Positions 1-64,000 of a DNA stretch of 64,000 nt are shown here, piece after piece. The translations under genes and the position numbers were made by a program. The number at the start of each line of letters is the position of its first letter. Within the stretch, counting starts at the first letter, position 1. A model generated the notes under the pieces. That model saw only the letters and a program-made list of their open reading frames with translations, was not told the origin of the DNA and did no database searches. The stretch is from Steroidobacter denitrificans. Its GTDB lineage: Bacteria > Pseudomonadota > Gammaproteobacteria > Steroidobacterales > Steroidobacteraceae. Location of the stretch: NCBI RefSeq assembly GCF_001579945.1, contig NZ_CP011971.1:496001-560000 (forward strand). The letters are read 5' to 3'.

Positions 1-426
1 TGCCCAACGGAGTTGGGCGACGTCGCGGATCTATACCCGGAGTTCAAGAAGCTGGGCGTGGAAGTGTACAGCGTGTCCACCGATACGCATTTCACCCACA
101 AGGCATGGCATGACACTTCCGAGACGATCAAGAAGATCCAGTATCCGATGCTCGGCGACCCTACTCACGTGATCAGCCGGAATTTCGATGTACTGGTCGA
201 GGACTCCGGTGTGGCATTGAGGGGGACGTTCCTGGTCAATCCGGAAGGTCAGATCAAGATCGCGGAGATTCATGACCTGGGTATCGGCCGCGATGCTCGC
301 GAACTGCTGCGCAAGGTGCAGGCCGCCCAATATGTGGCGGAGCATCCGAACGAGGTCTGTCCGGCGAAGTGGAAGCCCGGCGAAAAGACACTGGAGCCTT
401 CGCTGGACTTGGTCGGCAAGATCTAA
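1..426 (+). CDS. ahpC: Peroxiredoxin AhpC (5'-truncated by window edge)
   Basis: Typical 2-Cys peroxiredoxin that reduces H2O2 and organic hydroperoxides in the cytoplasm and is re-reduced by AhpF. The reading frame is open from base 1 and the first codons read CPTELGD, the peroxidatic-cysteine motif (VCPTE), so about 46 N-terminal residues lie outside the window. The resolving cysteine is in NEVCPAKW, 119 residues after the first Cys, the same spacing as Cys47 to Cys166 of Escherichia coli AhpC. The protein ends normally at TAA. ahpF follows 237 bp downstream, the usual partner. A TTG inside the CPTEL motif is not a real start. Confidence 0.95.
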
Positions 427-434
427 GCAGACGG

Positions 435-459
435 GATCCAGGCCGGCAGGGCCTGGGTC
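435..459. other. GC-rich hairpin between ahpC and ahpF
   Basis: Ten base pairs (one G-U) can form between GATCCAGGCC and GGCCTGGGTC around a 5-nt loop, 9 nt after the ahpC stop. No T-run follows, so it is not a clear intrinsic terminator. It could stabilise the ahpC message or damp read-through into ahpF, since AhpC is normally made in excess over AhpF. More GGCC/GCCGG inverted repeats follow up to about 530. Confidence 0.35.
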
Positions 460-663
460 GAGCGGCATGGGTGAGCGGCCGGCGGCCATCGAGCCGGCCG
501 GCCGGTATGCCGGATCGGACCGGTGCGGTCGTGCCGCGCGGCTGAACCGTTTGAATCATCCAGTCCGACTTCCATCCATCGACGACTGTTCCAATGGCGC
601 GGTAGTTCGGCGCACGACACCGCCTACCGCCGATGTGATACCCGTGCGGGAGGAGAAGCATTC

Positions 664-2244
664 ATGCTCGAAGCGAATCTAAAACAACAGCTGAAAACCT
701 ACCTGGAGCGTATCACGCAGCCCATCGAGCTTCTGGCATCGCTGAATGACAGCGATCAGTCGCGTGAAATGCTGCAGCTCCTGGAGGAAATCACGTCCTT
801 GTCGGCGATGATTACATTGCAGCGTACCGACGATGAACAGCGCAAGCCGTCGTTCGCGGTCCGGCGTGCCGGCTCGGATATGAAGTTGTGCTTCGCAGGC
901 ATGCCGATGGGGCATGAATTCACCTCGCTGATCCTGGCGCTGTTGCAGGCGGGCGGACACCCGCCCAAGGTCGAGGAAAGCGTCATCGAACAGATCAAGG
1001 CACTCGAAGGAGAACTCGATTTTGAAGTCTTCATTTCCCTGAGCTGCCAGAATTGTCCGGACGTCGTACAGGCATTGAATCTCATGGCAGTGCTGAATCC
1101 ACGCGTTCGCTGCGTGATGATCGACGGCGCGTTATTCCAGCAGGAAGTCGAGGCGCGCCAGATCATGGCCGTGCCGATGATCTATCTAAACGGGCGGAAG
1201 TTCGGCCAGGGTCGCATGACGATCGACGAGATTCTTGCCAAGCTGGATGTGAATGCCGATGCACGCCAGGCGGCGCGGATCGATGCCAAGGAAGCATTCG
1301 ATGTGCTGGTCGTCGGCGGCGGTCCCGGCGGTGCGGCAGCAGCCGTGTACGCGGCGCGCAAGGGGATTCGTACGGGCCTGGTGGCCGAACGTTTCGGCGG
1401 TCAGGTACTCGATACGCTGGCCATCGAAAATTTTATCTCGGTGCCGTATACGGAAGGCCCGAAGCTGGCGATGGCGCTCGAGGAGCATGTCAAGCGCTAC
1501 GATGTGGATGTGATGAATCTGCAGACGGCCCAAGGTCTCACGCCCGCCGGAGACGATGGCCTGATCACGGTAACGTTGGCAAACGGAGCGGCCTTGCGCA
1601 GCCGCACGGTCGTGCTTGCGACCGGCGCGCGTTGGCGCTCGATGAACGTGCCGGGCGAGCAGGAGTATCGCGGCCGCGGCGTGGCCTACTGTCCCCACTG
1701 CGATGGCCCGCTGTTCAAGGGCAAGCGTGTCGCGGTGATCGGCGGCGGAAACTCCGGCGTGGAAGCAGCCATCGATCTGGCTGGAATCGTCACCCAGGTG
1801 ACCTTGATCGAATTTGACGGCCAGTTGCGCGCCGATGAAGTGCTGCAGCGCAAGCTGCGCAGCCTGTCCAACGTGCGTGTGATCGTGTCGGCGCAAACGA
1901 CGGAGGTGCACGGCGCCCAAGGAAAGGTTTCCGGATTGTCCTACCGTGATCGAGGTTCGGATCAGATTCATCGCTTGGAGTTGGAGGGCGTATTCGTACA
2001 AATCGGCTTGCTGCCCAACACCGACTGGCTCAAAGGTACGCTTGCACTGAGCGAACGTGGCGAGATCGAGATCGATGCGCGTGGCCAGACCTCCTTGCCG
2101 GGCGTCTTTGCCGCGGGTGATGCGACGACGACTCCGTACAAGCAGATCGTCATTGCCATGGGTGAGGGGTCCAAAGCGGCGCTGAGTGCCTTCGACCACC
2201 TGATCCGTACCTCGGCGCCGGCATCCAAGGCGGATGCAGCCTGA
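664..2244 (+). CDS. ahpF: Alkyl hydroperoxide reductase subunit F
   Basis: NADH-dependent flavoprotein disulfide reductase that recycles AhpC. The start ATG at 664 follows a GGAGGAG Shine-Dalgarno sequence; the frame is open further upstream but that extension is not AhpF-like. The 526-residue product matches the family length (about 520). The N-terminal double-thioredoxin domain carries CQNC at residues 128-131, where E. coli has Cys129/Cys132. The FAD fold starts at about residue 215 ([12 protein letters not shown]), and the TrxR-like redox pair CPHC lies near 345. A second [10 protein letters not shown] motif binds NADH. It follows ahpC; no oxyR is visible in the window. Confidence 0.96.
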
Positions 2245-2493
2245 AAGATTTCCTCGGCGGTGGCGATGACCGGGGCGGTAGCGAGGCAGCCGGTGGCGTC
2301 GAGCGTCAGCCGGGGTTCGGGATTCCGGTGCAATGAGTCGATCGGCTAGACTTGGATGCCTCGCCGCTGAATATGCGGGCGAGGCTGTCCGACGGCCGGA
2401 CGGGAAGTGCCACGGCAGAGCTTCGACCGTGGTCGAACAAGGCACGAAGGCGGCTTTGAGCCGATCCTTCTGAACCAAGCGCTGGGCCAATCG

Positions 2494-3303
2494 ATGCGTA
2501 CACTCTGTCTGCTGCTGATCCTGGCCAATGCGTTGTACTTCATCTGGTCCCAGGTACTGGATGTTCCTGTCGGCGGCCTCGAGCGTGGCCCGGGGACGAG
2601 AGCCGTGCCGCCGCCGCGGATCGTACTGGCGCGCGAGGCGATGGCCGATTCAGCAGCGGGTATTTCCGAGGCCGACGGTCGGTCTGAGATCCGGCCCGAG
2701 GTTCGTGATGCCGCCGGGGGTGAATCGGAGCAGCAGGTGTCGGAGACGGTGCGGGCACCGGTCGTGCAGCCGCCGGGCGGGCCGTCCTCCTCGCCGCCGG
2801 AGAGGCTGGGCCGGCACGATACCCCGGCGTGTACGACCATCGGCCCCTTTGCGGATCTTCCCCAGGCATCCCAGGCACAAGCTGCGCTGAGGAGCGCGGG
2901 TTTTCATCCGCGGCAGCGACTGGAGGAGGGTGATCTGTGGGTGGGTTACTGGGTGAGCATCCAGGGTTTTTCCGACCGGAAGGCGGCCGAGAGCGCACTC
3001 GAAATCCTCACGGCGAATGCCGTGACTGATGTCTACATCATGCCGGGCTCGGACACAGCCGTCTCGAACGCACTGTCGCTGGGGGTGTTTTCGGATTATC
3101 AGCGCGCACGGCGGCGGGTGGAGGAAATTCGCGCCCTGGGCCTGGAGCCACGCATCGAGGATCGCAGGCGCGGCGGTACCGTCTACTGGCTGGACGTCGA
3201 TCTTTCCGGGCCGGATCAGCGTATCGACAGCAGCATATTCCAGACCGATCCGGGCAAGATCACGCGGCTGGAAATGGCTGCCTGCCCGCCCGGAGGGGAG
3301 TAA
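2494..3303 (+). CDS. SPOR-domain protein, membrane-anchored
   Basis: Predicted inner-membrane protein of 269 residues. The ATG at 2494 begins MRTLCLLLILANALYFIWSQ, a single N-terminal transmembrane anchor; the frame is open upstream but that extension looks non-coding. A long Pro/Glu-rich linker (about residues 30-135) leads to a C-terminal region with the alternating pattern of SPOR repeats (TIGPFADLPQASQAQAALRS, then SLGVFSDYQRARRRVEEI). SPOR domains bind denuded peptidoglycan glycan at the septum, so a role in envelope or division is likely. It is convergent with yceI. I could not assign a specific name such as DedD or DamX. Confidence 0.75.
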   Translation: MRTLCLLLILANALYFIWSQVLDVPVGGLERGPGTRAVPPPRIVLAREAMADSAAGISEADGRSEIRPEVRDAAGGESEQQVSETVRAPVVQPPGGPSSSPPERLGRHDTPACTTIGPFADLPQASQAQAALRSAGFHPRQRLEEGDLWVGYWVSIQGFSDRKAAESALEILTANAVTDVYIMPGSDTAVSNALSLGVFSDYQRARRRVEEIRALGLEPRIEDRRRGGTVYWLDVDLSGPDQRIDSSIFQTDPGKITRLEMAACPPGGE

Positions 3304-3373
3304 GAACTCCGTCATCCTCCGGCGGGCGGATTGCGGCAGCGGCACCGCCTCCATGCGGGCCGCCGCTTCGAAC

Positions 3374-3973
3374 TTACTTCGCTTCGTCGTCGCGAATCGC
3401 TTCGACCTGGATCTGCAGGATGGTCTCCATCTTGAAGCCATAGGCCTTGCCGTAATCGACCCCGAAGGTGTCGCGATCGAAGCTGGCCGACGCATCGGCA
3501 CCGCAGACTTCCCTGCCCGATATCGGGCTGGACTTGCACAGGAAGCTGTTGATCGTCAGTTCCAGAGGTTTCGACACGCCCTTGAGCGTGAGGATGCCGT
3601 CTACCCGGGTGGGAGCGCCATCCTTGAAGTCTTTCAGCGTACCCTTGTAGATCGCGGTAGGAAAACTGGCGACATCGAAGATATCGCCGCTTTTGGCATG
3701 CTCGTTTAGCTTGTCGTGGCCGAAGTCGATGCTGCCGATATCGACCGTTACTTCCAAAGTTCCACCTGCCGTTTGTCGGTCGAGCAAGATGAAGCCCGAG
3801 GAGCGATTGAATTTACCGCGCCAATTGGACAGTCCGCCCATATGATCCGCCTGGAAGCTCGGATAGGTGTGATCGGGATCGATCGTGTAGCGCGCCGGAG
3901 CGGCGAGCGCGATACTGGCGCCCAGCGCTACTGCAGTTCCGAGCGCCATGCGGATCAGAGACGTGTTTTTCAT
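3374..3973 (-). CDS. YceI-family periplasmic protein
   Basis: 199 residues with a clear signal peptide (MKNTSLIRMALGTAVALGAS, cleavage near ALAAPA). The mature protein starts YTIDPDHTYPSFQADHMGG and contains GKFNRSSGFILLD and the VDGILTLKGVSKPLEL segment typical of the YceI lipocalin-like fold (PF04264), which binds polyisoprenoid or other lipophilic ligands in the periplasm. Two cysteines in FLCKSSPISGREVCGADA may form a disulfide. Length is normal (about 190). It is divergent from the MFS gene, with two hairpins in the gap. The substrate is unknown. Confidence 0.9.
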   Translation of the reverse strand: MKNTSLIRMALGTAVALGASIALAAPARYTIDPDHTYPSFQADHMGGLSNWRGKFNRSSGFILLDRQTAGGTLEVTVDIGSIDFGHDKLNEHAKSGDIFDVASFPTAIYKGTLKDFKDGAPTRVDGILTLKGVSKPLELTINSFLCKSSPISGREVCGADASASFDRDTFGVDYGKAYGFKMETILQIQVEAIRDDEAK

Positions 3974-4088
3974 CAGGTGCTCCAGCAGTGGATGGCGGGA
4001 TGCGCCGTCGGCATCCCGTAGTATTCAATCCAGTGTTATTGGACCCAGTGTCATTGGCATCAGGTGGAGCGGTCAATGGTCGCAAAAA

Positions 4089-4137
4089 AATCGAAAAAAA
4101 CCTATGCCTATGAAAGCAAGCATCGGTTTTTTCGATT
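4089..4137. promoter_or_regulatory. Long A/T hairpin in the yceI-MFS divergent gap
   Basis: AATCGAAAAAAACC (4089-4102) pairs with GGTTTTTTCGATT (4125-4137), 13 bp with one bulged A around a 22-nt loop. Its A-tract/T-tract arms look like a bidirectional terminator but it lies between divergent genes, where none is expected. The loop and right arm also encode a possible 11-codon ORF (ATG 4104, stop 4139) without a visible ribosome site. Confidence 0.4.
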
Positions 4138-4158
4138 AGCCCGGACCCCGGTGCTTTG

Positions 4159-4178
4159 AAGGCGCCGGCAGGCGCCTT
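4159..4178. promoter_or_regulatory. Perfect 8-bp GC hairpin in the MFS leader
   Basis: AAGGCGCC, loop GGCA, GGCGCCTT forms a perfect stem ending 27 nt before the MFS start codon. No T-run follows, so termination is unlikely. If transcription starts upstream it would sit in the 5' leader. It is listed as a structure only; no known riboswitch class was recognised. Confidence 0.4.
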
Positions 4179-4205
4179 GCATGTTAGTGAAACGGATCTT
4201 TTTCG

Positions 4206-5870
4206 ATGGCTCAGGCAAGCTTTGACTTCATGAACCCCGCGGAACGGCCTTCGGCCTTGTCGCCTCTGAGCTACCGTATCTTCCGTAGAGTCTGGATCGC
4301 GAGCATGTCATCCAATTTGGGCGGCCTGATCCAGTCCGTGGGCGCCGCCTGGTTGATGACCTCGATCGCTGCGACAGCGGATATGGTGGCACTGGTCCAG
4401 GCGTCCGTGACCTTGCCGATCATGCTGTTGTCGCTGGTGGCAGGCGCGATGGCCGATAATCTCGACCGGCGCACCGTCATGCTCGGCGCACAGATCTTCA
4501 TGTTCCTGGTTTCGATCGTACTGGCGGTCTGCGCCTGGCTGGATCTGATCACGCCCTGGCTGTTGCTCATGTTCACCTTTCTGATCGGGTGCGGCACCGC
4601 GTTCAATGCGCCGGCCTGGCAAGCCTCGGTGGGTGACATGGTCCCGCGCATGGAACTACCCGGAGCGGTGGCCTTGAACAGCATGGGCTACAACATCGCC
4701 CGCAGCGCGGGCCCGGCCCTGGGCGGAGCCATCGTTGCCGTAGCAGGGGTTGCCATGGCGTTCGGTTTGAACGCGATCAGCTATGTGCCGCTCATCGTGG
4801 TGCTGTTTCGCTGGCAGCCGCCGCCTGATCCTCGGATCCTGCCGCGCGAAACATTGGGCGCCGCCATGGCAGCGGGGGCTCGCTACGTGGCAATGTCGCC
4901 TGCCTTGCGTGTGGTGCTGTTGCGCAGCGCGGTGTTTTGCGTCGGGGCCGGCGCGGTCGTGGCGCTGATGCCGCTTATTGCCAAGGAACAGGTGGCGGGC
5001 GGACCAATCATTTACGGCCTGTTGCTGGGTGCTTTCGGCGTGGGTGCCGTCTTGGGAGCCATGGCCAGCGCACGCCTGCGTGAGGTGCTCTCGACCGAGG
5101 CCATCGTGCGCTGGTCCTGCGTCGGTTTCGCCGTGGCGACGGCGGTTGCCGGCTTGAGCAACTCTCTGACGGCGACGATCATGGCGATGCTGCTGGGCGG
5201 AGCGGGCTGGGTGTTGGCGTTGTCCACGTTCAACGTGACGGTGCAGATGTCGACGCCACGCTGGGTCGTCGGGCGGTCGTTGTCCTTGTATCAGATGGCG
5301 GCATTCGGCGGCCTGGCGGCAGGCAGTTGGCTCTGGGGTGTCGTGGCGGCGGCCGGGAGCGTCAGGACCGCGTTGCTGCTGGCGGTCGGTGTCGTGCTTA
5401 CTTGTGCGCTGCTCGGCCGCTGGCGTCCGCTGGCGCAGGCCGAGAATATCGATCTGGAGCCGTTGCACGAATGGCAAGAGCCCGATACGGTCGTATCGGT
5501 CGAGTCGCGCACCGGACCGGTGGTGATTACGATCGAGTATCTTATCCGTGAGGAAGACATCCTGGAGTTTCTGGCGGCGATGGCGGAGCGGCGCCGGATC
5601 CGGCGCCGCGACGGAGCGCGAAACTGGCGGCTGCTGCGTGATCTGGGTGATCGGCAGATCTGGGTGGAACGCTACGAGACGGCGACCTGGCTGGACTATC
5701 TACGCCACAACACACGTCTGACCCGGGACGATGCCATCGTCCCCGAACGAGTACGTGCCCTGCATATCGGTCCTGAGCCGCCGCGTGTGCGCCGGATGAT
5801 CGAACGGCAGACCAGCACGCTGCCGATGGAGCATGCGCCGGGCGGGCGTGAACTGGTGGAACTCCCCTGA
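4206..5870 (+). CDS. MFS transporter, EntS-like (PF05977 type)
   Basis: 554-residue major facilitator. About 12 hydrophobic helices span residues 25-410, with the family motif AMADNLDRRTVML after helix 2 (the MFS G-x-x-x-D-R-x-G/R loop variant). The last ~130 residues form a soluble domain (from VVSVESRTGPVVITIEY), which marks the PF05977 group that includes the enterobactin exporter EntS. Function is probably export of a small molecule; siderophore export is possible because the next gene is a Fur-boxed TonB, but no siderophore biosynthesis genes are in view. Start ATG 4206 has only a weak upstream site. Confidence 0.85.
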   Translation: MAQASFDFMNPAERPSALSPLSYRIFRRVWIASMSSNLGGLIQSVGAAWLMTSIAATADMVALVQASVTLPIMLLSLVAGAMADNLDRRTVMLGAQIFMFLVSIVLAVCAWLDLITPWLLLMFTFLIGCGTAFNAPAWQASVGDMVPRMELPGAVALNSMGYNIARSAGPALGGAIVAVAGVAMAFGLNAISYVPLIVVLFRWQPPPDPRILPRETLGAAMAAGARYVAMSPALRVVLLRSAVFCVGAGAVVALMPLIAKEQVAGGPIIYGLLLGAFGVGAVLGAMASARLREVLSTEAIVRWSCVGFAVATAVAGLSNSLTATIMAMLLGGAGWVLALSTFNVTVQMSTPRWVVGRSLSLYQMAAFGGLAAGSWLWGVVAAAGSVRTALLLAVGVVLTCALLGRWRPLAQAENIDLEPLHEWQEPDTVVSVESRTGPVVITIEYLIREEDILEFLAAMAERRRIRRRDGARNWRLLRDLGDRQIWVERYETATWLDYLRHNTRLTRDDAIVPERVRALHIGPEPPRVRRMIERQTSTLPMEHAPGGRELVELP

Positions 5871-5959
5871 GTCTGTTCCGCCAGGGGCATCCGGATCCCG
5901 GCTGAACCTCGGCAGCGCCCAGCCGCTCGAATCATGAGTTTCGACTTGATAGAGTTAGT

Positions 5960-5978
5960 GAGAATTATTATCATTAAC
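5960..5978. promoter_or_regulatory. Fur box upstream of tonB
   Basis: The 19-mer GAGAATTATTATCATTAAC matches the palindromic Fur consensus GATAATGATTATCATTATC at 16 of 19 positions. It lies 70 bp before the tonB ATG at 6049 in an otherwise GC-rich region and is AT-rich enough to contain the promoter. Iron repression of the tonB gene is inferred. Confidence 0.8.
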
Positions 5979-6048
5979 TAAATTTGCGTGGTGTCGATAC
6001 CTTCGATACCGGTCCGTAACACACCTGCCGCCTCGATACGAATCTTCG

Positions 6049-6918
6049 ATGCAGAACAAGTCCAGCAGCCTGAATGCCCTTTCAAAGGCATATCTATTTC
6101 TAGGCCTGCCTGGCTTGGGAATGCGCCGACCATTCACTACTGCGCTGGTGGCAGGTGGCGATGTGGTACTAGAACCTGCCGGAGCGGGTGTACCCATGGG
6201 GCGCCTGGAGTTGCCGGCCTTCGATACACGGCCGGAGCAGGACGGAGCCTTTCGCGTTCCCTCGGCACGATTGCAGCATGTTCATCGTGGAATCCGTGAC
6301 GCCTGGGATCGCCTGGGTTCACGCGCCGTACCCCTGTCGATCGTCCTGTGCATGCATGCCTTGTGTGCCGCGGTGCTGTTGACCAGCTCGATCCACACAA
6401 AAAATACGCCGCCGACCGCGCCGATTCAGGCGCGGATGATTCTGGAATCGCGCCCCGTGCAGCCGGTATTACCGCCACCGGCGGTTACCCTGCCGGAACA
6501 AACAATCGATGTACAGCCGCCGTCCCCGATACTCGTGGAACACACGCCCGTTCCGTCGAAAGCCATCTCTGTACCCGTCATCGTGCCGAATAATGTGCCG
6601 AGCGCCGCACCGCTTGCCGCATCTCCGGCACCGGTGACATTGCCGCGATTCGACGCGGACTACTTGAGCAATCCTACGCCGGCTTATCCGGCAGTGTCGC
6701 GTCGTCTACGGGAGGAAGGCACGGTTGTGCTGCGGGTGCTGGTCAGGAAAAACGGTGAGGCTGCGCAAGTGTTCATCGGACAAAGCAGCGGTTTTGCGCG
6801 CCTGGATCGGTCAGCGCGTGACACGGTGACTCATTGGCGCTTCGTGCCGGCGCGCGATGCCGACGGCCCCGTCGATGAATGGGTGCTGGTGCCGATCGAA
6901 TTTTCGCTGCGGCGTTGA
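6049..6918 (+). CDS. tonB: TonB-family energy transducer
   Basis: Couples the proton-motive force of ExbBD to outer-membrane TonB-dependent receptors; two such receptors lie at 12.6 and 18.5 kb. The sequence has one membrane anchor (about residues 97-115, VLCMHALCAAVLLTSS), a periplasm-spanning Pro-rich region (PPPAVTLPEQ to about 200), and the TonB C-terminal domain (YLSNPTPAYPAVSRRLREEG, ending VLVPIEFSLRR). The ~95 residues before the anchor are unusually long; an alternative start at ATG 6196, behind GGAG, would shorten them by 49. No exbB or exbD adjoins it. A Fur box precedes it. Confidence 0.88.
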   Translation: MQNKSSSLNALSKAYLFLGLPGLGMRRPFTTALVAGGDVVLEPAGAGVPMGRLELPAFDTRPEQDGAFRVPSARLQHVHRGIRDAWDRLGSRAVPLSIVLCMHALCAAVLLTSSIHTKNTPPTAPIQARMILESRPVQPVLPPPAVTLPEQTIDVQPPSPILVEHTPVPSKAISVPVIVPNNVPSAAPLAASPAPVTLPRFDADYLSNPTPAYPAVSRRLREEGTVVLRVLVRKNGEAAQVFIGQSSGFARLDRSARDTVTHWRFVPARDADGPVDEWVLVPIEFSLRR

Positions 6919-6959
6919 CACCAGGGGCCGATCGGTGCGGGCTTCGGTCGATGCAAGAT

Positions 6960-7393
6960 CGGGTCTTAGCGCAGGCGTTCACGGCGGCGCTGGCAAACAA
7001 CGACAGCAGATCGCGCCGCTCCCGCATGCCGAGTTTGGTCAGGCGCGTACCTGCAGCATTTGGGGCAGTGCGGTGCGCCAACTGCCCTGCACGACGTTGG
7101 GGGGTGTGCGCAGCACCATTCGAACAACGACACCTGCTGTCCTCGCTGGGAGCCGATGAATCGGGCGATGCGCGCCAGTCCGGCCAGTTCCTCCTCGAAC
7201 ATAACCTCGAGCGGTGTGCGTCCTCCACTTCGTTGACCCGGCGAGGATCATCTTCCATGATGGCAAGCGCGCCCATTTTTCGACGCGGAAGCGCCGATCC
7301 GAGTAGCGATGGACCAGACTTGACAACGTCCTGGATGAACGTCTCGATCATCCGCAAACGTCGACTCCGTGCCGCATCCGTCTGGTGTATCAA
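6960..7393 (-). pseudogene. Possible decayed regulator gene, frameshifted
   Basis: A 495-bp gap (6919-7413) has no intact gene. On the minus strand protein-like stretches appear in three frames in order: MIETFIQDVVKSGPSLLGSA (near 7350), EVMFEEELAGLARIARFIGS (near 7200), then TRLTKLGMRERRDLLSLFAS (near 7030). The last resembles the end of a LuxR-type helix-turn-helix (typically ...KLGLRSRxxL). Together they suggest a gene broken by several frameshifts, but chance ORFs in GC-rich DNA are a real alternative. I do not claim a family with confidence. Confidence 0.25.
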
Positions 7394-7413
7394 CGAACCT
7401 GGAAGTCAGAGCA

Positions 7414-8523
7414 ATGAGCAATGGTCGTTTCGGTGTCGGCATCGTCGGGTTGCAGCCGGGCAGGAGTTGGGCAGCGCTCGCTCATGTACCGGCGTTGCGC
7501 GCGCTGGCAAGCGACTTCGAGATCGTCGGTGTTGCCAATACCAGTCTGGTCAGCGCACAGGCGGCCGCTGCGGCCTGTGGTCTGTCTCGTGCCTTCGCCG
7601 ATGTGGCGGAACTGGTAGCCTGCCCCGACGTGGACATCGTCGCCGTCACGGTGAAAGTGCCGCATCACTTCGAGATCGTGAAGGCGGCGATCGCGGCCGG
7701 CAAGCATGTTTACTGTGAGTGGCCGCTGGGCAATGGTCTGGCGGAGGCGCAGCAGCTGGCTACGCTGGCGACGCGCAAGGGTGTGCTGGGCGTGATCGGA
7801 ACACAGGCTCGTGTTGCACCCGAAATCGAATATCTACGCCGGCTCATCGACGAGGATTTCATCGGTGAGGTGCTGTCGACCACGCTCCTGGGCTGGGGAG
7901 AGGGCTGGGGTGCCACGATTCCGCACAAGGCGACGTATGCTTATCTGCTCGATCGCGCCAATGGCGCGACGATGTTGACGATTCCGCTGGGACACACTTT
8001 GGCGGCACTGCGCGACGTACTTGGCGACATCGTCGAGCTATCGGCCATCCTGGCGAACCGGCGCACTGCGGTATTCGCTGCCGATACCGGGGAAATGCTG
8101 CCGATGACGGCACATGATCAGGCGGTGATAGGCGGTCGGCTGGAGAACGGCGCACCCCTGGCCATTCACTATCGCGGCGGAATGCCTCGAGGTGAAGGTT
8201 TGATCTGGATGATCAACGGCGCCAAAGGCGATATACGCGTGACTGGTGCCCAGGGGCATTCGCAATTGACGCAACTCTTCCTGGAAAGCATCCAGGAAGG
8301 CGGGCGAGCCTGGTGCCCTCTGGAAGTACCTGGGTCGTACCGTGAGGACTGGCCGAACGACGCCGTTTCCGGCAACGTCGCCCGCGTATACGCCAGGATG
8401 GCAGCGGACCTGCGCAGCGGATCGCGCACCGCGCCGAGCTTCGACGATGCGGTACGCCTGCATGAACTACTGGCGGCGATCGAGGCTGCGGCGGAACATG
8501 GCCAGCGCGTGATGCTGAAATAG
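7414..8523 (+). CDS. Gfo/Idh/MocA-family oxidoreductase (Gal80-like)
   Basis: 369-residue NAD(P)-dependent sugar or polyol dehydrogenase-type protein. The ATG at 7414 follows GGAAG at 8-nt spacing. The N-terminal Rossmann segment reads VGIVGLQPGRSWAALAHVPA, the form seen in Gal80-like members rather than the usual GxGxxG. The EKP-type catalytic motif is altered: HVYCEWPLG occupies the place of the usual EKP, so the usual lysine is absent. This matches the Gal80-like subgroup, whose catalytic status is often unclear. Substrate cannot be inferred. It is convergent with the SLC13 permease. Confidence 0.82.
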   Translation: MSNGRFGVGIVGLQPGRSWAALAHVPALRALASDFEIVGVANTSLVSAQAAAAACGLSRAFADVAELVACPDVDIVAVTVKVPHHFEIVKAAIAAGKHVYCEWPLGNGLAEAQQLATLATRKGVLGVIGTQARVAPEIEYLRRLIDEDFIGEVLSTTLLGWGEGWGATIPHKATYAYLLDRANGATMLTIPLGHTLAALRDVLGDIVELSAILANRRTAVFAADTGEMLPMTAHDQAVIGGRLENGAPLAIHYRGGMPRGEGLIWMINGAKGDIRVTGAQGHSQLTQLFLESIQEGGRAWCPLEVPGSYREDWPNDAVSGNVARVYARMAADLRSGSRTAPSFDDAVRLHELLAAIEAAAEHGQRVMLK

Positions 8524-8620
8524 ATCAAAGACCAGGAACGGAGCAGGAAGAAGCAGCGGCCCGGAGAAATGCCGGTTGTACCGGCCACCGGATGCTGCAG
8601 CAGGCATCCAGCAGTCCCAG

Positions 8621-8650
8621 AACAAGCAATCGCGGAACAAGCAATCTCGG
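8621..8650. repeat. Tandem 15-bp repeat, two copies
   Basis: AACAAGCAATCGCGG is followed directly by AACAAGCAATCTCGG, one mismatch. It lies in the convergent gap between the oxidoreductase and the SLC13 permease. It may be a replication-slippage product; no function is suggested. Confidence 0.6.
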
Positions 8651-8671
8651 AAATAGAGGCATCGTGCTGCC

Positions 8672-10501
8672 TCAGAAGGGCAGCAACCAGGGGATCAGCG
8701 TCACGCTGATCACCAGCGCGATCAGGGCGAAGGGCACGCCGACTTTCACGAAGTCGCTGAATTCGTAGTTTCCGGGGCCGACGACGAGCGTGTTCACGGG
8801 CGATGAGACCGGCGTCATGAACGCACATGATGCGGCCAGCCCGACGATCATCGCGAAAGGATAAGGCGAAGCCTGCATTGCCTCGGCGACGGCCAGTGCA
8901 ACCGGCGCCATCAAGACCGCGGTCGCAGTGTTGGAGACGAACAGGCCCAGCGCCGCTGTAATGATGAAGATCGCGGCCAGAACGATTCGCGGATGGGTAT
9001 CACCCGCCATCCCCAGCAAGGCGTCGGCCGCCAGATCCACGCCGCCCGTCTTTTGTAGTGCCAGTGAAAAAGGCAGCATGCCGACGATCAAAACGATGCT
9101 TTGCCAATGGATCGATCGATAGGCGCTGTCGAGGTCGAGGCAGCGAAACATCCCCAGCATCAAACAGCCGATCAAGGCAGCCTGTACGTTGGGCACGGCG
9201 CCGGTGACCATCAGGACGATGACGACGGCGAGAGACAGCAATGCATGGGGCGCGCGAGTCGGGGCGGGTATGGCGTCATCGATTTCCGCCGGCAGGTCGA
9301 GCAGGATCACCTCCTTGCCGCCCATCTGCAGCCTGCGGATCTGTTTCCAGCGGCCGACCAGCAGCAAGGTATCACCGAGCTGCAGCTTGTCATGGAGCAG
9401 GCTTTTACCGCGCGCTTCGCTGCCGCGCCGCAGGCCGATGACCGTCAAGCCATATTGGGAGCGGATTCTGGCCTCGATGATGGTTTTGCCGATGAGCGGC
9501 GAGCCGGATGGAATCATGACCTCGGCCATGCCGATTTCCTGCGACCGATCCGAGAAATACGTACCTGACAGCGGCAATTTTTCCAGGCCGAAGCGCCGGC
9601 GGAATTCATCGATATCGGTGCTGGGGACGAACAGATCCAGAAACAACACGTCTCCGGCTTGCAACTGCGTGGACGCTTCGGGCCGGATGAATCGATTCGC
9701 GAAACGGCCGCTGCGTTCGATGGCGACGATGCTCATGCCGGACGAACCTCGAAGATCGAGATCCTGAAGGGTCTTCCCGATCAGCGAAGATCGTGAAGTG
9801 ATCCGCAGCCGATATTCCCGTTCGGCCAGGCCATATTCCTCGATCCATTCAGACAGATGAGGTCTCGGCCGGCCGGGGCGTTCGATCGAGACCGGAGTGG
9901 TGAGCCAGCGGCGGGCTATAAGCATGTAGGCAATGCCGATCGCCAGCAGCGGCAGGCCGAAGGGCGTGATACTGAACAGATGAAAGCCTTCGTATCCGCG
10001 ACGGACGAGTTCGCCGTTGACCACCAGATTCGGTGGTGTGGCGATGAGAGTCATCATGCCACTGAAGAGACCGGCGAAACTCAGCGGCATCATGAGCCGG
10101 CTGGGAGCGGTGCTCGTACTGCGCGCGATGCGCAGCACCACCGGAATGAAGATTGCCACGACCGCGGTCGAACTCATGACGGAGCCGATGCCGGCAACGA
10201 CGATCATCATCAGTACGATGAGCCGCGTCTCGCTGCGCGCCGAGCGTGATACGAGCCAGTCGCCCAGCCGATGGGTGACACCCGTTCTCATCAGACCCTC
10301 GCCGACCACGAACAAGGCGGCGATGAGGACGATGTTCGGATCGCTGAATCCCGCCAGCGCTTCGTTCATGGTGATCACGCCGGTGAAGGGCAGCGCGGTC
10401 ATCATGAGCAGTGCGACGGCATCCATGCGCGGCCGGTTGAGCGCGAACATGGCCACGGCGGCGGCGAGCAGCAACAGAACGATGATGAGATCGAAGCTCA
10501 T
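8672..10501 (-). CDS. SLC13/DASS-family permease with two TrkA-C domains
   Basis: 609-residue inner-membrane transporter. Five or six N-terminal helices (start MSFDLIIVLLLLAAAVAMFA) carry SSTAVVAIFIPV, one of the paired substrate-binding hairpins. Two soluble RCK_C/TrkA-C domains follow at about 215-390 (GKTLQDLDLRGSSGMSIVAI and GKTIIEARIRSQYGLTVIGL). A second membrane half contains SNTATAVLMAPVALAVAEAM and TPVSSPVNTLVVGPGNY. This is the architecture of bacterial dicarboxylate, sulfate or sodium-coupled anion carriers. The substrate is uncertain; the sulfur genes are 20 kb away and give no direct link. It is divergent from regB. Confidence 0.87.
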   Translation of the reverse strand: MSFDLIIVLLLLAAAVAMFALNRPRMDAVALLMMTALPFTGVITMNEALAGFSDPNIVLIAALFVVGEGLMRTGVTHRLGDWLVSRSARSETRLIVLMMIVVAGIGSVMSSTAVVAIFIPVVLRIARSTSTAPSRLMMPLSFAGLFSGMMTLIATPPNLVVNGELVRRGYEGFHLFSITPFGLPLLAIGIAYMLIARRWLTTPVSIERPGRPRPHLSEWIEEYGLAEREYRLRITSRSSLIGKTLQDLDLRGSSGMSIVAIERSGRFANRFIRPEASTQLQAGDVLFLDLFVPSTDIDEFRRRFGLEKLPLSGTYFSDRSQEIGMAEVMIPSGSPLIGKTIIEARIRSQYGLTVIGLRRGSEARGKSLLHDKLQLGDTLLLVGRWKQIRRLQMGGKEVILLDLPAEIDDAIPAPTRAPHALLSLAVVIVLMVTGAVPNVQAALIGCLMLGMFRCLDLDSAYRSIHWQSIVLIVGMLPFSLALQKTGGVDLAADALLGMAGDTHPRIVLAAIFIITAALGLFVSNTATAVLMAPVALAVAEAMQASPYPFAMIVGLAASCAFMTPVSSPVNTLVVGPGNYEFSDFVKVGVPFALIALVISVTLIPWLLPF

Positions 10502-10710
10502 GGGAAACGATCGGGAACGATCGGATAATATTCGACAGGGATCATGGCACGCAGTCTACGGTATCGACAGCGGCGGCGGCACCCGGCAGCGTTCGCGGCA
10601 AACGACCGATCGGCGGCGCGTGCATCGTTCCATCGCCTGTCCGGGTGCCGCCTTTCCCTGCCTGTGACGGCTCGTTACCGATACCGATGGTCATGGATGG
10701 AGTACATGGC

Positions 10711-11949
10711 ATGTTGAACCGGGCATCGTTACCGTTCCTGCGCCTGCTTTGCAATCTGCGCTGGCTGGCCGTGATCGGCCAGGCGGCCGCGATCATGCTG
10801 ACGACCGGACCCATGCATATCACTCTTGCCACGACGCCTTTGTGGGCGGGGACGGGCAGCCTGGCGTCATTCAACGTTTATGCCATGCGGCGCGTGCGAC
10901 AGGGAAGGGATCCCGAGCCCGCCGAGATTTTTGTTCACATATTGTTCGATATCGTGATCCTGACATGGATGATCTTCTGGAGCGGCGGCATCGAGAATCC
11001 ATTCTCGTCGTTGTTCCTGCTGCCGATCGCGTTGTCCATTCTGGCGTTGCCGGCCGGATGGATATGGTCGACTGCCTTCGCCGGCGGCATCGGATACGGC
11101 ATTTCCGCATGGTTTGGTCCTGAGCTGCCGCATGTGCATGGCGCGTTCGGAGACGCCTTCAGTCTGCACAAGCTGGGCATGCTGGCGAATTTCGTGGCAT
11201 CCGCCGGCGTCGTGCTGTTCTTTTTCACGCGCATGGCGACGGCGTGGCGTCACAGTGAACGAGAAATTGCCAGCCTGCGCGAGCGGTTTACCCGCAACGA
11301 GGGCATTCTGGCGCTGGCGACCCACGCGGCATCGGTGGCGCACGAGTTGAATACGCCGCTGGGCACGCTTACCCTGATGGTGGATGACCTGCTGCATGAA
11401 AGCGGATCCGATGAACAGCGCGAAGACTACGCCACCATGAAGGCGCTGCTGGAAGTGTGTCGTGACCGGGTGCGGGAACTGGCGGCGCCAGCCGAATCCG
11501 AAAGCCGGCGCGGTGATGCCGCGCGGGTGGACCTGGAGCGGGTGATCGAGCGCTGGCAGCTCGTACGTCCCACGATCGAACTGCATCGTACCGGTACGAT
11601 TGCGGGCTATGAAAAGGTGGATCCGGCGGTCGGACACCTGCTGCAGGCGTTGTTGAACAATGCGGCCGACGCCGGCGAACAGGCGAATGTGCCACGAGTG
11701 GACCTGGATCTGCATGCGGATGGCTCGGATCTGCGCGGCGAGGTCCGTGACTATGGCGTGGGATTCAAGCAGGCTCAGCCGCTGCTTCCCGCGACGCTGT
11801 TTCGCACCAGTAAACCGGATGGGCTCGGTATCGGACTGGCGCTTTCCCATGCGACGGTGGAGCGCCTGGGCGGAGAGCTTTCCATGCAGGCGCCGGAGGA
11901 AGGACGTGGCGTGCGGATCTCGTTTCGGCTCCCGCTGGCTCGGTCATGA
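10711..11949 (+). CDS. regB: Redox-sensing histidine kinase, RegB/PrrB type
   Basis: 412-residue membrane histidine kinase. Start ATG 10711 is preceded by GGAG at 8 nt; upstream in-frame ATGs at 10687 and 10693 lack a site. Six membrane helices fill residues ~10-170 and include GGIENPF, matching the RegB quinone-site heptapeptide GGxxNPF. The H-box is SVAHELNTPLGTL and a cysteine (LLEVCRDRV) sits 39 residues after the phospho-His, close to the redox-active Cys265/His225 spacing of Rhodobacter RegB. N and G boxes are LLNNAADAG, DYGVGF and GLGIGLALS. It overlaps regA by 4 nt. It likely reports quinone or redox state. Confidence 0.88.
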   Translation: MLNRASLPFLRLLCNLRWLAVIGQAAAIMLTTGPMHITLATTPLWAGTGSLASFNVYAMRRVRQGRDPEPAEIFVHILFDIVILTWMIFWSGGIENPFSSLFLLPIALSILALPAGWIWSTAFAGGIGYGISAWFGPELPHVHGAFGDAFSLHKLGMLANFVASAGVVLFFFTRMATAWRHSEREIASLRERFTRNEGILALATHAASVAHELNTPLGTLTLMVDDLLHESGSDEQREDYATMKALLEVCRDRVRELAAPAESESRRGDAARVDLERVIERWQLVRPTIELHRTGTIAGYEKVDPAVGHLLQALLNNAADAGEQANVPRVDLDLHADGSDLRGEVRDYGVGFKQAQPLLPATLFRTSKPDGLGIGLALSHATVERLGGELSMQAPEEGRGVRISFRLPLARS

Positions 11950-12518
11950 CGAATCCCCGAGACAGGATGCCGCAGACCGGTATTCTGATCGACGATGACC
12001 CGTTGTATCTGCGCACCTTGCAACGCTCATTGCGGAAGTGTGGACTTAGGATTGTCACCGCGACCACCAAGGCGGAGGCGCTGGCTGCGGCACAGGCGGA
12101 GCCGCCGGACTTCGCACTGGTCGATCTGCGGCTGGGCCAGGAGTCGGGACTTGGCCTCATCGAGCCGCTGAAGGCCATTCGGCAGGACATGCGTGTGCTG
12201 CTGGTCACCGGCTACGCCAGTGTTGCCACCGCGGTCGAGGCGATGAAGCGCGGTGCGGATGACTATCTCCTGAAGCCGGTGACGGTCGATGCGATTCTTC
12301 GGGCTCTGGCGGATGAAATGACTCCGCAGCCGGAACCCGAGGTTACGATGACGCCGTTGAGCCGCCTTGAATGGGAGCACATGCAACAGGCACTCAAGGA
12401 AACCGACGGCAACATATCTGCCGCTGCGCGCCTGCTTGGCATGCATCGCCGGTCGCTGCAGCGAAAGCTTGCCAAGCGCCCCGGGCCTGAGCGCAAGCCC
12501 GACGATACTCCTGGGTGA
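11946..12518 (+). CDS. regA: Response regulator, RegA/PrrA/ActR type
   Basis: 190-residue regulator, start overlapping the regB stop (ATGA). The receiver domain has the acidic pocket (LIDDDPLYLRTL), phospho-acceptor Asp in ALVDLRLGQESG, Thr in LLVTGYAS and Lys in YLLKPVT. The C-terminal Fis-type helix-turn-helix reads GNISAAARLLGMHRRSLQRK, highly similar to RegA/PrrA. The system is expected to control respiratory, redox or energy genes; targets are not identifiable here. The adjoining copper receptor gene (125 bp downstream, same strand) could be one because terminal oxidases need copper, but that is inference. Confidence 0.9.
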   Translation: MTNPRDRMPQTGILIDDDPLYLRTLQRSLRKCGLRIVTATTKAEALAAAQAEPPDFALVDLRLGQESGLGLIEPLKAIRQDMRVLLVTGYASVATAVEAMKRGADDYLLKPVTVDAILRALADEMTPQPEPEVTMTPLSRLEWEHMQQALKETDGNISAAARLLGMHRRSLQRKLAKRPGPERKPDDTPG

Positions 12519-12643
12519 GGTGCACGGACGCGCACCGGCACCGTGCGTGATGCCTCCGGGATCTTCGGCCTGCGACATTCCGTCGCATCCCATTTCCGGT
12601 ACGGCGGCGCGACAATGGGGCTCTTTCGAGCAGGAATGCCCAG

Positions 12644-14722
12644 ATGCTTTATCTCAGATCCGCCGTGGTCGGCGCCCTGGTGGTTGCCGGCGTGCATGTT
12701 GCGGCGGCGCAAGACGATCACTCGCCTGCGGAACAGTCTCTAGTAGAACAGCCTATGGCGACCTTGGGGCATATCGTGGTCACGGCCGCCGCGCCTGATT
12801 CGGCGTTGACGTTCACGATCGATCCGCGGCTGCCCCGCCAGCCCGTTCCTGCGAGCGATGGCGCCGATTATCTGAAAACCATCGCAGGATTCACCGCGGT
12901 ACGTAACGGCGGTACCAACGGCGATCCGGTGCTGCGCGGCATGTTCGGTTCGCGCCTGAACCTGTTGACGAACGATGGCAGCATGCCGGGGGCGTGTCCG
13001 GGGCGCATGGACAACACGCTTTCCTATGTGTCACCGCAGACTTACGATCTGTTGAGCGTCGTCAAGGGACCTCAGACGGTACTCTGGGGACCGGGAGCTT
13101 CGGCTGGTACGGTTCGCTTCGAGCGTACGCCCGAACCGTTCGAGCATGCCGGCCTGCGTGCGCACGCCAACGTTCTGAGTGGTTCATACGATCGCAATGA
13201 TCAGATGCTGGATCTGACGGCGGGCGCGCGCTACGGTTATGCACGGCTGACGGCGAACCATTCGCAGGCCGATGACTACGAGGACGGCAATGGCAATGTC
13301 GTGCCGTCACGCTGGAAGAAATGGAATGCGGACGTCGCCTTCGGCTGGACACCCGGCGAAGATACGCTGCTGGAGTTTTCGATCGGCGGTGGCGATGGCG
13401 AAGCGCGTTATGCAGGACGCAGCATGGATGGATCCCAGTTCGAGCGCAACAGCTACGCAGTGCGCTTCGAACGCAGGAATCCCGGCGGCCTGCTGACGGA
13501 GGTGACGGCCAGTGCGTTCCTCAACGATGCCGACCATGTCATGGACAATTACAGCCTGCGCGATCCCAATCCCATGAGTTCCATGCCGATGCCCAGAGCC
13601 TCGAATGTGGACCGGCGGACGTACGGAGGCCGCGTGGCGACGACATGGGGTTTGGCGAATCTCGACTGGACCGTAGGGTTGGATGCGCAGGCGAGCCGGC
13701 ATCGCCGCAGAAGTGCGACGGGCCGCGGCATGTACGCATCATTGCCCTGGACGACCGACGCGGAATTCTCCAACGTGGGTGCGTTTGGCGAGTTGACCTG
13801 GAGGTTCGCCGGGAAGAATCGCGTGATTGCCGGCGCGCGCGGCGATCGGGCGGAAGTGACCGACGAGCGGCAGATTGGCGCTGGAATGATGGCGATGCCC
13901 AATCCCACCGCGGGTGTCACTCGTCGCGAGATCCTGCGGGGAGGATTTCTGCGTTTCGAACAGGATCTGAACGACATGCCCGTGGTTTGGTTCGCCGGTA
14001 TCGGCCATGCCGAACGCATGCCGGATTATTGGGAGCTGTTCTCCGCCGACAGGGGACCGGCGGGAGCCATGAATGCATTCACCGGTATCGGTCCCGAGAA
14101 GACGACCCAGCTGGATCTCGGCATCCAGTATCGCGGCGAGCACCTGGATGCATGGGCATCGGCCTATGCCGGCCGCATCGATGACTACATCCTGTTCAGC
14201 TATATGCGCGGTGGGATGATGGGAACGACATCCCGCGTCGATTCGATCGATGCACGCACTCGTGGGGGCGAGGCGGGCGTGGAGTACCGCCTGCGACATC
14301 ACTGGACGCTTGGCGGTACCCTGGCCTATGCATGGGGAGAGAACCGCGATGCGAACGGCGCGCTTGCACAGATGCCGCCTTTGGAGACTCGGGTATCGTT
14401 GGCCTACGACAATGCGCAATGGTCTTTCGGCGCCTTGCTGCGTGCCGTCGACAGGCAGAGCCGCGTTGCAATCGATCAAGGTAATGTCGTCGGCCGCGAC
14501 CTGGGGCCGGCAGCAGGGTTCGTCGTGGTTTCGCTGAACGGCGGCTATCATCTCAGCAGCCATGTCCAGATCACCGCGGGTATCGATAACCTGCTGGATC
14601 GGAATTACCGCGAACATCTGAATCTCGCTGGCAGCGCCGACTTCGGCTACCCCGCCGATCCGGTACGCATCGCCGAGCCAGGCCGCAGCGCGTGGGTAAG
14701 AATGAATCTTACCTTCAAGTAA
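12644..14722 (+). CDS. oprC: TonB-dependent copper receptor, OprC/NosA-like
   Basis: 692-residue outer-membrane receptor with a signal peptide ending near VHVAAAQ. The TonB box region (LGHIVVTAAAPD) precedes the plug, which contains NGGTNGDPVLRGMFGSRLNL and GACPGRMDNTLSYVSP, the segment typical of OprC-type copper receptors (OprC has a GGCPNRMD-like element). Methionine-rich extracellular loops such as NPMSSMPMPRAS, GMMAMPNP and YMRGGMMGT fit copper binding. The barrel ends WVRMNLTFK. It should import copper with TonB and ExbBD. It is 125 bp after regA on the same strand. Confidence 0.9.
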   Translation: MLYLRSAVVGALVVAGVHVAAAQDDHSPAEQSLVEQPMATLGHIVVTAAAPDSALTFTIDPRLPRQPVPASDGADYLKTIAGFTAVRNGGTNGDPVLRGMFGSRLNLLTNDGSMPGACPGRMDNTLSYVSPQTYDLLSVVKGPQTVLWGPGASAGTVRFERTPEPFEHAGLRAHANVLSGSYDRNDQMLDLTAGARYGYARLTANHSQADDYEDGNGNVVPSRWKKWNADVAFGWTPGEDTLLEFSIGGGDGEARYAGRSMDGSQFERNSYAVRFERRNPGGLLTEVTASAFLNDADHVMDNYSLRDPNPMSSMPMPRASNVDRRTYGGRVATTWGLANLDWTVGLDAQASRHRRRSATGRGMYASLPWTTDAEFSNVGAFGELTWRFAGKNRVIAGARGDRAEVTDERQIGAGMMAMPNPTAGVTRREILRGGFLRFEQDLNDMPVVWFAGIGHAERMPDYWELFSADRGPAGAMNAFTGIGPEKTTQLDLGIQYRGEHLDAWASAYAGRIDDYILFSYMRGGMMGTTSRVDSIDARTRGGEAGVEYRLRHHWTLGGTLAYAWGENRDANGALAQMPPLETRVSLAYDNAQWSFGALLRAVDRQSRVAIDQGNVVGRDLGPAAGFVVVSLNGGYHLSSHVQITAGIDNLLDRNYREHLNLAGSADFGYPADPVRIAEPGRSAWVRMNLTFK

Positions 14723-14768
14723 ACGTCGATCCGATAGGCCGTCGCGCCGAGCGCCATGGCGGCTGCGT

Positions 14769-15359
14769 TCAGAATTTCTTCCGGTAGATTTTTGCACCCT
14801 GCAGCGAAACACCCGCCATGATGCCGGCGTTCGACATCACGAAACCCACGACAGGCTGTTTCATGGTGTTGGTGTCGATGCTGCCGGTTGCGCCGATCTC
14901 CGCGACGGCCACGGTCGCATCGGCACCGATGGTCCAACCTTCGCTTTGACGAAATTGGTTCAGCGAATCGGTCGTCATGAAGATCAGTACGATGGCACGC
15001 GATTGCGCACCCGCCTGGAATCCGATCGAGCCTGCGGTGGTGGTGTAGTAGTCGATGGTCTTGCCGCCGACGCGCAGAGCGCCATTGCCGTGCTGTCCGC
15101 CGACCACGAAGCTGGCGCTCAGTACCGCGGGAAACACCAATACCCCTTCCGCACGGGCGGTGAGTGTGCGCGACTCCGGTACCGCTTTGTGCAGTCGTGC
15201 CAGGGTGGCGTCCACACCTGCATCGATTTCGCGGCGTTGAGATTCCGGATCACCCTGTCTTTGCGTGCCGGTGGTCGTGCATGCCGTGAGGAGCATGAAA
15301 CTCATTGCGAGAAACGCCGTGGCGCTCTTGAGCAGGAAGGGATTAGGCAGGTTCGACAT
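14769..15359 (-). CDS. SYLF-domain lipoprotein
   Basis: 196-residue exported protein with lipobox LLTAC after a hydrophobic leader (KSATAFLAMSFMLLTAC), so lipidated at about Cys27. The rest is a SYLF/Ysc84-type lipid-binding domain: ALARLHK-like start, AEGVLVFPAVLSASFVVGGQ, GKTIDYYTTTAGSIGFQAGA, IVLIFMTTDSLNQF, then VGFVMSNAGIMAGVSLQGAK. These proteins are periplasmic and of unclear function, often stress-associated. It is convergent with the copper receptor and follows phosphoketolase on the same strand (50 bp), so the two may be co-transcribed. Confidence 0.85.
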   Translation of the reverse strand: MSNLPNPFLLKSATAFLAMSFMLLTACTTTGTQRQGDPESQRREIDAGVDATLARLHKAVPESRTLTARAEGVLVFPAVLSASFVVGGQHGNGALRVGGKTIDYYTTTAGSIGFQAGAQSRAIVLIFMTTDSLNQFRQSEGWTIGADATVAVAEIGATGSIDTNTMKQPVVGFVMSNAGIMAGVSLQGAKIYRKKF

Positions 15360-15409
15360 GCTGGTGACCTCGATTGCTTGTTCTGGAGTTCTATCGTAAA
15401 GCCGTATCG

Positions 15410-17845
15410 TCAGACATTGTCCGCTTCCGTCGATGACGAACCGCCGTTCGCGTGTCCGCTCCGTCCCCAGCGCCAGCCGGTGACTTCCGGTAGATCTTCA
15501 CCGTATTCATGAATGTATTGCTTGTGTTCGATCAGTCGGTCACGTACCTGTTGCTTGGCATAGGCGGCACGTGCGCCCAGATGCGGCACCCGATCGATCA
15601 CGTCTTCGATGAGATGGTAACGATCCATCTGGTTGAGAACCACCATATCGAAGGGCGTGGTCGTCGTGCCCTCTTCCTTGTAGCCTCGTACATGCAGATT
15701 ATGATGATTGGTGCGGCGATAGGTCAGGCGATGAATCAGCCATGGATAGCCATGGAAGGCGAAAATGATCGGCTTGTCCTTCGTGAACAGGATATCGAAT
15801 TCCTTGTGGGACAACCCGTGCGGATGTTCCTCCGGCGGCTGCAGTTTCATGAGATCGACGATATTGATGACCCGGACCTTGAGATCGGGAATGAAGCGCC
15901 GGATCAGGTCGGCCGCGGCCAGCGTCTCGAGCGTAGGCACATCGCCGCAGCATGCCATGACGACATCCGGTTCGTAACCCTTGTCGGTACTGGCCCATTC
16001 CCAGATGCCGATACCTGCGGCGCAGTGCTTGATCGCCGCATCCATGCTCAACCATTGCGGCGCAGGCTGCTTGCCCGCCACGACGACATTGACCGAGTTG
16101 CGGCTGCGCAGGCACTCCTCGGTGGTCACCAGAAGTGTGTTCGCATCCGGCGGCAGATACACATGAATGATCTCGGCCTTCTTGTTCACCACATGATCGA
16201 TGAAGCCTGGATCCTGATGGCTGAAGCCGTTGTGATCCTGGCGCCAGACATGCGAGCTGAGCAAATAGTTCAACGACGCGATGGGTCGGCGCCACGGGAT
16301 CTCGTTGCATACCTTCAACCACTTTGCATGCTGATTGAACATCGAATCGACGATGTGAATGAATGCTTCGTAGCAGCTGAAAAAGCCGTGGCGGCCGGTG
16401 AGCAGATATCCCTCGAGCCAACCCTGACACTGGTGCTCCGAGAGCACCTCCATCACCCGTCCGTCGGGCGACAGATGGTCATCGTCCGGATGGATGTCCG
16501 CCACGAAGCAGCGATCGGTCACTTGCAGGATGTCCTGCCAACGGTTGGAATTGTTCTCATCCGGGCTGAATATACGGAAATTGCGCTGGTCGAGATTCAG
16601 TTTCATCACATCGCGTAGATAGCTGCCCTGTACACGCGTGGACTCGGCCGTTACCGCACCCGGGGACGGCACTTCAACCGCGTAGATGCGAAAATCAGGC
16701 AGCCGCAGGTCTCGCAACAGTAGACCGCCATTGGCGTGCGGATTAGCGCTCATGCGGCGCGTGCCCTTGGGCACGAGCGCCTTCAGTTCGGGCTTGAGCC
16801 GGCCCCGGGCGTCGAATAGTTCCTCCGGCTTGTAGCTGCGCATCCAGCGTTCGAGAATCTCGATGTGTTCGGGTCGATCCATATCGCCCATGGGCACCTG
16901 ATGGCTGCGCCAATACCCCTCCGTGCGCTTGCCGTCGACTTCTTTCGGTCCGGTCCAGCCCTTGGGCGTGCGCAGCACGATCATCGGCCAGACGGGACGT
17001 CCGCTGAAACCGTTCGCGCGCGCATCGCGCCAGATCGCATGAACCTCGTTCACGACGGCGTCGACGGTCTCGGCCATCAGCCGATGCATGCGCAGCGGAT
17101 CCTCACCTTCGACGAAATAGGGTTTGTAGCCGCACCCTTCGAGGTACTTGCGCAGCTCATCCTTGGGGATGCGGGCAAGGAAACAGGGGTTGGCGATCTT
17201 ATAGCCGTTCAAGTGAAGTATCGGCAATACACAGCCGTCGCGGACCGGATTCAGGAATTTGTTGCCGTGCCAGCCGGCGGCCAGCGGTCCCGTTTCCGCT
17301 TCGCCATCGCCCACGATGCAGGCCACGATGAGATCGGGATTGTCGAACGCCGCGCCATGGGCGTGCGCTAACGAATAGCCCAGTTCGCCGCCTTCGTGGA
17401 TGGAGCCCGGGGTCTCCGGGGCCACATGACTGGGGATGCCACCCGGAAAGCTGAACTGCTTGAACAGCCGCTGCATGCCTTCCTCGTCTTCGCTGACGGC
17501 GGTGTAGACCTCGCTGTAGGTGCCTTCGAGCCACGCCTGCGCCACCAGTGCCGGTCCGCCATGACCGGGACCGATGATGTAGATCATGTCTTGATCATGG
17601 ATCCTGATTGCACGATTCAGATGCGTGTAGATGAAGTTCAGGCCAGGCGTGGTACCCCAGTGACCCAGCAGGCGCGGCTTGATGTGCTCGCGCCGGAGCG
17701 GTTCCTTGAGCAGCGGGTTGTCGAGCAGGTAGATCTGCCCCACGGAAAGATAGTTGCCGGCTCGCCAGTGCGCGTCAAGATCGCGTAGTTCATCGCTCGA
17801 CAGCGCCGCTGTCGTGATGCTCACGCCTTCCACACGCTTGTTCAT
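15410..17845 (-). CDS. xfp: Phosphoketolase (xylulose-5-P/fructose-6-P)
   Basis: 811-residue thiamine-diphosphate enzyme that splits xylulose 5-phosphate (or fructose 6-phosphate) with phosphate to acetyl phosphate plus glyceraldehyde 3-phosphate (or erythrose 4-phosphate). Start [17 protein letters not shown]; full family length. Visible family segments are the substrate loop [37 protein letters not shown], and the ThDP motif [19 protein letters not shown]. Later come [13 protein letters not shown] and [14 protein letters not shown]. No acetate kinase or phosphotransacetylase is beside it, so the fate of acetyl phosphate is unknown. It is divergent from the CruR-like gene. Confidence 0.95.
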
Positions 17846-18023
17846 CCGCGATCCCGCCCCGCAGCCCAGCGTTCTGCACTATAAGCCAAGTCACGCTGCG
17901 CAGGCCAATAAGGCGCCTTGCGGTCGATGGGCGCCGGACCCGTCATCGGGAAGGCTGGTCGCAGGGCCGCAGTGTGCGGGGGTGCCTGAGCTGCCGGCCA
18001 TTCAACAACCTTCGAATTTTGCC

Positions 18024-18029
18024 TACAAT
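18024..18029 (+). promoter_or_regulatory. Candidate -10 element for the CruR-like operon
   Basis: TACAAT lies 34 bp before the GTG at 18063 in an AT-enriched patch. At 16-bp spacing upstream, TCAACA is a weak -35 (4 of 6 to TTGACA). Transcription would begin near 18036. No recognised copper-regulator site was seen. Confidence 0.35.
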
Positions 18030-18062
18030 CGAACACCTTTCCCCCGAAGGATCCGGATTCGA

Positions 18063-18437
18063 GTGATATCTCGCCGTTTCATGCTGGCCGTCGTGCTGCT
18101 GCCGCTATACATGGCGCGCAGCATGCTGCCGCTCGGCTTGATGCTGTCCTTCGACGAGGGGGCTCCGCGGCTCGTCCTTTGCCCCGGAACGACTTTCGTT
18201 CCGAACGAGTCCGGGCATGAGCAGCATCGCCACGGCGAAGATCGACCCGGCGGCAGCACCGAGCATGACCAGCAGATCTGCCCGTTCGCATTCGCAGCCG
18301 CAGCGCCGCCTACGTTCGATCATGGCGTCGCCGTCGTGCCTTTTCTCTCCGCGGCGATCGCCGCTGCGCCTGCTGCGCCGATTCTTGTCGACGTTCCCCG
18401 CGCACATCCCATTCGCGGCCCGCCCGGACTCTCCTGA
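18063..18437 (+). CDS. DUF2946/CruR-like small protein, candidate copper uORF
   Basis: Small protein heading the receptor operon. From GTG 18063 (behind GAAGG) it is 124 residues; from ATG 18081 it is 118. A hydrophobic N-terminal segment (MLAVVLLPLYMARSMLPLGL) is followed by LVLCPG, a His-rich stretch (GHEQHRHGED) and QICPFAF, and the end is PIRGPPGLS. This layout matches DUF2946 proteins. In Bordetella pertussis the DUF2946 protein CruR acts as a copper-responsive uORF through a CXXC motif and a C-terminal RAPP arrest motif. Here the end is RGPP and the two cysteines are far apart, not CXXC. Regulatory function is inferred, not shown. Confidence 0.6.
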   Translation: MISRRFMLAVVLLPLYMARSMLPLGLMLSFDEGAPRLVLCPGTTFVPNESGHEQHRHGEDRPGGSTEHDQQICPFAFAAAAPPTFDHGVAVVPFLSAAIAAAPAAPILVDVPRAHPIRGPPGLS

Positions 18438-18494
18438 AGCAAGCTGATCGTGGATTGAATGTCGCACTCCGACCAGGAGTGCGCTCCTTGCTTT
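18436..18494 (+). promoter_or_regulatory. Nested hairpins between CruR-like gene and receptor
   Basis: An inner perfect 8-bp stem (CGCACTCC 18463-18470, loop GACCA, GGAGTGCG 18476-18483) sits inside an outer 8-bp stem (GAAGCAAG 18436-18443 with CTTGCTTT 18487-18494, one G-U). The outer left arm overlaps the TGA stop of the upstream gene, and the right arm ends 2 nt before the GGA of the receptor's ribosome site. A ribosome stalled at the C-terminus would prevent the outer stem. Roles in coupling or termination are inference. Confidence 0.5.
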
Positions 18495-18507
18495 TGGATA
18501 TTCAAAA

Positions 18508-20670
18508 ATGATCAAACGACCTTTCGGGTCGGTGGCGATATGCATCGCCGCCGGCCTGGTGATCGATGCTGTGGCGATCGAGGCTGTATTCGCCCAGGAG
18601 GCGGCGCAGTCCGTGGACGCAGCCAGGCGAAATGTACTGGATACAGTGATCGTTTCAGCTTCTCGTGAACGGGAACTGCTGTCCGAAACGCCGGCGTCGA
18701 TCGGTGTCATCGGCGAGGCCGCCGTACGCAGGGCGGGCGCGACGCATCCGCAACAGATTCTGAGCCAGGTGCCCGGCGTTGCGGTATCCGTTACAAACGG
18801 CGAAGGACATACGACCGCCATCCGCCAGCCATTCACGACCAGTCCGCTCTATTTGTTCCTGGAGGATGGTTTGCCGATTCGTGCGACCGGTTTTTTCAAC
18901 CATAATGCCTTGTATGAGCTGGATCTGCCCATGGCCGGCGGCATCGAGGTCACGCGCGGACCGGGCAGCGCACTGTATGGATCCGACGCTGTCGGCGGCA
19001 TCGTCAATATGCTGACGCGCGCCCCGGCGCCGATGGCTGGACTGGGTGGTTCTCTCGATGCCGGCAGCCATGGCTGGCGGCGCCTGATGCTGGAGGCGGA
19101 TACCGGCGAGGGTGCATGGGGTAGTCTGCGCGGCGGAGCGAATTTGACGCGCTCCGACGGCTGGCGCCATTACACCGGTTACGAGCGGAAAAGCGTCGAT
19201 CTGCGCTGGGATCTAACGACCCGATCCGGCGTGCACCTCAAGACGCTGCTTGCAGCGGGACATATCGATCAGGATACCGGCGCCAATTCGCCGCTGATCT
19301 ACAATGATTACCGCAATGATCCGACCCGCAACAATTTTCCTATCGCCTATCGCAAGGTCGAAGCACTGCGCCTGTCCATGGCGATCGAGAAGGAACTCGG
19401 CAACGGATTGCTCTCCATCACGCCGTATGTGCGCGACAATCGCATGGAACTGCTGGCGTCCTTCTCCCTGAGCTACGATCCGACGCTCTATGAGACCGCC
19501 AACCGGTCCTATGGCGCCTTGTTCAAATGGCGGCAGGATTTTCCGGCGTTCATGCGTGCCCGTCTCATCGGCGGCCTTGATGTGGATATCAGCCCGGGCG
19601 AGCGCAAGGAAAATCGTCTGGATGTGATCGCTACCGGCAGCGGCGCCTCCCGTGTCTTCAGTGATTATCGAGTCGGCGCTCGCATCTACGATTACGATGT
19701 GACCTTCCGTGCATATTCGCCGTACCTGCAGGGCGAGATTTCACCGCTCGAGCGGCTGCGCGTGACGCTGGGCATTCGCTACGATGCACTGAGCTACGAT
19801 CTCGACAACAAGCTGGCAGGAACATCTGTGCAGGGGGCGGCAACCTCGTTCTACGGCCAGACGCCGGATACGACGGTCGACTATGATCATGTCAGCCCGA
19901 AGATCGGTGCGACCTACGCGCTGAGCGATCGCATGAGCATTTATGCGTCCTACAACACGGGCTTTCGGGTGCCGTCCGAAAGTCAACTGTTTCGGCCATC
20001 GGTGGCCGCGAATGCCGCGGATGCCGCGGCCAGGGCATTGTTGGCGATGAACCTGAAACCGATCACGGCGACGCAATTCGAGATCGGCTGGCGTGGAAAA
20101 TTCGATCGCTGGTCCCTGGATTTGACCGCGTTCGATCTGGTGAAGCGCGATGACCTCGTCAGCCAGCGCGATATCGCCACCAACCTCACCACGAACGTCA
20201 ATGCCGGCAAGACCTCGCATCGCGGTCTGGAGGCCGGGATGGGTGTGGAGCTGTCGCCGAGCGTCCGGCTGGACTCGGCATTATCCTATGCGCGGCACGA
20301 GTACCGGAATTGGGTGACCGCGGCGGCGGACTTCAGCGGCAACGACATCGAAGCGGCACCGCGCGTTCTGGGCAACACGCGCCTTTCGTGGAATTCTGCG
20401 GCGGGTGTGGATATGCAGCTCGAATGGATTCATGTCGACGACTACTGGCTCGAGGCGTCGAATGCGAGCAGTTTTCCCAAGTATGGTGGCCATGACCTGT
20501 TCAACGTGCGCGCCCATTGGCAGGCGACGCCGTCCGTCGCCCTGTTCGGTCGTATCTACAATATAGCCGATACGCGGTATGCGGACAGCGCCCAGATTTC
20601 GTCCGGCACGCCGGTCTATTCACCGGGCCTGCCGCGCACCTACTTTGCCGGCGTGGATGTGCTCTGGTAG
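18508..20670 (+). CDS. TonB-dependent outer-membrane receptor
   Basis: 720-residue receptor with signal peptide (cleavage near AVFAQEA). The TonB box is probably LDTVIVSASRE, followed by the plug (TPASIGVIGEAAVRRAGATH, then ILSQVPGVAVSV, ending GPGSALYGSDAVGGIVNMLT). The barrel runs to LPRTYFAGVDVLW. Methionine-rich loops like those of the OprC homologue are not obvious. In the B. pertussis CruR operon the equivalent gene (bfrG) encodes a receptor lowered by copper, so copper or a copper complex is the favoured substrate. It starts 70 bp after the CruR-like gene, with only GGA as ribosome site, consistent with coupling. Confidence 0.88.
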   Translation: MIKRPFGSVAICIAAGLVIDAVAIEAVFAQEAAQSVDAARRNVLDTVIVSASRERELLSETPASIGVIGEAAVRRAGATHPQQILSQVPGVAVSVTNGEGHTTAIRQPFTTSPLYLFLEDGLPIRATGFFNHNALYELDLPMAGGIEVTRGPGSALYGSDAVGGIVNMLTRAPAPMAGLGGSLDAGSHGWRRLMLEADTGEGAWGSLRGGANLTRSDGWRHYTGYERKSVDLRWDLTTRSGVHLKTLLAAGHIDQDTGANSPLIYNDYRNDPTRNNFPIAYRKVEALRLSMAIEKELGNGLLSITPYVRDNRMELLASFSLSYDPTLYETANRSYGALFKWRQDFPAFMRARLIGGLDVDISPGERKENRLDVIATGSGASRVFSDYRVGARIYDYDVTFRAYSPYLQGEISPLERLRVTLGIRYDALSYDLDNKLAGTSVQGAATSFYGQTPDTTVDYDHVSPKIGATYALSDRMSIYASYNTGFRVPSESQLFRPSVAANAADAAARALLAMNLKPITATQFEIGWRGKFDRWSLDLTAFDLVKRDDLVSQRDIATNLTTNVNAGKTSHRGLEAGMGVELSPSVRLDSALSYARHEYRNWVTAAADFSGNDIEAAPRVLGNTRLSWNSAAGVDMQLEWIHVDDYWLEASNASSFPKYGGHDLFNVRAHWQATPSVALFGRIYNIADTRYADSAQISSGTPVYSPGLPRTYFAGVDVLW

Positions 20671-20683
20671 CGCGGGAGGCTGC

Positions 20684-21886
20684 ATGCGACGAAGAACGGT
20701 TGTTGCCGCGCTGGGCGTTCTGTCTTGCTGGCCGTACGTGCGCGCATTGGCGCATGCCGGCGATACGCATCGGCATGCTCAAGCCGGCAGGCGTACGGGA
20801 CTGGCGATGAGCTCTGCTTTCGCGCCGGACGGCAGCTTGTGGATGGTCGGATTGAACCAACGCCGGCAGCTGTTCGTGCAGCGCAGCAGCGACGGCGCGC
20901 ACTGGAGTGCGCCGCGCGTCATCGATACCGGGCACGATACGATCGCCGCCGAAGGCGAATTGCGGCCGAAGCTTGCCTTCGGACCGGATCGGCGGGTGGT
21001 CATCTCCTACACGCAGCCGCTCTCGAAGCCGTATACCGGTGAGATTCGCATGCTGCGCTCGGTGGACGGAGGAGCGAGTTTCTCCTTGCCGTTCACCGTG
21101 CATCGCGATCGGCAGCTCATCACGCACCGCTTCGAATCGATCGCCTTCGACTCGAGCGGTGCGCTGCATACGCTGTGGATCGACAAGCGCGACCTGGAGG
21201 CGGCCAGGCTGAAGGACGATGGCGGGAGTTATGCGGGCGCGGCGATCTATCGCAATGTGTCGCTCGACGGCGGCCGCACATTCGGGCCCGATATCAAGCT
21301 GGCCGATCATTCGTGCGAATGCTGCCGCATCGCGCTTGCACCTGCCGCGGGCGGCGGCCTGGCGGCGATGTGGCGGCATGTGTTTGCCGGTAACGTGAGG
21401 GATCACGCCTTCTGCACGATCGCCGCAGGCGGCGGCTCCGCGAGCGAGATGCGGCGTGCAAGTTTCGACGAGTGGAAGATCGATGCTTGTCCGCATCATG
21501 GTCCGGGGCTGGCGAGCGGCACGGGCGGTGGTTACCACGCCGTATGGTTCGGCGTGCGCCACGATGTGCCGGCGATCAGGTACGCTCTTCTCGATGAGCA
21601 GGGCGCGCCGCGCGGCCCGGTTTTGGAGCTGCCCGATGCGGGCGCGGAACATGCCGACGTAGGCAGCGTCGGTACGAATGTCGCGATCGTATGGCGAAGC
21701 TTTGACGGCGCGTGCACGCGCTATTCGGCCTGGCTTTCGAACGATGACGGCAGGACCTTCGCTATGCGTGTCCTGGGGAGCACGGAAGATGAGAGCGATA
21801 ATCCGTTCCTGGTGCGTCGCGATCGGCAGTTGTTCGCGATATGGCGCACGCGCCAGGAGGTGCGCGTTGAGCGGATGTTCGGATAG
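20684..21886 (+). CDS. BNR/sialidase-fold periplasmic protein with CECC motif
   Basis: 400-residue exported protein. ATG 20684 follows GGGAGG 13 nt after the receptor stop, so it is in the same operon. The leader ends near ALAHAG. Asp-box-like repeats are visible (SSDGAHWS, SVDGGASFS, SLDGGRTFG, SNDDGRTFA), indicating a beta-propeller, often annotated as exo-alpha-sialidase. A cluster HSCECCRIALAP near residue 208 plus IDACPHHGPG would suit metal or thiol chemistry, and the N-terminus is His-rich (HAGDTHRHAQ). A glycosidase role is doubtful: no sugar genes adjoin it. It may bind copper near the receptor. Confidence 0.7.
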   Translation: MRRRTVVAALGVLSCWPYVRALAHAGDTHRHAQAGRRTGLAMSSAFAPDGSLWMVGLNQRRQLFVQRSSDGAHWSAPRVIDTGHDTIAAEGELRPKLAFGPDRRVVISYTQPLSKPYTGEIRMLRSVDGGASFSLPFTVHRDRQLITHRFESIAFDSSGALHTLWIDKRDLEAARLKDDGGSYAGAAIYRNVSLDGGRTFGPDIKLADHSCECCRIALAPAAGGGLAAMWRHVFAGNVRDHAFCTIAAGGGSASEMRRASFDEWKIDACPHHGPGLASGTGGGYHAVWFGVRHDVPAIRYALLDEQGAPRGPVLELPDAGAEHADVGSVGTNVAIVWRSFDGACTRYSAWLSNDDGRTFAMRVLGSTEDESDNPFLVRRDRQLFAIWRTRQEVRVERMFG

Positions 21887-21926
21887 CGCCGTGCGCCGGA
21901 CCGGAACGGTCGTGCGTGGAGTTGGA

Positions 21927-22397
21927 ATGGCCATGCGTCGGGCTGGAACGGCGGGCGCCTTAGTCGCCGTTTGCGCTTTTGCCGCGGCCGCGGCGGCGCC
22001 ATCGAGCGTGGAGCGATTCGATGCCGCCGCCTGGGAGGACTTGCAGCAGGAGCTGTCCCGGCCGTCCGCCGTGGTCTTCACGGCCACCTATTGCGCAAGC
22101 TGTCCCGCTGTGCTGGCGAAACTGTCGGGTGCGCTCAGGGAACGAGGCATCGAGGGCGATGTCGTCGCGGTCGTGATCGATGACGCCGAGGCGTCCGAGT
22201 TGTTGAAGAACCGGCATTACCGGCATGCATCGCGCCTGTTCCTGTTCGAAGGGAATGAGGCCTCACTGCGCTACCGGGTCGACTCGCGCTGGCGCGGCGT
22301 CACGCCCTATGTTGCATTGCTGACCGCCAATGGCGAGACGGTGTTCACGGCCGGCACGCCGAGCGATGCGCAGATCGCGGCGTGGATCGGGCAGTGA
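21927..22397 (+). CDS. Thioredoxin-like periplasmic protein (CASC)
   Basis: 156-residue exported thioredoxin-fold protein. A hydrophobic leader (MAMRRAGTAGALVAVCAFAA) precedes a domain with VVFTATYCASCPAVLAKLSG, giving a CxxC redox pair, and a cis-Pro equivalent in RGVTPYVALL. The start is uncertain: ATG 21927 is 5 nt after GGAG; ATG 21933 and GTG 21891 are also in frame. It lies 40 bp after the BNR gene as the last operon member and may keep the neighbouring CECC cysteines or copper ligands reduced. It converges with the antiporter operon, leaving 6 bp between stops. Confidence 0.75.
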   Translation: MAMRRAGTAGALVAVCAFAAAAAAPSSVERFDAAAWEDLQQELSRPSAVVFTATYCASCPAVLAKLSGALRERGIEGDVVAVVIDDAEASELLKNRHYRHASRLFLFEGNEASLRYRVDSRWRGVTPYVALLTANGETVFTAGTPSDAQIAAWIGQ

Positions 22398-22403
22398 ATA
22401 CGG

Positions 22404-22754
22404 CTAATCCGTTCTCCGGGTGACGATCCATGTTCCGCACACCAGCGCGACCGCCGTGGGTGCGAAGCGCCAAGGCGCATCGAGGAACGCCAGTCCTACG
22501 ATCGAACCGATTGCCAACGCGACAAGCGCGGCGGCCTTGCCACGACGGCTGATCGCCCGGCGCTCGCGCCAGGCGCGCATGGGTGGACCAAACTGCGGAT
22601 TGTCCAGGAGGCGCCGTTCCCATTCGGGATTGCTTCTGGCGAAGCAGAAGGCGGCGGCCAGCATGAAGGGCACCGTCGGTAGAAGGGGCAGGAATATACC
22701 GACAATGCCGAACCCGACGGCGATGATGCCGGCGACGAGATAGATCAGCCTCAT
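22404..22754 (-). CDS. DUF454 (YbaN-family) membrane protein
   Basis: 116-residue inner-membrane protein. Start MRLIYLVAGIIAVGFGIVGI; then PLLPTVPFMLAAAFCFARSN, a signature segment of DUF454/YbaN, and NPQFGPPMRAWRERRAISRR before a C-terminal helix pair. Function is unknown. It begins 9 bp after mrpG, so it is probably the last gene of the antiporter operon. Confidence 0.85.
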   Translation of the reverse strand: MRLIYLVAGIIAVGFGIVGIFLPLLPTVPFMLAAAFCFARSNPEWERRLLDNPQFGPPMRAWRERRAISRRGKAAALVALAIGSIVGLAFLDAPWRFAPTAVALVCGTWIVTRRTD

Positions 22755-22763
22755 CGATTCTGA

Positions 22764-23117
22764 TCAGCTGCGGCTCGACCGCGCCGCCTCGGCCTGGTCC
22801 TGCAATCGGTCCTTGTCCCGGTAGATGGCGGCGTGCATCAACATCATCGCGGTCACGGGAGAGCTCATGACCACGAACAGCGTGATCAGAAGCTCGTGAA
22901 ACACGGGGCGCTGCGCCAGCGACGAGGCGACCAGCATCGAAGCAAAGAGCAGACAGCCGGTTCCCATGGTGGTCCCCATGGAGGGCCCGTGCATGCGCGC
23001 CTGGAAGTTCGGCAGCCGTAGCAGGCCGAGTGATCCGACGAAGGCGAACAGACCGCTGGCGATCAACAAAAGTGTCGCGGGCAGGGCGGCCCACAGGGGT
23101 ACATCCTGAGTCGTCAT
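22764..23117 (-). CDS. mrpG: Cation/proton antiporter subunit G
   Basis: 117-residue small membrane subunit of a Mrp/Pha-type Na+(K+)/H+ antiporter. About three helices; family segments LLIASGLFAFVGSLGLLRLP and ARMHGPSMGTTMGTGCLLFA are clear. It overlaps mrpF by 4 nt, as do the other subunits, indicating translational coupling. Confidence 0.92.
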   Translation of the reverse strand: MTTQDVPLWAALPATLLLIASGLFAFVGSLGLLRLPNFQARMHGPSMGTTMGTGCLLFASMLVASSLAQRPVFHELLITLFVVMSSPVTAMMLMHAAIYRDKDRLQDQAEAARSSRS

Positions 23118-23395
23118 GGCTCGATCACCTCGCCGCGTAGCAGAAACTTGGCCAGCGACATCGAGCCGATGAAACCGAACAAGGCAATCATCAGGGCGAT
23201 ATCGAAATAGGCCTGGCTGGTCGAACGAATACCGAGCGTCAGCAGTGTGAGCATGCCGTTGATATAGAAAGTGTCCAGCGCCAGGATGCGGTCCTGGGCG
23301 GCCGGGCCGCGCAGCAGGCGTATGACGGAGAACACCATGGCCATGGAAAAGCAGAAAAGCGCGAACCAGACGGCGTAGTGCAGCAACATATTCAC
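23114..23395 (-). CDS. mrpF: Cation/proton antiporter subunit F
   Basis: 93-residue membrane subunit with three helices. It carries SVIRLLRGPAAQDRILALDT, the conserved MrpF segment (RxxxGPxxxDRxxxxD). It overlaps mrpE (start) and mrpG (end) by 4 nt each. It acts in the assembled multi-subunit antiporter in the inner membrane. Confidence 0.92.
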   Translation of the reverse strand: MNMLLHYAVWFALFCFSMAMVFSVIRLLRGPAAQDRILALDTFYINGMLTLLTLGIRSTSQAYFDIALMIALFGFIGSMSLAKFLLRGEVIEP

Positions 23396-23880
23396 TGGAA
23401 AATCCCGATCAATGGGCGTTCATACCGTTCCTTGATGGTGCGGATCCAGCCTGCCTCGTCCTTGAGATCGAGTACATGCAAGGTCAGGATTCTATTCTCC
23501 TCGTCATGAGCCGCCCAGATCGTGCCGGGCGTCGACGTCACGATCGTGGATAGTACGGCGAGTCCGTGCGGATCGGTCAGTTCCAGCGGAATGTCCAGGA
23601 ATCCGGACCTCACCTGGTCCGGCGGAACCATACCCAGGATGATGCGCCCGACGCCGATGTTGGATCGAACGATGTCGATCAGCACGACGAAAAAAAGCCC
23701 GACCGCGAGATATAGGCGTCGTGGACGCGGCTGCAGCGGCCGCATGGTCATGCCGGCCAGCCCCAGCAGCAGGGCCAGTATCGCTCCCAGCACCAGGTGT
23801 CCGGGCGAGACCGAGTTGTTGAGCAACAGCCAGATCACGAACATGACCGCGATCAGCATCAGCGGCGGGCGGCGTTTCAT
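23392..23880 (-). CDS. mrpE: Cation/proton antiporter subunit E
   Basis: 162-residue subunit. Two N-terminal helices (VMFVIWLLLNNSVSPGHLVL) are followed by a cytoplasmic domain with DIVRSNIGVGRIILG, LAVLSTIVTSTPGTIWAA and LHVLDLKDE, all characteristic of MrpE/PhaE. ATGA overlaps link it to mrpD and mrpF. Confidence 0.92.
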   Translation of the reverse strand: MKRRPPLMLIAVMFVIWLLLNNSVSPGHLVLGAILALLLGLAGMTMRPLQPRPRRLYLAVGLFFVVLIDIVRSNIGVGRIILGMVPPDQVRSGFLDIPLELTDPHGLAVLSTIVTSTPGTIWAAHDEENRILTLHVLDLKDEAGWIRTIKERYERPLIGIFQ

Positions 23881-25535
23881 GGCTGGCTCGCTTCAACCGG
23901 TGCGAGATGCGTGCGCGAGGACAGCACGACCCGGATGTAGGTTTCGGGATCGTGCAGCGACCGCGCGGCGGCGTCCAGGTAGATCATCACGGGGTTGGCG
24001 GCGACCGTCAGGCCCATGGTGAGCAGCAGCAGAAACGCCACCGGCGCCGCTTCGATGATGCGCAGCCGCGGAGTCGTGCGGGTGACGTTGGTCCAGAACA
24101 GACGCATGCCGACGCGTGTCAGAGCGATCAGTGCCGCAAAACCGGCGACGATGATCGCGGCCATGAACGACCACATCTGCGTGGGGGCGGATTCGAAGCC
24201 TGTATTGAAGATGGCGGACAGCAGCGCGAATTTTGCGATGAACCCCGATAAAGGCGGCAGCCCGGAGATGAGCAGCACGCAGCATACGAACGACAGGCCC
24301 AGGAAGGCCATGACGGCCGGAATCGCAATGCCGACTTCATCATCGAGCGAATGCGAATCGGGAGATTCGCGCACGCCGAAGGCTTCGTAGCTGATCGCCG
24401 GCAAAGGCGCCGCGGCCGCGTCGGCCATGGGAGGAAATTGTGTGCGGGTACGTTCAGTCATGCCGGTGAGTATGAAGAATGCGCTGGTCGCGAGCACCGA
24501 GGTCAGCAGATAGAACAGGGCCGGTGCCGTCAGTACTTCGCTGGAAAAGCCCACGGCGGCCAGCAAGGTTCCCGAGGAGACGATCACCGAAAAACCGACC
24601 AGGCGACCCAGATGTTGCGCGGCCAGCAGACCGATCGTGCCGACGACGAGCGTTGCCATGCCGGCATAGAACAGCGCCGTGCCGATGAAAGTCGCATCGG
24701 CGTCGCTCGCGCCGATCAGCGTGCCGATGCGGATCAGTGCATAGATGCCGACCTTGGTCATGAGCGAAAATGCCGCTGCCACCGGTGCCCCCGCGGCAGC
24801 GTAGGTACCTGGTAGCCAGAAGTTCAGCGGCCAGCTGCCGGCCTTCACCAGGAAGGCAACTGCCAGCACCGTGGCGCCGGCTTCGAACAAGGGCCGGTCC
24901 TGCGGCGTCAGCGCGGCGATGCGACCGGCCAGATCCGCCATGTTCAATGTACCGGTAACGCCGTAGATAAGTGCCACGCCGATAAGGAACAGCAGCGAGG
25001 AGGCCAGATTGACGACGATGTAATGCAAGCCGGCCTTGACACGCGCCTTGCCGGAGCCGTGCAGAACCAGGCCATAGGAGGAAGCCAGCAGTACCTCGAA
25101 GAATACGAACAGGTTGAACAGATCACCGGTCAGGAATGCACCGTTCAAACCCATCAGCAGGAACTGGAACAAGGAATGGTAGTGCGGGCCGAGCCGATCC
25201 CAGCGAGCCAGCGAATACACCAGGGACGCCAGGCCCACCGAGGCGCCGAGCGCCAGCATCAATGCCGTCAGCCGGTCCACCACCAGCACGATGCCGAAGG
25301 GCGCAGCCCAATCCCCGATCGTGTAGACACCCACACCTTCAGACCACAGGTGCGGGATGGAATCCGTGGTCAGATACAGCAAGGTGCAGGCCGCCACGAA
25401 TTGCAGCAGCATCGCAGTCAGGGCGATGCTGACACGCACCACCCTGCGGGATTCCGCCAGCATGAGCATGAGCGCACCGGCCAGCAGCGGCACTACGATC
25501 GGCAGCACCGGCAGGTGCATCAGCAGCATGTTCAT
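23877..25535 (-). CDS. mrpD: Cation/proton antiporter subunit D
   Basis: 552-residue NuoN/NuoM-like membrane subunit, one of the proposed ion-translocating chains. ATG 25535 overlaps the mrpC stop by 4 nt; a second ATG at 25529 is possible. About 14 helices; core segments are LLASSYGLVLHGSGKARVKA, the charged-helix region FLVKAGSWPLNFWLPGTYAA and LSGLPPLSGFIAKFAL-like SGLPPLSGFIAKF. A hydrophilic insertion near residues 390-425 (TERTRTQFPPMADAAAAPLP) is longer than in many homologues. Confidence 0.93.
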   Translation of the reverse strand: MNMLLMHLPVLPIVVPLLAGALMLMLAESRRVVRVSIALTAMLLQFVAACTLLYLTTDSIPHLWSEGVGVYTIGDWAAPFGIVLVVDRLTALMLALGASVGLASLVYSLARWDRLGPHYHSLFQFLLMGLNGAFLTGDLFNLFVFFEVLLASSYGLVLHGSGKARVKAGLHYIVVNLASSLLFLIGVALIYGVTGTLNMADLAGRIAALTPQDRPLFEAGATVLAVAFLVKAGSWPLNFWLPGTYAAAGAPVAAAFSLMTKVGIYALIRIGTLIGASDADATFIGTALFYAGMATLVVGTIGLLAAQHLGRLVGFSVIVSSGTLLAAVGFSSEVLTAPALFYLLTSVLATSAFFILTGMTERTRTQFPPMADAAAAPLPAISYEAFGVRESPDSHSLDDEVGIAIPAVMAFLGLSFVCCVLLISGLPPLSGFIAKFALLSAIFNTGFESAPTQMWSFMAAIIVAGFAALIALTRVGMRLFWTNVTRTTPRLRIIEAAPVAFLLLLTMGLTVAANPVMIYLDAAARSLHDPETYIRVVLSSRTHLAPVEASQP

Positions 25536-25876
25536 GTCTCCGGCTCCTGTCCGTCGACATGATCGGTACCGGTGAGGCCGCGCGAGGCCAGCAGGACCAC
25601 CAGGAACAGGGCGGTCGTGGCGAAGCCGATGACGATGGCGGTGAGCACCAGGGCCTGGGGTACGGGGTCGGCGTAGGATGCCGGATCCATGACCTCGTCG
25701 CCGCGAATGATGGGAGGCGCGTTCAACGACAGCCGTCCCATGCCGAAAATAAACAGGTTGACGGCATAGGACAGCAGCGACAGGCCCATGATGACCTGGA
25801 AAGTGCGTGGCCGCAGCAGCAGCCACACGCCGGATCCCGTCAGTACGGCGATCGCCAGTGCATAGATGGATTCCAT
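25532..25876 (-). CDS. mrpC: Cation/proton antiporter subunit C
   Basis: 114-residue NuoK-like subunit. Start ATG 25876 shares its A with the TGA of the fused A/B gene. Three helices; IMGLSLLSYAVNLFIFGMGR is the MrpC signature, and DPASYADPVPQALVLTAIVI the second. Confidence 0.93.
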   Translation of the reverse strand: MESIYALAIAVLTGSGVWLLLRPRTFQVIMGLSLLSYAVNLFIFGMGRLSLNAPPIIRGDEVMDPASYADPVPQALVLTAIVIGFATTALFLVVLLASRGLTGTDHVDGQEPET

Positions 25877-28788
25877 CAGGAGACGGCTCCCACCGGTTGC
25901 TGGGTCCGTACCTCGGCGGCCTCGACGCGCAGGCGCACCTTGCGTGTCGTGCGGAAGGATTGGTGGGCGAGCGCGATCAGGATCAAGGTCGTGCCGCCGA
26001 CCACCAGCAGGTAGACGCCCAGGTCGAACAGCAGCACGGTGGACAGATGAAGATCCCCGACGAAGGGCAGATGCAAGTCTGACGTGAGCGCGGTCAAGAA
26101 AGGGCGCGTGGCCAGCCACGCGCCCAGCCCGGCACTCGTGGCCGCCAGCAATCCCAGCGTCAACCAGTAGCGCGGATGGATCTTCAGCCGCGATTCGACC
26201 CATATGGCGCCGCCCACGATGTACTGCATCAGGATGGCAGTGGCCATGACCAGTCCGCCGACGAAACCACCCCCCGGCGCATCATGACCGCGCAGCAGAA
26301 AGTACAACGAGACCATCACGGCCATGGGCAGCAGCAGCCGCAGGATCACCGCTGGTACTTTCATGTGGCCGGAAGGCAGCTCTGCATCCGGGTCGATCGT
26401 CATCTCGGACTGGTTGAGCTGGGCGTGCGGTACCGCGATACTCTCCGGGGCCGGACGGAAGCGGCGCAACAAGGCATAGACCGTGAGCGCCACGACGCCT
26501 ACGACGGTGATCTCGCCCAGCGTATCGAAGCCGCGGAAGTCCACCAGAATCACATTGACGACGTTATGGCCGCCTCCCTGCGGCAGTGCATTTTCCAGGA
26601 AGAACGAGGACAGGCCGCCCACCGGGGGGCGGGTGAGCATCGCAAACGACACCAGGCCCAGGCCTGCCCCGGCGGCGACGGCGATCACAGCGTCGCGGCT
26701 GCGCCGCAGCTTGGCGCGCAGCGTATCGCGAGGTTCATCCAGCAGCAGCCGTCGCGGCAGCCAGCGCAGGCCCAGCAGGATCAGCACCAGCGTGACGACC
26801 TCGACGGCGATCTGCGTGAGCGCCAGATCCGGTGCGGAAAACCAGGCGAAAGTGAGGCAGGTGGCCAGCCCGGTCGCGCCGACCATGATGAGGGCGGCGA
26901 GCCGATGATACTTTGCCTGCAGTGCAGCGCCGATTGCACAGGCGCCGCCCGCCAGCCACAGCAGCGCAAATACGGGGTCCGCCGGCAGAAGTTGCAGGTC
27001 GTTTCGCAGCAGGATTTCCTTCGACAGGGGCACCGCGGCGACCGCGAAGGCGGCGCAGACCACCCAGGTGAGTTGTGTCTGCAGCCGGCGCGAGGTGATC
27101 AGGCGGGTCAGCCAGGCCGAGGCACGGATGATGCTGACGATGAAGACATCGAAGGCACGCCGGGCATCGACGTGCGAGATCACGGGCGCCGGCCCGGTCG
27201 CGCTGCGCCGCTTGGCCGGCAGCAGCAGATAGATGGTGAGTCCGCCGGTCATGGCGAGCACGCTCATCACCAGCGGCATGGTGAATCCATGCCATACGGC
27301 CAGGCTGTACTCGGGCAGGTTTGCGCCCAGGATCGAGTGCATCGAAGTTTCCAGGAAGGGCCCCACGGTGCTGGCCGGCAGTATGCCGACCAGCAGGCAG
27401 GCGATCACCAGCAGTGCGCTGGGCAGCAGCATCCCGCGTATCGGTTCGTGCGGAGTGCGCGGCAGATCCCGTGCCGGCGGCCCGAAGAAAACCTGGTCGA
27501 TGAAGCGCAGCGAATAGGCAACGCTGAACATCCCGGCAATCGTGGCTGCGGCAGGTAGGCCGATGCGCAGCGCCGGCCCGTGGCCGGCGAACATGGTTTC
27601 CGCGAAAAACATTTCCTTCGACAAAAAACCGTTCAGCAGCGGCACACCCGCCATGGCGGCGGCGGCCACGGTCGCTACGATCGTGGTGATCGGCATGATG
27701 CGGGACAGCCCCCCCAGGCGCTGCAGGTCGCGGGTGCCGGTTTCGTGGTCGACGATTCCCGTCGCCATGAACAAGGAAGCCTTGAAGGTGGCATGGTTCA
27801 CCATGTGGAACACGGCGGCCACCAGCGCCATGCGGCTGTTCATGCCGAGCAACAGGGTGATGAGTCCCAAATGACTGATCGTGGAATACGCCAGCACGCC
27901 TTTCATGTCGCGCTGGAAAATCGCGGCGAATCCTCCCAGCAACAAGGTACACAGGCCGGCGCCTCCGACCGTCCAGAACCACAGGTCGGTGCCGCTGAGC
28001 ACGGGCCACAGGCGTGCCATCAGGAATACACCGGCTTTCACCATGGTGGCCGAATGCAGGTAGGCCGAGACCGGCGTGGGCGCCGCCATGGCATGCGGCA
28101 GCCAGAAGTGAAACGGGAATTGCGCGCTCTTGGTCAGAGTACCCAGCACGATCAGCAGCATCATGGCGGAATACCAGGGATGCGTGCGAATGGCGTCGGC
28201 GGCGGCCAGCACCTGGTCGAGATCGTAGCTGCCGGCGATATGGCCCAGGATGAGAACGCCGATCAGCAGGCAAAAACCGCCGCCGACCGTGACCGTGAGG
28301 GCCATGCGGGCGCCGTGGCGAGCATCGCTGCGGTGATACCAGTAGCCGATCAGCATGAATGAAGTCAGGCTGGTCAATTCCCAGAACATGACCAACTGAA
28401 TCAGGTTGCCCGACAGTACTACGCCGAGCATCGCCCCCATGAAAGCCATCAGAAACGAGAAAAAACGCGGCACGGGGTCGGCGGGCGACATGTAGTAGCG
28501 GGCATACAGCACGACCAGCGTGCCCATGAACGAGACCAGCAGCGCGAACAGCCAGGCGTATCCGTCCATGCGCAAGTTCAGTTCCAACCCGATCTGCGGC
28601 ATCCAGGGCAGGGCCGCGCGCACGACCTCTCCCTCGACGATCAGTGGATACTGGATGGCGATGAGCACGACGCAGGCCAATGCAACGGCACCGGAGAGCC
28701 AGGCTTCGGCATTGCGCGCATTGGAGGGCAGGAATGCGGCGCAAGCGCTGCCCAGGAAGGGCAGCAGCACGATCAGGGTGAGCAGCAC
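25876..28788 (-). CDS. mrpA: Fused antiporter subunit A/B (MrpAB/PhaAB)
   Basis: 970-residue protein that fuses the NuoL-like subunit A with subunit B, as in PhaAB of Sinorhizobium meliloti. Residues ~1-500 hold the NuoL-like core (FWELTSLTSFMLIGYWYHRS, LTKSAQFPFHFWLPHAMAAP, LHSATMVKAGVFLMARLWPV). The MrpA C-terminal region follows (FSAPDLALTQIAVEVVTLVL, NVILVDFRGFDTLGEITVVG). Subunit B occupies ~825-955 (YFLLRGHDAPGGGFVGGLVM). It is the first gene of the seven-gene operon. The antiporter serves pH and cation homeostasis; Na+ versus K+ selectivity cannot be read from sequence alone. Confidence 0.93.
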   Translation of the reverse strand: MLLTLIVLLPFLGSACAAFLPSNARNAEAWLSGAVALACVVLIAIQYPLIVEGEVVRAALPWMPQIGLELNLRMDGYAWLFALLVSFMGTLVVLYARYYMSPADPVPRFFSFLMAFMGAMLGVVLSGNLIQLVMFWELTSLTSFMLIGYWYHRSDARHGARMALTVTVGGGFCLLIGVLILGHIAGSYDLDQVLAAADAIRTHPWYSAMMLLIVLGTLTKSAQFPFHFWLPHAMAAPTPVSAYLHSATMVKAGVFLMARLWPVLSGTDLWFWTVGGAGLCTLLLGGFAAIFQRDMKGVLAYSTISHLGLITLLLGMNSRMALVAAVFHMVNHATFKASLFMATGIVDHETGTRDLQRLGGLSRIMPITTIVATVAAAAMAGVPLLNGFLSKEMFFAETMFAGHGPALRIGLPAAATIAGMFSVAYSLRFIDQVFFGPPARDLPRTPHEPIRGMLLPSALLVIACLLVGILPASTVGPFLETSMHSILGANLPEYSLAVWHGFTMPLVMSVLAMTGGLTIYLLLPAKRRSATGPAPVISHVDARRAFDVFIVSIIRASAWLTRLITSRRLQTQLTWVVCAAFAVAAVPLSKEILLRNDLQLLPADPVFALLWLAGGACAIGAALQAKYHRLAALIMVGATGLATCLTFAWFSAPDLALTQIAVEVVTLVLILLGLRWLPRRLLLDEPRDTLRAKLRRSRDAVIAVAAGAGLGLVSFAMLTRPPVGGLSSFFLENALPQGGGHNVVNVILVDFRGFDTLGEITVVGVVALTVYALLRRFRPAPESIAVPHAQLNQSEMTIDPDAELPSGHMKVPAVILRLLLPMAVMVSLYFLLRGHDAPGGGFVGGLVMATAILMQYIVGGAIWVESRLKIHPRYWLTLGLLAATSAGLGAWLATRPFLTALTSDLHLPFVGDLHLSTVLLFDLGVYLLVVGGTTLILIALAHQSFRTTRKVRLRVEAAEVRTQQPVGAVS

Positions 28789-29089
28789 CGGTCAGCTGCT
28801 CCGTCCGCGAATGAATTCAGTTCCGTTCATCATTATATGTCGTTCAATGGGGGCCGCCGCGGTGCGCGGGTCGATGCCGCACGGATCGTACCGATCCAGC
28901 CGGTCTGGTCAGTCTTACGCTGCCGCACGACCGTGACGGATTCTTTCATGGCGGTGGATGCCGGACAATGCCGGCGCCATAGATCGAAGCGGTACCCAGA
29001 GCGGGACGCCTCTCGTATAGTATCAGGATGCAATTGATATCCGGATGCGCCGCAGCCTCTGCTGCAGACGATCTGCAGGAGAGAAATCC
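28789..29089. other. Divergent intergenic region, mrp operon / reductase
   Basis: 301 bp between the minus-strand antiporter operon and the plus-strand ferredoxin-NADP reductase. It should hold both promoters. TATAGT near 29015 is a possible -10 for the plus strand without a convincing -35. No gene, repeat or known RNA element was recognised. Confidence 0.5.
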
Positions 29090-30163
29090 TTGAGCGAGAG
29101 CCACATCAGCGCCGCCGTGGACGGCGCCATTCAGGCCGATGTCGTCATCGTCGGCGCAGGACCTAGCGGGCTGTTCCAGATTTTCGAGTTGGGACTGCTC
29201 GGAATCCGCGCGCATATCGTCGATTCGCTCCCGCATCCGGGAGGTCAGTGCAGCGAGTTGTACCCGGAAAAGCCGATCTATGATATCCCGGCCGTACCGG
29301 TCTGCACGGCACAGGAACTGGTCGACCGGCTGTTGCAGCAGGCCAAGCCCTTCAATGCGCAATTCCACATGGGCGAGGAAGTGATCGATTTGCAAGTGCT
29401 GGAGGATCAGTCCTTCCTGCTGCGCACCTCGCGCGATACACGCTTCCATGCCCGCAGTGTCATCATCGCCGGCGGCCTGGGCTCCTTCCAGCCGCGCCGG
29501 CTGGGGCTGGCCGGTGCCGAGACGTTCGAAGGCACAAATATTCACTACAAGGTCAAGAATGCGGCCGAATTCACTCATAAGAATCTGATCATTTTCGGCG
29601 GCGGGGACTCTGCGCTGGATTGGACCTTGGAGTTGGCAGGCAAGGCGCACAGCCTGACCCTGGTGCATCGGCGCGCGGAGTTTCGCGCCGCGCCGGCCTC
29701 GGTGGCCAAGATGCGCGAACTGGTCAGCCACGGCAGCATGCGCTATGTAGAAGCCATCTCCCAGTCATTGATCATTACCGAGGACGTGCTGCAGGGTGTG
29801 CGGGTGAAGACCCCGCAGGGCCGGATCGAGGAACTATTCGCCGATCATTTACTGGTGTTCTATGGTCTGCATCCCAAGCTGGGGCCGATCGCAGATTGGG
29901 GCCTGGACATCGACAAGCGCGCGATCAAGGTCGACACGGAGAAATTCCAGACCAATATTCCCGGTGTGTTTGCGGTCGGCGACATCAACACCTATCCCGG
30001 CAAAAAGAAGCTGATCCTGTCGGGATTCCACGAGGCGGCGCTGGCAGCTTTTGCCGTGGCGGCGCGGCTCAATCCATCCAAGAAGATTCCGCTGCAATAC
30101 ACGACGACCAGCCCTATCATGCAGAAGCGCCTGGGTGTGGCCGCCGACGGTGCGGCGAGCTGA
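29090..30163 (+). CDS. Ferredoxin/flavodoxin-NADP+ reductase, TrxR-like type
   Basis: 357-residue FAD enzyme of the thioredoxin-reductase-like ferredoxin-NADP reductase group (Bacillus YumC/Chlorobium type). FAD motif VVIVGAGPSGLFQIFELGLL, then HPGGQCSELYPEKPIYDIPA, NADPH motif IFGGGDSALDWTLELAG, and FAD-binding GVFAVGDINTYPGKKKL. The CxxC pair of true thioredoxin reductase is absent. TTG 29090 is preferred because AGGAG stands 8 nt upstream and the product matches family length; an ATG at 29045 adds 15 unlikely residues. tesB follows by 9 bp. Confidence 0.88.
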   Translation: MSESHISAAVDGAIQADVVIVGAGPSGLFQIFELGLLGIRAHIVDSLPHPGGQCSELYPEKPIYDIPAVPVCTAQELVDRLLQQAKPFNAQFHMGEEVIDLQVLEDQSFLLRTSRDTRFHARSVIIAGGLGSFQPRRLGLAGAETFEGTNIHYKVKNAAEFTHKNLIIFGGGDSALDWTLELAGKAHSLTLVHRRAEFRAAPASVAKMRELVSHGSMRYVEAISQSLIITEDVLQGVRVKTPQGRIEELFADHLLVFYGLHPKLGPIADWGLDIDKRAIKVDTEKFQTNIPGVFAVGDINTYPGKKKLILSGFHEAALAAFAVAARLNPSKKIPLQYTTTSPIMQKRLGVAADGAAS

Positions 30164-30172
30164 GGCACCCGA

Positions 30173-31051
30173 ATGGATGCGCCGCTCGATCCGCTGCTCG
30201 TCGATGTATTACAGGTGCTGCGGCTGGAGCGGCTGGAGCCCGATCTGTTTCGAGGCGAAAGCCGCGATCCGGGACATCATCGTGTTTTTGGCGGCCAGGT
30301 ACTCGGGCAGGCGCTGGTTGCAGCCTATGCGACGCTCGAGGGCCGCCCGGTACATTCCCTGCATGCCTATTTTTTGCGGGCGGGCGATCCCGATCATCCC
30401 ATCATCTACCAGGTCGATCGCAGCCGGGATGGCGGCAGTTTTTCCTCTCGGCGGGTGGTGGCTCTGCAGCACGGCAAGCAGATATTCCACATGTCGGCCT
30501 CTTTTCAGCTCAAGGAGCAGGGCACCGATTCCCATGCGCCGATGCCTCTTGTGGCTGCTCCGGAAGCGCTGGGGGACACGAACGAGGCGATCGAGCAGTT
30601 TGAACGTCGTAATCCAAGCCGTACCATTCCATGGTCACGGTTGCGGCGAGCCTTCGAATTCCGTCCGACGATACCGCTGGATTCCCTTGCCGGGAATGAA
30701 GAGCCGTGCCTGATGATCTGGTTTCGCGCAGTGGATCGGCTGCCGCCCGACCCGGTGCTGCAGCACTGCTTGTTGGCGTATGTTTCAGACTATTATCTGC
30801 TGAGCGTGGCGACCCTGCGACTGCCGCCGGGCACAAACCGCGATCACCTGCAGATAGCAAGCGTCGATCATGCCATGTGGTTTCATCGTCCGGCGGCGTT
30901 GGATGACTGGCTGCTGTATGTGCTGCACAGTCCGAACGCTTCGGGTTCGCGAGGACTGTCCCAGGGCGGAATCTACAGCCGGGATGGCCATCTGGTCGCC
31001 TCCACGGCGCAGGAGGGCCTGATGCGCCACCGGCCGGAGGGTGCCGGCTGA
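30173..31051 (+). CDS. tesB: Acyl-CoA thioesterase II
   Basis: 292-residue double-hotdog thioesterase that hydrolyses medium- and long-chain acyl-CoA. Family segments are FRGESRDPGHHRVFGGQVLG and VHSLHAYFLRAGDPDHPIIY in the first hotdog; HAMWFHRPAALDDWLLYVLH and SRGLSQGGIYSRDGHLVAST in the second. E. coli TesB is 286 residues. It is 9 bp after the reductase gene, so the two are probably co-transcribed, although a functional link is not obvious. Confidence 0.94.
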   Translation: MDAPLDPLLVDVLQVLRLERLEPDLFRGESRDPGHHRVFGGQVLGQALVAAYATLEGRPVHSLHAYFLRAGDPDHPIIYQVDRSRDGGSFSSRRVVALQHGKQIFHMSASFQLKEQGTDSHAPMPLVAAPEALGDTNEAIEQFERRNPSRTIPWSRLRRAFEFRPTIPLDSLAGNEEPCLMIWFRAVDRLPPDPVLQHCLLAYVSDYYLLSVATLRLPPGTNRDHLQIASVDHAMWFHRPAALDDWLLYVLHSPNASGSRGLSQGGIYSRDGHLVASTAQEGLMRHRPEGAG

Positions 31052-31271
31052 ATCCGGCCGGCCTGCCGGCGTTCGCAGGGTGTCATTCAGGCATCAGTAC
31101 ATATCCAAACCATATTTCATGGTCGCGCCGCAGCCGGCTAAAGTCCGGCCATGGTTCAGTGTGATCGAATCGACCCATGGAGCGTGGACCAGCAGGCAGT
31201 GCAGTCTAGCGGCCGGTTCCGCCGCGTTTTCTCCGGCCGCAACGGTCTTTTTCCTTTCGAGGCTCGTGTCT

Positions 31272-31757
31272 ATGCGCCGTATCATCAAGCAGCGTGATAT
31301 CGTCATCGACGAGTGGCGCTACGCCGAGGAGGATCCTCTCGGCCGGAAACGGGCCTTGATCCTGCCGTTCGATCGCTGGATTCAGGAGCGCAAGCGCTTG
31401 TGGCTGTGGGATGGCCGTCTGGGAGTGCGCATCGCACCGACCGATCCGGTGGCCGCGTTGGCGCAGGATTTTCTACGCGTTTCGCTGATCGCCATCGAGT
31501 TCGACGGCGGGGACGAGGATCAGGGCTACAGCCAGGCGCAGTTGCTGCGCAATCACTACGGATTCACCGGCGAACTGCGTGCCATAGGCCGTCTCCAGCG
31601 TGACCGGCTATCTTATATGGCACGCTGCGGCTTCGACAGTTTCGAGTTGCCGCCGGGCGCAGACCTCGATGCGGCTCTGCATGCGCTCAATGATTTCATT
31701 GTGGCCTGCCGGGGCGCAGCCGATGCCGATGCGGTGCCGCTGCGCCGCACCGGCTGA
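31272..31757 (+). CDS. DUF934 protein, sulfite-reduction associated
   Basis: 161-residue cytoplasmic protein of the DUF934 (COG3749) family. Start ATG 31272 begins MRRIIKQRDIVIDEW; the core is RIAPTDPVAALAQDFLRVSL followed by IEFDGGDEDQGYSQAQLLRN and YGFTGELRAIGRLQRDRLSY, the family signature. These genes usually follow cysI (sulfite or nitrite reductase) and are thought to assist sulfite reduction. Here no reductase is adjacent: tesB is upstream and an ABC transporter converges from the other side. It lies 220 bp after tesB. Confidence 0.85.
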   Translation: MRRIIKQRDIVIDEWRYAEEDPLGRKRALILPFDRWIQERKRLWLWDGRLGVRIAPTDPVAALAQDFLRVSLIAIEFDGGDEDQGYSQAQLLRNHYGFTGELRAIGRLQRDRLSYMARCGFDSFELPPGADLDAALHALNDFIVACRGAADADAVPLRRTG

Positions 31758-31885
31758 TTTGCCCGCCTGCCCACCCGTTATGCCATGGCGCCGCAGTTGC
31801 TGCGGCCGCCTGATTTCTCGCAACGTCGACCCAAGCCCGAACGTTGTCTAGACTTCACCCGGATGTTCGGCCATGACTCCAGCCT

Positions 31886-33667
31886 TCAGCCAGCCGCCAA
31901 GTCGGCGAATTGCAGGGCGGCGAGCCGGGCATAGAGTTCGTTGTTAGCCAGCAGTTCGGCATGCGTGCCGATGGCGGCGATGCGGCCATGATCCACGACG
32001 ACGATACGATCCGCCTTCAGGATCGTGGCCAGGCGATGGGCAATGATGATGGTCGTACGTCCCTGCATCAGCCGCTCCAGGGCCTGCTGCACATAGCGCT
32101 CGCTCTCGGCATCCAGTGAACTGGTCGCCTCGTCCAGCAGCAGTATGGGCGGATCCTTCAGCAAGGCCCGTGCGATCGCGATGCGCTGGCGCTGTCCGCC
32201 GGAGAGACGTGCGCCGCGCTCGCCTAGAAAAGTGTCATACCCCTGCGGCAACTCCTGAATGAACGCATCCGCACCTGCCGCTTGAGCGGCCGTCTCGATT
32301 TGAGCATCGCTTGCTCCGGGCCGCCCATAGCGGATGTTTTCACGAGCACTGGCGCCGAACAGCACCGTTTCCTGGGGTACCAGGCCGACACGGCGGCGCA
32401 CCTCGCCGGGATCGGCCAGGGAAATATCGATGCCATCGATGACAATACGCCCGCTGGCGGGATCGTAGAATCTCAGCAGCAATTGGAAGGTCGTGCTCTT
32501 GCCGGCACCGGACGGGCCGACGAAGGCAACCGTCTCGCCGGATTCGATCTCGAGCGAGAAACCATCGAGCGCCAGGCTGTCCGGACGGGAGGGATAGCGA
32601 AACGACACGTCCTCGAAGCGAATGCAACCGCGCGCCGGGCTGGCGAAGCTCCGCGGGTTCGCCGGCGCCACGATCCGGGGCGTGGCTTCGAGCAGTTCGG
32701 CCAAGCGTTCCATGGCACCGGCGGCGCGCTGGACCTCGCCCCACATTTCGCTGAGCGAGGCAGCGGAGATCGCCACGTAGACGGCATAGATGAGGAATTG
32801 GCTGAGCTCGCCGCCGCTCATTTCACCAGCCAGGACGCGGTGAGCGCCTTGCCATAACACCAGAGTGACTGCCGCGAAGATAAGCATGGTACCGGCGGCG
32901 GTCAGCAGGGCGCGTACGCGGGTGCGCTGCACGGCGATCGTGAAGGAGTCCTCTACCGCCCGGCCATAGCGCTCGCTGTGCAAATCCTCGAGAGTAAACG
33001 CCTGTACGGTCTGCATGGCATTGAGGGTTTCACCAGCCAGGCCGCTGGTGTCCGCGATCCGATCCTGGGATTGGCGCGAAAGTGTCCGCAGCCGTCGTGC
33101 GATCGCGATCAGGGGCGCGATCACCAGGGGCAGCAGCAGCAGGATCATGCCGGCCAGCGCCGGGCTGGTCACGATGAGCAGCGCCAGCGCACCGATGAGC
33201 TGGATGCTGGAGCGCAGTGTGATCGACAGGTTCACGCCGGCAATCGACTGGATCAAGGTGGTGTCGGTCGTCAATCGCGACAGGACTTCGCCGGTACGCG
33301 TGGTTTCGAAAAAGGTCGGATCCATGCGAATGATGCGGCGATAGACATCGCCGCGTAGATCCGCGATCACACGCTCCCCCAGCCAGGTGACCAGATAGAA
33401 TCGTAGCGCCGCGAACACGCCGAATATTCCCGCGGCGACCAGGAACGCCACGAAATAGGTGTCTATGGTGCCGCGATCCTGGACGGCCATGCCTTTATCG
33501 ATGACGTCCTTGAAGGCGATCGGCAATACCAGCATGGCTGCCGAGGCGATCAACAGGGCGATCAGCGCCAGGGCCAGAGTCGAGCGATATTTGCGCAGAT
33601 AAGGCCATAACGCGCGCAGCGGCGTGAGCGAACGGGACTTGGGGCGCTCGGGCGGTGTGGAGGACAT
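31886..33667 (-). CDS. ABC exporter, MsbA-like half-transporter
   Basis: 593-residue fusion of a six-helix type I exporter domain (residues ~20-310) and an ATPase domain. The ATPase has Walker A GPSGAGKST, Q-loop region VGLVPQETVLFGASARENIR, signature LSGGQRQRIA, Walker B ILLLDEATSSLD and H-loop IIIAHRLAT. It probably acts as a homodimer. Similarity pattern is MsbA/lipid- or multidrug-type; no lipid A gene (e.g. lpxK) adjoins it, so the substrate is open. It sits between DUF934 and cysB on the minus strand. Confidence 0.9.
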   Translation of the reverse strand: MSSTPPERPKSRSLTPLRALWPYLRKYRSTLALALIALLIASAAMLVLPIAFKDVIDKGMAVQDRGTIDTYFVAFLVAAGIFGVFAALRFYLVTWLGERVIADLRGDVYRRIIRMDPTFFETTRTGEVLSRLTTDTTLIQSIAGVNLSITLRSSIQLIGALALLIVTSPALAGMILLLLPLVIAPLIAIARRLRTLSRQSQDRIADTSGLAGETLNAMQTVQAFTLEDLHSERYGRAVEDSFTIAVQRTRVRALLTAAGTMLIFAAVTLVLWQGAHRVLAGEMSGGELSQFLIYAVYVAISAASLSEMWGEVQRAAGAMERLAELLEATPRIVAPANPRSFASPARGCIRFEDVSFRYPSRPDSLALDGFSLEIESGETVAFVGPSGAGKSTTFQLLLRFYDPASGRIVIDGIDISLADPGEVRRRVGLVPQETVLFGASARENIRYGRPGASDAQIETAAQAAGADAFIQELPQGYDTFLGERGARLSGGQRQRIAIARALLKDPPILLLDEATSSLDAESERYVQQALERLMQGRTTIIIAHRLATILKADRIVVVDHGRIAAIGTHAELLANNELYARLAALQFADLAAG

Positions 33668-33716
33668 GGATGTCGTTAGGATCCGGCTGGCGGTCTGGTG
33701 AAGAACCTGGGTGAGA

Positions 33717-34694
33717 TTACCGGAATATCGGCAGGTCTACGTCCGCGAACAGTGCGTCGACCTCCTCGACGGTGGAGGCGTTGCCCGCCCGGTCGACCAG
33801 GCGACGTGTCAAATGCGGCCCGATCGCCTGCAGAAATTCGTACATGTAGCTGCGCAGCAGCGCTCCCTGATGAAAGCCGATCCAGGTCAGATGGGCCGGG
33901 AACAGGTGCGAAGCGTCGATGGACACCAGATCGGCATCCTCGCGCGGATCAATCGCCATGCTGGCGATCACACCCACCCCCAGTCCCAGGCGCACATAGG
34001 TCTTGATGACGTCGGCATCGCGGGCTGTCAGGGCGACGTTCGGCGTTTTACCGGCACGCGCGAAAATCTGCTGCAGCGATGAGGGCCCGGAGTAGCTGAA
34101 CACGTAGGTGACGATCGGGTATTTGGCCAGGGTCTCGATCGTGACTTTCGCCTCATTTTCCAGCGGATGGCCATGAGGCACGACCAGGCGCCGGTGCCAG
34201 CGGTAGCAGGGCAGCAGCACCAGGTTGGTGAACATCTCCTGCGAACCGGTGTTGATGGCGAAATCGATCCGATCGAGCGAGGCCATCTCGGCGATCTGTT
34301 CGGACGTTCCCTGGTGCAGATGCAATTCCACCTGAGGGTAGCGTTGGCGAAACGTGCGAATGACCGAGGGAAGGACGTAGCGTGCCTGGGTATGGGTCGT
34401 GCCGATGGACAGGGTGCCGCGTCCATCGTCCTTCTGCTCGTCGGCCAGGCGCTTGATGTTCTGAACTTCCTTGAGGATTTTCTGAGCCCGCTCGATCACA
34501 CGCTTACCGGACGGGGTGATGCGCGTGAGCGTGCGTCCCTGGCGCAGGAAGATCGGAAATCCCAGTTCGTCCTCGAGTTGCTTGAGCTGTTTGCTGACGC
34601 CGGGTTGGGAGGTATGCATCCGTTCCGCGGCAGCAGTGATATTGAGATCGTTTTCGACGATCGCAGCCAGATAGCGCAATTGCTGTAGTTTCAT
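33717..34694 (-). CDS. cysB: LysR-type regulator CysB
   Basis: 325-residue regulator of sulfate assimilation, responding to N-acetylserine/O-acetylserine in well-studied relatives. Start ATG 34694 (MKLQQLRYLAAIVENDLNIT) gives the normal CysB length; a 12-residue upstream extension is open but not conserved. The helix-turn-helix lies in AAAERMHTSQPGVSKQLKQL. The effector domain contains TTHTQARYVLPSVIRTFRQR, HLHQGTSEQIAEMASLDRID and ARDADVIKTYVRLGLGVGVI, all typical of CysB. It is divergent from cysH, which it probably activates. Confidence 0.95.
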   Translation of the reverse strand: MKLQQLRYLAAIVENDLNITAAAERMHTSQPGVSKQLKQLEDELGFPIFLRQGRTLTRITPSGKRVIERAQKILKEVQNIKRLADEQKDDGRGTLSIGTTHTQARYVLPSVIRTFRQRYPQVELHLHQGTSEQIAEMASLDRIDFAINTGSQEMFTNLVLLPCYRWHRRLVVPHGHPLENEAKVTIETLAKYPIVTYVFSYSGPSSLQQIFARAGKTPNVALTARDADVIKTYVRLGLGVGVIASMAIDPREDADLVSIDASHLFPAHLTWIGFHQGALLRSYMYEFLQAIGPHLTRRLVDRAGNASTVEEVDALFADVDLPIFR

Positions 34695-34934
34695 GCGCTT
34701 GACTTTAATTGAACGCGGCACAGAAGTCATAACGGCGCCGCATCATGACAGAACGAACCGGTCTTTCCCTGGTGGCAACCGAGTTGGTTAAAGTGTCTTT
34801 CATGCGATGGGTCGGGGCATCCCGGCGATTCCGAGTCGGAGAGGCCGGATTCGGTTGGAACCAAGATCCGGTCTGTACGCCCGGACGAGACGGTCGGCAG
34901 CCGGTACCTGCCGGCACCGTCCGCAATTGGGGCC

Positions 34935-34960
34935 GATGGCCGAAGCCGATGGCCGAAGCC
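34935..34960. repeat. Tandem 13-bp repeat before cysH
   Basis: GATGGCCGAAGCC occurs twice head to tail, ending 11 bp before the cysH ATG at 34972. A possible slippage product in the 5' leader. It lies in the cysB-cysH divergent gap (34695-34971), where CysB sites would be expected but none could be assigned by eye. Confidence 0.6.
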
Positions 34961-34971
34961 GAGCGGAATCG

Positions 34972-35784
34972 ATGAATACCAAGCCTGACCTGCAGCCTGC
35001 AACAGTCCTGAAGAAGCACTCAATGAGCATCGAGACCAGCATCGAGCAGTTGTCCTCCCGTCTGCAAGCCTTGGTTCAGGACACGCGCGTCGTGCTCGAG
35101 CGTGCTGTCCACGATTACCAGGACGTGGTCTATTCCAACAGCCTGGGTGCGGAAGCCATGGTGCTGACCGACATCATCTGCACATATGTGCCGGACATCG
35201 ACATGTTTACGCTCGATACCGGCCGTCTGCATGATGAGACCCTGGCGCTGCTGGATCGTGTCGAGCGTCGTTATCAGAGGCGCATACAGGTGCTCTATCC
35301 GCAGGCCGAGGCTGTCGAGCAGTATGTGCGCGACCATGGTATCAACGGCTTCTACCAAGGATTCAATGAGCGTCAATCCTGCTGCAACATCCGCAAGATA
35401 GAGCCCTTCAAGCGCGGCATTGCGGGCCGCAAGGCCTGGGTGACAGGCGTACGCCGCGGACAGTCCGCCGAACGCGCGCAGGGCGAGGCCATTTCCTGGG
35501 ACCAGCGCTACGACTTGTGGAAAGTAAGTCCGATGCTGGAGTGGACCGAGGAGGATGTGTGGGCTTATATCCGGGCGCGCAACCTGCCGTACAACGCCTT
35601 GCACGACAAGGGCTTTCCGAGTATCGGCTGCGCGCCATGCACACGGGCGGTGGAACCAGGCGCGGATCCGCGTTCGGGTCGCTGGTGGTGGGAGAATCCG
35701 GAGACACGTGAATGCGGTCTGCAGCCGCGGCGTGTCATTCCGCTGAAGGTCGAGCCGCGCCGCGCGGCAGCCAGCAGCGCCTGA
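34972..35784 (+). CDS. cysH: Adenylyl-sulfate (APS) reductase, assimilatory
   Basis: 270-residue thioredoxin-dependent reductase that makes sulfite from adenylyl sulfate. The pair SCCNIRK and GCAPCTRA (CC...CxxC) supplies four cysteines for a [4Fe-4S] cluster, marking the APS-type rather than PAPS-type enzyme. Other features: YSNSLGAEAMVLTDII (P-loop-like), TGVRRGQSAER and ENPETRECGLQPR with the catalytic cysteine near the C-terminus. ATG 34972 is taken as start; ATG 35023 (MSIETS) is possible. It lies directly before a siroheme-synthase remnant and cysK. Confidence 0.93.
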   Translation: MNTKPDLQPATVLKKHSMSIETSIEQLSSRLQALVQDTRVVLERAVHDYQDVVYSNSLGAEAMVLTDIICTYVPDIDMFTLDTGRLHDETLALLDRVERRYQRRIQVLYPQAEAVEQYVRDHGINGFYQGFNERQSCCNIRKIEPFKRGIAGRKAWVTGVRRGQSAERAQGEAISWDQRYDLWKVSPMLEWTEEDVWAYIRARNLPYNALHDKGFPSIGCAPCTRAVEPGADPRSGRWWWENPETRECGLQPRRVIPLKVEPRRAAASSA

Positions 35785-35802
35785 GGCCGGCCTTCGGCTA
35801 AT

Positions 35803-35922
35803 GCCTGGGTCGCCCGCCAGGCCCGCCTGCGCAATATACCGGTCAATGTCGTGGATGATCGTGAACTGGTGAACGACGTGTTCGCCGCGGTGGACATCAC
35901 CGAAGGGAGACTCATCGTATGA
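35803..35922 (+). pseudogene. Remnant of siroheme synthase (CysG/Met8 domain)
   Basis: The reading frame between cysH and cysK encodes NAWVARQARLRNIPVNVVDD followed by RELVNDVFAAV and ends ITEGRLIV at a TGA that overlaps the cysK ATG (ATGA). The IPVNVVDDREL segment is diagnostic of the precorrin-2 dehydrogenase domain of CysG/Met8 (usually ...IPVNVVDDPxLC). No start codon, NAD site or remaining domain exists, and the cysH stop is in the same frame just upstream. It is best read as debris of a deletion. About 35 residues are recognisable. Confidence 0.6.
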
Positions 35923-37043
35923 GCATCCGCAGCATCGATGCCCCAGGTTGTCGCCATGGTGGGGAAAGACGTATCGAGCAGGGTTTCGCGGGCGCGATCG
36001 GCAACACGCCGCTGATTCGTCTGCGCCGTTTCAGCGCCGATACCGGCTGCGAGATTCTCGGCAAGGCGGAATTCATGAACCCGGGCGGTTCGGTCAAGGA
36101 TCGGGCTGCGCTGGCCATCATTGAGGATGCCGAACGCAACGGACACCTGCTGCCCGGTGGTGCGGTCGTCGAGGGCACGGCAGGCAATACCGGTATCGGG
36201 CTGGCGCATGTCTGTAATGCGCGCGGCTATCGCTGCGTGATCGTGATGCCCGATAACCAGTCGAACGAAAAATACCAGACGATCGAAACACTGGGCGCCG
36301 AGGTACTGCGCGTCAAGGCCGTGCCATACAGCGATCCGAACCATTATCAAAAGATCGCCGGCCGGCTGGCCCTGGAAATCCCGGGCGCGGTGTGGGCGAA
36401 TCAATTCGACAATATCGCCAATCGCAACGTGCACGAGCGCGTGACCGGCCCCGAGATCTGGCAGCAGACCCACGGCAGAATCGACGCGTTCGTTGCCGCA
36501 ACCGGGACCGGTGGCACGCTCGGCGGTATTTCGCGCGCACTGAAGAAGTATCGCAATGACCGCGATGCCGACGTGCGGGTCTACCTGGCGGACCCCCAGG
36601 GCAGTTCGCTGTATCACTGGCGGCGATATGGTGAACTTAAACCGACCGGCTGTGGTTCCATCACCGAAGGCATCGGCATCGGACGCGTCACCGCGAACCT
36701 GGAAGGCTCACCGCTCGACGATGCCGTGCATGTGACCGATATCGAATGCGTACGTACGGTGTATCAATTGCTGCGTGACGAAGGCCTGTTCCTCGGCAGC
36801 ACCAGCGGCGTCAACGTCGCCGCTGCCGTACAAATCGCCCGGCAGCTCGGGCCGGGACATACGATCGTCACGATTCTGTGCGACGGCGGCGCGAAATATC
36901 AGTCACGCTTGTTCAATCGCAAGTGGCTGTCCGGCAAGGGCCTGCTCGATGCGGCTGGACTCGGGGAACCGCTATCGCCGATCATTCAACCTTCCCTTGC
37001 GGAACAACCTCGTGCCGCTCACCCGACAAGACTCAGTGCTTGA
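35919..37043 (+). CDS. cysK: Cysteine synthase (O-acetylserine sulfhydrylase)
   Basis: 374-residue PLP enzyme that makes cysteine from O-acetylserine and sulfide. PLP lysine in NPGGSVKDRAAL, substrate loop VEGTAGNTGIGLAHVCNARG, PLP-phosphate loop ATGTGGTLGGIS and C-terminal GSTSGVNVAAA. It is ~50 residues longer than CysK of enterobacteria, with a basic N-terminus and a tail beyond FNRKWLSGKG. In that respect it is closer to the cystathionine-beta-synthase-like cysteine synthases. The ribosome site (GAAGGGA) lies inside the upstream remnant. It completes the cysH-cysK pair. Confidence 0.9.
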   Translation: MSIRSIDAPGCRHGGERRIEQGFAGAIGNTPLIRLRRFSADTGCEILGKAEFMNPGGSVKDRAALAIIEDAERNGHLLPGGAVVEGTAGNTGIGLAHVCNARGYRCVIVMPDNQSNEKYQTIETLGAEVLRVKAVPYSDPNHYQKIAGRLALEIPGAVWANQFDNIANRNVHERVTGPEIWQQTHGRIDAFVAATGTGGTLGGISRALKKYRNDRDADVRVYLADPQGSSLYHWRRYGELKPTGCGSITEGIGIGRVTANLEGSPLDDAVHVTDIECVRTVYQLLRDEGLFLGSTSGVNVAAAVQIARQLGPGHTIVTILCDGGAKYQSRLFNRKWLSGKGLLDAAGLGEPLSPIIQPSLAEQPRAAHPTRLSA

Positions 37044-37117
37044 GTTGGAGCGGCATCCGTTGTGGACCGGCGTGATCATCGCCGGCAATTGCAGGTGCGG
37101 CACGGAGGAGCGGTGTC

Positions 37118-38131
37118 GTGAATATGTATCGACCCGAGTTCGCCGTTCTGGGTGCCGGTGCGATCGGCTCCATCCTGGGAGCGCACTTGGCGCGTGCGGG
37201 ACATTCCGTGGTGATGCTGGCGCGCGGCCGGCGGGCGGCACAGGTGCGCAACGCAGGCTTGTGCCTCAAGGGATTATCCGACTTTCGCATCCAGGTACCG
37301 GTGCTGGAGGATGCCTCGCGGCTGGCGGGTGCGCAGGTCTTGATCGTGGCGATGAAGACCATGGGGACGCGGGAGGCGCTCGAGCCTTTGCGCGGCGCGC
37401 AGGTGGATGCAGCGTTCTCGATTCAGAACGGGCTGTGGAAGAACGATCAGCTGGTGCAGGTTTTCGGCGCAGACAAAGTGCTGGGATCCTTGGCGAACAC
37501 CAGTGGAGAGTTGTTGCCGTCGGGTGAGGTGCTGTTCACTCGCAATGTAAACGTGCTGGTGGGGGAGCCGGCCGGCGGCGACAGCGCGCGTGCCCAACAT
37601 ATCGCCGCGACGATCGACGCGGCGGGTGTGCGCGCGGCCGCGGTGCCGGACATCCTGGCGCGGGAATGGACCAAGTTCGTGGGCTGGGTCGGTCTGATGT
37701 CGATGGCGGTCACGACCCGTTGTGTGACCTGGCGGTATTTGAGCGATCCGGATTGCGCCATTGTGCTGGTGAGGCTGGTACGCGAGATGCTGCAACTGGC
37801 TCGTGCATCGGGGATTCGGCCGGGCGACGAGAAATCACTGCTGCCGCTGCGCATGATCGTGGAGGGCACGGAGCAGCAGGCCATTGCCGCCGTGATCGAG
37901 GCCGGCAGGCATTTCAAGCAGGATGCACCCGAACATCGCATGTCGGCATTGCAGGATCTACAGGCTGGACGGGCGCTGGAGATCGACGAGACCTTGGGCG
38001 ATGCGGTGCGCAGGGCGCAGGACTTGAATCTGTCCTTGCCGCTGCTGGAGGCCATTTATCATCTGGTTGCGGCATTGGATCGCACCGCCCGAGCACATGC
38101 AGCGGCGAAACCGGCGGTGACTCTGGCCTGA
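37118..38131 (+). CDS. panE: 2-dehydropantoate 2-reductase family (PanE/ApbA)
   Basis: 337-residue NADPH enzyme expected to reduce ketopantoate to pantoate for coenzyme A synthesis. Nucleotide motif VLGAGAIGSILGAHLARAGH, then NGLWKNDQL and the catalytic-lysine region REWTKFVGWVGLMSMAVTTR, with C-terminal HRMSALQDLQAGRALEIDE (typical S-x-x-x-D and E). GTG 37118 is chosen because GGAGGAG stands 7 nt upstream; ATG 37124 is the alternative. Several paralogues of this family act on other 2-oxoacids, so pantoate synthesis is probable, not certain. Confidence 0.82.
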   Translation: MNMYRPEFAVLGAGAIGSILGAHLARAGHSVVMLARGRRAAQVRNAGLCLKGLSDFRIQVPVLEDASRLAGAQVLIVAMKTMGTREALEPLRGAQVDAAFSIQNGLWKNDQLVQVFGADKVLGSLANTSGELLPSGEVLFTRNVNVLVGEPAGGDSARAQHIAATIDAAGVRAAAVPDILAREWTKFVGWVGLMSMAVTTRCVTWRYLSDPDCAIVLVRLVREMLQLARASGIRPGDEKSLLPLRMIVEGTEQQAIAAVIEAGRHFKQDAPEHRMSALQDLQAGRALEIDETLGDAVRRAQDLNLSLPLLEAIYHLVAALDRTARAHAAAKPAVTLA

Positions 38132-38157
38132 TCCGGATACGCCTTTGCGTTAGCTTC

Positions 38158-39582
38158 TCAACAGTCTTGGAGGATCTTGCCCGGATTCATGATCCTTCCG
38201 GGATCGAGTGTCCGCTTGAGACTGCGCATGAGTTCCACGGCCACGGGATTCTTGTAGCGCAGCAACTCATCACGCTTGAGCTGGCCGATGCCATGCTCGG
38301 CACTGAAACTGCCGGCGTAGGCGGCGATCAGATCGTGCACGCTGCGCTGGATGTCGGCGGCATGCCGCAGGAGATCATCGTCGGCATTGCCGCCGGGACC
38401 GGATACGTTGAAATGCAGGTTGCCGTCGCCGAGATGGCCATAAGCCACGATGCGGCCCTCGGGGGCGATCCGCGTGATCCGCTCCGAGGCCTCGGTGATG
38501 AAGCGCGGCAATTCGCTCGTGGGCACGGAAATATCGTGCTTGATGCTCACGCCTTCGCGACGCTGGGCTGCCGGTATGGATTCGCGGATGCGCCAGAATA
38601 TCTCGCGCTGGGTTTCGTTGGCCGCGACGACGGTATCCAGTGGCGCGGCTGCGTCCAGGACAGCGAGCAGTTCGGTATCGATGGCCGCGCGCACCTCCGG
38701 ATCACGCCAGTGGATGCCGATCTCCAGCAGCACATACCAGGGATAAGCCTGGGCGAAGGGGTCGGTGAGAGGAGGGATGTGCCGGCAGACCAGTTCCAGG
38801 GCGATGCGCGGCATCAATTCGAATGTCGATACCGCATCGCCGCTGGTGCTGCGAAGTTTCGACAGAAGCTCCACCGCGGCTTGCGGATCCGCCACCGCGA
38901 CCAGCGCGGTGAAGTGGCCGGCGGGACGTGCATACAATTTGCATGTGGCAGCCGTGATGACGCCCAAGGTGCCTTCCGCACCGATGAACAGGTCGCGCAG
39001 GTCGTAGCCGGTATTGTTCTTGCGCAGCGGCGCAAGCTCCTCGAGCAGACGGCCGTCGGGCAGCACCACTTCCAGGCCCAGCACCAAGTCACGCATCATC
39101 CCATAGCGCAGCACCGCGGTGCCGCCGGCATTCGTGGACAGGTTGCCGCCGAGTTGGCAGGAGCCTTCCGAACCCAGACTCAGTGGAAACAGACGATCGA
39201 CGGAGGCTGCCGCCGCCTGCACATCAGCCAGCACACAACCCGCCTCGGCAATGAGGATGCCGTTCTGTGGATCCAGGGAGCGTATGCGCCGCATCCGGGA
39301 CATCGACAGCACGATCTGGGAGCCGTCGGCGGAGGGCGTCGCGGCGCCGCAGTAACCGGTATTGCCGCCCACCGGCACGACGCCGATACCATGCTCATTG
39401 CATAGCCGCATGATCGCGCGGACCTGGGCGGTGTCATCGGGGCGCAGTACCAGGGGTGTCGCACCACGGTAGAGCCCGCGATGATCGATCAGGAAAGGCT
39501 CCAGATCCTCCTGCCGGTCGTAATAGCCGTGCGCGCCCACGATCTCGCGGAGCCGATCGAGCATGGCGCAGTTCACGCGCAT
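38158..39582 (-). CDS. FAD-linked 2-hydroxyacid dehydrogenase (GlcD-like)
   Basis: 474-residue FAD-binding PCMH-type oxidoreductase resembling D-lactate, glycolate or D-2-hydroxyglutarate dehydrogenases. FAD domain: GVVPVGGNTGYCGAATPSAD and GSEGSCQLGGNLSTNAGG; FAD-oxidase C domain: IVAYGHLGDGNLHFNVSGPG and SFSAEHGIGQLKRDELLRYK. Substrate is not determinable. ATG 39582 is 4 bp after the htpX stop, suggesting co-transcription; ATG 39564 is an equally possible start. Confidence 0.87.
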   Translation of the reverse strand: MRVNCAMLDRLREIVGAHGYYDRQEDLEPFLIDHRGLYRGATPLVLRPDDTAQVRAIMRLCNEHGIGVVPVGGNTGYCGAATPSADGSQIVLSMSRMRRIRSLDPQNGILIAEAGCVLADVQAAAASVDRLFPLSLGSEGSCQLGGNLSTNAGGTAVLRYGMMRDLVLGLEVVLPDGRLLEELAPLRKNNTGYDLRDLFIGAEGTLGVITAATCKLYARPAGHFTALVAVADPQAAVELLSKLRSTSGDAVSTFELMPRIALELVCRHIPPLTDPFAQAYPWYVLLEIGIHWRDPEVRAAIDTELLAVLDAAAPLDTVVAANETQREIFWRIRESIPAAQRREGVSIKHDISVPTSELPRFITEASERITRIAPEGRIVAYGHLGDGNLHFNVSGPGGNADDDLLRHAADIQRSVHDLIAAYAGSFSAEHGIGQLKRDELLRYKNPVAVELMRSLKRTLDPGRIMNPGKILQDC

Positions 39583-39586
39583 TGCA

Positions 39587-40465
39587 TCATTGTGCTCGCA
39601 GTGCCGCGATGCGTTCCTCCAGCGGCGGATGGGTCATGAACAACCGCTTCAGCCCATGGCCCAGCGAGCCGCTGATACCGAATGCAGCCATCTGTTCGGG
39701 CAATGGGCCAGGATGCTTCTGACGCAGACGCTCCAGTGCGCCGATCATTGCCTCACGGCCGGCCAGATGCGCTCCGCCGGCATCCGCGCGGAATTCGCGA
39801 TGCCGCGAAAACCACATGACGATCATGCTGGCGAGAATGCCCAGCACCAGTTGCGCGATGATGACGGTGATCAGGAAAGCCGGGCCATGGCCACGCTCGG
39901 TCTTGAAGACCATGCGGTCGATGGTATGGCCGATGACGCGCGACAAAAAAATCACGAAGGTATTTACGACACCCTGGATCAAGGTCAGGGTCACCATGTC
40001 GCCATTGGCAACGTGGCTGATCTCATGGCCCAGCACGGCCTCGGCTTCGTGCCGGGTCATGCCGTTGAGCAGGCCGCTGCTGACGGCGACCAGGGCGTTA
40101 TTGCGGCGGGCACCGGTGGCAAAGGCATTCATTTCCGGCGTATCGAAGATACCGACCTCCGGCATGTCGATACCGGCCGCCTGCGCCTGGCGGCGCACGG
40201 TCTCCATCAACCAATTTTCCGTGGCGTTGCGCGGCTGGTCGATGAGACGCACGCCCATGGTGCGCTTGGCCATGAATTTGGAGAGTGCCAGGGAGATCAG
40301 CGAGCCGCCGAAGCCCAGTACGGCCGAGAACACCAGCAAGGAGTTCATGTCCAGGCCGACACCCTGGGTGTCCAGGATGCTGTCGATCCCCAGCAGGCGC
40401 AGTGTCACGCTGAGCACCAGCAGGATTGCCACGTTCGTGGCAAGGAATAGAAAAATGCGTTTCAT
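39587..40465 (-). CDS. htpX: Membrane zinc protease HtpX
   Basis: 292-residue inner-membrane metalloprotease for quality control of membrane proteins. Start ATG 40465 ([20 protein letters not shown]). Zinc motif [12 protein letters not shown] with the third ligand in [17 protein letters not shown]; four hydrophobic helices. The end, [12 protein letters not shown], is the HtpX signature. A possible -10 (TAGAAT) lies at 40506-40511 on the minus strand inside an inverted repeat. No clear heat-shock promoter was found. Confidence 0.96.
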
Positions 40466-40677
40466 CAGGACTCCGGCCGCAGATGACGGCGAATCTGTCC
40501 GCTGCATTCTATCGAAAACGAAATTTTCAATACCCCGGCGCTCCCGGGCCGGGAGACAGGTGAAACAGGGCGAAGTGAATGCAGGGGGCGCCGGGGAAGC
40601 CGCAGGCGCCCGGCACCGATGCGGCTCAGCGGCGCCGATCCGGAAGGCTGCCGGCGGCGTTTGGTGAACAGGAGCTT

Positions 40678-41010
40678 TCAGGTATCGTTGTTATCGTCGT
40701 AATCGTCATCCTCGTCGTCGAGGTCGTCATCCTCGTCGTCGTCCCAGTCGTCCTCATCGTCTTCTTCGTCCTCGTCCCAATCGTCGTCATCCTGATCATC
40801 CTCGTCATCGCTGGCCCAGCCCTCCGGCTCGTCGGCATGTTCGAGGTCGAGTTCGTGCCAGGTATCGAGATCGATGGCCTCGATATCACCGTTCTCGTAT
40901 TGGATCTCGACAATTTCCTCGTCCGGATCGACGGACAGCACCTTGAAGATCTCATTCTCCTCGAGATCCTCATACCACTGCCCCTTCACCGGATCGTAGT
41001 CTCTAGCCAC
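40678..41010 (-). CDS. Small acidic protein with Asp-rich tail
   Basis: 110-residue cytoplasmic protein. The first ~65 residues form a compact domain ([20 protein letters not shown], then [20 protein letters not shown]) found as a small conserved protein in gammaproteobacteria, possibly DUF6763. The last ~45 residues are almost only Asp and Glu with occasional Trp, encoded by repeated GAC/GAT/GAG codons. Such a tail could chelate cations, mimic nucleic acid or result from slippage. Function is unknown. It lies between htpX and proB (opposite strand). Confidence 0.8.
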
Positions 41011-41138
41011 GCAAGCACCTCAGACGACAAGGGAACCGGCACAGGGCCGGAACGAATTCGGAAAGAATATTAGGGACATTCTTGGTGACTGCCAAGCGCC
41101 CGCGTTACGCTTGCGCCCCCTTACTTCATTTTCGGATC

Positions 41139-42287
41139 ATGACAACGACGGAGTCCACCCGTTACGCCGCTCCCTTGCTGGGTGCGCAGCGCATCATCGT
41201 CAAGGTCGGTTCGGCGCTGCTGGTGTGCAGTGACACGGGTTCCCTGAACGAACCCTGGCTGCGCAGCTTGGCCGCCGACATCGCCGCACTGCGCCTGCGG
41301 GGGCAGGAGGTTCTGCTGGTGTCCTCCGGCGCAGTTGCCCTGGGACGTCAACCCCTGGGCCTGCCGGCCGGCAAGCTGAAACTGCAGGAGAAGCAGGCGG
41401 CTGCATCCGTGGGACAGATCCGGCTTGCCCACGCCTGGAAGGAGGCCCTGGAGAGGCATCCCTTGAAAGTGGCCCAGATCCTGCTGACCTTGGGCGATAC
41501 GGAGGAGCGGCGCCGCTATCTGAATGCCCGCAGTACGCTGGAAACCCTGCTGCGCCTGGGCGCCATACCCGTCATCAACGAGAACGATACCGTTGCCACC
41601 GCGGAAATCCGCTACGGCGATAATGATCGTCTGGCTGCGCGGGTGGCGCAAATGGTCAGCGCCGACTGCCTGGTCCTATTGTCCGATGTCGACGGGTTGT
41701 ACACGGCGGATCCTGCGCGTGTTGCCGATGCCCGCTTCATTCCGGAAATTCATGCCATTACGCCTGAAATCGAGCGAATGGCGGGCGGCTCGAATTCAGC
41801 AACGGGGACCGGCGGCATGGCAACCAAGATCGCGGCGGCCAAGATCGCCGTGGCAGCCGGGTGCCATATGGCGGTGGCGCTGGGCCGCGAGATGCATCCC
41901 TTGCAGCGGCTCGAAGCAGGGGCGCGCTGCAGTTGGTTCTATCCTTCCGCCACGCCGGCGACGGTACGCAAGCAATGGATCGCAGGTTCCCTGCAGCCGG
42001 CCGGGGAGCTGTGCGTGGATCCGGGAGCCGTCGTGGCGCTCAGGCATGGCAAAAGCCTGCTGCCGGCCGGCGTCTTGCAGGTCAGCGGAGATTTTCAGCG
42101 CGGCGATGCCTTGATCGTGCGCGATACGCAGGGCAAGGAGATCGCCCGCGGCCTGTCGGCTTATTCCAGCGCCGATGCCATACGCCTGCGGGGGCGCCGC
42201 TCCCAGGAGATCGAGGCGCTGCTGGGATTTCAGGGCCGCGATGAAATCATTCACCGCGACGATCTGGTGCTGACGGCGAGGGGCTGA
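41139..42287 (+). CDS. proB: Glutamate 5-kinase
   Basis: 382-residue first enzyme of proline synthesis, phosphorylating glutamate. The amino-acid kinase domain (to ~265) has [52 protein letters not shown]-terminal PUA domain follows ([20 protein letters not shown]). ATG 41139 is preferred over GTG 41082, which adds 19 unconserved residues. proA is 0.5 kb downstream on the same strand, separated by a small opposite-strand gene. Confidence 0.95.
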
Positions 42288-42313
42288 CGGCGTTTTGAGG
42301 CGGGGCCTGGCGT

Positions 42314-42577
42314 TCAGCGGCGGTTGGCGGGAATATCAACGTAGCGCGAGGCCGGTGGATCACTGGCCGGATAGGTGCCCTTGAGCGAATCATCGATCGC
42401 CCGTTCCCGTATGGCCTGCGGGTATTTCACTCGCCGGCGCCGGACGATGCCGCACCAGGCCGGCGCGGCGAGCAGGGCGAACGCGCCGACCAGAGCCAGA
42501 TCCCACAGTAGGCTTCGGCCCCGATCGCAAGCGGCGTTCCGATGACGATTTTTCTTTGCGTACGCCGACCCGTACAT
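42314..42577 (-). CDS. Small single-pass membrane protein, conserved tail
   Basis: 87-residue protein on the opposite strand between proB and proA. ATG 42577 follows AGGAG. A basic N-terminus leads to one helix (WDLALVGAFALLAAPAWCGI) and a charged tail ending DDSLKGTYPASDPPASRYVD. The FPASDPPA-type tail recurs in small proteobacterial proteins of unknown function. It breaks up the proB-proA pair, which usually are adjacent. Confidence 0.65.
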   Translation of the reverse strand: MYGSAYAKKNRHRNAACDRGRSLLWDLALVGAFALLAAPAWCGIVRRRRVKYPQAIRERAIDDSLKGTYPASDPPASRYVDIPANRR

Positions 42578-42810
42578 CGATATTTCTCCTGCAATCAAGT
42601 TGATTCCAGCGGGTGCCCGGCGTCCAGGTCCGCCGCCGATCAGACGGCGTGGGTTTTGGCGGGCTGCACGAGACAGACGCACCCGGCCCGCATCCGGTTC
42701 CCCTTGCGAAGCATTGTGGCATGTCTGTCGCCAATGCACAGCTCACCGGCTCGGGTCCGGGCGAGTCGCGCTAGAATGTTTTCGTGGACACTCTTTCTTC
42801 GAGTCCGAAT

Positions 42811-44094
42811 ATGATTTCTTCTTCAGATGGGGTAGCCGGCGCAGAGCTGGCCGGACAGATGGACGCCTTGGGCCGGGCCGCCGTACAAGCGGCCCGTCTG
42901 CTGGCGCGGGCAAGCTCGGCCAGCAAGGATGCGGCGCTTCTGGGCGCAGCCGCGGCTGTTCGGGCGCAGCGCGACGATATCCTGGCAGCGAATGCACTGG
43001 ATCTGCGCCAGGCCGGCGAACGCGGCTTGTCCGCGGCCCTGCTCGACCGTCTCGCCCTGGACGATAAGCGGGTGGAAGCGATGGCTCGCGGCATCGAGGA
43101 GATTGCCGCGCTCGCCGATCCGGTGGGCACCGTCATGGCTTCCTGGGAACGACCCAATGGTCTGCGCATCGCGCGAGTGCGTGTCCCCCTCGGCGTCATC
43201 GGTATCATTTACGAGAGTCGTCCGAATGTGACCGCCGACGCCGGCGCGTTGTGCCTGAAGTCCGGCAATGCGGTGATTCTGCGCGGCGGCAGCGAAAGCA
43301 GCCACTCCAGCCGCGCGATTCACGCCTGTCTGGTGAGCGGCCTGCGTGAGGCGGGCCTGCCTGAGGCAGCCATTCAGCGGGTCCCCACGACCGACCGGGC
43401 CGCGGTCGGTCTGCTGCTGTCCGGCATGACGCAGTACATCGATGTCCTGGTTCCGCGCGGAGGGCGCAGCCTCGTCGAGCGCGTACAGCGCGAGGCGCGC
43501 GTGCCCGTGATCGGCCATCTGGAAGGCAATTGTCATGTCTACGTCGATCGTGATGCCGATGCGGATATGGCCCGCGAGGTGGTGTTGAACGCCAAGATGC
43601 GGCGCACCGGCATCTGCGGTGCGGCAGAGACGGTGTTATTCGATCGCGATTGTCCCGCCGCCGCGGGCGTGGTGGCCGCGCTCCTGGAAGCGGGCTGCGA
43701 AGTACGCGGCGATGAAGCGGTGCAGGCGCTGGATGCCCGGGTGGTCGCCGCGAACGAACAGGACTGGATGACGGAATACCTGGCACCGATCATCGCCGCA
43801 CGCGTGGTGGATACGGTGGAGGGGGCCATGGCGCATATCGAACGTTATGGTTCCGGTCATACCGAATCCATCGTGACCGGCAATCCGCAGACCGCCGAAC
43901 GCTTCCTGGCGGGCGTCGACAGCGCGATCGTGCTGCACAATGCATCCACGCAGTTCGCGGACGGCGGGGAGTTCGGCATGGGTGCGGAGATCGGCATATC
44001 CACCGACAAGTTTCATGCACGCGGGCCGGTGGGCGTCGAGCAGCTGACCAGTTATAAATACGTCGTCCACGGCAGCGGGCAACTCAGGCCGTGA
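42811..44094 (+). CDS. proA: Gamma-glutamyl phosphate reductase
   Basis: 427-residue NADPH enzyme that reduces gamma-glutamyl phosphate to the semialdehyde in proline synthesis. The catalytic cysteine is in [18 protein letters not shown]; other family segments are [20 protein letters not shown] and [23 protein letters not shown] 42811 is chosen because a -10-like TAGAAT (42773-42778) would leave a short leader; GTG 42784 (9 residues longer) is possible. Its stop overlaps the next start (GTGA). Confidence 0.95.
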
Positions 44095-45653
44095 ATCGGC
44101 GGCGATTTCCGGTGGCCGCGCGTCCATCGGGGCGGTGCCTGTTCGGCGCGGTCCTGGCGATCGGCACGGCGTTCGGCCTGTCGGCGCCGGCGCTCGATGC
44201 GGCTTCCGTCCTGAATGCCCGATCCGATCTCGGCCGGCCTATTTCGGCGGCGGCGCCGGAGCAAAGGATACCCGGGTCCGTGGAGGCGCTGGGAGTCGCG
44301 CTGGAACAGGCGCGCGCCGACGGGCTCGAGGTGCTGGCGCCCACGGCCTATGCCCAGGCGCTGAAGGCGCACGAGGATGCACTCAGGAATACTGCCCGTG
44401 GCCGCGAGCAGCGTGTCGGTGAACGCGTGCAGTCGGGCCAGGCGGCGCTGCAGCGCGCCACGGCATCGGCCACGCTGGCGCGCCAATCCTTCGGCTCCAC
44501 CCTGAAGGCGCGCGAGGATGCGCTGCTTGCGCTGGCTCCTGTCCGAGCGGCTGCGGTATGGCTGCGGGCGGCGGAACGCTTCCAGCAGGCCATGAAGGAA
44601 AACGAGGCCGGTGACATCCCGAAGGCTCAGCGGCGGGCAACCGAAGCCGAAGTCTTGTTGCGTGACGCCGAACTGACGGCCATCAAGGCCGGCGTGCTCG
44701 ATGAAGCGCGCGCGCTGATCGACCAGGCCGATGCCGCAAAAGTCGAGCGTCTCGCGCCGCGCTCGCTGGCGGCAGCCCGACGCCATCTGGCCGATGCCGA
44801 ACAGGAGATTCAGCGCAGTCGCTATGATCTCGCCGCCTCGCGGCGACTGGCGGTACGAGCCAGCTACGAGGCTCGCCACGCCATGCATCTGGCGCATCTG
44901 ATCGAGCGTACCTTGCAGCAGCAGAAAGACGGCCAGGCGGGATTGGAGGCGCTCATGCTTTCCTGGGAAGAACCCTTGCAGCGGATGGCCGCGGACATGG
45001 AGCTGTCGCTGCGCTTCGACGAGGGCATGCAGTCCTCGCTGCGGGAGCTGACCGAGCGCGTTCAGCAGCAGGTACAGGAACGTCGTCGTCTGAACCAGGA
45101 ACTGCTGGATCGCGACGAACAACTAAACGCGTCAAATGCACAACTGGAGCGTCTCGAGGCGCGTCTGGGCGGCGTCGCCGAGGAACGTATCGCCTTGCAG
45201 CGCCGGGTGGACGAACAGGAGCGTCTGCGCGCCAATCTGACGCGTATCGAAAACAGTTTCACGCCGGAGGAAGCGCGGGTCTATCGGCAGGGCGAGGATG
45301 TGATTCTGTCACTCCTCGGCCTGCGCTTTGCTTCCGGGCGCAGCGCGATCGGCCGTGACGGCGTACGCCTGATGGGCAAGGCGCACGAGGCGCTGGCGCT
45401 GTTCCCCGATGCGACCATATCGGTCGAGGGCCACACCGATGCGGAGGGCAGCGATTCCACGAACCTGATCCTGTCGCAGGATCGTGCCGATGCGGTGAAA
45501 CAATACTTGGTCTCGACGTTCGCGCTCGACCCCGAGAAGATCAGCTCCATCGGCTATGGCGAGGCGCGGCCGGTGGCGACGAACGAGACAGCCGCCGGCC
45601 GAGCCCGCAATCGCCGCATCGATCTGGTGATCCATTTGGATGGGGTGCGCTGA
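44091..45653 (+). CDS. OmpA-family envelope protein with long coiled coil
   Basis: 520-residue exported protein. GTG 44091 overlaps the proA stop. A signal peptide ([20 protein letters not shown]) leads to an Ala/Arg/Glu-rich helical region (~45-390) including DUF4398-like repeats ([40 protein letters not shown]). A classic OmpA-C domain ends the protein ([45 protein letters not shown]), which binds peptidoglycan. It probably links the outer envelope to the cell wall. Coupling to a proline gene is unusual. Confidence 0.85.
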
Positions 45654-45734
45654 CCGGCCGACTGCCCGATCGAGGCGGTCTTTCGCCGGACCGATGCCGC
45701 GGTACCGGACAGGGTGCGGCCGGGGTGGCGGGGT

Positions 45735-46187
45735 TCAGCCGGGAGAGTGAGCGTGCCGGGCATGCGCGGCACAATGCTCGCAATTCACCCAGCCGGAATC
45801 GCCGTCGAGATAGTGTTCCTTTTTCCAGATGGGAACGCGATGCTTGACTTCATCGATGATGTAACGACAGGCATCGAAGGCCGGGCCGCGATGCGGCGCA
45901 CTGACGCCGACCCATACCGCCAGATCGCCGATTTCAAGCGATCCGACGCGATGCACACAGGCCGCCCGCACACCGTAGCGGGTAATGGCCTCCTGTACGA
46001 TGCGGGCGCCTTCCAGATTGGCCAGGGCCTCGAACGCTTCGTATTCCAGGCGAATGACCGCCCGACCTTCGTTATGGTCACGCACCCAGCCCTCGAAGCA
46101 GGCGTAGGCACCGGCCGACGCATCCTGCAGAACGGTGCGATGGGTTTCCGGTGTGAGCGGCGCCTGGCTGAGGGTGAATGGTGTCAT
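45735..46187 (-). CDS. moaE: Molybdopterin synthase catalytic subunit
   Basis: 150-residue large subunit of molybdopterin synthase, which adds the dithiolene sulfurs using thiocarboxylated MoaD. Motifs: FEGWVRDHNEGRAVIRLEYE, CVHRVGSLEIGDLAVWVGVS, FDACRYIIDEVKHRVPIWKK with the conserved lysines, then WVNCEHCAAHARHAH, an unusual Cys/His-rich end. Start overlaps the mobA-moaD stop by 4 nt. It is the last gene of the moeA-moaA-moaC-mobA::moaD-moaE operon. Confidence 0.94.
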   Translation of the reverse strand: MTPFTLSQAPLTPETHRTVLQDASAGAYACFEGWVRDHNEGRAVIRLEYEAFEALANLEGARIVQEAITRYGVRAACVHRVGSLEIGDLAVWVGVSAPHRGPAFDACRYIIDEVKHRVPIWKKEHYLDGDSGWVNCEHCAAHARHAHSPG

Positions 46188-47086
46188 CCGCCGGCCACCG
46201 GGGGGATGAACACGACCGTGTCGCCATGGCGCAAATTCGTGTCCCAGTCGCTGAATTCCGCATTCAAGGCGACCTTCAATTGCGCAGGCGCCAGCTTGAA
46301 AGGGTGCCGGCGGGCCAGCTGCGCATACAGTTCGGCCGGTGTCGCGGCCTGCGTGTCGATGGTTTCTTCGTGGCAGCCCGCCTGTTCGCGCAGCACGGCA
46401 TAGTAGCGGATGCGCAGGGTCTTGCCGCGCCCCGCTGCGTCATCGCCGGTGTCTTGGGTCTCGTTGCCTTGGAGGCCGGCGGCGAGGCGGAAAGGCGGCA
46501 GCGTATCCAGCGCATCGACGGCAGCAGCGAATTCCTGCGTGGTGTTGATATTGTCCAGGGCGTGCGCATCCGGCAGGTCCAGGAGCAGGATGTCGGCCCC
46601 CATCAGGAACTTACGCGGGCAATGCCGGCCCGCCGCTACGAACTCCCGCAGGGCTTCCCGGGCGCCCGGCTCCCAGATCGCGCACAAGGGTTCGGGCAGC
46701 CCGTCATGGCTGCTTCGATAGGCCGTGGCGCTCCTGCGCGGCTCGCGGTGGGTGATCAGGTAGCGTAACAGCGACGGAGTCAGAAACGGCAGGTCGCAGG
46801 CGAGGACCAGCCAGGCGGCCTGAGGATGTTCCGAGAGTGCCGTCATGATGCCGGCGATCGGGCCGGGGACGGAGTTGCGATCGACGATCTGCGGAAAGCG
46901 AGCGCGCAGCGGCTCCCGCCGTTGTTCTTCCCGCACCGAAACGAATGTCGAGCTGCAGAACGGCGTCAGCAGATCGAAGGCCCATTGCAGTTGCGGTTGT
47001 CCATGATAGGCCAGGCCTGCCTTGTCGCGCTGCATGCGGCGGCTGGCACCGCCGGCCAGCACCAGTCCGAACAGGGGGGGGATCAT
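46184..47086 (-). CDS. Fused MobA guanylyltransferase / MoaD sulfur carrier
   Basis: 300-residue two-domain protein. Residues 1-~200 are MobA-like, attaching GMP to molybdopterin: [50 protein letters not shown]. Residues ~222-300 are a complete MoaD (ubiquitin-like small subunit of molybdopterin synthase) beginning [15 protein letters not shown] and ending FIPPVAGG, the di-glycine needed for thiocarboxylation. A linker rich in Asp, Gly and Thr joins them. Separate moaD is missing, so this domain must serve MoaE next door. The 4-nt overlaps with moaC and moaE confirm one operon. Confidence 0.9.
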
Positions 47087-47643
47087 CGCGGTCTTCCTCC
47101 AGTAGCGGCGGGCTTGGCCGGCCCGGCCATCCTGCTCAGGGTCCCGGCGGCCATGTCGGGGTCAGACAGGTCGCTCGTGCTCGTGCCGCTTTTGCCGCCG
47201 CGCTTGTCGAGCAGGCGTGTTTGCAGGATTTCGATCCGGTGCGACAGAGCCTTGCACATATCGTAGATGGTGAGCGCCGCCACGCTGGCACCGGTGAGCG
47301 CCTCCATTTCGACACCGGTCTTGTGGTGCACGCCGACCGTGCATTGCACCAAGGCGTCGTCGCCGTCCATCACGATCGTGAGCTTGCAGTTTTCGATGCC
47401 TAGCGGATGACAGAACGGAATGAGTTCGTGGGTGCGTTTCGCCGCCATCGTGCCTGCGATGATGGCGGTCTGGAATACCGGTCCTTTGGGCGTATTGAAC
47501 TGGCACACGCGTAGCGCTTCGGCGACTTGCGCCGGAAAGCGCACGCGAGTCTGGGCTGTGGCGGTGCGCTTGGTGACGGCCTTGTCGCCGACGTCGACCA
47601 TGGTGGGCAGGGCATCGGCATCGATATGCGAGAACGAGCTCAT
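47083..47643 (-). CDS. moaC: Cyclic pyranopterin monophosphate synthase MoaC
   Basis: 186-residue second enzyme of molybdopterin synthesis, acting with MoaA to form cPMP. ATG 47643; core segments [33 protein letters not shown] and [20 protein letters not shown] with the catalytic KALSHRIEI region. The last ~30 residues (from [15 protein letters not shown]) extend past the usual MoaC end and look disordered. It overlaps mobA-moaD by 4 nt and follows moaA by 1 bp. Confidence 0.94.
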
Positions 47644-47644
47644 G

Positions 47645-48715
47645 TCAGCCGCCAATGTAATACATTTCAATCTTGTGCTGCTGTTGCGGCGCGCGTTTCT
47701 GCAGGCTTTGACGCAACTCGCTGTAGCGGTCCGAGCGTGCGTGCCAACACGAGGCGATGAGTTCCCGGAGTTCCTTGTCGCTGGCGCCGCCGCGCATCGG
47801 CGCGCGCAGATCCAGCCCTGCCTGTGCAAACAGGCAGGTGTAGAGCACACCCTCCGAGGACAGGCGTGCCCGCGTGCACGCGCCGCAGAAAGGATTGGAG
47901 ATGGAGGAAATGAAGCCGATCTCACCGGCGCCGTCATCGAAGGCATAACGCTCGGCCACTTCTCCGTGGTAGTTCTCCTGTACCGGGTGCAACGGCCAGC
48001 GAGCGCCGATACGCGCCAGCAATTCGCGCGAGGGGACGACTTGATCCGCAGTCCACTGGTTGCTGTTGCCGACATCCATGTACTCGATGAAACGTACGAT
48101 GATGCCGCTGCCGCGAAAATACTCGAGCGTATCGAGCAGCGTATGATCATTCACGCCGCGTTGGACGACCACGTTGATCTTGATCGGCGCCAGATCCGCC
48201 GCCTGTGCCGCGTGGATACCCTCCAGCACCCGGTCGCGTTCCGCGAAGCCGCCGCTCATTTGCTTGAAAATCTCCGGATCCAGCGTGTCAAGGCTGACGG
48301 TGACCCGATTCAGGCCGTTGGCCTTGAGTCGAGCGGCGTGCTGAGCCAGCAGCACGCCGTTGGTCGTCAGCGCTACATCCTTGACGCCGTCGATCGAGGT
48401 CAACTCCCCGACGAGCTCAGCGATATCCGGCCGCAGCAGCGGCTCCCCGCCCGTCAGACGTAATTTTTCCACGCCGAAATAGACAAAAAGACGGCTCAGA
48501 CGGACGATTTCCTCGAACGACAGGCGCTCCTTCGACTTCAGAAATCGATAGTGCTCGTGGTAGGTTTCCCGTGGCATGCAATAGGTGCAGCGGAAGTTGC
48601 AGCGGTCCATGACCGAAATACGCAGGTCGTGGAGCGGCCGTCCGAGCTGATCGCGCGGTCGCGGCGGCGCGGCGGACGGGATTGGAAACGAGACAATGTG
48701 TCTGGAGTCGGTCAT
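47645..48715 (-). CDS. moaA: GTP 3',8-cyclase MoaA
   Basis: 356-residue radical-SAM enzyme that starts molybdenum cofactor synthesis from GTP. N-terminal cluster motif [13 protein letters not shown] (CxxxCxxC), second [4Fe-4S] motif [20 protein letters not shown] then C, and the terminal YYIGG, the conserved Gly-Gly end required by MoaA. Start [10 protein letters not shown]; moeA ends 18 bp upstream. Confidence 0.96.
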
Positions 48716-48733
48716 GGAGCCGGTCCTGGTCGT

Positions 48734-49996
48734 TTACCAGCGATGCAGGGGCACCCTGGTGCCTTGCGCGATGATCGCCTCTGCCGGCGGCAGTTCGACG
48801 AAACCGTCGGTGCCGATGAGCGAGGTGAAATCCCCTGATCCCTGCGTGGGCCGTGGCCTGGCGGCTGGAGCTTGCAAGTCCATCGGCAAGCCGGACTTTT
48901 CACATCGGTCTCCATGTTCACCAATCCATGGCTTGGAGTCGAGCGCGAATCCGCCGATTCTCACCGGTACGAACCGGGTCACGGCCATTGCCGGCAAATC
49001 CTGCGCCAATGCAATCGTTTCGAGCGGTGACGCCGGGGTTCCGGCGGCGGCCTCCAGGCCGCGAAACACATAGCGGGTCAGGCACATGAGCGTAGAGACC
49101 GGGTTACCTGGCAAAGCGTACACCGCCTGGCCTCCGGCGCCCACCCCGAACCACATCGGCTTGCCCGGACGCTGCGCGATCTTGTGGAACACCTGGGTGA
49201 CGCCGAGTTCCCGCATGACCTGAGGCACGAAGTCGAATCGGCCCATGGATACGCCGCCGCTGAGGATCAGCGCGTCATGCGCATCGAGGTGGGCGCGCAG
49301 GCGGGTGCGCAACAGAGACAGATCGTCGGGAAGGTGGTCCTGGGCCAGCTGAGAATAACCGTGCCGGCGCAGCGCAGCCCAGAGTCCGTAGATATTGGAG
49401 CGATGGATCTGCCAGTCTGCAAGAGGTTCGCCGGGCTCCACCAGTTCGTTGCCGGTGGAAATCATCATGATACGCGGTGGCCGGCTCACCAGGGCTTGGG
49501 CATATCCATTGGCGGCCAGGGCGGCAACTTCCGCGGCACCCAGGAGGGTACCGGATTTCAGCAGCGGATCGCCGCGGCGGGCGTCGAGTCCGCGAGTATG
49601 GATGTTCATCCTGCGGACCGGTGCGGCGCCTTCCTGCAAGACGGCCGTGCCGCTGTCGATGTCGATCTTTTCCACGGGAACCACGCAATCGCAGCCGGCC
49701 GGCAGCATTGCCCCCGTCATGACCTCGATGCAGCTTCGCGGATCCCTCAGGTGTAGCGGGGCCGAGCCGGCAGCCTGGATGCCGGCAATATGAAAGCGGC
49801 GGCAACCGTTCTCGAATGCCGACCAAGCCAAAGCGATGCCATCCATCATGACCCGGTCGAATGGCGGTTGGTCACGAGTCGTGACGGTATTTTCCCTCAG
49901 TGTCGTGCCGGCGAGTGCGGACAGCGGCAGGGATACGGCGGGCAGGAGCGGTACGTGGCTCCGGATCGCGACTTCGGCCTGGGCGGGAGAGATCAT
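48734..49996 (-). CDS. moeA: Molybdopterin molybdenumtransferase MoeA
   Basis: 420-residue enzyme that inserts molybdate into adenylylated molybdopterin. Domain segments: DQPPFDRVMMDGIALAW (variant of the S/A-MDG loop), VMTGAMLPAGCDCVVPVE, ARRGDPLLKSGTLLGAAEVA, ISTGNELVEPGEPL, LILSGGVSMGRFDFVP and GQAVYALPGNPVSTLMCLTR. It heads the moeA-moaA-moaC-mobA::moaD-moaE operon. A strong hairpin stands 23 nt upstream of its start (50020-50047). Confidence 0.95.
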   Translation of the reverse strand: MISPAQAEVAIRSHVPLLPAVSLPLSALAGTTLRENTVTTRDQPPFDRVMMDGIALAWSAFENGCRRFHIAGIQAAGSAPLHLRDPRSCIEVMTGAMLPAGCDCVVPVEKIDIDSGTAVLQEGAAPVRRMNIHTRGLDARRGDPLLKSGTLLGAAEVAALAANGYAQALVSRPPRIMMISTGNELVEPGEPLADWQIHRSNIYGLWAALRRHGYSQLAQDHLPDDLSLLRTRLRAHLDAHDALILSGGVSMGRFDFVPQVMRELGVTQVFHKIAQRPGKPMWFGVGAGGQAVYALPGNPVSTLMCLTRYVFRGLEAAAGTPASPLETIALAQDLPAMAVTRFVPVRIGGFALDSKPWIGEHGDRCEKSGLPMDLQAPAARPRPTQGSGDFTSLIGTDGFVELPPAEAIIAQGTRVPLHRW

Positions 49997-50019
49997 GGGT
50001 CCATCACGAAAACAACGAC

Positions 50020-50047
50020 GCCCCCGGCAGGCAGGCTTGCCGGGGGC
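50020..50047 (-). terminator. Terminator-like hairpin just upstream of moeA
   Basis: GCCCCCGGCA and TGCCGGGGGC form a perfect 10-bp stem with an 8-nt loop. Read on the minus strand it is followed by GTCGTTGTTTTCG, a moderate T-run. It would end transcripts of the small secreted-protein gene (stop at 50096), but lies only 23 nt before the moeA ATG, leaving no room for a promoter after it. Confidence 0.7.
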
Positions 50048-50095
50048 TTCAGTGTGTCATGAGGAGTGGTGTGTGGCTACCGAATTGGCGAGATA

Positions 50096-50446
50096 TCAGC
50101 TCTTGGCCTTGAAAATACGTACCTGCTCATTGAACGCCTTGGCTTTTTCCTGCAGTTCGGCGATGGCGGCATTATGTTTCTTGGCCTGCATGGTCTTCAT
50201 TTGCATGAGTTGGGCGGTACCGGCTGCCTTGGATTTGGTCTCTTCTTCCAGGCAGGCACCGAATTCCGTCACTTCATTGTTGTAGGTCTTGAAGGCGTTC
50301 ATGGCGGCGATCATTTCCCCCTCGGTGGCGGTCGCTCCATCGGGAATCGTAGCCGGCGCCTTCGGGTAGATACATTCGGCCTGGGCCGACCACGAAACCA
50401 CGGCAAACGCCAGGGCGGCGGCGAGCTTGAGCGCTTTACGATCCAT
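50096..50446 (-). CDS. Small secreted two-Cys protein, paralogue 1
   Basis: 116-residue exported protein of unknown function. ATG 50446; signal peptide ALAFAVVSWSAQA, then mature ECIYPKAPATIPDGATATEG. A predicted helical remainder contains MIAAMNAFKTYNNEVTEFGA followed by CLEEE, and ends AFNEQVRIFKAKS. Two cysteines could pair. It shares order and motifs (AEC-YPKAP, GATATE-EMIA, YN-EV, CLE-E, RFNEQV) with 50780-51151, so the genes are tandem duplicates. They separate the moe/moa operon from modBC. Confidence 0.75.
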   Translation of the reverse strand: MDRKALKLAAALAFAVVSWSAQAECIYPKAPATIPDGATATEGEMIAAMNAFKTYNNEVTEFGACLEEETKSKAAGTAQLMQMKTMQAKKHNAAIAELQEKAKAFNEQVRIFKAKS

Positions 50447-50779
50447 TACAGGTCTCTCCATCAGGCAGGAAGTAGGCCGGGCGCACCGTGCGCGACGGCT
50501 GGCACGCAAAGCATCGGCCCGATCTCCATGGACTTGATGGCCGGACGGCACGGCATCATATAACTGCGACGGCGGTCGCAGGATTTCGAGGCCGATCCGC
50601 ACCGCGGGGGGCGCCGGTCGATGCCGGCATGCAGGCAGGCGGATTCCTGCCGCATTAAAAGAAGAATCGAGAAAAAGACGGGTCGAGTTTCACATCGTCG
50701 ATCTTGCGGATCGATGCGCCCAACCTCATTTCAGCCGCTGACCGCGGCGTGGCACTCCGCTGCGATCAGTTCTTGGCGA
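50447..50779. other. Gap between the two secreted paralogues
   Basis: 333 bp without a supported gene. It should contain the promoter of the 50096 gene. A small inverted repeat GGCAGG/CCTGCC (about 50636-50653) and an A-rich patch (ATTAAAAGAAG near 50655) are the only visible features. Nothing else was recognised. Confidence 0.4.
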
Positions 50780-51151
50780 TCAACTCTTGGGCCGCGCCTT
50801 GTACGCCTGGACCTGCTCGTTGAAACGGGCAGCATGCGCTTCGAGTTCCTCGACAGCGGCGTTATGCCGCTTGCTGTGGATGGCCCGGATCGAGGCAATC
50901 TGACTCTTGGAGGCATCAGCGCCCGCCGCCTCGATGCGCGCGTTCATTTCCATCTCCAGGCAGCTCAAATAAGCATTGACCTCGCTATTGTATGCCTTGA
51001 TCGCCTGCATACCCGCGATCATTTCTTCTTCGGTGGCGGTGGCACCGTTGGGGCTGTTGTCCGGCGCCTTGGGGTAGAGGCATTCAGCATTCGCTCCGGT
51101 CACGCCCAGCAGGCCCGCCAGCATGACGCCCCACAGAATACGAATATTCAT
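50780..51151 (-). CDS. Small secreted two-Cys protein, paralogue 2
   Basis: 123-residue exported protein. Signal peptide MNIRILWGVMLAGLLGVTGANA, mature ECLYPKAPDNSPNGATATEE, then MIAGMQAIKAYNSEVNAYLS followed by CLEMEM and a helical C-terminus with KRHNAAVEELEAHAARFNEQ. Clearly homologous to the 50096-50446 product (about 45-50% by eye). It is divergent from modB with a 146-bp shared promoter region. Function unknown; periplasmic location is inferred. Confidence 0.75.
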   Translation of the reverse strand: MNIRILWGVMLAGLLGVTGANAECLYPKAPDNSPNGATATEEEMIAGMQAIKAYNSEVNAYLSCLEMEMNARIEAAGADASKSQIASIRAIHSKRHNAAVEELEAHAARFNEQVQAYKARPKS

Positions 51152-51297
51152 TGCTCACACCCTCCAGCAACCCGGCAAAATGAGAAAATACTCAAAATGA
51201 GAAAACACTTCGACCGTGGTTCCATACGGAACCATCATCGGAGACATATTAGGGCAGCATGGTACCGCCGGCTGGGCGCGTGAGGGAAGAACGACGA

Positions 51298-51981
51298 ATG
51301 ACAGCTGTGGAACTCGATGCCCTGCGCCTGAGCTTATCCGTCGCCCTGCGCAGCGTCCTGGTGAGCCTGCCGGTCGCGATCGTGATCGCCTGGGTGTTGA
51401 CCCGGACCCGGTTCAAGGGACGGCTGCTGCTGGATGCACTGGTGCATTTGCCCCTGGTGCTGCCGCCGGTCGTGGTCGGTTATCTGCTGTTGCTGCTGTT
51501 CGGTATGCGGGGTCCGTTGGGCGGCTGGCTGTATGAACACTTCGGCGTACAGCTCATATTCACCCGCTCGGGTGCCGCGCTCGCTACCGCGGTGATGTCG
51601 TTTCCGCTGCTGGTGCGTGCGATCCGCATTTCGCTGGAAGGTATAGATCCGGGATTGGAACAGGCGGCGCGCACCTTGGGTGCCGGCGCCTGGGACCGGT
51701 TTTTCACTGTCACGCTGCCATTGATGCTGCCGGGCATCCTGGCCGGAGCGGTGCTGGCCTTCTCGGCCGGTCTGGGCGAATTCGGCGCGGTGATCACGTT
51801 CGTCTCCAACATTCCCGGCGAGACGCGTACCCTGCCGCTGGCGCTCTATACTGCCTTGCAGACACCTGGTGGCGATGCGCTGGCGGCGCGGCTGGCGGCC
51901 ATTTCATTTTCCTTGGGGTTGCTCGGCTTGATCGTCGCGGAACTCATCGCGCGGCGCGTACGCTGGTTGCTGGGACGCTGA
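51298..51981 (+). CDS. modB: Molybdate ABC transporter permease
   Basis: 227-residue inner-membrane permease. ATG 51298 follows GGGAAG. Five or six helices; the ATPase-contact loop is EQAARTLGAGAWDRFFTVTL, and FSAGLGEFGAVITFVSNIPG is the ModB signature. modC follows by 3 bp. No modA (periplasmic binding protein) lies upstream, where it is usually first in the operon. Confidence 0.93.
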   Translation: MTAVELDALRLSLSVALRSVLVSLPVAIVIAWVLTRTRFKGRLLLDALVHLPLVLPPVVVGYLLLLLFGMRGPLGGWLYEHFGVQLIFTRSGAALATAVMSFPLLVRAIRISLEGIDPGLEQAARTLGAGAWDRFFTVTLPLMLPGILAGAVLAFSAGLGEFGAVITFVSNIPGETRTLPLALYTALQTPGGDALAARLAAISFSLGLLGLIVAELIARRVRWLLGR

Positions 51982-51984
51982 GCG

Positions 51985-53127
51985 ATGTTCAGTATCGCGG
52001 TGAGCAAGCGGCGCATCGGCTTCGAACTGGAGGTCGCGATCGAGGTGCCGAGGCCCGGCGTGGTGGCCTTGTTCGGCCGGTCCGGCTGCGGCAAGACCAC
52101 GCTGGTGAACATCGTCGCCGGTCTGGTCGCGGCGGACCAGGCGCGTATCGCGATCGATGGTGTCGTGCTCGAGGATTCCCTGCTCGGGCAGCGAGTGCCC
52201 GCACACCGGCGCCGTATCGGCTATGTATTTCAGGATGCGCGGCTGTTTCCCCATCTGGATGTGCGCGGCAATCTGCGCTATGCGCAGCGCCGTGCGTCGC
52301 GTGTACCGGCGCGCATCGGCTTCGATCAGGCGGTGCAGCTGCTCGGGCTGGAGGCACTATTGCGCCGCCGGGTGCATCAACTCTCCGGCGGTGAACGCCA
52401 GCGTGTCGCGCTGGGGCGTGCGCTGCTGGCCCAGCCTCGGCTACTGTTGCTGGATGAGCCGCTGGCCGCGCTGGATGCGGCGCGCCGCGACGAAGTTCTG
52501 CCTTATCTGGAGATGCTGCGCGACGAATTGTCCGTGCCCATGATCTATGTCAGCCATCAGTTCGAGGAAGTTCTGCGCCTGGCGACGCATGTGGTACTGA
52601 TGGAGCAAGGCCGGGTGGTGGTGCAAGGCGGGTTGGACGACATCAGCCTGCACCCGCGGTTGCGGGCGATCGTCGGTCCGGAATCGGTCGGCGCCGTATT
52701 GCTGGGCAGGATCGAAAACGACGGCGATGGCAGGCTCGCCACCGTGTGCATCGGCGAGAACGTGTTGAGCGTCCCGATGCGGGCGGCGCGCAGGGGAGCC
52801 ATGGTTCGGGTGCAATTGCTGGCGCGTGACATCATCCTGGCGACGTCGCGCCCGGAGGGTCTGAGCGTTCGCAATATGTTGACCGGCAGGGTTAGCCGTG
52901 TGAGCGGCGACGACGCCGATACGGATCTGGTGCAAGTCGACGTCGGTGGCGCGCATATCATGGCGCGGGTGACTCGCGAGGCGACGGCCGCCTTGGGCCT
53001 GCGCGGAGGATTGCGCGTCTGGGTGCTGGTGAAGGCCGTATCGATTCGTGGACATGCGTTCGCGGGCGGCGCAAGCCTTGAAGTCTTGAAGTCTTCCATC
53101 GGGATGGGATCCGATGCTGCGCAATGA
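51985..53127 (+). CDS. modC: Molybdate ABC transporter ATPase
   Basis: 380-residue ATPase of the molybdate importer. Walker A FGRSGCGKTTLVN, Q-loop YVFQDARLFPHLDV, signature LSGGERQRVALG, Walker B LLLLDEPLAALD, H-loop IYVSHQFEEVL. The C-terminal Mop/TOBE region (about 295-365, NMLTGRVSRVSGDDADTD) can bind molybdate in homologues and sense its level. It starts 3 bp after modB and ends 39 bp before the rhomboid gene. Confidence 0.94.
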   Translation: MFSIAVSKRRIGFELEVAIEVPRPGVVALFGRSGCGKTTLVNIVAGLVAADQARIAIDGVVLEDSLLGQRVPAHRRRIGYVFQDARLFPHLDVRGNLRYAQRRASRVPARIGFDQAVQLLGLEALLRRRVHQLSGGERQRVALGRALLAQPRLLLLDEPLAALDAARRDEVLPYLEMLRDELSVPMIYVSHQFEEVLRLATHVVLMEQGRVVVQGGLDDISLHPRLRAIVGPESVGAVLLGRIENDGDGRLATVCIGENVLSVPMRAARRGAMVRVQLLARDIILATSRPEGLSVRNMLTGRVSRVSGDDADTDLVQVDVGGAHIMARVTREATAALGLRGGLRVWVLVKAVSIRGHAFAGGASLEVLKSSIGMGSDAAQ

Positions 53128-53166
53128 CAGGTTTGAATCGGCTGTCGAGATGCCCATACTTGCGGG

Positions 53167-53772
53167 ATGTACGATCGAATAACACCTATCAACAAGGCGC
53201 TGATCATCGCCAACGTGGTGATTTTCGCCCTGCAGCATCTGCTGGGAAATTTTTTGGATGTCTGGTTTGCGCTCTGGCCGCCGGAGGCAGCCAGTCTTGG
53301 CTATCCCAGCTTCCGGATCTGGCAACTGGTGACCTACGGGTTTCTGCACGGCGGTCTGGCGCACCTGTTTTTCAACATGTTCGCGCTGTTCATGTTCGGA
53401 CCGGATATCGAGCGGCTGTTCGGCGCGCAGCGGTACTTGATCTATTACATCGTGTGCGTGATCGGTGCTGCTCTCATGCACCTGATCGTTGTCAGCATGG
53501 CCGGCATGCCGCCGCTGCCGACGATCGGCGCGTCCGGCGGGGTGTTCGGGCTGTTGCTGGCCTTCGGCATGGCCTATCCGAACCGCAGAATCATGTTGCT
53601 GTTTCCGCCGATACCGATGCCGGCATGGTTGTTTGTGACCCTGTACGGACTGTTGGAGTTGTATCTGGGCATGACCCAGACGGCGTCGGGGGTAGCGCAC
53701 TTCGCGCATCTCGGCGGTATGGCGACGGGTTTTGTGTTGATCCGCTATTGGCGGGGCCAGCGGCGGCGTTGA
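53167..53772 (+). CDS. Rhomboid intramembrane serine protease
   Basis: 201-residue membrane protease. Six helices; the catalytic serine lies in IGASGGVFGLLLAF (GxSG) and the histidine in GVAHFAHLGGMATGF; HGGLAHLFFNMFALFMFG supplies the conserved L1/helix-2 HxxxN region. Cytoplasmic N-terminus is short (MYDRITPINK). Substrates are unknown. It follows modC by 39 bp, possibly co-transcribed but without a clear functional tie. Confidence 0.92.
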   Translation: MYDRITPINKALIIANVVIFALQHLLGNFLDVWFALWPPEAASLGYPSFRIWQLVTYGFLHGGLAHLFFNMFALFMFGPDIERLFGAQRYLIYYIVCVIGAALMHLIVVSMAGMPPLPTIGASGGVFGLLLAFGMAYPNRRIMLLFPPIPMPAWLFVTLYGLLELYLGMTQTASGVAHFAHLGGMATGFVLIRYWRGQRRR

Positions 53773-53975
53773 CAGAAAAAGCGAGCGAGACAGCAGGCGA
53801 TGGAGTGAATATTGCGAAAAACACCATCGCGGCGATTCGCTCCAGACTCGATTCATTCTTACCGCACCATTGTCAGGGATTGTTCGTGGCATAGTTGCTC
53901 CCCCAGCGACGGACATGGCATCGGACATGTCCAGTAGCCGCATGGAATGTCGGTTCCTTGAATCCTGGAGCGGAT

Positions 53976-54206
53976 ATGAACGAAAAACGGGCGACCGAGG
54001 CCATGGGCCTCGTCATTCGCGAAATGCGCCGACAGCGCCGGCTTACGCAGGCAGATCTGGCTAAAAGGACGGGCCTCAGCGCCCGACAGATCAATCACAT
54101 CGAATCAGGCAATCGCCCACCCTACATGGACGAGGTGTTTCTGCTGGCGGACGCACTGGAGGTGCAGGCCTGGGTGCTGACGCGCAGGCTGAACGAGGTG
54201 CTTTGA
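53976..54206 (+). CDS. Small XRE-family transcriptional regulator
   Basis: 76-residue single-domain helix-turn-helix protein. ATG 53976 follows GGAG. The HTH is MRRQRRLTQADLAKRTGLSA followed by RQINHIESGNR, and the rest PPYMDEVFLLADALEVQAWV completes the five-helix fold. There is no partner toxin gene beside it. Its target is unknown; autoregulation would be typical. Confidence 0.82.
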   Translation: MNEKRATEAMGLVIREMRRQRRLTQADLAKRTGLSARQINHIESGNRPPYMDEVFLLADALEVQAWVLTRRLNEVL

Positions 54207-54391
54207 GGGCTGGTCGTCGCGCAGTATCTTCAGTTGAGCAAGTGCTGGTGCCGCATCACGATGTCCGGAACCGGACGGATCATCCTCGATTAGGATCAAG
54301 TTGCCGCGGAGCAGAACTATAAAGCGTTCGAGTCTTACCGGCGATCAAGGATTTTCATGACGTATGGCAACTCCAGGATGATTCGTGCAGA

Positions 54392-56686
54392 TCAGTTTAC
54401 CTCAGCGCGCAACTCCCGGGCTGCCGCGACCATGTTGGCGAGTGCCGGAATGACTTCACTCCATTGCCGGGTCTTCAGGCCGCAGTCGGGATTGACCCAC
54501 AGTCGCTCGGCAGGAACGCGTTCCGCAGCTTTGCGCATCAGTTGCACGATGTGTTCCCGCCTTGGGATGTTCGGTGAATGGATGTCGTACACGCCGGGGC
54601 CGATTTCGTTTGGATACCGGAAGTCGTCGAATGCATCGAGCAATTCCATGGCGGAGCGCGAGGTTTCGATGGTGATGACATCGGCATCCATGTCGGCAAT
54701 CGAGGCAATGATGTCGTTGAATTCCGAATAGCACATATGGGTATGGATCTGGGTCTCGTCCGCGACGCCGTTGGCGGCGATGCGAAACGCTTCCACTGCC
54801 CAGCTTAAATAGCTTTTCCATTGCGATTTGCGTAGCGGCAGCCCTTCACGCAGGGCGGCTTCGTCGATCTGAATGATGCGTATGCCGGCCTTCTCCAGGT
54901 CCAGCACCTCGGCGCGGATCGCCAGCGCCAACTGTTTGCAAGAGACCGAACGCGGCTGATCGTCGCGGACGAAGGACCAGTTGAGGAGGGTCACTGGACC
55001 GGTGAGCATGCCCTTCATGGGCTTGTCGGTGAGCGAGGCCGCATACTTGATCCACTCGACCGTCATGGCCTTCGGACGGCTGATATCGCCGAACAGGATC
55101 GGCGGCTTCACGCAGCGGGATCCGTAGGATTGGACCCAGCCGAACCGGGTGAAGGCGTAGCCATCGAGCTGCTCGCCGAAATATTCGACCATATCGTTGC
55201 GCTCGGCTTCGCCGTGAACGAATACGTCCAGACCCAGCGATTCTTGTTCGCGCACGCTGCGCTCGATCTCGGCGCGCATCGCCTTGTGGTAGGCGGCCTG
55301 GTCGATCCGGCCGGCTTTGAACCGACTGCGCGCCTGGCGGACCTCGGGGGTTTGGGGGAAGGAGCCGATGGTGGTTGTGGGGAATTTCGGCAGCTTGAGC
55401 CGTACGGCCTGCTTGAGCGCTCGCTGCGTGTAGGTGTTTTTTCGCCGGCCGAATTCGGCGTCGATGGCGGCGACCGCTGCCTTGATGGTCGGGTCGTTGA
55501 CGCGCGGCGATCTGTGCCGCATTTCGATGGCGGTACGGTTGGCATCCAACTCAGCTGTCACTGCCTCGCGGCCTTTGTCGAGGGCAGCCGCCACGGTGTG
55601 CAACTCATCGAGTTTTTGCAAAGCAAAGGCTAGCCAGGATTTTATTTCCGGATCGAGTTTTTGCTCGCTGGTGAGATCGACTGGTACATGCAGTAGCGAG
55701 CATGAGGGTGCAATCCATAAACGATCCCCGAGTTTCATCGCCAGCGGCTCCAGCCAGTCGAGGAGGGCGTTGATGTCGGTTTTCCAGATATTGCGTCCGT
55801 CGATGACACCCAGCGACACGATCCGGTCGGCCGGCAATCGGGCGACCAGCGGATCGACTTCCTGCCGTGCACGGATGGCATCCAGGTGTATGCCCTGTAC
55901 CGGCAGAGCACCCACCAGCGACAGGTTCTCCAGCAACGGGCCGAAGTAAGTGGCCAGCAGGAGTTTGACCTTGCCGGTATTCAGCGCCGCATAGGCGCTG
56001 ATGTATGCCTGCCTCCAGCGATCCTCCAATTCGGTGACCAGGATCGGCTCGTCGATCTGCACCCATGCCACGCTCTGAGCGGCCAATGCGGTGAGCAGTT
56101 CCTGATAGACGGGCAACAGGCGCGGCAACAGTGCGAGCTTGTCGGAATCATCCTTGGCCTTGCCGAGCGCAAGATAGGTGATGGGGCCGATGATCACCGG
56201 TTTGGCGTTGATGCCTTGCGACCTGGCCTCGGCGAGTTGTACCAGCAGGCGAGAGGCATCCAGCCTGAATTCGCTCTGCGCGTCGAACTCCGGCACGATG
56301 TAATGATAGTTGGTGTCGAACCACTTGGTCATCTCGCCGGCAGCGACGCCGCCACAGCATCGCGCATGGTCGGCTGCAGCTTCGGCCGAACGGCCGCGTG
56401 CCACGCGAAAGTAGTTGTCGAGCGTATTGCCATGGAAGCCGCGCACGCGTTCCGGCAGATTACCCAGGGTGAAGCTCATGTCCAGCATCTGATCATAGAA
56501 GGCAAAGTCGCCCACCGGCACCCAATCCAGCGCGGACTGATTATCCCAGTGACGCTTGCGCAGTTGTGCCGCGACCGCCTCGATCTCGTTCCGGGAGATC
56601 TGCCCCTGCCAGTACGCCTCCAGGGCGAACTTCAGTTCGCGCTGTGCGCCGATGCGAGGAAAGCCAAGGTTGTGGGTGGTCGCCAT
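54392..56686 (-). CDS. metE: Cobalamin-independent methionine synthase
   Basis: 764-residue enzyme that methylates homocysteine from 5-methyltetrahydropteroyl-tri-glutamate. ATG 56686 begins [20 protein letters not shown], the standard start; a 33-residue upstream extension is open but would cover the metR control region. Zinc ligands are visible in [13 protein letters not shown] and in [11 protein letters not shown]. Other motifs: [20 protein letters not shown] and [20 protein letters not shown]. It is divergent from metR. Confidence 0.96.
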
Positions 56687-56755
56687 GTCTGTCGATGCTC
56701 TTGTCGGGAGAGTCACGGGGATCGTAGGATGCTTGATCCATGAGGTAAAATGGTC

Positions 56756-56784
56756 TTTATTCACAAATCGATTAATTTTATTCA
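56756..56784. promoter_or_regulatory. Two TTTATTCA repeats between metE and metR
   Basis: TTTATTCA occurs at 56756-56763 and 56777-56784, 21 bp (two DNA turns) apart, in an AT-rich patch inside the metE-metR divergent gap. TGAA/TTCA half-sites are the core of MetR operators (TGAAnnTnnTTCA), but a full dyad was not found. They are candidate MetR half-sites on one face of the helix. Confidence 0.45.
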
Positions 56785-56793
56785 TGTGTAGCC

Positions 56794-57687
56794 GTGCTGG
56801 AAAAAAACCATTTAAGCATCATTCGCGCAGTGGACACGGAGGGATCCCTGACCGCTGCGGCCAAGGCGCTGCATACGACCCAGTCGGCGCTCAGCCATAC
56901 GGTGCGCAAGCTGGAGCAGCAGCTCGGCACCGCCATCTGGTTGCGCGAGGGACGCCGGTTGCGGCTGACCCAGGCGGGTGAATATTTGCTGGCGGTGGCT
57001 CATCGCGTGCTGCCGCAACTGGCACAGGCTGAGGAACGAGTACGCCAGTTTGCAACGGGTGGACGCGGCGTCCTGCGCATCGGCATGGAGTGCCATCCTT
57101 GTTATCAATGGTTGCTGAAAGTCGTCTCGCCCTATTTACAGGCATGGCCCGATGTCGATGTCGACGTGAAGCAGAAATTCCGATTCGGCGGTATCGGCGC
57201 ACTGTTCGGCTACGAGATCGAGCTGCTGGTCACCCCCGATCCGCTGTATCGGCGCGGGCTGCGCTTCGAGCCGGTGTTCGACTATGAGCAGGTGCTCGTG
57301 GTCGGGCGTGGACATCCACTGGCGGGGGCTGCTTATGTGCGGCCGGTCGATCTGAGTCGCGAAGTGCTGATCACTTATCCGGTCGCCATCGAACGGTTGG
57401 ATATTTACAACCAGTTTCTGCTGCCGGCCGGCATCTCGCCTCGGCGCCACAAGATCATCGAGACGACCGATATCATGTTGCAAATGGTCGAGGGCGGACG
57501 CGGTGTGACGGCACTGCCGCGGTGGCTGGTCGAGGAGTATGCCGGCAGGATGGCCATCACGGCTGTTCGGCTGGGCCGAAACGGCATTGCCAAGCAGATC
57601 TTCCTGGGCATGCGCGAAGCTGATCTCGAGATTCGCTATGTGCAGGCCTTCATCGCGCTGGCACGGGATCGATCGACAGGCTCATAA
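56794..57687 (+). CDS. metR: LysR-type regulator MetR
   Basis: 297-residue activator of methionine genes that uses homocysteine as co-effector in E. coli. GTG 56794 starts [23 protein letters not shown] in [20 protein letters not shown]. The effector domain includes [40 protein letters not shown] and [17 protein letters not shown], all typical of MetR. It lies opposite metE in the classic divergent arrangement. Confidence 0.94.
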
Positions 57688-57855
57688 GATCACGTGGAAG
57701 GCGTTCGTATGGAACCGACCCGTAGGAGGTGAGGCACCTGGTCGATTGGTGCAGTCCCTGTGTTTGTACCTACCCGGTTCCAGGGCATGAATTGTTATCT
57801 TTGAACCTCTGATGGCATGGCGATTGTCCATGCACGGTATTTCGGGAGATGAATC

Positions 57856-59406
57856 ATGTCTGCAGGGAATTCGCATCACGCCGGGCCTGATCTTGCCGCG
57901 GGCGTGGTACTGGCAGACTTGCCCGACGGCGGCAAGCTAGCCGGTCATGTCGGCGATCATGCCGTGTTGCTGGTGCGCCGCGGCAGCGACGTATTCGCGG
58001 TCGACGCGCTATGTACGCATTATCACGGGCCACTCGCCGAGGGGCTGGTCGTCGGCGATACGGTGCGTTGTCCCTGGCATCACGCATGCTTTGATTTGCG
58101 CACGGGCGAGGCGCTGCGTGCACCGGCACTTAGCCCTCTTGCGTGCTGGTCGGTGGAACAGCGCGACGGCAGACTCTTCGTACGCGGGCAGCGGGCACAG
58201 TCGGAAATACAGCCATTCGAATCATCCGCTGAGACGCCTGCGCGCATCGTCATCGTCGGTGGCGGTGCAGCTGGATTCGCTGCGGCCGAACGGCTGCGCC
58301 GCGAAGGCTATCAGGGCGACGTGGTCATGTTGAGCAATGACGATGCCGCACCGGTCGATCGGCCGAACCTCTCGAAGGACTATCTTGCGGGAGCCGCGCC
58401 GGAAGATTGGGTGCCGCTGCGCCCGGAAAGTTACTATGCGCAGAACGGCATCGATCTGCGCCTACAGACGGAGGTGGTGCATATCGATCCGCTGGCCCGC
58501 GAGATCGGTCTCGCCGATGGTGGTAGGCAGTCGTACGACCGGCTCCTGCTTGCGACCGGAGCCGAGCCGGTACGATTGATGATTCCCGGTGCGGATCAGC
58601 CGCATGTCCGCTCGTTGCGCTCACTGGCCGATTGTCGCGCCATCATCGAACGCGCCATCGATGCACGTCGTGCAGTGATCGTGGGTGCCAGCTTCATCGG
58701 CCTGGAGGTTGCGGCTGCATTACGGGCGCGCGATATCGAAGTCCACGTGGTGGCACCGGACAAGCGGCCGATGGAGCGTGTCCTCGGGGCGCAGATCGGC
58801 GACTTTGTACGCGCGCTGCATGAGCAGCATGGAGTCATCTTCCATCTCGAGGAGACAGTGACCGCCATCGACGGCCGGCGCGTGCTGCTCAGTGGCGGCG
58901 GTACACTCGAGGCCGATCTGGTGGTCGTCGGAATCGGTGTGAAGCCGCGTACCGAACTCGCCGAAGCGGCAGGTATTCGCGTCGAGCGCGGCGTGCTGGT
59001 GAACGAATATCTCGAAACCAGCTTGCCGGGCATATTCGCCGCCGGCGATATTGCACGATGGCCTGATCCGCATACGGGCGAGATCATTCGCGTCGAACAC
59101 TGGGTCGTCGCCCAGCGACAGGGACAGACGGCTGCCGTCAACATGCTGGGGCGGCGCGAAAAATATACCGCCGTGCCGTTCTTTTGGACCCAGCATTACG
59201 ACGTACCGATCAATTATGTCGGGCATGCCGAACAATGGGACCGGATCATAGTCGAGGGCGACATCGGCGCCAGGGACTGCCTGCTGCATTTCAATCGCGG
59301 CAACCGCACTTTGGCTGTCGCATCGATTTTTCGCGATCTGAATTCGCTGCAGGCCGAGGTCGAGATGGAGCAGCGGATTGCTGCAACAGCAGATCAATTG
59401 AAGTGA
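57856..59406 (+). CDS. Rieske-FAD oxidoreductase, AIF/AifL-like
   Basis: 516-residue fusion. An N-terminal Rieske domain (~1-110) holds CTHYHGPLAEGLVVG and RCPWHHACFD, the Cys-x-His/Cys-x2-His ligands of a [2Fe-2S] cluster. The remainder is a ferredoxin-reductase-like FAD domain: IVIVGGGAAGFAAAERLRRE, APVDRPNLSKDYLAG, NAD motif AVIVGASFIGLEVAAALRAR, and PGIFAAGDIARWPDP. Related to human AIFM3/plant-type reductases. ATG 57856 follows GGGAGA. It may pass electrons from NAD(P)H to an oxygenase or other acceptor; none adjoins it. Confidence 0.88.
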   Translation: MSAGNSHHAGPDLAAGVVLADLPDGGKLAGHVGDHAVLLVRRGSDVFAVDALCTHYHGPLAEGLVVGDTVRCPWHHACFDLRTGEALRAPALSPLACWSVEQRDGRLFVRGQRAQSEIQPFESSAETPARIVIVGGGAAGFAAAERLRREGYQGDVVMLSNDDAAPVDRPNLSKDYLAGAAPEDWVPLRPESYYAQNGIDLRLQTEVVHIDPLAREIGLADGGRQSYDRLLLATGAEPVRLMIPGADQPHVRSLRSLADCRAIIERAIDARRAVIVGASFIGLEVAAALRARDIEVHVVAPDKRPMERVLGAQIGDFVRALHEQHGVIFHLEETVTAIDGRRVLLSGGGTLEADLVVVGIGVKPRTELAEAAGIRVERGVLVNEYLETSLPGIFAAGDIARWPDPHTGEIIRVEHWVVAQRQGQTAAVNMLGRREKYTAVPFFWTQHYDVPINYVGHAEQWDRIIVEGDIGARDCLLHFNRGNRTLAVASIFRDLNSLQAEVEMEQRIAATADQLK

Positions 59407-59617
59407 TGCAAGGAATTACGGTATGAGCGTCCCGGCCATACCCAGCGTCTTTGGTTGGCCGGAATCTCGAGCATTATCACCTTAGCTGAATATTCTGCTG
59501 CCAGAAAGGTGCATCGGGCCGGTGATTGAATAAGGCTCGTTTTATGACGACGAGTTGAGAGTCAACCACAGGAATTCCAGAGTAGCATTCATTGAATTAT
59601 CGATATTGGGGGTCGAC

Positions 59618-60718
59618 ATGACTGCCATGATGAAAGCCGCCATCTTTGTCGAGAAGGGCCGCATCGAGCTGGCCGACAAGCCGATTCCGCAAGTGGGTCC
59701 CAACGACGCGCTGATCCGCATCACTACCACCACGATCTGCGGTACCGATATCCATATTCTCAAGGGTGAATATCCGGTCGCCAAAGGCCTGACCGTAGGC
59801 CATGAGCCTGTGGGCATCGTCGAAAAACTCGGCAGCGCCGTACAGGGCTACCAGGAAGGTCAACGCGTGATTGCCGGCGCCATCTGTCCAAATTTCAATA
59901 GCTACGCAGCCCAGGATGGCCATCCCAGCCAGGACGGCAGTTACCTGATCCCGCACGGCCGTTGCGGCAACCATGGCTATAAGGCCACCGCAGGCTGGCG
60001 TTTCGGCAATATGATCGATGGCACTCAGGCCGAATACGTGCTGGTACCCGACGCACAGGCCAATCTGGCGCCCATCCCCGAAGGTCTGAGCGATGAGCAG
60101 GTGCTGATGTGTCCGGACATCATGTCCACCGGATTCAAGGGTGCGGAAAACGCCAATATTCGACTCGGCGATACCGTGGTCATCCTAGCTCAGGGTCCCA
60201 TCGGCTTGTGCGCCACCGCCGGTGCACGCCTGCTGGGTGCCACCACCGTGATCGCCGTGGACGGCAACGAGCACCGCCTGGGTATCTCCGGAAAGCTGGG
60301 CGCCGACGTGACATTGAACTTCCGCAATGTAGATGTAGTGGACGAGGTCATGAAGCTTACCGGCGGCAAGGGCGCCGATAGCTCCATCGAGGCGCTGGGT
60401 ACGCAGGCCACGTTCGCGCAGGCGATGAAGGTGCTCAAACCCGGCGGTACGCTGTCGAGTCTGGGCGTATATTCGGAAGACCTGTCGATCCCGCTGGCGC
60501 AATTCGCCGCCGGCCTGGGCGATCACACCATCCGCACTGCGCTGTGCCCTGGCGGCAAGGAGCGCATGCGCCGGCTGATGAACGTGATCGCCGCCGAGCG
60601 TTTGGATCTGGGTGTGCTGGTCACGCATCAACGCAAGCTCGATGACATCGTCGAGGCCTATGACCTGTTTGCCAATCAGCGCGACGGGGTGCTCAAGATC
60701 GCGATCAAGCCTCAATGA
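59618..60718 (+). CDS. Zinc alcohol dehydrogenase, secondary-alcohol type
   Basis: 366-residue medium-chain dehydrogenase. ATG 59618 follows GGGGGT. Catalytic zinc ligands lie in TTICGTDIHILKGEY (Cys) and LTVGHEPVGIV (His, Glu); QGPIGLCATAGARLLGATTV binds the cofactor. The four-cysteine structural zinc loop is missing, replaced by CPNFNSYAAQDGHPSQDG, as in Cupriavidus-type and isopropanol dehydrogenases. Substrate (secondary alcohol or similar) is inferred. It stands 211 bp after the Rieske-FAD gene. Confidence 0.9.
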   Translation: MTAMMKAAIFVEKGRIELADKPIPQVGPNDALIRITTTTICGTDIHILKGEYPVAKGLTVGHEPVGIVEKLGSAVQGYQEGQRVIAGAICPNFNSYAAQDGHPSQDGSYLIPHGRCGNHGYKATAGWRFGNMIDGTQAEYVLVPDAQANLAPIPEGLSDEQVLMCPDIMSTGFKGAENANIRLGDTVVILAQGPIGLCATAGARLLGATTVIAVDGNEHRLGISGKLGADVTLNFRNVDVVDEVMKLTGGKGADSSIEALGTQATFAQAMKVLKPGGTLSSLGVYSEDLSIPLAQFAAGLGDHTIRTALCPGGKERMRRLMNVIAAERLDLGVLVTHQRKLDDIVEAYDLFANQRDGVLKIAIKPQ

Positions 60719-60859
60719 TATCGCCTGCGGTAAAGGTGTCTTCGCGAAGCTGGTGGAATGGGCTGAATACTTGGGGGATAACGCGCTCTTCCGGAGTCTG
60801 GCCGGAACGAGCTCATAGAGTTTGCAGGCGCACGGCCGCTTTCGCCCGGCCATTCCCGC

Positions 60860-60920
60860 GCTTTCAATTAGCCGGCCATTGGCTTTCAATTAGCCGGCTT
60901 CTTATTTACAATCAGCCGTG
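60860..60920. repeat. 22-bp direct tandem repeats upstream of ATPase gene
   Basis: GCTTTCAATTAGCCGGC occurs at 60860-60876 and 60882-60898 with identical sequence at a 22-bp period; a weaker third copy (11 of 17) is in phase at 60904-60920. They end 24-46 bp before the ATG at 60944. Two-turn spacing suits repeated binding of a protein, for example a repressor, but could be slippage. Confidence 0.7.
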
Positions 60921-60943
60921 ACCCTCATCATGATAATTCGCAG

Positions 60944-62176
60944 ATGGTTTCCATGTACCCGCGCTTCATCGAGCGCCAGTTACGCCAGGCGCTGTCGGAT
61001 ACCCGTGTCGCGCTGATCACGGGACCTCGCCAAGCAGGTAAAACGACGCTTGCCGAGAAGCTCGCCAGGGATGACATGCCCTTCCTCACGCTCGATGACG
61101 ACACCACACTCGATACGGCTCAACGAGATCCGGTGGGGTTCGTGCGCGGACTCGACCGCGCCATTATCGATGAAGTTCAACGCGCCCCGCGCCTGTTGCT
61201 GGCCATCAAGCGCAGCGTGGATATCGATAAGCGTCCCGGCCGCTTCGTGCTGACGGGTTCGGCCAATCTCATGACTCTGCCGCAAGTGGCGGATTCGCTG
61301 GCCGGCCGCATGGCGCTATCCGAGCTGCTGCCTCTGTCGCAGGGCGAGCTGCGCGGCAAGCCGGGCAGTTTTCTCGATCGTGTTTTCCAGGGCAAAGCGC
61401 CCGCCGTCGGCGATCTCGTCATCGGCGCCGAGCTGGTTCGAACCGTATTATCCGGAGGTTACCCGGAAGTCCTGGAGCGTCCCTCCTGGGCGCGCCGACA
61501 GAAATGGTTTCTGGACTACCTCAAAGCCATCATCGAGCGCGACGTGCGTCATATCGCCAAAGTGGATCATCTGAGGCAAATGCCGAGATTGCTGCGCATC
61601 CTCGCGCAGCACTCGGGACAGCTGGTGAATTACTCCGGCCTCGGCGCGCCCCTGGCCATCTCTCACGTGACGACACAAAAGTACGTGGGTATTTTCGAGA
61701 AGTTGTACTTGCTGCGCACGCTGCCACCATGGCACGACAATGAGATCAAGCGCCTCGTCAAGACACCCAAGCTGCATTTCCTGGACTCGGGACTACTCGC
61801 AGCCCTACGGAATCTTTCCCCCGAGCGCCTGCAGTCGGATCGCACGGTCTTCGGATCTTTGCTGGAAACATTCGTGCTCGCCGAACTCCTCAAGCTTGCG
61901 ACTTGGAGTGGCGGCCATTTCGAGTTCCACCACTTTCGGGACCGATACGACAACGAGGTCGACGTCGTCATCGAAGACCATGACGGGCACATCGTCGGCA
62001 TCGAAGTCAAAAGCAGCGCGACGGTGTCGAGCGGGGATTTTTCGGGGCTGCGAAAACTTGCCGACGCATGCGGCAAGAGATTCACGCTCGGCTTGGTCCT
62101 CTACGACCACGACACGCTCGTGCCCTTCGGCGAGCGGCTGTTCGCCGCGCCGATTTCGACGTTGTGGGGAGATTAG
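60944..62176 (+). CDS. AAA_14 / DUF4143 ATPase
   Basis: 410-residue ATPase common in genomic islands. Walker A ITGPRQAGKTTLAEKL, Walker B RAIIDEVQRAPRLLLAI, sensor VLTGSANLMTLPQVADSLAG with the arginine loop, then the DUF4143 half (YLKAIIERDVRHIAKVDHLR, RDRYDNEVDVVIEDHDGHIV, VGIEVKSSATVSS), which has a restriction-endonuclease-like EVD...EVK pattern. ATG 60953 is an alternative start (MYPRF). Biological role is unknown; its setting between repeats and a transposase suggests accessory DNA. Confidence 0.85.
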   Translation: MVSMYPRFIERQLRQALSDTRVALITGPRQAGKTTLAEKLARDDMPFLTLDDDTTLDTAQRDPVGFVRGLDRAIIDEVQRAPRLLLAIKRSVDIDKRPGRFVLTGSANLMTLPQVADSLAGRMALSELLPLSQGELRGKPGSFLDRVFQGKAPAVGDLVIGAELVRTVLSGGYPEVLERPSWARRQKWFLDYLKAIIERDVRHIAKVDHLRQMPRLLRILAQHSGQLVNYSGLGAPLAISHVTTQKYVGIFEKLYLLRTLPPWHDNEIKRLVKTPKLHFLDSGLLAALRNLSPERLQSDRTVFGSLLETFVLAELLKLATWSGGHFEFHHFRDRYDNEVDVVIEDHDGHIVGIEVKSSATVSSGDFSGLRKLADACGKRFTLGLVLYDHDTLVPFGERLFAAPISTLWGD

Positions 62177-62321
62177 CCCGAAGTTCTTTCTGAATTCCCC
62201 CGTTGGGTAATTAGTTAGCCGTTGCGGATCAGTGGCTTGCGAGTCTTGTGTGGTCTTTCTGCGCAAAATATGTACCCATGTAAATAGTTGCAACGGGGCC
62301 AATTTAGCGTAGAATACGCGC

Positions 62322-64000
62322 ATGCATATCGATGTTGTACCCAACCGTAAGTCCCGCCCCGCCTACCTGCTGCGCGAGACGTTCCGCGAGGGAAACACGG
62401 TCAGGAAGCGCACGATCGCGAACTTGTCCAGCCTCACCGATGAGCAGATCCATGCCTTGCGCGCGATTCTCAAGGGTGAGCCCCTGTACCCACTCCAGAC
62501 GCTGTTCAACGTCGTGGGATCGCAGGCACACGGCCACGTCGAGGCGGTGCGCCTGGCCATGACCAAGCTGCGCCTGAGTTCACTGCTGGGCACGAAGCCC
62601 TCACGCGAACGCGATCTGGTGCTGGCCATGCTGGCCGCCCGGGTGCTCTGCCCGCGCACCAAGCTCGCCACCACCCGCTGGTGGCACACCACCACCCTCG
62701 CGCAGGACTTCGGCGTGGCGGATGCGAGCGAGACGGAACTCTACGCCGCCATGGACTGGCTGCTCGAGCGCCAGGGCGCGATCCAGAAAAAGCTGGCCCA
62801 GCGGCATCTGGGTCCCGACAGCGTAGTGCTCTACGACCTGTCGTCGAGCTATTTCGAGGGAACCACCTGCCCGCTGGCGAAACTCGGCTACAGCCGCGAC
62901 GGTAAGCGGGGGATGCTGCAGGTCAACTACGGCTTGCTCACCGACCGCCGGGGCTGTCCGGTCGCTGTATCGGTCTACGAGGGCAACACCTCAGACCCGC
63001 AAACGCTGATGCCGGAAATCGCGCGGCTGAAGCAGGAGTTTGGGGTCGAGCAGCTGGTGATGGTGGGTGATCGCGGCATGATCTCCCAGAAAGCCATCCA
63101 TACGTTGACGAATGAACAAGGCGTACGCTGGATCACCGCGCTCAAGAGCACCTCCATCCGCACGCTGGTGAACCAGGGACATGTGCAGTTGGATCTGTTC
63201 GACGAGCGCAATCTGTTCGAGCTTGAGCACCCCGATTATCCCGGTGAACGCCTGGTTGCCTGCCGTAACCCGGCGCTCGCGCAACTGCGCGCACACAAGC
63301 GCGAAGAGCTGTTGTGCGCCACCGAAAAGCAGCTCGAGAAGATCCGCGCGTCCGTGGCCAAGGGGCGCTTGCGAGGCCAAGATAACATCGGTGTGCGGGT
63401 TGGCCGCATAGTCAATCAATACAAGATGGCCAAGCACTTCGCACTCGATATCCGCGAGGATCTCTTCGGCTTCGAGCGCAAGACCGACGGTATCGAAACC
63501 GAAGCCCGCCTCGATGGGCTCTATGTCATCCGCACCAGCGTCCCGGCCCAGATCATGGACGCGGCCGAATGCGTGCGCCAATACAAATCGTTGGCTCAAG
63601 TAGAGCGCGCGTTCCGAACGCTGAAGAGCGTGGATCTGCGCATCCGGCCGATCCATCATCGGCTCGCCGAGCGAGTACGCGCACATATCCTGCTGTGCGT
63701 ACTGGCCTACTACATCGAATGGCACATGCGCGAAGCCTGGCGCGAGCTGCTGTTTGCGGACGAAGACCAGGCCGCCAAAGCCACGCGCGATCCGGTGGCG
63801 CCGGCGAAGCGCTCTGAGGCCGCGAAACGCAAAGCCCTGACGGGTCGGCTTCCCGACGCAACGCCCGCCCACAGCTTCTCAACGCTCCTGGCGGAGTTGT
63901 CCACGATCGTGCGAAATACCTGCCGCGCCGCGCTGCCCGGCGAGTCGACATCCACGTTCGCCGCGGTGACCACCGCGAACTCGAAACAACAGCGCGCACT
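62322..64000 (+). mobile_element. IS1634-type transposase (3'-truncated by window edge)
   Basis: Open frame of 559 codons from ATG 62322 (MHIDVVPNRKSRPAYLLRET), still open at base 64000. The DDE catalytic region shows VLYDLSSSYFEGTTCPLAKL (first Asp), LVMVGDRGMISQKAI (second Asp), and SLAQVERAFRTLKSVDLRIR with the Tyr/Glu-type Y(x)2R(x)nE region of IS4-superfamily enzymes. IS1634 members share these. The 145 bp upstream (62177-62321) must hold the left end; a terminal inverted repeat could not be proved without the right end. It starts 145 bp after the ATPase gene. Confidence 0.88.

Follow-up and report, generated by a model that had tools for sequence, protein, structure and literature searches.

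A DUF2946 leader without CXXC as a candidate arrest-peptide uORF ahead of a TonB-dependent receptor and a beta-propeller protein in Steroidobacter denitrificans

CruR, a leader protein of Bordetella pertussis, depends on its CXXC motif to respond to copper, and a semiconserved upstream Cys of the protein is dispensable (main text of PMC9426467). We analysed a 64,000-nt stretch of Steroidobacter denitrificans DNA (hereafter the window) in which a small ORF without CXXC stands before a TonB-dependent receptor gene, and asked whether this ORF could still encode a metal-sensing leader. A sequence-only reading of the same DNA had described a DUF2946-like small protein followed by the receptor, a BNR-fold protein and a CxxC thioredoxin on one strand. 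ORFs, Pfam matches and a predicted structure confirmed this layout, which runs from the leader ORF through the receptor and the propeller to the thioredoxin-like protein, all on the + strand (Table 1).

Table 1. Positions in the window of the observed and predicted features of the leader-receptor locus
Feature	Position	Strand	Remark
Sigma-70-like promoter match	18002..18029	+	weak, candidate; upstream of leader ORF
Leader ORF (uORF)	18063..18437	+	DUF2946 protein, 124 aa; GTG start 18063, stop 18435-18437
Cys40 codon	18180..18182	+	invariant in alignment A1 (14 rows)
Loop with His52, 55, 57, 68	18216..18266	+	between both cysteines
Cys73 codon	18279..18281	+	in C-P-F-A, at CXXC site of CruR; invariant in A1
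Leader 3' end, C-rich and G-poor	18285..18434	+	C minus G 0.167; candidate Rho loading region
RGPP codons	18414..18425	+	predicted arrest motif
Predicted hairpin	18445..18514	+	AUG 18508-18510 paired with 18449-18451
TonB-dependent receptor	18508..20670	+	720 aa; Plug and beta-barrel domains
Predicted beta-propeller (BNR-like)	20684..21886	+	invariant CECC and CPH
Thioredoxin-like protein	21927..22397	+	with CASC

The leader matched Pfam DUF2946 (PF11162) over residues 7-121 with 25.4 bits against a curated cut-off of 23.7, which bears out the family membership proposed earlier, and the whole genome (one contig, 3.47 Mb) gave a single DUF2946 match, found at E 1. Both domains of the receptor exceeded their Pfam cut-offs. 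The BNR-like protein had a weak BNR_2 match (E 0.00083, under the curated cut-off), and its predicted structure is a beta-propeller with a pLDDT of 90. The thioredoxin-like protein had sub-cut-off Pfam matches only (ACC_epsilon, E 0.0014; Thioredoxin, E 0.024), and both of its CxxC cysteines were retained in 28 of 28 aligned rows. The starts of these last two genes were chosen by reading candidate starts and lie later than those of the longest ORFs. The promoter is a candidate only, since the single match upstream of the leader compares with 1.2 per shuffle on average.

The receptor matched solved CrtA (9RVQ) partially (E 4.7e-14, residues 43-221), ranked behind CirA and YncD entries, and OprC (TIGR01778, cut-off 472.45) was absent among the best 25 of its 32 NCBIfam matches, the last of which scored 33.1 bits. 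A second TonB receptor, of OprC type (TIGR01778, 786.6 bits), occupies 12644-14722, 3.3 kb upstream on the + strand, and is preceded at 10645-12518 by a sensor kinase and a response regulator by eye; the ORF list held no RxPP-ending ORF upstream of it. The opposite-strand neighbours (14769-15359, 15410-17845 and 22404-22754) comprise a Ysc84-domain protein, a DUF454 protein and a long phosphoketolase-like ORF (by eye).

The leader carries the motifs LVLCPG, HEQHRHGED...TEHDQ, QICPFAF and IRGPPGLS. In an alignment of 14 sequences, Cys40, Cys73 and R118-G-P-P121 were invariant; in the window leader the two cysteines are 33 residues apart, and the distance from Cys73 to the RGPP arginine is 45 residues. 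The spacing from the metal motif of CruR to its arrest site matters to within one or two residues (Roy et al., PMC9426467). The absence of CXXC from the leader, already pointed out from the sequence, was confirmed in its ORF. Because neither CXXC, the motif of CruR, nor CXXXC, that of CutF, was found in the window leader, we class it from its sequence as a putative variant arrest-peptide uORF rather than as a CruR.

RGPP arrests translation in several contexts and gave the most stable arrest among the RAPP-like motifs compared, and the arrest of CruR was shown in vitro (PMC12992588). The view of RGPP as an arrest motif therefore stands, though as a published motif and not as the speculative variant that it had been taken for, and since its arrest is already in print it is no objection to a CruR-type reading. 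Both RGPP and RAPP are avoided in proteomes (RGPP strongly) and show an enrichment towards the ends of small leader proteins, and such leaders are enriched before genes for TonB receptors, PCuAC, PepSY and thioredoxin-domain proteins (PMC12992588). Small proteins that are encoded before a TonB receptor gene and have RGPP close to the C-terminus are listed there as a class, into which the window leader falls, although the tested proteins named in the available text do not include it (PMC12992588). Reading the window from stop to stop in all six frames gave 603 ORFs of 60 aa or more, two of which, the leader included, end with R[AG]PP no more than 10 residues from the stop. The sole other such ORF (49264-49467; 68 residues, with RAPP close to the stop) is probably a chance occurrence.

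Relatives from the genus and family are laid out alike. P-x-G-x-M follows the first hydrophobic stretch; next come a Cys, a loop that is mostly rich in His, C-P-F-A or C-P-F-S, and finally RGPP at the end. We compared 174 distinct leaders, drawn from the family, the receptor relatives and a Pfam-drawn sample of the phylum (one of 175 was removed as a duplicate). P-x-G-x-M was present in 39 of the 174, and CXXC occurred in 0 of these 39 versus 120 of the remaining 135. The phylum sample alone, taken as 110 loci among the matches listed (accepted up to E 1, a few of them weak), nine of which had no leader, gave 100 rows, with CXXC in 0 of 3 PxGxM rows versus 88 of the 97 others (9 without). A fourth clade row in this sample, L291, was missed by the PxGxM pattern.

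In the leader tree, which has few columns and a bootstrap that is not settled, the window fell into a branch of 45 rows with support 99/94, which includes rows of four families outside the class. Since all 45 rows of this supported branch lack CXXC, its absence is, on the sequences compared, a trait of the window's clade and no defect of a single copy. The clade rows were mostly collected by a profile of the clade's own members, so the sampling favours the clade; the 40 loci were taken among the profile matches listed, mostly top-scoring, and several were clipped by contig ends. Nine CXXC-less rows lie outside the clade and the tree requires 6 changes of the CXXC label; some non-clade leaders therefore also lack the motif, which was lost, or missed by the pattern, more than once.

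In 44 of the 45 clade rows the distance from the retained Cys to the Arg is 45-50 residues (22 rows at 47, 16 at 48; the remaining row yielded no value), and for the first Cys of CXXC in the other rows it is mostly 48-50. The tetrad starting at the retained Cys reads CPFA in 22 and CPFS in 7 of 44 clade rows (29/44 together). The 45 residues before the Cys held on average 5.62 His in 52 CXXC-less rows versus 2.93 in 120 CXXC rows; the count ranged from 0 to 16 across the clade and was 4 in the window. When the ends of the DUF2946 proteins were compared for RGPP versus RAPP, 32 of the 45 clade rows had RGPP and 10 had RAPP, and R-x-P-P stood near the C-terminus in 44 by pattern; L107 was scored as RTPP although RAPP occurs further in. 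The earlier concern over the missing motif, with sensing then left to spaced Cys and His, is settled in part by the C...His...C arrangement that the clade as a whole keeps in place of CXXC.

We consider it somewhat probable that the leader belongs to the CruR/CutF (DUF2946) kind of uORF and encodes an arrest peptide that responds to metal, with release by copper and coupling to Rho. At low copper, the ribosome would stall at RGPP, where it would cover the C-rich leader end and keep Rho off, so that the receptor, propeller and thioredoxin-like genes would be made. When copper is present, the metal would bind the emerging chain via Cys40, Cys73 and the loop histidines; the metal-bound chain would then fold and pull, the arrest would be released and translation would finish, after which transcription would stop before the receptor gene. 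Cys40 need not be a ligand, because the semiconserved upstream Cys is dispensable in CruR (PMC9426467).

The CruR mechanism uses a C-rich region for Rho (PMC9426467). C minus G in the last 150 nt was 0.167 for the window leader, with means of 0.131 over 41 leaders (window included) and 0.128 over 33 leaders, versus a mean of -0.011 in 79 control gene ends, 10 of which exceeded 0.05. Such an end is as expected for Rho loading but could instead follow from Ala/Pro codons. Terminator-like sites numbered 4 versus a mean of 3.0 in shuffles, and a candidate intrinsic terminator in the intergenic region was set aside (5 pairs, with the T-run a few bases off).

The window shares several features with CruR: a leader of the DUF2946 family stands before a TonB-dependent receptor, RxPP lies close to the leader's C-terminus with a metal motif (a putative one in the window) 45-49 residues upstream, and the 3' end is C-rich (PMC9426467). 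Where CruR has RAPP, and CXXC about 49 residues before RxPP, the window has RGPP and C...His...CPFA; its intergenic region, 162 nt long in CruR, measures 70 nt and carries a predicted hairpin that covers the receptor start (PMC9426467). CruR controls the CrtA receptor and a PepSY_TM protein, whereas the window has a receptor that matches CrtA only in part, a propeller and a thioredoxin-like protein (PMC9426467). Against a CruR-type reading stand the absent CXXC, the varying His count, the partial match of the receptor to CrtA and the 47 of 80 receptor relatives in which no leader was found.

PCuAC is a copper chaperone, and its gene often neighbours those receptor relatives that have a leader. 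We compared the best 80 of 307 such relatives, which have 48-60% identity in the best segment and come, by their titles, mostly from Betaproteobacteria or Opitutae-type genomes. A leader with an R[AGSD]PP ending, defined by this ending rather than by individual Pfam scoring, ends no more than 700 nt upstream of the receptor in at least 33 of the 80; this is a lower bound because 5 of the 80 loci have less than 500 nt upstream. CXXC was present in 32 of these 33 leaders, with L163 as the exception. A PCuAC gene was nearby in 19 of the 33 loci with a leader versus 1 of the 47 without one found. Its start falls in the gap between leader and receptor in 9 of these 19 loci and downstream in 3; the remaining 7 have it about 0.9 kb before the receptor, where the leader has not yet ended, so the leader is not always the first gene. 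In those with the start about 0.9 kb before the receptor (L137, L138, L145, L151, L178, L183 and L185), the leader may be operon-internal. The receptor is followed by the propeller in 72 and by the thioredoxin-like protein in 26 of the best 80 relatives.

Within the window's own group, the propeller was present at 7 of the 40 fetched leader loci. Some CXXC-less leaders of this group head loci with PepSY_TM (L086, L092, L093), PCuAC (L092), SCO1 (L089) and OprC-type genes (L095, L115). Since the same receptor subfamily sits behind CXXC leaders and near PCuAC, copper is our best guess, by gene association, for the metal of the window's leader. The setting of the proposed copper-uptake operon is thus backed by the gene-neighbour comparison, its support being one of association. 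At L088, L089, L096, L100 and L108, CXXC-less leaders lie directly before proteins of 326-369 aa without a Pfam family at E 0.01, followed at L089 by SCO1; these proteins may form an undescribed family related to copper.

The hairpin raised the question of whether the receptor could instead be controlled by a CutF-type translational switch, in which the hairpin would mask the start of the receptor gene until a metal-dependent pause during leader translation opened it. We consider this unlikely. The hairpin folds far better than its shuffles (z -3.92; -4.04 in the junction set, the lowest of 55), the receptor AUG is paired within it (probability of being unpaired 0.015), and CutF itself acts via a hairpin and pausing, with most CutF-like intergenic regions shorter than 100 nt (PMC9973294). 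However, the 55 leader-gene junctions, including the window, had a mean z of -0.97, single values being rough because starts were taken as the longest or nearest ORFs, uncurated; z fell below -2 in 13 of the 55. The hairpin was rejected as a family-wide element on this count, and in some relatives an AGGAG is clearly present and fairly open. A modelled ribosome, its footprint being an approximation, left the AUG paired (0.01) when its P-site held the first RGPP proline and freed it (0.71) at the stop codon. We ranked the Rho model first and the hairpin second, since most relatives lack the hairpin and an RGPP-stalled ribosome leaves it closed; the two mechanisms could also act together. CutF of Rhodobacter capsulatus resembles the window in its DUF2946-like leader, its terminal proline motif and a short stretch to the next gene, whose start lies under a hairpin, but it has CXXXC and GPPP, neither of which the window leader has, and it activates a multicopper oxidase with copper where the window has a presumed uptake receptor; the window hairpin also lies beyond the modelled footprint of the stalled ribosome (PMC9973294, PMC8456105).

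An arrest-peptide sensor of another metal (zinc, nickel or cobalt) or of export stress seems quite unlikely to us, even with CXXC lost and the higher mean His count of the CXXC-less rows. His-only CutF-like clusters adjoin HupE/UreJ, perhaps for nickel or cobalt (PMC9973294), and a DUF2946 gene of Caulobacter heads a zinc-responsive efflux operon (PMC4176598); yet some relatives in the clade adjoin PCuAC, SCO1, PepSY_TM and OprC-type genes, and the same receptor subfamily adjoins PCuAC behind CXXC leaders. It is very improbable that the small protein is an exported metal-binding protein without a regulatory role, as its signal-peptide-like start (by eye) and conserved cysteines might suggest. 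This reading is opposed by R-x-P-P near the C-terminus in nearly the whole clade, by the avoidance of RGPP/RAPP in proteomes and their enrichment at small-leader ends (PMC12992588), and by the action of CruR and CutF in cis only (PMC9426467, PMC9973294).

The propeller is the least-described part of the locus. CECC, CPH, H148 and H285 were invariant in its family, and a sequence search of solved structures gave a chance-level match only. Compared with the YncD (PqqU)/YncE pair, its top structural matches were sialidase-like lectins and not YncE; the conservation of CECC and CPH refers to the window's own propeller family. Among the papers listed by a literature search, none was seen to describe this pairing of receptor and propeller. 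The main texts of PMC9426467 and PMC9973294 contain none of the words BNR, sialidase and propeller, and BNR and sialidase are absent from the available text of PMC12914433.

Variation in the metal motif is itself known, since 29 clusters of CutF-like leaders with cysteines, histidines or both as metal motifs have been reported, compared here by their main-text description (PMC9973294). We tentatively propose, as a possibility short of an even chance, that the window's clade senses metal via two distant cysteines and a His loop instead of CXXC and, in the window's genome, controls an outer-membrane receptor with a propeller dedicated to it in the periplasm, whose metal site would consist of CECC, CPH(H) and further invariant histidines; the propeller would then represent an undescribed copper-handling protein family. 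The locus points to a widespread receptor-propeller pair with invariant Cys/His motifs, which in loci with a leader often lies close to the gene of a copper chaperone. The clade also offers a natural experiment in nascent-chain metal sensing, in which the arrest end and its spacing stay constant and the metal site is altered; swapping one segment could thus test which ligands an arrest peptide uses and how specific it is for its metal.
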